A DNA stretch of 15,253 nt. Source: Anaerolineae bacterium (GTDB taxonomy: Bacteria > Chloroflexota > Anaerolineae > JAFGEY01). Location of the stretch: the NCBI GenBank assembly GCA_016929205.1, contig JAFGJF010000183.1, positions 1-15,253 of the forward strand, read 5' to 3'. Every line of letters starts with the position of its first letter. Position 1 is the first letter of the stretch. A program made the translations under genes and the position numbers. The notes below the pieces were generated by a model. The model ran no database searches. It saw nothing but the letters and a program-made list of their open reading frames with translations, and was not told the origin of the DNA. Positions 1 to 15,253 of the stretch are shown piece after piece.

Positions 1-396
1 CCATGTAGCACTGGTGCCGACCATACCAAAGCGCATCTGGCCGCCGAATTGACCTTCTTCCCCAGTGAGCGATTCAACCATTGCCGGGTGGAGCGGCAGG
101 CGCTCGTCTAAAGGGGGAAGTTCGCCGGCAGCAACCAGACCAGCCAGTATCGGTGACTCTTTGTACGCGCTCGGCGGCAGTGGGGTCGCGGTGACGACCT
201 TTTCCACTTCAACCGGCTTTTCAACAACCTTGGTGACCTCGACTTCTTCCTTGACCACCACGGTCTCTTTGACGACCTTTTCTTCGGTCACGATCTTGGT
301 GACTTCTTTTTCGATGATCTGCGGGGCCGGCGTGGCACAAGCGGCCATCAGGATGCCCACGATCACCAAAATGCTCAACAATCTGTACTTACGCAT
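1..396 (-). CDS. ABC transporter solute-binding lipoprotein, N-terminal 132 residues (partial)
   Basis: The reading frame starts at an ATG (396-394 on the minus strand) and stays open to the window edge, so the C-terminal part is missing. A GGAGGA ribosome site lies 4 nt before the start. Residues 1-20 (MRKYRLLSILVIVGILMAAC) are a lipoprotein signal peptide with lipobox MAAC, so Cys20 would be lipidated and the protein tethered outside the membrane. Residues 21-76 form a low-complexity Val/Lys/Glu linker ending VTATPLPP. The mature domain then begins with SPILAGLVAAGELPPLDERL and a GGQMRFGMVG segment. This combination is typical of Chloroflexota extracellular solute-binding proteins, most likely family 5 (peptide/oligosaccharide type). 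The LacI-family gene lies 175 bp upstream on the same strand, which suggests sugar-responsive uptake (inference). The exact substrate cannot be read from this fragment. Confidence 0.85.
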   Translation of the reverse strand, partial: MRKYRLLSILVIVGILMAACATPAPQIIEKEVTKIVTEEKVVKETVVVKEEVEVTKVVEKPVEVEKVVTATPLPPSAYKESPILAGLVAAGELPPLDERLPLHPAMVESLTGEEGQFGGQMRFGMVGTSATW

Positions 397-426
397 GTTT
401 TCCTCCTTGATTTTTAGTAAAAAGAC

Positions 427-440
427 TGTTCAAAACGAAC
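427..440. promoter_or_regulatory. Possible operator half-site upstream of the solute-binding lipoprotein
   Basis: TGTTCAAAACGAAC contains the hexamer TGTTCA, which also forms one arm of the palindrome at 1653-1665 in front of the LacI-family gene. GTTC and GAAC arms flank a 5-bp spacer. It lies 31-44 bp before the lipoprotein start. It could be a second site for the same regulator. The match is short and may be chance. Confidence 0.25.
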
Positions 441-571
441 GACGTAGGGTATTGTGGCTTTTTGAGGGTATACCTCCTTTCCAACTGTGTTATTTCTATG
501 AGGCTGTCGGGTTTCGATTCAGCTATTCAGGCTCTAGAATGCGCTGGGACTATTTTCTCCTGCCAGGTGAA

Positions 572-1594
572 CTAGCGACCTGACGGGCAAACAGATTCAC
601 GAATGACCAACTTGGTTGACAAGGTGATGGTCATCTTGGGTTGTTCCGGCGTCACTGAACGCTCGATAAGCTGCCGCACGCCAATCGCCCCCAACCAGGT
701 TTTGTGGACGTGAATGGTGGTTAGCGTCGGGGTCACTTCTCTGGCCATATCAATGTTGTCAAAACCGACTACCGACAGATCGTTGGGTACATCCAGCCCC
801 AATTCGCGCGCGCCACTGAGCACGCCCAACGCTGACATGTCATTACAGGCAAAGACAGCGGTGATGTCCGGGTGGTGGTTGAGCAACATCCGCAGGGCCT
901 CGGCGCCACTTTCTCGGTTTAGGCCTGAAGGTTGGATGTAAGTCTCTTGAATGTGGTGTTTGGTGAGGGCCTGGCAGTAACCGATCTTGCGTTCCTGAAC
1001 GCTGGGTGGACACTTGTCGCGCCAGCCAATAAGGCCGATCTTGGTGTGTCCCTGTTCGATCAAATACTCAATGGCAGCCATCGCTGCGGGTGTATTATCG
1101 ATCACGACGCTGTCGAAGGACAGGTTGGGCGCGTAGCTGTCTACAAGGACGATGGGTACGTCGATGTGGCGTTGAAAGATGTCGACTGTCTCTTCAATAA
1201 ACGTCCCGGCCAGGATCAGGCCGTCAACGTGCTGCTCGTTGATCATGGCCGGCCAGATGATCGGATGATTGGACGCGTCCACTTCAACGCTGGTGTACAT
1301 CAGACTGATCTGGCGTTTGCTGCATTCGCTTTCGACGCCAACCTGGATGTATGAGTAAAAGGGATTGATTTCGGCCGGATAACCCAGATCGTGCTTGGTC
1401 AACAGGCCAATGACTTTGAGTGGGTTATTGTGATTGGGTGTGTCTTTGATGGGATAACCCAAGGTTTTTGCTGCATCGAGGACGCGAGCACGCGTCTCTT
1501 GTGCGACATTGGGGCGGTTGTTTAATGCCTGGGAGGCCGTTCCGATAGATACACCGGCTAATTCTGCGACCTCGCGCAAAGTAGAAGATGCCAT
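572..1594 (-). CDS. LacI-family transcriptional regulator
   Basis: This is a 340-residue protein, the normal LacI/GalR length. Residues 5-24 (TLREVAELAGVSIGTASQAL) are the N-terminal helix-turn-helix, followed by NNRPNVAQETRARVLDAAKTLGYP, the usual end of the DNA-binding domain. The hinge is unusual: instead of the common PN..AR.L pattern it reads PNHNNPLK. Residues 60-335 match a periplasmic-binding-protein-like effector domain, with NPFYS near the start, a VDGLIL strand, FACNDMSALGVL and VVGFDNIDMA. The effector is therefore probably a small carbohydrate. The ribosome site before the ATG is weak (AGAAAG). A consensus promoter and two palindromes lie just upstream, suggesting autoregulation. 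The lipoprotein gene downstream on the same strand is the likely target (inference). Confidence 0.95.
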   Translation of the reverse strand: MASSTLREVAELAGVSIGTASQALNNRPNVAQETRARVLDAAKTLGYPIKDTPNHNNPLKVIGLLTKHDLGYPAEINPFYSYIQVGVESECSKRQISLMYTSVEVDASNHPIIWPAMINEQHVDGLILAGTFIEETVDIFQRHIDVPIVLVDSYAPNLSFDSVVIDNTPAAMAAIEYLIEQGHTKIGLIGWRDKCPPSVQERKIGYCQALTKHHIQETYIQPSGLNRESGAEALRMLLNHHPDITAVFACNDMSALGVLSGARELGLDVPNDLSVVGFDNIDMAREVTPTLTTIHVHKTWLGAIGVRQLIERSVTPEQPKMTITLSTKLVIRESVCPSGR

Positions 1595-1652
1595 ACGTTT
1601 TGCTTTCTGAATTTCAACGACGACGTGAAAAATTCGATGAAACTATGGCGCT

Positions 1653-1665
1653 TGTTCAGTGAACA
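1653..1665. promoter_or_regulatory. Perfect palindrome at the LacI-gene transcription start, candidate operator
   Basis: TGTTCAGTGAACA is a perfect 6-1-6 inverted repeat. It covers the expected start point of the minus-strand promoter at 1671-1698, so a repressor bound there would block initiation. Autorepression is common for LacI-family genes. The odd-length spacing differs from the usual even LacI operator with a central CG. Confidence 0.5.
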
Positions 1666-1670
1666 TTTCA

Positions 1671-1698
1671 ATTATATACAAAAAAAACAGTTTGTCAA
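1671..1698 (-). promoter_or_regulatory. Sigma70-type promoter of the LacI-family gene
   Basis: On the minus strand TTGACA (1698-1693) and TATAAT (1676-1671) are both exact consensus hexamers, separated by 16 bp with a run of T in the spacer. The predicted start is near 1664, leaving a leader of about 70 nt. Confidence 0.8.
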
Positions 1699-1707
1699 AT
1701 CGACAAA
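1691..1707. promoter_or_regulatory. Inverted repeat over the -35 box, second candidate operator
   Basis: TTTGTC and GACAAA form a 6-5-6 inverted repeat that includes the -35 hexamer of the LacI-gene promoter. Its centre lies 40 bp from the centre of the palindrome at 1653-1665, about four helical turns. The arms differ in sequence from that palindrome, so it may bind another protein. Confidence 0.35.
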
Positions 1708-1832
1708 TGGGTAGGGCGACTGTCTCAGTCCCGGTTGATGTCACATTGTCGCCCCTGGTGGCATATAGCTAGTAGAAAAGGATGCCAGCGGTTACGTGGG
1801 CTATAGTTGTGGGCAAAGAGAAAGGTTTTCAG

Positions 1833-2774
1833 GTGGATTCTTTTGACAGTGTTCAACGACGTTATTGGACGGCGCTGGACGCCGTGGTTGCCAGGCTGGA
1901 ACAGGATCGGTACGTACTGGCTGTCGTCCTATATGGCAGCCTGGCGCGGGGAGAGGCGTGGGACAAATCGGATATCGATCTCACGATCATTGAACAGGAT
2001 GGACTCAAGCAGGATACGCGCTCTACTTGGTTGGTGCAGGATGGGATCAATATTTTTGCCACAGTGATCTCGCGCAACCGTTTCAAGCGCGAGCTGGAGG
2101 GAGCGTTGCAGGGATCGATCGTGCATTCAATCCGTTCCCAGAGCAAGCTCTTGTTTAGCAAAGACGCATCGATCGTGGCGTGGTTCGAGGAAAGCGAGCG
2201 CATTGGTGCCCGCGATCAGGACATGCAACTGTTGCGCGCAGCATCTGTGGTGCCTTACTATGTGGAAAAGGCACAAAAGTGGTTCTGTGCCAAGCACGAT
2301 CTCGATTATTGTTTTTTGTGGATCATGTACGTGGTGAACAACCTGGCACGGGTGGAGGTGGTGCTGAATGGAGAAGCGCCCGGACGGGAAGCGATTCACC
2401 AGGCACTCAAGATCAATCCCGCTTTCTTTGATGCCGTCTATGTCGACTTGATTCACGGCCCCAAGAGCGAGGAGCAAATCCGGCAAGCACTGGACATGAT
2501 CGATGCATATCTGGTGGAGCGTGCACATCGTCTGTTCAAGCCGGTGCTGGACTACCTGGCGGAGGCCAATGGCCTGTGCACGGCGTCGGACCTCGATATG
2601 CATTTTCGGAAAAAGGTCCAGACCAGCACCCTGGCTGGCGTCTATGAGTGGTTGGCAGACAAACAGATTATTGAAAAACTGGCTGCGCCGCTGAGATTGA
2701 CGAAAAAGAGTCAGGTTGTGCTTGAAGAGCCGGCTTACTTTTACGATCCAGAACCTGACTGGGAGGAGGTATAG
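1833..2774 (+). CDS. Nucleotidyltransferase-domain protein with C-terminal winged-helix-like region
   Basis: With the GTG start at 1833 the product is 313 residues. AAAGG lies 7 nt upstream of this start. The alternative ATG at 1782 has its AAAAGG directly abutting the start codon, a poor spacing. Residues 33-50 ([18 protein letters not shown]) are the hG[GS]..RG...SDID signature of Pol-beta-like nucleotidyltransferases, with the metal-binding Asp pair about D47/D49. A third catalytic acid is not obvious: the expected strand reads INIFATVI. The middle, about 130-235, is all-helical. The last 70 residues (from about [11 protein letters not shown] to LRLTKKS) look like a winged helix. The TAG stop overlaps the uvrA GTG start by one base, so translation is coupled. 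The substrate is unknown; transfer of a nucleotide to a protein, drug or tRNA are all possible. I see no convincing promoter for it in 1711-1832. Confidence 0.8.
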
Positions 2775-5638
2775 TGCGAGATACGATCGATGTAAAGGGT
2801 GCCAAGGAACATAACCTCAAAAACGTTGACGTCGAGATCCCGCGCAATCAACTTGTCGTCATCACCGGCGTCAGCGGCTCGGGCAAGTCGTCGCTGGCGT
2901 TTGACACGGTGTATGCCGAAGGGCAACGGCGGTTTCTAGAGTCGTTGTCGGCGTATGCCAAAAAGTTTGTTTCACAGTTGAAAAAGCCGAATGTGGATTT
3001 TGTAACCGGGCTGTCTCCTGTGATCTCGATCGAGCAAAAGACGACGAATCGTAACCCACGCTCAACCGTCGGCACGATGACGGACATTTATGATTATTTG
3101 CGGATGTTGTTTGCGACGGTTGGTGTCGCACACTGCCCTTACTGCGGGCGTGAGGTGCCAATCAGATCGAGTAAACAGATGCTGGAACGCTTGCTCGCGC
3201 TGCCCGAGGAAACTGAGGTCGAAATCCGAGCGCCGGTGTTCAAGTTCTACGGCGAGGATTACGCCTACCTGCTGGATGATCTGCGCACCAAGGGCTATCG
3301 TCGGATCTATGTCGACGGCCAATTGTGCGACGCTAGCAAGGACTTGGACTTGGATGAGGCCAAGACGTACCAGCTTGACATCCTGGTGGATAGATTTGTG
3401 ATCAAGGGTGATATGGATCGCCAGGTTTTGGCTTCGCTCGATCACGGGCTGCTCGTTGGGGAAGGCTTTATCAGCTTGCATCTCGTGACCCTGCTCACCG
3501 ATCATAACGGGTCATTTTACGCGGACTTGGCCTGCCCCGAACACGGCGTGGTGATGGGTGAGCTGGAGCCGCAGTATTTTAGCTTTAACCTGCCTTCCGG
3601 GAGCAGTTCGTGCGTCACTTGCTTGGGCATGGGAACCTACCGACAGGTTCACCCCGATCTGCTCGTACCCGATAAAAGTCGCAGCATCAAAAGTGGGGCG
3701 TTCATTCCGGCGGCGTTCAAGTATGACAAGAATTTGTGGGACGGGCGGATTATGTACAGCCTGGCCCAACACTATGGGTTCAGCCTGGATACGCCTTTTG
3801 AGGAATTGGGAGCAGATATTGTTGACATCCTGTTCTATGGCAATGGGGGAGTCCGGTTCCCGGTCGTCTTGCCAGAGGGTGCGGCGTCGGGCGAACAACA
3901 CGTGGGGCGAATGGTCAGTTTTGGCGGTATTATCAACCGCATTGAGCGTCGTTACCGCCGTTATCGCAAAGAAGGCACGCAGCACACGTGGGTGGAAGAG
4001 TGGCTCAAACGGGTGATGGTCGAATATGTATGCCCCGACTGCGGTGGCAAGCGACTCAAGTGGCAGCGTTTCCTGGTCACGATCGATGACGAGACGATCC
4101 ACGATGTGAGCGAAATGCCGCTGCAGCGGCTGATCGATTTCTTGCAACAGATCCCGATGCCGCAAAAGAAAAAAAAGGCGGGGGTTCAGATCGCCAACGA
4201 GATCGTGCGTCGCGTGCGCCTGCTGCTCGATATCGGATTGGATTACCTGATGTTGAATCGTCGTGCCGACACGCTTTCCGGCGGCGAGTCGCAGCGCGTT
4301 CGGTTATCTACCCAGATCGGTTCGGAACTGATGGGAATGCTTTACGTACTCGACGAGCCCAGCATCGGCCTGCATCCTAAAGACAATGTCAAGATGATCG
4401 ATACCTTGAGGCGGCTACGGGACATGGGTAACTCGGTCATTGTCGTCGAACACGACGAGACGACGATGCGCGCAGCCGATCATATCATTGAGCTTGGCCC
4501 TGGTCCTGGCTTGCACGGCGGCAAGATCGTTGCTCAAGGGAGGATCGATGACATTCTGGGCGATCCGGTCTCGTTAACCGGTCAGTACTTGCGCGGTGCA
4601 CGACGGATTTCCATACCCAAAGCGCGGCGCAGCCCTAACTGTAAAAGTCTAGTCGTCCGTGGCGCACAGCAAAACAACTTGCGTGGGATTGATGTCACAA
4701 TCCCGTTGGGTGTGTTTACCTGTGTAACTGGCGTTTCCGGCTCGGGCAAGAGCAGCCTGGTCCACGAGATACTCTACAAAAAACTCTATTCGATCTTTCA
4801 CGACAGCCGGGTACTGCCGGGCCGGCACGAAGCGATTGAAGGCATCGAGTACATCAGCGATGTGATCCACATCGATCAGTCGCCAATCGGCCGCTCGCCA
4901 CGTTCCAACCCGGCAACCTATATTGGCATTTACGACGCGATCCGTCGGCTCTTTGCTCGCACACCGCAAGCGCAGGCTCGCGGCTATACAGTTTCACGCT
5001 TTAGTTTCAACGTCAAGCAGGGGCGCTGTGAAGAATGCGGCGGTGAGGGCGTGCTCAGAACCCACTTGCAACTGATGGCCGATGTCGAGACAATATGTCC
5101 GGTTTGCAAAGGAGCGCGGTATAACGAGGAAACGCTCGAGATCGTGTACAATGGGAAAAACATCGGCGAGGTATTGGATATGTCGATCGAAGAAGGGAGT
5201 GCCTTTTTCGTCGATCAGCGAGCGATCCATCACAAGCTGCACATTATGGACGAGTTGGGCCTGGGGTATCTACAGTTGGGCCATCCGGCGACGCATCTCT
5301 CCGGCGGGGAAGCACAGCGCGTCAAACTGGCTCACCAATTGGGCAAGATCAAGCATGGCAAACACAATCTGTACATTCTCGACGAGCCGACGACTGGCCT
5401 GCACTTGGCTGATATTCAAAGGCTGCTGGACAGCCTGAATCGGCTGGTGGATGCAGGGCACACCGTGGTGGTGATCGAACATCATATGGATGTGATCAAG
5501 GCCGCCGACTGGATCATCGACCTGGGACCGGAAGGAGGCGACGCCGGCGGGCGTATCGTTGCTCAGGGCGCACCGGAGCAGATTGCCCAAGTGCCAACAA
5601 GTTACACCGGGCGATATCTGAAGCGTATCCTGATTTGA
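2774..5638 (+). CDS. uvrA: UvrA, excinuclease ABC subunit A (divergent form)
   Basis: UvrA is the damage-sensing ATPase of nucleotide excision repair; it scans DNA and loads UvrB. At 954 residues the length is typical. The first ATPase half has Walker [10 protein letters not shown] (32-40), [15 protein letters not shown], signature LSGGESQRV (501-509) and Walker [12 protein letters not shown]. The second has Walker A (653-661), the DNA-binding zinc finger C752/C755/C775/C778, signature LSGGEAQRV (842-850) and [10 protein letters not shown]. Two features differ from classical UvrA. The first zinc site is C254..H257/C280..C283, with His in place of the second Cys. The segment after the C-terminal zinc pair reads HLQLMADVE rather than the usual MHFLPDVYV-like sequence. 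It may therefore be a paralogue rather than the main UvrA. The start is GTG at 2774, with GGGAGGAGG at 2761-2769. It overlaps the upstream nucleotidyltransferase gene by one base. Confidence 0.95.
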
Positions 5639-5662
5639 CCATTTCCGAATTCCGAGTATAAT
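5635..5662 (+). promoter_or_regulatory. Sigma70-type promoter of the ABC-F leader
   Basis: TTGACC (5635-5640), a 16-bp spacer and exact TATAAT (5657-5662). The -35 hexamer overlaps the uvrA stop codon (TGA, 5636-5638). The start would be near 5669, giving a leader of about 235 nt before the ABC-F gene. Confidence 0.75.
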
Positions 5663-5702
5663 TGATTCGTTCGGTATTTCATCAACTATGGAGTTGGACC
5701 AG

Positions 5703-5765
5703 ATGCACGATCACAAGGGCTATCACAATCCTATCAGCGCTGCAGTGGAGGATGCCTTGTATTAA
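5703..5765 (+). CDS. 20-codon leader peptide upstream of the ABC-F gene
   Basis: An ATG at 5703 opens a 20-codon frame, MHDHKGYHNPISA then AVEDALY, ending in TAA (5763-5765). GGAG at 5690-5693 lies 9 nt upstream. The frame sits between a strong promoter and two intrinsic terminators in front of an ABC-F ATPase gene, the usual place for a regulatory leader ORF. Its stop codon directly abuts the first strand of a possible antiterminator (5766-5773). A ribosome stalled within the frame could leave that strand free to pair, while one reaching the stop would cover it. I do not recognise the peptide, and its coding status rests on position and ribosome site. Confidence 0.6.
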   Translation: MHDHKGYHNPISAAVEDALY

Positions 5766-5808
5766 TGCGCCTGGTTGATGTTTAGTTATGTCAAGAAGCG
5801 TGGGCGCA
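5766..5808 (+). promoter_or_regulatory. Candidate antiterminator helix in the ABC-F leader
   Basis: TGCGCCTG (5766-5773), directly after the leader-ORF stop codon, can pair with TGGGCGCA (5801-5808): six Watson-Crick pairs and two G-U pairs. This uses most of the left arm of terminator 1 (5798-5804), so the two folds exclude each other. A second pairing, CATCAAC (5680-5686) with GTTGATG (5774-5780), flanks the leader ORF and may be part of the same switch. Confidence 0.5.
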
Positions 5809-5827
5809 AGATCCCGCGCTTTTTTGT
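5794..5827 (+). terminator. Intrinsic terminator 1 in the ABC-F leader (attenuator)
   Basis: GCGTGGG (5798-5804) pairs with CCCGCGC (5813-5819), seven pairs including one G-U, with an 8-nt loop and then TTTTTTG. It lies 32 nt after the leader-ORF stop and 80 nt before the ABC-F start. Confidence 0.75.
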
Positions 5828-5849
5828 TTCATAGCCCAGTTGGAACAAC

Positions 5850-5887
5850 AAACCGTGAGCGCACACAAGCTCGCGGTTTTTTGTTTT
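5850..5887 (+). terminator. Intrinsic terminator 2 in the ABC-F leader
   Basis: AAACCGTGAGC (5850-5860) pairs with GCTCGCGGTTT (5869-5879), eleven pairs including one G-U, with loop GCACACAA, followed by TTTGTTTT. It is in tandem with terminator 1 and ends 16 nt before the ABC-F start codon. Confidence 0.75.
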
Positions 5888-5903
5888 CAGAGAGGGTAGG
5901 ACG

Positions 5904-7901
5904 ATGTCAATTCTTACATTTCACAATCTCGGCCAATCGTTTGGCGCGGTAGATATTTTTGGTGGGCTGGGTGGCGACATTCCACGTGGTGCCAAAATTG
6001 GCCTCGTCGGGCCAAATGGGATTGGTAAAACGACGCTGCTGCGCATCCTGGTGGGGGTGATCAGGCCGACATCAGGTAACGTCTATATTGCCAAGGGAAC
6101 GCGCGTCGGCTATTTGCAGCAAGAGGCCGTGGATGCTTTTGTCGATCACGAAAACAGTGTGTACGCCGAGATGCTCACCGTTTTTGCCGATCTACTGGCC
6201 CAAGCGGACAAACTGCGCCGGATGGAAGGCGAAATGGCCCAAGGTGACGTATGTGATGCGCTTATGCAGCGCTATGGTACTGCGCAAGAGGCGTTTGAGC
6301 TGGCCGGAGGCTATGACTACGAGGTGCGCATCCAGCAAGTGCTGACCGGTTTGGGGTTTGACGGGCAGCAACAGCGTATGCCGTTGAGCCATTGCAGCGG
6401 TGGACAAAAGACGCGTGCTCTGTTGGCTCGTTTGCTGCTGGAAAAGCCGGATCTGTTGATCCTCGATGAACCAACCAATCATCTCGATGTCGAGGCGGTG
6501 GAGTGGCTGGAAGGGATGCTGCATGCCTGGGAAGGCTCGCTTTTGATCGTCAGTCACGACCGCTATTTCCTGGATCGTGTGGTGAGTGTGATATGGGAGA
6601 TGACACGCGGCGGGATGGAGAGCTATCGCGGTAACTATACGGCTTATTTGCGCCAGCGCGAAGAGCGCTGGATTCGTCGCGATAAGGCATTTGCGGCAAC
6701 CCGTGAGTATTTCCTAAAAGAACTGGATTACATCAAGCGCAATATTGTTCGCGATAGTACTACGGCACAAGCGCAAGGACGGCTGCGGCGTTTGGTTCGC
6801 GGCGTTAAAGCCGTCGAGTTGGCTGGACCTCAGGCGCTGGAAAAAAGCTGGCTACGTTTCACCGAAGAATGGGAGGTGTCCAAAACCAAGTGGAATGTGG
6901 CCGAGGTCGAACAGCGTATCAAGGCTTTGCAGAACCCAAATCCGCGCCACCACCAGCTCAAAATGCGTCTCCATACCGCTCGACGTGGTGGAAACATTGT
7001 TCTACGCACTCGAGATCTAGAGATCGGATATCCCAAGACGTCGCTGTTCAAGGCAGACGATATCGAGTTGCTGCGGTGCGAATGCGCAGCGCTCATTGGT
7101 CCCAATGGTACGGGCAAGTCGACTTTTTTACGTGCGTTGGTTGGCGAGATCGATGTGCTGAGCGGTGAGATCTGCCTTGGGGCAAATATGCAGATCAGTT
7201 ATTTTGCCCAAGCCTATGAGGCTTTGAATCCGGACCAACCTGTTTTGGATGAGCTGTTGTCACATCGAAATATGCCGGTGGGTGAGGCGCGGGATCATTT
7301 GGCGCGTTTTATGTTCAGAGAAGATGATGTATTCAAGCCGGTGTGTGCGCTCAGCGGTGGTGAACGCAGCCGTCTGGCGCTGGCTGTGCTGGCACTACAA
7401 AAGGGGAATCTGTTGGTGCTTGACGAGCCAACCAACCATTTGGATATTCCAGCGCAGGAGGTGTTGCAGGAGGTGTTGCAGCAATTTGGGGGTACGATTT
7501 TGATGGTTTCGCACGATCGTTACTTGATCGACAAGCTGGCGACGCAAATCTGGGAACTGCGTGATGGGTATCTAGACGTTCACAAGGGTGATTATCAGTC
7601 GTTTCTTGCTTCTCGACAGCAAGTGCAGGCATATGCCAGGCAAGAGAGAGCGCGCGGTCATGGTGACGAGCCGCGGGGTGTTGCGTCAACCGGTCAGGAT
7701 CAAGATCTGAACAAGGCCATCGCGCACGCTGAAAAAATGATCGCCCAGGCGGAGCATACTTTGCAACAACTTGGCCAAGATCTGCTTGTGGCCACCGAGG
7801 CCCAAGCGTGGGAGCGGGTGCATGCGTTGGACCGGGAGTACCAGGATGCACAGTCGCAGCTTGAAAAGTTGATGATGCAATGGGAAGCGTTGTGTGACTA
7901 G
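5904..7901 (+). CDS. ABC-F family ATPase (ribosome-associated, possible antibiotic-protection factor)
   Basis: The 665-residue protein has two ATP-binding cassettes and no membrane segments, as ABC-F proteins do. Cassette 1: Walker A GPNGIGKTT (36-44), signature CSGGQ (164-168, Cys instead of Leu), DEPTNHLD (188-195). Cassette 2: Walker A GPNGTGKST (399-407), LSGGE (483-487), DEPTNHLD (507-514). The inter-domain linker, about 250-360, is charged and helical; in this family it reaches toward the ribosomal P-site tRNA. Residues 600-665 form a C-terminal coiled coil like those of Uup-type members. ABC-F proteins act on the ribosome, some as translation factors and some by displacing peptidyl-transferase-centre antibiotics. 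The attenuator-like leader favours an inducible resistance role (inference). The ribosome site is AGAGGG shortly before the ATG. Confidence 0.93.
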   Translation: MSILTFHNLGQSFGAVDIFGGLGGDIPRGAKIGLVGPNGIGKTTLLRILVGVIRPTSGNVYIAKGTRVGYLQQEAVDAFVDHENSVYAEMLTVFADLLAQADKLRRMEGEMAQGDVCDALMQRYGTAQEAFELAGGYDYEVRIQQVLTGLGFDGQQQRMPLSHCSGGQKTRALLARLLLEKPDLLILDEPTNHLDVEAVEWLEGMLHAWEGSLLIVSHDRYFLDRVVSVIWEMTRGGMESYRGNYTAYLRQREERWIRRDKAFAATREYFLKELDYIKRNIVRDSTTAQAQGRLRRLVRGVKAVELAGPQALEKSWLRFTEEWEVSKTKWNVAEVEQRIKALQNPNPRHHQLKMRLHTARRGGNIVLRTRDLEIGYPKTSLFKADDIELLRCECAALIGPNGTGKSTFLRALVGEIDVLSGEICLGANMQISYFAQAYEALNPDQPVLDELLSHRNMPVGEARDHLARFMFREDDVFKPVCALSGGERSRLALAVLALQKGNLLVLDEPTNHLDIPAQEVLQEVLQQFGGTILMVSHDRYLIDKLATQIWELRDGYLDVHKGDYQSFLASRQQVQAYARQERARGHGDEPRGVASTGQDQDLNKAIAHAEKMIAQAEHTLQQLGQDLLVATEAQAWERVHALDREYQDAQSQLEKLMMQWEALCD

Positions 7902-7954
7902 ATCGTATGGAAGTTGCTAGAGTATAGGTGGATTGTGTGGATAGGCTGGGTTGG

Positions 7955-7988
7955 ACGAGGTGTACGCCAGAGCGTACACCTCGTTTTG
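7955..7988 (+). terminator. Intrinsic terminator after the ABC-F gene
   Basis: ACGAGGTGTACGC (7955-7967) and GCGTACACCTCGT (7972-7984) form a perfect 13-bp stem with loop CAGA, followed by TTTG. It is the strongest hairpin in the window. Confidence 0.85.
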
Positions 7989-8009
7989 TATGGTATATGG
8001 AAACATTCT

Positions 8010-8035
8010 CCAAAAGACCTGAATCTTTGGTTTTT
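8010..8035 (+). terminator. Weak second terminator before the sigma operon
   Basis: CCAAAAGA (8010-8017) pairs with TCTTTGG (8024-8030) with one bulged A, followed by TTTTT. The stem is AT-rich and therefore weak. It lies directly before the sigma-operon promoter and may help to insulate it. Confidence 0.35.
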
Positions 8036-8040
8036 CGAAC

Positions 8041-8070
8041 TTGCACGCCGTGAGTGGTGTCATGTACAAT
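8041..8070 (+). promoter_or_regulatory. Sigma70-type promoter of the sigma/mini-polymerase operon
   Basis: TTGCAC (8041-8046), an 18-bp spacer and TACAAT (8065-8070). The start would be near 8077, about 74 nt before the sigma-factor ATG. If correct, the operon is transcribed at least partly by the normal RNA polymerase. Confidence 0.6.
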
Positions 8071-8117
8071 AGAGGGCATAGTGAGGCCGGGTTTGCTGAT
8101 GGAGAGGCCATCTCGGT

Positions 8118-8131
8118 CAGGTTCGCACCTG
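8118..8131. promoter_or_regulatory. Palindrome in the sigma-gene 5' untranslated region
   Basis: CAGGT-TCGC-ACCTG is a 5-4-5 inverted repeat, about 40-55 nt after the predicted transcription start. A second small inverted repeat, GATGG-AGAGG-CCATC, precedes it at 8098-8112. They could be short RNA hairpins or a protein-binding site. Confidence 0.3.
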
Positions 8132-8150
8132 GGTGAAAAAGGGACGACGG

Positions 8151-8738
8151 ATGTTGCCTGATTCAGACTTGATGAAACAAATCCTGGAGGGCGATGAAAC
8201 GGCATTTGGACAGCTTTTCGATCGCTACGAAGAACAGATTCGTCGCCATGTGGCGAACATTGTTCATAACGACGCTGCGGCCCAGGACGTGGTCCAGGAA
8301 GCGTTTTTGCGGGTGTGGACTCGGGCTGAACAATGGCGGGGCATCGGAACATTCAAAGCGTGGTTGTATCGCATTGCGACAAACCTGGCTTTGAATCACT
8401 TGCGTTCGATCAGGAGACGCAAAGAGCTACCACTGCCAGTGCCGGATAGCGAGCAGGATGACGAAAGCCTTCCGCCCGCCTGGCTGATCGACGATGCGAC
8501 GCCGGGGCCGGATGTGGTGCTGGAATGGACCGAGCAGCAGACAACGTTCCGCCGTTTGGTGGGCATGCTCTCCAAAGAGAAGCGCGAGGTATTTCGTTTG
8601 GTGCACGAGATGGAAATGAGCGTTCGGGGGGCGGCTGACGAACTGGACATTCCCGAAGGCACGGTCAAGTCGCGCCTTTACTATGCCAAAAAACAACTTG
8701 CCCGCGAGTGGCGAGCGCTGCGCGCGGCAAGAGAGTGA
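8151..8738 (+). CDS. ECF-type RNA polymerase sigma factor
   Basis: From the ATG at 8151 the product is 195 residues, preceded by AGGGA with suitable spacing. The upstream GTG at 8133 (201 residues) lacks a ribosome site. Region 2 spans about 19-90: FDRYEEQIRRHVANIV, AAQDVVQEAFLRVW, and GTFKAWLYRIATNLALNHLR, which should melt and read the -10 element. A linker of about 40 residues is acidic and proline-rich. Region 4 spans about 128-187, with the helix-turn-helix SVRGAADELDIPEGTVKSRL for -35 recognition. No anti-sigma gene is next to it. The stop codon lies 20 bp before the ATG of the mini-polymerase, with AGGAGG in the gap, so the two are almost certainly co-transcribed. It may be a dedicated specificity factor for that enzyme or may work with the main polymerase (inference). 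Confidence 0.95.
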   Translation: MLPDSDLMKQILEGDETAFGQLFDRYEEQIRRHVANIVHNDAAAQDVVQEAFLRVWTRAEQWRGIGTFKAWLYRIATNLALNHLRSIRRRKELPLPVPDSEQDDESLPPAWLIDDATPGPDVVLEWTEQQTTFRRLVGMLSKEKREVFRLVHEMEMSVRGAADELDIPEGTVKSRLYYAKKQLAREWRALRAARE

Positions 8739-8758
8739 GACTGCATAGGAGGAAATCT

Positions 8759-11700
8759 ATGTCTTGGAATGTGTCGACGCCATGGCACAAGGCGTCATTC
8801 GATCGTTTTCTCCAGGATCGGTTACCACAACTGCTGGCTGACCGGCTGCCGCTGGTCGGATACCAGGCCGGATCGACCAGCTCGTTTACCTGTTACGTCA
8901 AGATTGTGCTGGCATCCGAAAACGGGGATGTTGCGGTCGAGTACATCGATCTCGCGCAGCCGAACGAAAACGGCTTGTTTGACATTGCACAGAAACACTG
9001 TGTCGTCGTTCCCATTGCTTTGCAGGAGGATCTCGAAACGGCCGAGATCCAATGTGTGGGGGAGCAGCTTTATGACTATATCCAGGCACGCATAGGTCAG
9101 GCGCCGCCCGATTGTTCGTGGGATGCGGCGCTGGTGCGGGCGTGGCTGCCGCTTGACGTCTGGATCGCCGAGTTTTTGAGCGAGACCGCCCAGCAGCTTG
9201 ATGATACGAACTGGCTCAGCCGCCGCACTCATTTACGCAGTGTCCTGCTGCCCAATCGTGAAAATATCATCCTGCCAGCCGAATTTGGACGCGTTTGTCC
9301 CTTTGAAACGCCCGAAGGCCCCAACATTGGTCGCATACTGAGGGTTGCCGTAGGGGCAGAAATTCACGACGGCAAGTTGGTCGTAGTCGATCAATGTCCT
9401 GAAGCAGCCCTTGGATTGTCCGCTTCGATGATCCCACTGCTAGAGCACAACGATCCCAACCGCCTGCTGATGGGAGCCAATATGATGCGCCAGTGGGTGG
9501 TGCAGCGTACCGCCGAACCGGCACTCGTCCAGAGTGGCGGCGAGCCAGATGTGCCAGACTTTTGGATCGGGCGTAATTTGCTCACGGCATTTGTTTCCTG
9601 GGGCGCGGATACCTTTGCCGATGGCATCGTGGTCAGTGAGTCGTGCGCGCGCCGCTTCGATACACCATACGCTCTCGAACCCGGCGACAAAGTGAGCAAC
9701 CGTCACGGCACCAAAGGGGTCATCAGCCGCATCTTGCCAGATGACGAAATGCCCCATCTGCCCGATGGCACGTCAGTTGACCTCGTGTTCAATTTCTTTG
9801 GCCTGAACGTGCGGATGCACTTTGGACAGGTGCGCGAAGCTGTGTTGGGACGCATTGCTCGTGTGGAAGGCGTGCCCTTTGTCGCACCCCCTTTCCACGC
9901 TCCAAGTACGGATGAACTGCGCCAGCGGCTGATACAAACCGGGCTGCCGGCGTCCGGTATGGAAACACTGACCATGGGGCGAAACGGTCCCGAACTGGAG
10001 CGCCCGAGCGCCGTTGGCTGGGTCTATTGGGGGCGCTTGTTCCATCTCGCACAGAGCAAAATCAAGGCCTCTGCCGACGGCGGCATGCAGCGGCAAGGCG
10101 AGATGGAATGTTACGCCTTGCGTGATGTTGGGGCGTACGCGTTGCTTGGAGAGATGCTAAACACGATCTCGTCCAGGCATCCAGATGCGGCAACGCTCGC
10201 CGCCCGGATGGCGTCAGGTCCTATCGAACAGCCTGTTGCGCCCACGCCGATTTTCAGTGATTTGGCACAACGGCTCCAGATCGCGGGCATCGAGATGTCG
10301 CTTGATGATCACAACCGGCTCAGGTTCCGTTTCCAGCCGCCCAGAGGTGAGGTGCACACGCTGGCGCATCCGGTGGCGCATCCCTGGCTGCCCGAGCGCG
10401 AGTTGGATGCAATTGGTGTGCCCACGGGGTTAAGCGACACGGGTCAGATGATTGGTTGCAGACTGGCTCCCGATCTGTTGTGCGAAACGTATAGCGCACT
10501 GATCGAAGCAAACGACCGGCTGTCGCGGATGCTGGCTAACCAGACACCACAGAAACTGGTGCAGAGTGCCATTGACCAACTGCAGGCTCGCGTCAATGTC
10601 TTTTTTGATGCGCTGTTGCCACCATCGCATCTGCGTTTAGGTGAGCGGTTGCTCTTTAGTGGGCGAACGGTGATCGCTCCTGGTGCAGAGCTGCGCATCG
10701 ATCAGGTGGCTCTGGCGGACGAGATCGCCTGGACGTTGTTTGGGCCGCTGGTGACCCGCGGGCTAGGTGACGCGGAAGCGGTCCAGGCACGCAGTGTACT
10801 GGCCGCACAGGTGCTCGACGACGTGATGGCCCGTTCGTGGGTGATCATTAACCGTGCCCCCACGATGTCACCGACGGCGCTGCTGGCCTTTCATCCGGTG
10901 CGCGATCTTGATTCTGTGATCCGTTTGCACCCGCTGGTTTGCGAGATGCTCAATGCCGACTTTGATGGAGACCAGGTGGCTGTCTGGTTGCCAGTGACCG
11001 AGGCCGGACAGCGCGAGGCCGGAGACAAGCTGTCGGTGGCTGCACACCTGGCCCGCGATCCCGATTTGGTCGATGCTTTGCCTTTGCCTCCAGAAGCGTT
11101 GTGGGGATTGGCGAGCCTGGGGCTGGCGGATGGGGCACCCGAGATCGCACGGCTGGCCGGCATCGCAGTGGCGATGCCTCGCGGGCTGGTGACGCAGACA
11201 ACGCTTGCAGAAGCGATGCGCAAGCTGTTGGCACGTGACGGGATCGATGCTGTACTGGCGGCACTTGACCGCTTGATGCGACGCGGCTTTGAGGTCGTCA
11301 AGGCCTCAGGTGCGTCGATGAACCCGTTCTTTGGGGAAAGTGTGGTCCATCCACCTCAACCCACCGAGGATGTATCCGAAGTCTGGGAGCGTTATGCGGA
11401 TCTGCTGACCGAGCAGGTGCTCACCCGCACGGATTATGACAGTGCTGATTTGGGACCGCAGCTTCTTGCGGTAAACATCCGGGCACGGGGGCGGATGGCT
11501 CCTCTTCACCACATCGGTCCACGCGGCCTGGTTGAGGATGCGCATGGAAACAGAGTCGTGGTGCGTCATGGCCTGGTTGAGGGCGTGACGGCAGCAGAAA
11601 TGTTTGCCTTTGCGGCTGCGGCGCGCCGCGGACTGGGGCAACTGGCGTTCCGTTGGCAAAATCTGGGTTATGAGGTGCGTGCCAGCCACGCTGCTCCAGG

Positions 11701-11839
11701 TTGGTTTACCGTGCTGGCCAGGGCGCGCCAGGCACAATGTCCGGGCATTGTTTTTGCACGTGCGGCAGCCAGCGGTGAGATCGATCCCTTGATCGACGTG
11801 GATAGCCGGCTGCTAGTGGGGTTGCCGGTCGCCACGTAA
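8759..11839 (+). CDS. Miniature single-chain RNA polymerase: beta-beta' fusion
   Basis: A 1026-residue protein; the ATG at 8759 has AGGAGG 6 nt upstream. Residues 1-520 follow the beta subunit: THLRS (fork/Rif region), GRVCPFETPEGPNIG (177-191), SMIPLLEHNDPNRLLMGANM, GDKVSNRHGTKGVIS with catalytic-type K311 and K319, NVRMHFGQ (R352), and QRQGEMECYALRDVGAY. The beta-like part ends at IEMSLDDHN (519). Residues 520-1026 follow beta': GEVHTLAHPVAHPW, clamp helices (about 570-612) with NDRLSRML, SGRTVI (R636), INRAPT (R699), LHPLVCEMLNADFDGDQ with D734/D736/D738, and a bridge-helix region (about 941-972). It should synthesise RNA from DNA. Compared with E. coli subunits it lacks most of the beta lobes, the whole beta flap, the beta' N-terminal zinc ribbon, the lid/rudder, and everything from the trigger loop on. 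The ECF sigma gene directly upstream is a likely partner. A degenerate or non-catalytic role is possible, but the catalytic residues argue against it. Confidence 0.9.
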   Translation: MSWNVSTPWHKASFDRFLQDRLPQLLADRLPLVGYQAGSTSSFTCYVKIVLASENGDVAVEYIDLAQPNENGLFDIAQKHCVVVPIALQEDLETAEIQCVGEQLYDYIQARIGQAPPDCSWDAALVRAWLPLDVWIAEFLSETAQQLDDTNWLSRRTHLRSVLLPNRENIILPAEFGRVCPFETPEGPNIGRILRVAVGAEIHDGKLVVVDQCPEAALGLSASMIPLLEHNDPNRLLMGANMMRQWVVQRTAEPALVQSGGEPDVPDFWIGRNLLTAFVSWGADTFADGIVVSESCARRFDTPYALEPGDKVSNRHGTKGVISRILPDDEMPHLPDGTSVDLVFNFFGLNVRMHFGQVREAVLGRIARVEGVPFVAPPFHAPSTDELRQRLIQTGLPASGMETLTMGRNGPELERPSAVGWVYWGRLFHLAQSKIKASADGGMQRQGEMECYALRDVGAYALLGEMLNTISSRHPDAATLAARMASGPIEQPVAPTPIFSDLAQRLQIAGIEMSLDDHNRLRFRFQPPRGEVHTLAHPVAHPWLPERELDAIGVPTGLSDTGQMIGCRLAPDLLCETYSALIEANDRLSRMLANQTPQKLVQSAIDQLQARVNVFFDALLPPSHLRLGERLLFSGRTVIAPGAELRIDQVALADEIAWTLFGPLVTRGLGDAEAVQARSVLAAQVLDDVMARSWVIINRAPTMSPTALLAFHPVRDLDSVIRLHPLVCEMLNADFDGDQVAVWLPVTEAGQREAGDKLSVAAHLARDPDLVDALPLPPEALWGLASLGLADGAPEIARLAGIAVAMPRGLVTQTTLAEAMRKLLARDGIDAVLAALDRLMRRGFEVVKASGASMNPFFGESVVHPPQPTEDVSEVWERYADLLTEQVLTRTDYDSADLGPQLLAVNIRARGRMAPLHHIGPRGLVEDAHGNRVVVRHGLVEGVTAAEMFAFAAAARRGLGQLAFRWQNLGYEVRASHAAPGWFTVLARARQAQCPGIVFARAAASGEIDPLIDVDSRLLVGLPVAT

Positions 11840-11864
11840 GGCATAGCCGGATCGAAACATATCG

Positions 11865-11905
11865 AAAGCGCTCGATGAGAATGCATCGGGCGCTTTTATA
11901 TTTTG
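11865..11905 (+). terminator. Intrinsic terminator after the mini-polymerase gene
   Basis: AAAGCGCTCGATG (11865-11877) pairs with CATCGGGCGCTTT (11884-11896), 13 pairs including one G-U, with loop AGAATG, followed by TATATTTTG. It lies 26 nt after the stop codon, so nothing further is expected in this operon. Confidence 0.85.
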
Positions 11906-11968
11906 TAGGGGCAATGGGTTGCTTGGGCTCGGTGTGGATTGCCAAATCCAGACTATAGGCCGTGTAGG

Positions 11969-11997
11969 TTGTAGAGATTGGGCACATTGAGTATAAT
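11969..11997 (+). promoter_or_regulatory. Promoter of the pyruvate-kinase-domain gene
   Basis: TTGTAG (11969-11974), a 17-bp spacer and exact TATAAT (11992-11997). The -35 box is weak. The start near 12004 would leave a leader of about 310 nt, unusually long for this window. Confidence 0.55.
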
Positions 11998-12108
11998 ATG
12001 TGGATTCTTGTGCCGGGTTTTATCGTTGATCCCCTCTTTTTCTCCCAGTTGTTTCGCCGAGATGATGTCCGGATTGGAAAGCAGAAAGGGAAAAATAGGT
12101 TGACGTAC

Positions 12109-12215
12109 CCCGACAGAGGATTCGTGGCTTGGTGCCCGGGAAATGGATGCTGGCGCCAAGCGGCAGGGCGGTTACGCGCCGAACGGGTCGCGATCTGACG
12201 ATGATCAGTGTCGGG
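12109..12215 (+). ncRNA. Possible structured leader RNA (multi-helix junction)
   Basis: The gene-free stretch 11840-12317 holds a terminator, a promoter and this segment. CCCGACA (12109-12115) pairs with TGTCGGG (12209-12215) to enclose it. Inside, GCTTGGTGCC (12127-12136) pairs with GGCGCCAAGC (12152-12161), ten pairs including one G-U, with a 15-nt loop. A short GGCG/CGCC hairpin (12167-12180) follows. This could be a cis-regulatory RNA for the gene at 12318. I cannot match it to a known riboswitch class, and no terminator or ribosome-site switch is evident. An in-frame extension of the downstream ORF covers much of it, but the better start is at 12318. Confidence 0.3.
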
Positions 12216-12317
12216 ATAGGCGTGCATTGCGGGCTCGATGCGGCGAATGTGTTGGCGCTGTGTGGCATTTCGGCAGAGGCGATCGACAATTTGGATAGTA
12301 GAAAAGAGGAGACCAAG

Positions 12318-12920
12318 ATGAATGAGTTTGAAACCAAAACTGTTTATTTCAATCAGCCGGGAAAGGCCAATACCGAGCGCACGCTGGAACTGGCGTATGA
12401 TCGGGCAAAAGCGTTGGGCATTCGGCAGGTCATTGTGGCGACAACCAGCGGGGAAACGGCTGCACGCGCCGCACAATTGATGAAGGGGTTGCAGGTCATT
12501 GCGGTGACACATTCAACCGGTTTTGGCGCCCCAGATGTGCAAGAGTTGACGGATGAGAATCGTAAGGGAATCGCGGCAGCGGGAGGGCGGATTCTCACGT
12601 GCCAGCATGCCTTGGGCGGCGTCAACCGGGCGGTCCGAAAGAAGCTCGGTACATACCAACTGGACGAGATCATTGCCTTTACGCTGCGCATTTTTGGCCA
12701 GGGAATCAAGGTTGTTGCCGAGATGGCGCTTATGGCGGCCGATGCCGGGCTGGTGCGTACCGATACGCCTGTTATGGCCGTGGCGGGCAGTGGACGCGGG
12801 GCCGACACGGCGGCGGTATTATTGCCGACCAACGCCCAGACTTTTTTTGACCTCAAGGTCCTGGAGATCATCTGCCGGCCTTCTCCCAACCATATTGCCT
12901 TTGGAGGGATAGAGGGCTGA
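12318..12920 (+). CDS. Stand-alone pyruvate kinase alpha/beta (C-terminal) domain protein
   Basis: The product is 200 residues from the ATG at 12318, with GAGGAG 6-7 nt upstream. The frame is open back to 12129, but that part has no ribosome site and resembles no known domain. The sequence TVYFNQPGKANTERTLELA, VIVATTSGETAARAAQ, VIAVTHSTGF, LTCQHALGGVNRAVRKK, IIAFTLRIFGQGIKVVAEMALMAADAG and VMAVAGSGRGADTA follows the family of proteins containing only the pyruvate kinase C-terminal domain (PK_C). In true pyruvate kinase this domain binds allosteric effectors and has no catalytic residues. The stand-alone proteins have no firmly assigned reaction. It has its own promoter, between the mini-polymerase terminator and argS. 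Confidence 0.88.
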   Translation: MNEFETKTVYFNQPGKANTERTLELAYDRAKALGIRQVIVATTSGETAARAAQLMKGLQVIAVTHSTGFGAPDVQELTDENRKGIAAAGGRILTCQHALGGVNRAVRKKLGTYQLDEIIAFTLRIFGQGIKVVAEMALMAADAGLVRTDTPVMAVAGSGRGADTAAVLLPTNAQTFFDLKVLEIICRPSPNHIAFGGIEG

Positions 12921-12940
12921 TCCTGGGTTATCCGGAACGC

Positions 12941-12969
12941 TTGCTGTCCTGGACAAATTATAGTACAAT
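12941..12969 (+). promoter_or_regulatory. Promoter of argS
   Basis: TTGCTG (12941-12946), a 17-bp spacer and TACAAT (12964-12969). The start would be near 12976, about 44 nt before the argS ATG. No terminator is visible between 12920 and this promoter. Confidence 0.6.
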
Positions 12970-13019
12970 CATGCTCATAGATCGAGCAAATATGTCTTGA
13001 AAGATGCAGGAATATATTT

Positions 13020-14708
13020 ATGTCATTGTCTAGCACGTTGTTGCCGGAAATCGTAGCCGGCTTGGTGTACAAAGCGATCAAAAAGGCACAGCAAAAGGGC
13101 GATTTGCCCAAGTACGATATACCCGAAATAGTTGTGCAACCACCGCGCTATACGGAGCTGGGCGACTTGGCGACATCGGTATGTATGCAGATGGCTCGCC
13201 TGGCACGCATGGCACCGCTCAAGATAGCCGAGATCGTGGTCAAACGTCTGCCGGATAGCGAGATCCTTGGCGCTGTCGAAATAGCACATCCTGGGTTTCT
13301 CAATTTTCGCTTGTCGCCTGCATGGCTGGGACGTCAAGTAGATGCAATCAATGAGGCTGCTGGATCCTGGGGACACCTCGACATTGGTCAGGGCAAACGT
13401 GTGCAGGTTGAGTACGGCAGCGCCAATCCTACCGGCCCATTGCATGCCGGGTTTGGCCGTAACGTCGTGTTGGGCGATGGTATTGCCAACGTGCTGGAAG
13501 CTGCCGGTTACGACGTGCAACGGGAATATTACGTCAATGATGCCGGCACGCAGGTGGAAAAGTTGGGGCAAAGTGTGTATGCCCGTTACCTGCAACTGCT
13601 TGGGCAAGAGATCGATATGCCGGAGGATGGTTATCAGGGAGAGTATGTCATTGACTGGGCGCAAGGGATTGCAGATACTGAAGGCGATCGTTACCGCGAT
13701 ATGCCTGAGCAAGAGGCACAGCTGGCGTTGGGCAAGTTGGGTATGCAAAAGGCGCTTGATAGCATTCAGGAGGATTGTGAACGATTACACATCCACTATG
13801 ACAGGTGGTTTTCGGAAAAGAGCCTGTATGACGATGGCATCTATGAGCACATTTTGACCCAACTGCGAAGTAGCGATGCCCTGTATTCTGAAGATGGCGC
13901 AGTTTGGTTTGCGGCGACTCAATTCGGCGGTGACAAAGACGAAGTCGTCATTCGATCGAGCGGTCTGCCTGGTTATTTTGCTTCCGATATGGCCTATCAC
14001 TATGACAAGTTTGTCAAGCGCGGCTTTGAGCGGGTGATCGACGTGTGGGGTGCCGATCACCAGGGGCATGTGCCCCGGATGTATGCGATGATGCGCGCCC
14101 TTGGGCTCGATCCCGATGGATTGACACTATTGGTTTATCAGATGGTGACGATCATTCAGGGCGGTGAGAATGTCATTCTGTCCAAGCGCAAAGGCACGTT
14201 GGTGTTTCTGAAAGAACTGCTCGACGATGTGGGCGCGGACGTCACGCGCTTTTTCCTGTTGCAGCGTTCGGCAGATAGTCAAATGGATTTTGACATCGAC
14301 TTGGCGAAAGAGCAGAGCGATGAGAATCCAGTTTATTATGTTCAATATGCGCACGCCCGAATTGCCAGCGTATTGCGCACTGCTCAAGATCGGGGGTGGG
14401 ATGACTGGTCGGATGGCGACGTCCACTTGTTGGTTCATCCTGCTGAGCTGAGCTTGATCCACAAAATGATTCAACTGCCCGAGGTGGTGAGTAGAGCTGC
14501 TCAGGACCTGGCTCCTCATCATCTGTGTTACTATGCTGCCGACTTGGCCAGCGTGTTTCATTCGTTCTACCAAGAGTGCCGGATCGTTTCTTCCGACCCA
14601 GAGGATGTGGCGATCACCAAGGCTCGTTTGAAACTGGTATGTGCAGCCAAACATACGTTGGCAAATGCGTTGCACATCATCGGCGTCGATGCACCGGAGC
14701 GTATGTAA
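13020..14708 (+). CDS. argS: Arginyl-tRNA synthetase
   Basis: A class I aminoacyl-tRNA synthetase that attaches arginine to tRNA-Arg. At 562 residues it has the normal length. Residues 1-100 are the N-terminal tRNA-binding domain, with ELGDLATSVCMQMA (usually GDYATNVAM-like). The catalytic core has VEYGSANPTGPLHAGFGR, REYYVNDAGTQVEKLG, VWGADHQGHVPRM and VYQMVTIIQGGENVILSKRKG. The C-terminal helical anticodon-binding (DALR-type) domain starts around NPVYYVQYAHARIASVLR. The HIGH motif reads H142-A-G-F145, so its last His is Phe. The KMSK position reads LSKRKG (S388), as in many ArgRS enzymes that lack the canonical lysine. AGG lies 9 nt before the ATG. The NUDIX gene follows 3 bp after the stop and is probably co-transcribed. 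Confidence 0.97.
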   Translation: MSLSSTLLPEIVAGLVYKAIKKAQQKGDLPKYDIPEIVVQPPRYTELGDLATSVCMQMARLARMAPLKIAEIVVKRLPDSEILGAVEIAHPGFLNFRLSPAWLGRQVDAINEAAGSWGHLDIGQGKRVQVEYGSANPTGPLHAGFGRNVVLGDGIANVLEAAGYDVQREYYVNDAGTQVEKLGQSVYARYLQLLGQEIDMPEDGYQGEYVIDWAQGIADTEGDRYRDMPEQEAQLALGKLGMQKALDSIQEDCERLHIHYDRWFSEKSLYDDGIYEHILTQLRSSDALYSEDGAVWFAATQFGGDKDEVVIRSSGLPGYFASDMAYHYDKFVKRGFERVIDVWGADHQGHVPRMYAMMRALGLDPDGLTLLVYQMVTIIQGGENVILSKRKGTLVFLKELLDDVGADVTRFFLLQRSADSQMDFDIDLAKEQSDENPVYYVQYAHARIASVLRTAQDRGWDDWSDGDVHLLVHPAELSLIHKMIQLPEVVSRAAQDLAPHHLCYYAADLASVFHSFYQECRIVSSDPEDVAITKARLKLVCAAKHTLANALHIIGVDAPERM

Positions 14709-14711
14709 CTG

Positions 14712-15191
14712 ATGTCAACTATGTACCGTCGCCCGGAAAAGACGATGGTTTATATCTATCGTCGCAATCCAGGCAACGCTGGCGAGCAAGAGCAACTCGA
14801 ATACTTGTTGCTGCAACGATCACAATCTCAGGTAGGCCATATTTGGCAACCGGTCGTCGGCGCTGCCAAGTGGAACGAGGAGCTCGTTGAATCCGCCAAG
14901 CGAGAGGTGTTTGAGGAAACAGGGATAACGCGCCTGGAAGGGATTATGGCCGTCGGCTACGCCTTTTCTTTTACCTTTCGTTTTCCGGACGGGAGCCAGT
15001 ATGCTCCGGGGGTAGATACGATTCGCAACGTGGTATTTGCCGCTCGGGTTCGGAATACGCAATCGATTTCCTTGAGCGACGAGCATGTTGGGCATGGTTG
15101 GTTTTCGTACGAGGAGTCGTTGGCCAGGCTTTACTGGCCTGAGGACAAAAAGGCGTTGGCCCAACTCGATCCGATGATCAACCGGGTTTGA
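14712..15191 (+). CDS. NUDIX hydrolase
   Basis: The product is 159 residues. The NUDIX box is complete, G50-x5-E56-x7-R64-E65-VFEETGI, with the metal-binding Glu68/Glu69. NUDIX enzymes cleave nucleoside diphosphates linked to another group. The preceding YLLLQRSQSQ..GHIWQPVVGAAKWNEE resembles the NudB/dihydroneopterin-triphosphate pyrophosphatase group (WQ..TG..E pattern), so a folate-precursor or dNTP-type substrate is possible but unproven. The gene starts 3 bp after the argS stop, which suggests a two-gene operon. GGAG lies 12 nt before the ATG at 14712, rather far; the second ATG at 14721 is even farther. The stop codon lies inside the -35 box of the tRNA promoter. Confidence 0.92.
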   Translation: MSTMYRRPEKTMVYIYRRNPGNAGEQEQLEYLLLQRSQSQVGHIWQPVVGAAKWNEELVESAKREVFEETGITRLEGIMAVGYAFSFTFRFPDGSQYAPGVDTIRNVVFAARVRNTQSISLSDEHVGHGWFSYEESLARLYWPEDKKALAQLDPMINRV

Positions 15192-15215
15192 CAAACGATC
15201 AAAATCCTCTATAAT
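15188..15215 (+). promoter_or_regulatory. Consensus promoter of the tRNA gene
   Basis: Exact TTGACA (15188-15193), a 16-bp spacer and exact TATAAT (15210-15215). The start would be near 15222, nine bases before the tRNA. The -35 box overlaps the NUDIX stop codon (15189-15191). Confidence 0.85.
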
Positions 15216-15230
15216 CAACCATTGTGAATT

Positions 15231-15253
15231 GGGCGGTTAGCTCAGTTGGTTAG
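15231..15253 (+). tRNA. tRNA gene, 5' part only (isotype not visible)
   Basis: GGGCGGT is the acceptor 5' strand, followed by TA, then GCTC and the D-loop AGTTGGTTA, a standard tRNA start. The window ends in the D-arm, before the anticodon, so the amino acid cannot be read. Confidence 0.88.

Follow-up and report, generated by a model that had tools for sequence, protein, structure and literature searches.

The stretch of DNA analysed here, referred to as the window, comprises 15,253 nucleotides from an Anaerolineae bacterium and carries two adjacent genes on its forward strand, with a set of associated features (Table 1). The larger gene is a single intact frame of 1,026 codons that opens with an ATG at 8759 and whose stop ends at 11839. 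The initial annotation had described this frame as a β and a β′ RNA polymerase subunit fused into one 1026-residue chain, and the intact frame and colinear homology bear that description out. It had missed the smaller gene, which encodes an ECF sigma factor and supports an extension of the interpretation to include a dedicated sigma and promoter. The start of the sigma gene at 8151 was picked by alignment to relatives, the alternative being a GTG at 8133. A promoter lies upstream of the sigma gene and a terminator-like hairpin follows the polymerase gene, and the transcription unit is therefore probably made up of these two genes alone. Shuffles give 4.4 terminator-like sites where the region has three, so that the hairpin derives its weight from its position and not from its pattern.

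Table 1. Features of the sigma-polymerase locus, with positions in the window.
Feature	Position	Strand	Basis or remark
ECF-type promoter of the sigma-polymerase unit: GAAC (-35), 15 bases, GGTGTC (-10)	8037..8061	+	Motif conserved upstream
ECF sigma factor, regions 2 and 4	8151..8738	+	Pfam Sigma70_r2 3e-18, Sigma70_r4_2 1e-10
Shine-Dalgarno AGGAGG of the polymerase gene	8747..8752	+	Strong ribosome-binding site inside the 20-base gap 3′ of the sigma stop
Single-chain β-β′ RNA polymerase, 1,026 aa	8759..11839	+	Frame, Pfam, relatives, model, profile comparisons
β half, residues 1-520: reduced N-terminal part, fork, Lys double-psi barrel, β C-terminus	8759..10318	+	Flap and lobe undetected
GDKVSNRHGTKG with K311 and K319	9683..9718	+	K311 in 75/77 and K319 in 67/77 rows
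β′ half, residues 521-1026	10319..11836	+	hhalign E 1.7e-40, region map
Clamp-helix coiled coil, residues 571-619; predicted dock for sigma region 2	10469..10615	+	Profile match and model
NADFDGD metal-binding loop, residues 732-738	10952..10972	+	D736 and D738 in 77/77, D734 in 76/77 rows
Bridge-helix equivalent, residues 945-977	11591..11689	+	33-residue helix in model; weak profile match
C-terminal tail, conserved; tentatively equivalent to the β′ C-terminal segment (E. coli about 1330-1355)	11711..11830	+	Weak colinear match
Terminator-like hairpin, 14-pair stem and T tail, after the polymerase gene	11864..11897	+	Hairpin search

Residues 1-520 of the polymerase are homologous and colinear with RNA polymerase β, and residues 520-1026 with β′. 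Three Pfam domains score above cut-off in one chain, in the order Rpb2_3 (3e-8), Rpb2_6 (6e-37) and Rpb1_2 (5e-20). The profile searches that the initial annotation had proposed return RpoB over residues 1-524 (E 8e-66) and, by hhalign, RpoC over residues 505-1026 (E 1.7e-40). The NCBIfam rpoB and rpoC models both match far under their cut-offs (for rpoB, a score of 181 against 801), as is expected of a reduced relative. A phmmer search of the PDB gave 205 distinct chain sequences at E ≤1, the best 60 of which are of RNA polymerase β or β′ type; VIA-align gave rows for the β half only and is silent on the β′ half. Structure prediction, also proposed in the initial annotation, yields a confident fold for the polymerase (pLDDT 92.8, pTM 0.89); a model of the β′ half folded alone without an alignment (pLDDT 36) was discarded.

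Region profiles indicate which parts of the enzyme are kept. Five profiles for the RpoB-type fork, double-psi barrel and C-terminal region match in colinear order across residues 135-517 (E 1e-9 to 3e-26). The profiles for the flap (E. coli 835-1055) and the lobe (150-445) are unmatched in the polymerase (E 0.29 and 0.25), and the alignment to RpoB jumps over the flap. On the β′ side the RpoC barrel profile matches with an E of 4e-32, and the profile of E. coli β′ 262-309 falls on residues 575-617 (E 4e-5, probability 70%), where the model has the two helices of the clamp-helix coiled coil at 571-593 and 598-619. Profiles of E. coli β′ 906-960 (trigger loop), 805-905 (jaw), 1-95 (zinc ribbon) and 308-335 (rudder) have no colinear match. 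The clamp helices are thus detectable by region profiles, and the remaining clamp, the rudder, the flap and the lobe are not. A bridge-helix region had been named from motifs; its position is retained as a helix in the family, although its sequence is weakly conserved and the profile match is weak (residues 947-972, E 5e-4, probability 32%). The C-terminal tail is colinear with E. coli β′ about 1330-1355 (E 0.013-0.02, probability 2-3%), which is only suggestive of equivalence.

The catalytic motifs lie where the initial annotation had placed them, the lysines K311 and K319 in the β half and D734, D736 and D738 in the NADFDGD loop. D736 and D738 are invariant in all 77 aligned relatives. The other active-site residues are kept to varying degrees: D734 in 76 of the 77 rows, K311 and R352 in 75 each, R699 in 71, R235 in 64 and N732 in 54. 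K319 is replaced by a residue other than lysine in 10 rows, and N732 by one other than asparagine in 23. Given this retention of catalytic residues across the 77 rows, the chain looks catalytically competent, and its activity is inferred on that basis.

At least 119 other proteins, 892-1,067 aa long and 51-65% identical to the polymerase, make up its family, to which a further search adds a more distant branch. The dN/dS of the polymerase is 0.15-0.18 among close relatives, and together with the size of the family this shows that the frame is not a product of chance. The same purifying selection led us to reject a pseudogene. Relatives occur in Chloroflexota, Poribacteria, Gemmatimonadota, Armatimonadetes, Hydrogenedentes and Myxococcales; their source names include Anaerolineae, Chloroflexi and Ktedonobacteraceae, and the Myxococcales member is a MAG. 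The named relatives are annotated as hypothetical protein, except one that lists Pfam domains. Distribution is patchy, with the polymerase in 8/58 genomes of the phylum of the Poribacteria MAG, 22/47 genomes of the class of the Gemmatimonadaceae MAG and 1/235 genomes of the phylum of the Myxococcales MAG (at most three candidates scored per genome). It was found in 0/398 and 0/392 genomes of the phyla of the Brevundimonas and Planctomycetota genomes, where the scoring of two candidates per genome makes this weak proof of absence.

The initial annotation had proposed a chromosomal minimal polymerase distinct from the main enzyme, and the genomes of relatives agree with this. Several members of the family are on contigs millions of bases long. 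An ordinary rpoB is present beside the mini-polymerase in 17/17 genomes (four with rpoB and rpoC matches, 13 with a full rpoB), so that the mini-polymerase accompanies the normal subunit, and replacement of it was rejected. In the tree, the mini chains group together in a single clade (100/100), whose stem measures 1.4-1.5 changes per site; the tree is rooted on a single giant-virus RPB2, carries long-branch flags and does not place the origin. NCBIfam scores, which are higher for bacterial rpoB (181 bits) than for the archaeal models (107 and 140), favour an origin from the bacterial type, by scores only.

The sigma factor has regions 2 and 4 and lacks region 3 by Pfam, and it matches NCBIfam TIGR02937 (9e-30). 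The family is known from 32 loci (31 genomes of the Poribacteria, Gemmatimonadaceae and Myxococcales surveys, plus the window), and gene context was read at 26 of these. An ECF sigma gene stands upstream of the polymerase on the same strand at 25/26; the exception is a polymerase fragment with a stop (G058), where no sigma was found. Without cargo, the distance between the two genes ranges from a 4-base overlap (seven loci) to a gap of 249 bases, against 20 bases in the window. One branch has an extra gene between them: an ABC exporter at one locus (L132), and at another (L136) a protein without a Pfam match, which has a look-alike at L118. When the open reading frames of 16 loci were clustered (the window, Poribacteria, the class of the Gemmatimonadaceae MAG and Myxococcales), the polymerase was found at 16/16 and the sigma at 15/16, the missing one (L123) being later located further upstream. 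Apart from these two and shadow frames within them, no cluster of neighbours occurs at more than 6/16 loci.

The sigma factors beside the polymerase are set apart from other ECF sigmas of the same genomes. In 9/9 genomes, each with 7 to 29 ECF matches, the window sigma finds its best match in the neighbour of the polymerase; the neighbours show 40-54% identity and 131-209 bits, and all others at most 40% and 90 bits. Ten neighbour sigmas form one clade (100/99), separate from 21 paralogues, which are those with loci given. Sigma and polymerase distances correlate with r 0.976 over 21 loci (0/5000 permutations as high), a value to be read with the caveat that any two co-inherited genes would show correlated distances. 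The dN/dS of the sigma is 0.10-0.13 among close relatives.

The promoter motif GAAC-N15-GGNGTC is found in 21/21 distinct readable regions 5′ of the sigma gene, where first-order shuffles lead one to expect 0.17/21. Spacers of 13-19 were allowed in this test, and two copies (L116, L124) and a locus whose end cuts the sigma (L118) were left out. Four more loci carry the motif when the spacer is fixed at 15, for a total of 25/25. The loci that carry the motif are related to varying degrees and come from the window, Poribacteria, Myxococcales and the class of the Gemmatimonadaceae MAG. GAAC...GTC is the consensus of ECF promoters, and a spacing of 15 bases is ordinary for ECF sigmas. A regulon was sought in 10 genomes with TGAACYT-N12-CGGNGTC, allowing one mismatch, which gave 169 matches against 151 in reversed controls, no clear excess; the 169 include the own promoters of the units, ten if one genome (G057) has its own. 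With the spacer one base longer, two patterns gave 1 match each, against 1 and 15 in reversed controls, and act only as a control for wrong spacing. Among the matches listed, the own promoter is a perfect match in nine genomes, and these nine have at least five other perfect matches, four of them inside long open frames. The counts are hardly over the control, and the clearest target is therefore the unit itself. The fifth of the other perfect matches lies 15 bases 5′ of a candidate arsenite methyltransferase frame, as read by eye (G002, L204).

We consider it reasonably probable that positions 8037-11897 encode a small second holoenzyme, predicted to consist of an ECF sigma and a single-chain core and likely to initiate at its own promoter. 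Clamp helices bind sigma in normal RNA polymerases, and sigma region 2 would dock on those retained here; that these helices are kept while most of the surrounding clamp is lost fits a need for sigma docking. Region 4 of the sigma would read the GAAC box without the β flap, its usual dock. The chain would need no alpha, omega or trigger loop to make RNA, which it would do by two-metal catalysis. Catalysis in such a chain is plausible, since YonO of phage SPbeta is, according to the accessible part of its description, a proven single-chain DNA-dependent RNA polymerase in which no trigger loop is detectable (PMC5467207). No clear copy of the promoter is seen other than the unit's own, and we therefore read the unit as a positive feedback switch that, once triggered, amplifies itself and any inserted gene. 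It might serve as a stress back-up enzyme or as a vehicle for cargo genes, both being possible. Against a holoenzyme stand the loss of the flap, the changed sigma contact residues, the ordinary promoter spacing and the absence of a regulon excess, together with the incomplete conservation of K319 and N732, the fragment without a sigma, and the fact that any co-inherited genes would show such a distance correlation.

Several of these points are shared by a different reading, in which the sigma serves only the main RNA polymerase and turns on the unit, and the mini-polymerase is a sigma-free effector, for example one that synthesises RNA non-specifically, from primers or on RNA templates as part of a stress or defence response. 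The ordinary ECF layout at 8037-8061 means that the main RNA polymerase could use this promoter; the flap is missing, and no regulon was found in the 10 genomes. The clamp helices are also altered where sigma contacts would lie: at the positions aligned to E. coli β′ R275, E295 and A302, which we take to be sigma contacts, the family has A/V/T, A/T/V and mostly R. This change fits a private sigma partner and could also mean that binding is lost. YonO, moreover, is active on scaffolds, and the accessible part of its description leaves open whether it needs a promoter factor (PMC5467207). Against the effector reading stand the retention of the clamp helices where most neighbouring parts are lost and a sigma that forms a private clade tracking the polymerase, and PADLOC has no match for the polymerase, which leaves a defence system unsupported. 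We regard a sigma-free effector as rather unlikely, if the most serious of the alternatives.

It is also conceivable that the chain is not an enzyme at all and that its clamp helices hold the sigma as a core decoy, in place of the usual anti-sigma factor. The polymerase gene fills the slot beside an ECF sigma gene in which anti-sigma genes are common (PMC7406223, in the sections available), if not universal, and it has kept the clamp helices with no detectable trigger loop. A decoy would not need the metal-binding aspartates, and the invariance of D736 and D738 in 77/77 relatives, with most NTP-binding residues kept, makes this very unlikely.

The predicted holoenzyme resembles several known systems in part. 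YonO, like the mini-polymerase, is one chain of ~100 kDa with two double-psi barrels and no detectable trigger loop; it shares few residues with cellular enzymes, as far as the accessible text reports (PMC5467207). Two pieces of phi3T YonO, searched separately, compare with the family profile at E 0.38 and 0.5 only, whereas the mini-polymerase is close to bacterial RpoB and RpoC, has kept the clamp helices and has a sigma gene alongside. The crAss-like phi14:2 gp66 and P23-45 gp64 and gp96 have fused barrels and no small subunits, as here, but are phage-encoded and highly diverged, and the available portion of PMC10770324 mentions no sigma partner for them. The non-virion polymerase of phage AR9 is likewise a non-host enzyme related to cellular ones with an initiation factor of its own, gp226; in the available part of PMC7598289 its core consists of several phage-encoded β and β′ homologues and gp226 has no similarity to sigma, in contrast to the ECF sigma here. 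Salmonella phage Arash gp206 and Vibrio phage D181 gene 0267 join the C-terminal part of β and the start of β′ in one chain; they end 91-94 residues past the start of DYDGD, before any bridge helix, and are therefore presumably parts of split enzymes.

That phages have single-chain two-barrel polymerases (PMC10770324 and PMC7481178, in the parts available) might suggest a YonO- or crAss-type polymerase of phage or plasmid origin stranded in chromosomes, the least probable of the readings considered given that none of the 2.9 million viral contigs of IMG/VR yielded a close member of the family when scanned with two patterns, that 50,697 phage and 72,556 plasmid records held no match over 80% of the polymerase query, that no other neighbour recurs at more than 6/16 loci in the above clustering of open reading frames, and that profile similarity is strong to cellular RpoB and RpoC and not to YonO.

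The bacterial core with an ECF sigma is a further comparison for the predicted sigma-polymerase holoenzyme, with which it shares the β and β′ core motifs, the clamp helices, sigma regions 2 and 4 and the GAAC...GTC promoter. It differs in that E. coli β and β′ comprise 1,342 and 1,407 aa, against one chain of 1,026 aa here, in which flap, lobe, zinc ribbon, rudder, jaw and trigger loop are undetected, and in that the sigma gene here adjoins its own core gene. Among the matches listed from open-licence PMC papers, none describes a single-chain polymerase that is chromosomal and has a sigma of its own, and an earlier mention elsewhere is possible. We judge the unit to be a new form of two-barrel RNA polymerase that has both a sigma and a promoter dedicated to it. 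It could well be, although we stop a little short of calling it probable, the first cellular transcription system of two proteins, a sigma and a one-chain core in a self-transcribing operon orthogonal to the host sigma network, in which the core has lost alpha and omega as well as the flap, the lobe and the trigger loop and exists beside the standard enzyme in chromosomes.

In the textbook view, bacteria have a single RNA polymerase core that is shared among sigma factors. If several phyla do have a second, compact core that works with a private sigma, this rule would be broken; such a core would show that the flap, trigger loop and small subunits are dispensable, and would provide a small two-part orthogonal transcription system whose promoter sequence is known.

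The residue of the window polymerase aligned to E. coli S531, which we take to be in the rifampicin region, is L163 and varies across the family; rifampicin insensitivity of the mini-polymerase is therefore possible.

The single-chain polymerase found in one surveyed genome is of a different type from the mini chain. Its order runs from the N-terminal domains of RpoA (PF01000, PF01193) through a full beta to a full beta', and the beta' part includes a trigger-loop-like stretch. Nine proteins of this type, this chain included, range from 1,913 to 2,015 aa, and the longest contig that carries one measures 680 kb; the source name of one is a Candidatus Latescibacteria MAG. In the tree, the beta parts of five of the nine form a clade of their own, apart from the mini chains. 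The long chains of phages Arash and D181, the latter annotated as a hypothetical protein, stop shortly past DYDGD. Read by eye, the RPB2-type gene resembles one holding several inteins.

Features located at the loci compared and in the window
Feature	Location	Strand	Source
Single-chain polymerase, 1,979 aa	L238:416-6355	-	G097, contig C268 (6,989 bases)
Long chain, beta and start of beta'	L125:1643-6220		phage Arash
Long chain, beta and start of beta'	L126:3224-6244		phage D181
RPB2-type gene	L108:6570-13406		IMG/VR contig
Decayed mini-polymerase copy	L133:4266-6365	+	G058
Cargo, ABC exporter	L132:3508-5370	-	one genome
Cargo, 381-396 aa type	L136:9159-10349	+	
Cargo, 381-396 aa type	L118:3226-4371	-	
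Nucleotidyltransferase, UvrA-family and ABC-F type ATPase genes, in that order	1782-7901		window, upstream of unit
Perfect promoter match, 15 bases 5' of an ORF	L204:384-425		G002

One mini-polymerase copy is decayed: the chain has lost roughly its first 30%, keeping about 70% up to the C-terminal end, with one internal stop in the search tool's read-through, and no sigma match was found across 8 kb at this locus. In one branch of the mini-polymerase loci, variable cargo fills the gap between sigma and polymerase; a 381-396 aa protein is found there in two genomes, and a Pfam search with its L136 copy gave no match.

In the window, the three genes upstream of the sigma-polymerase unit, the first two of which overlap by one base, are reminiscent of self-resistance neighbourhoods; ORF clustering over 16 loci revealed no wide recurrence of these three types. 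Among the promoter matches listed, five were perfect and non-self, and only that at L204 lies outside long open frames. The ORF behind it, judged by eye, resembles an arsenite methyltransferase.
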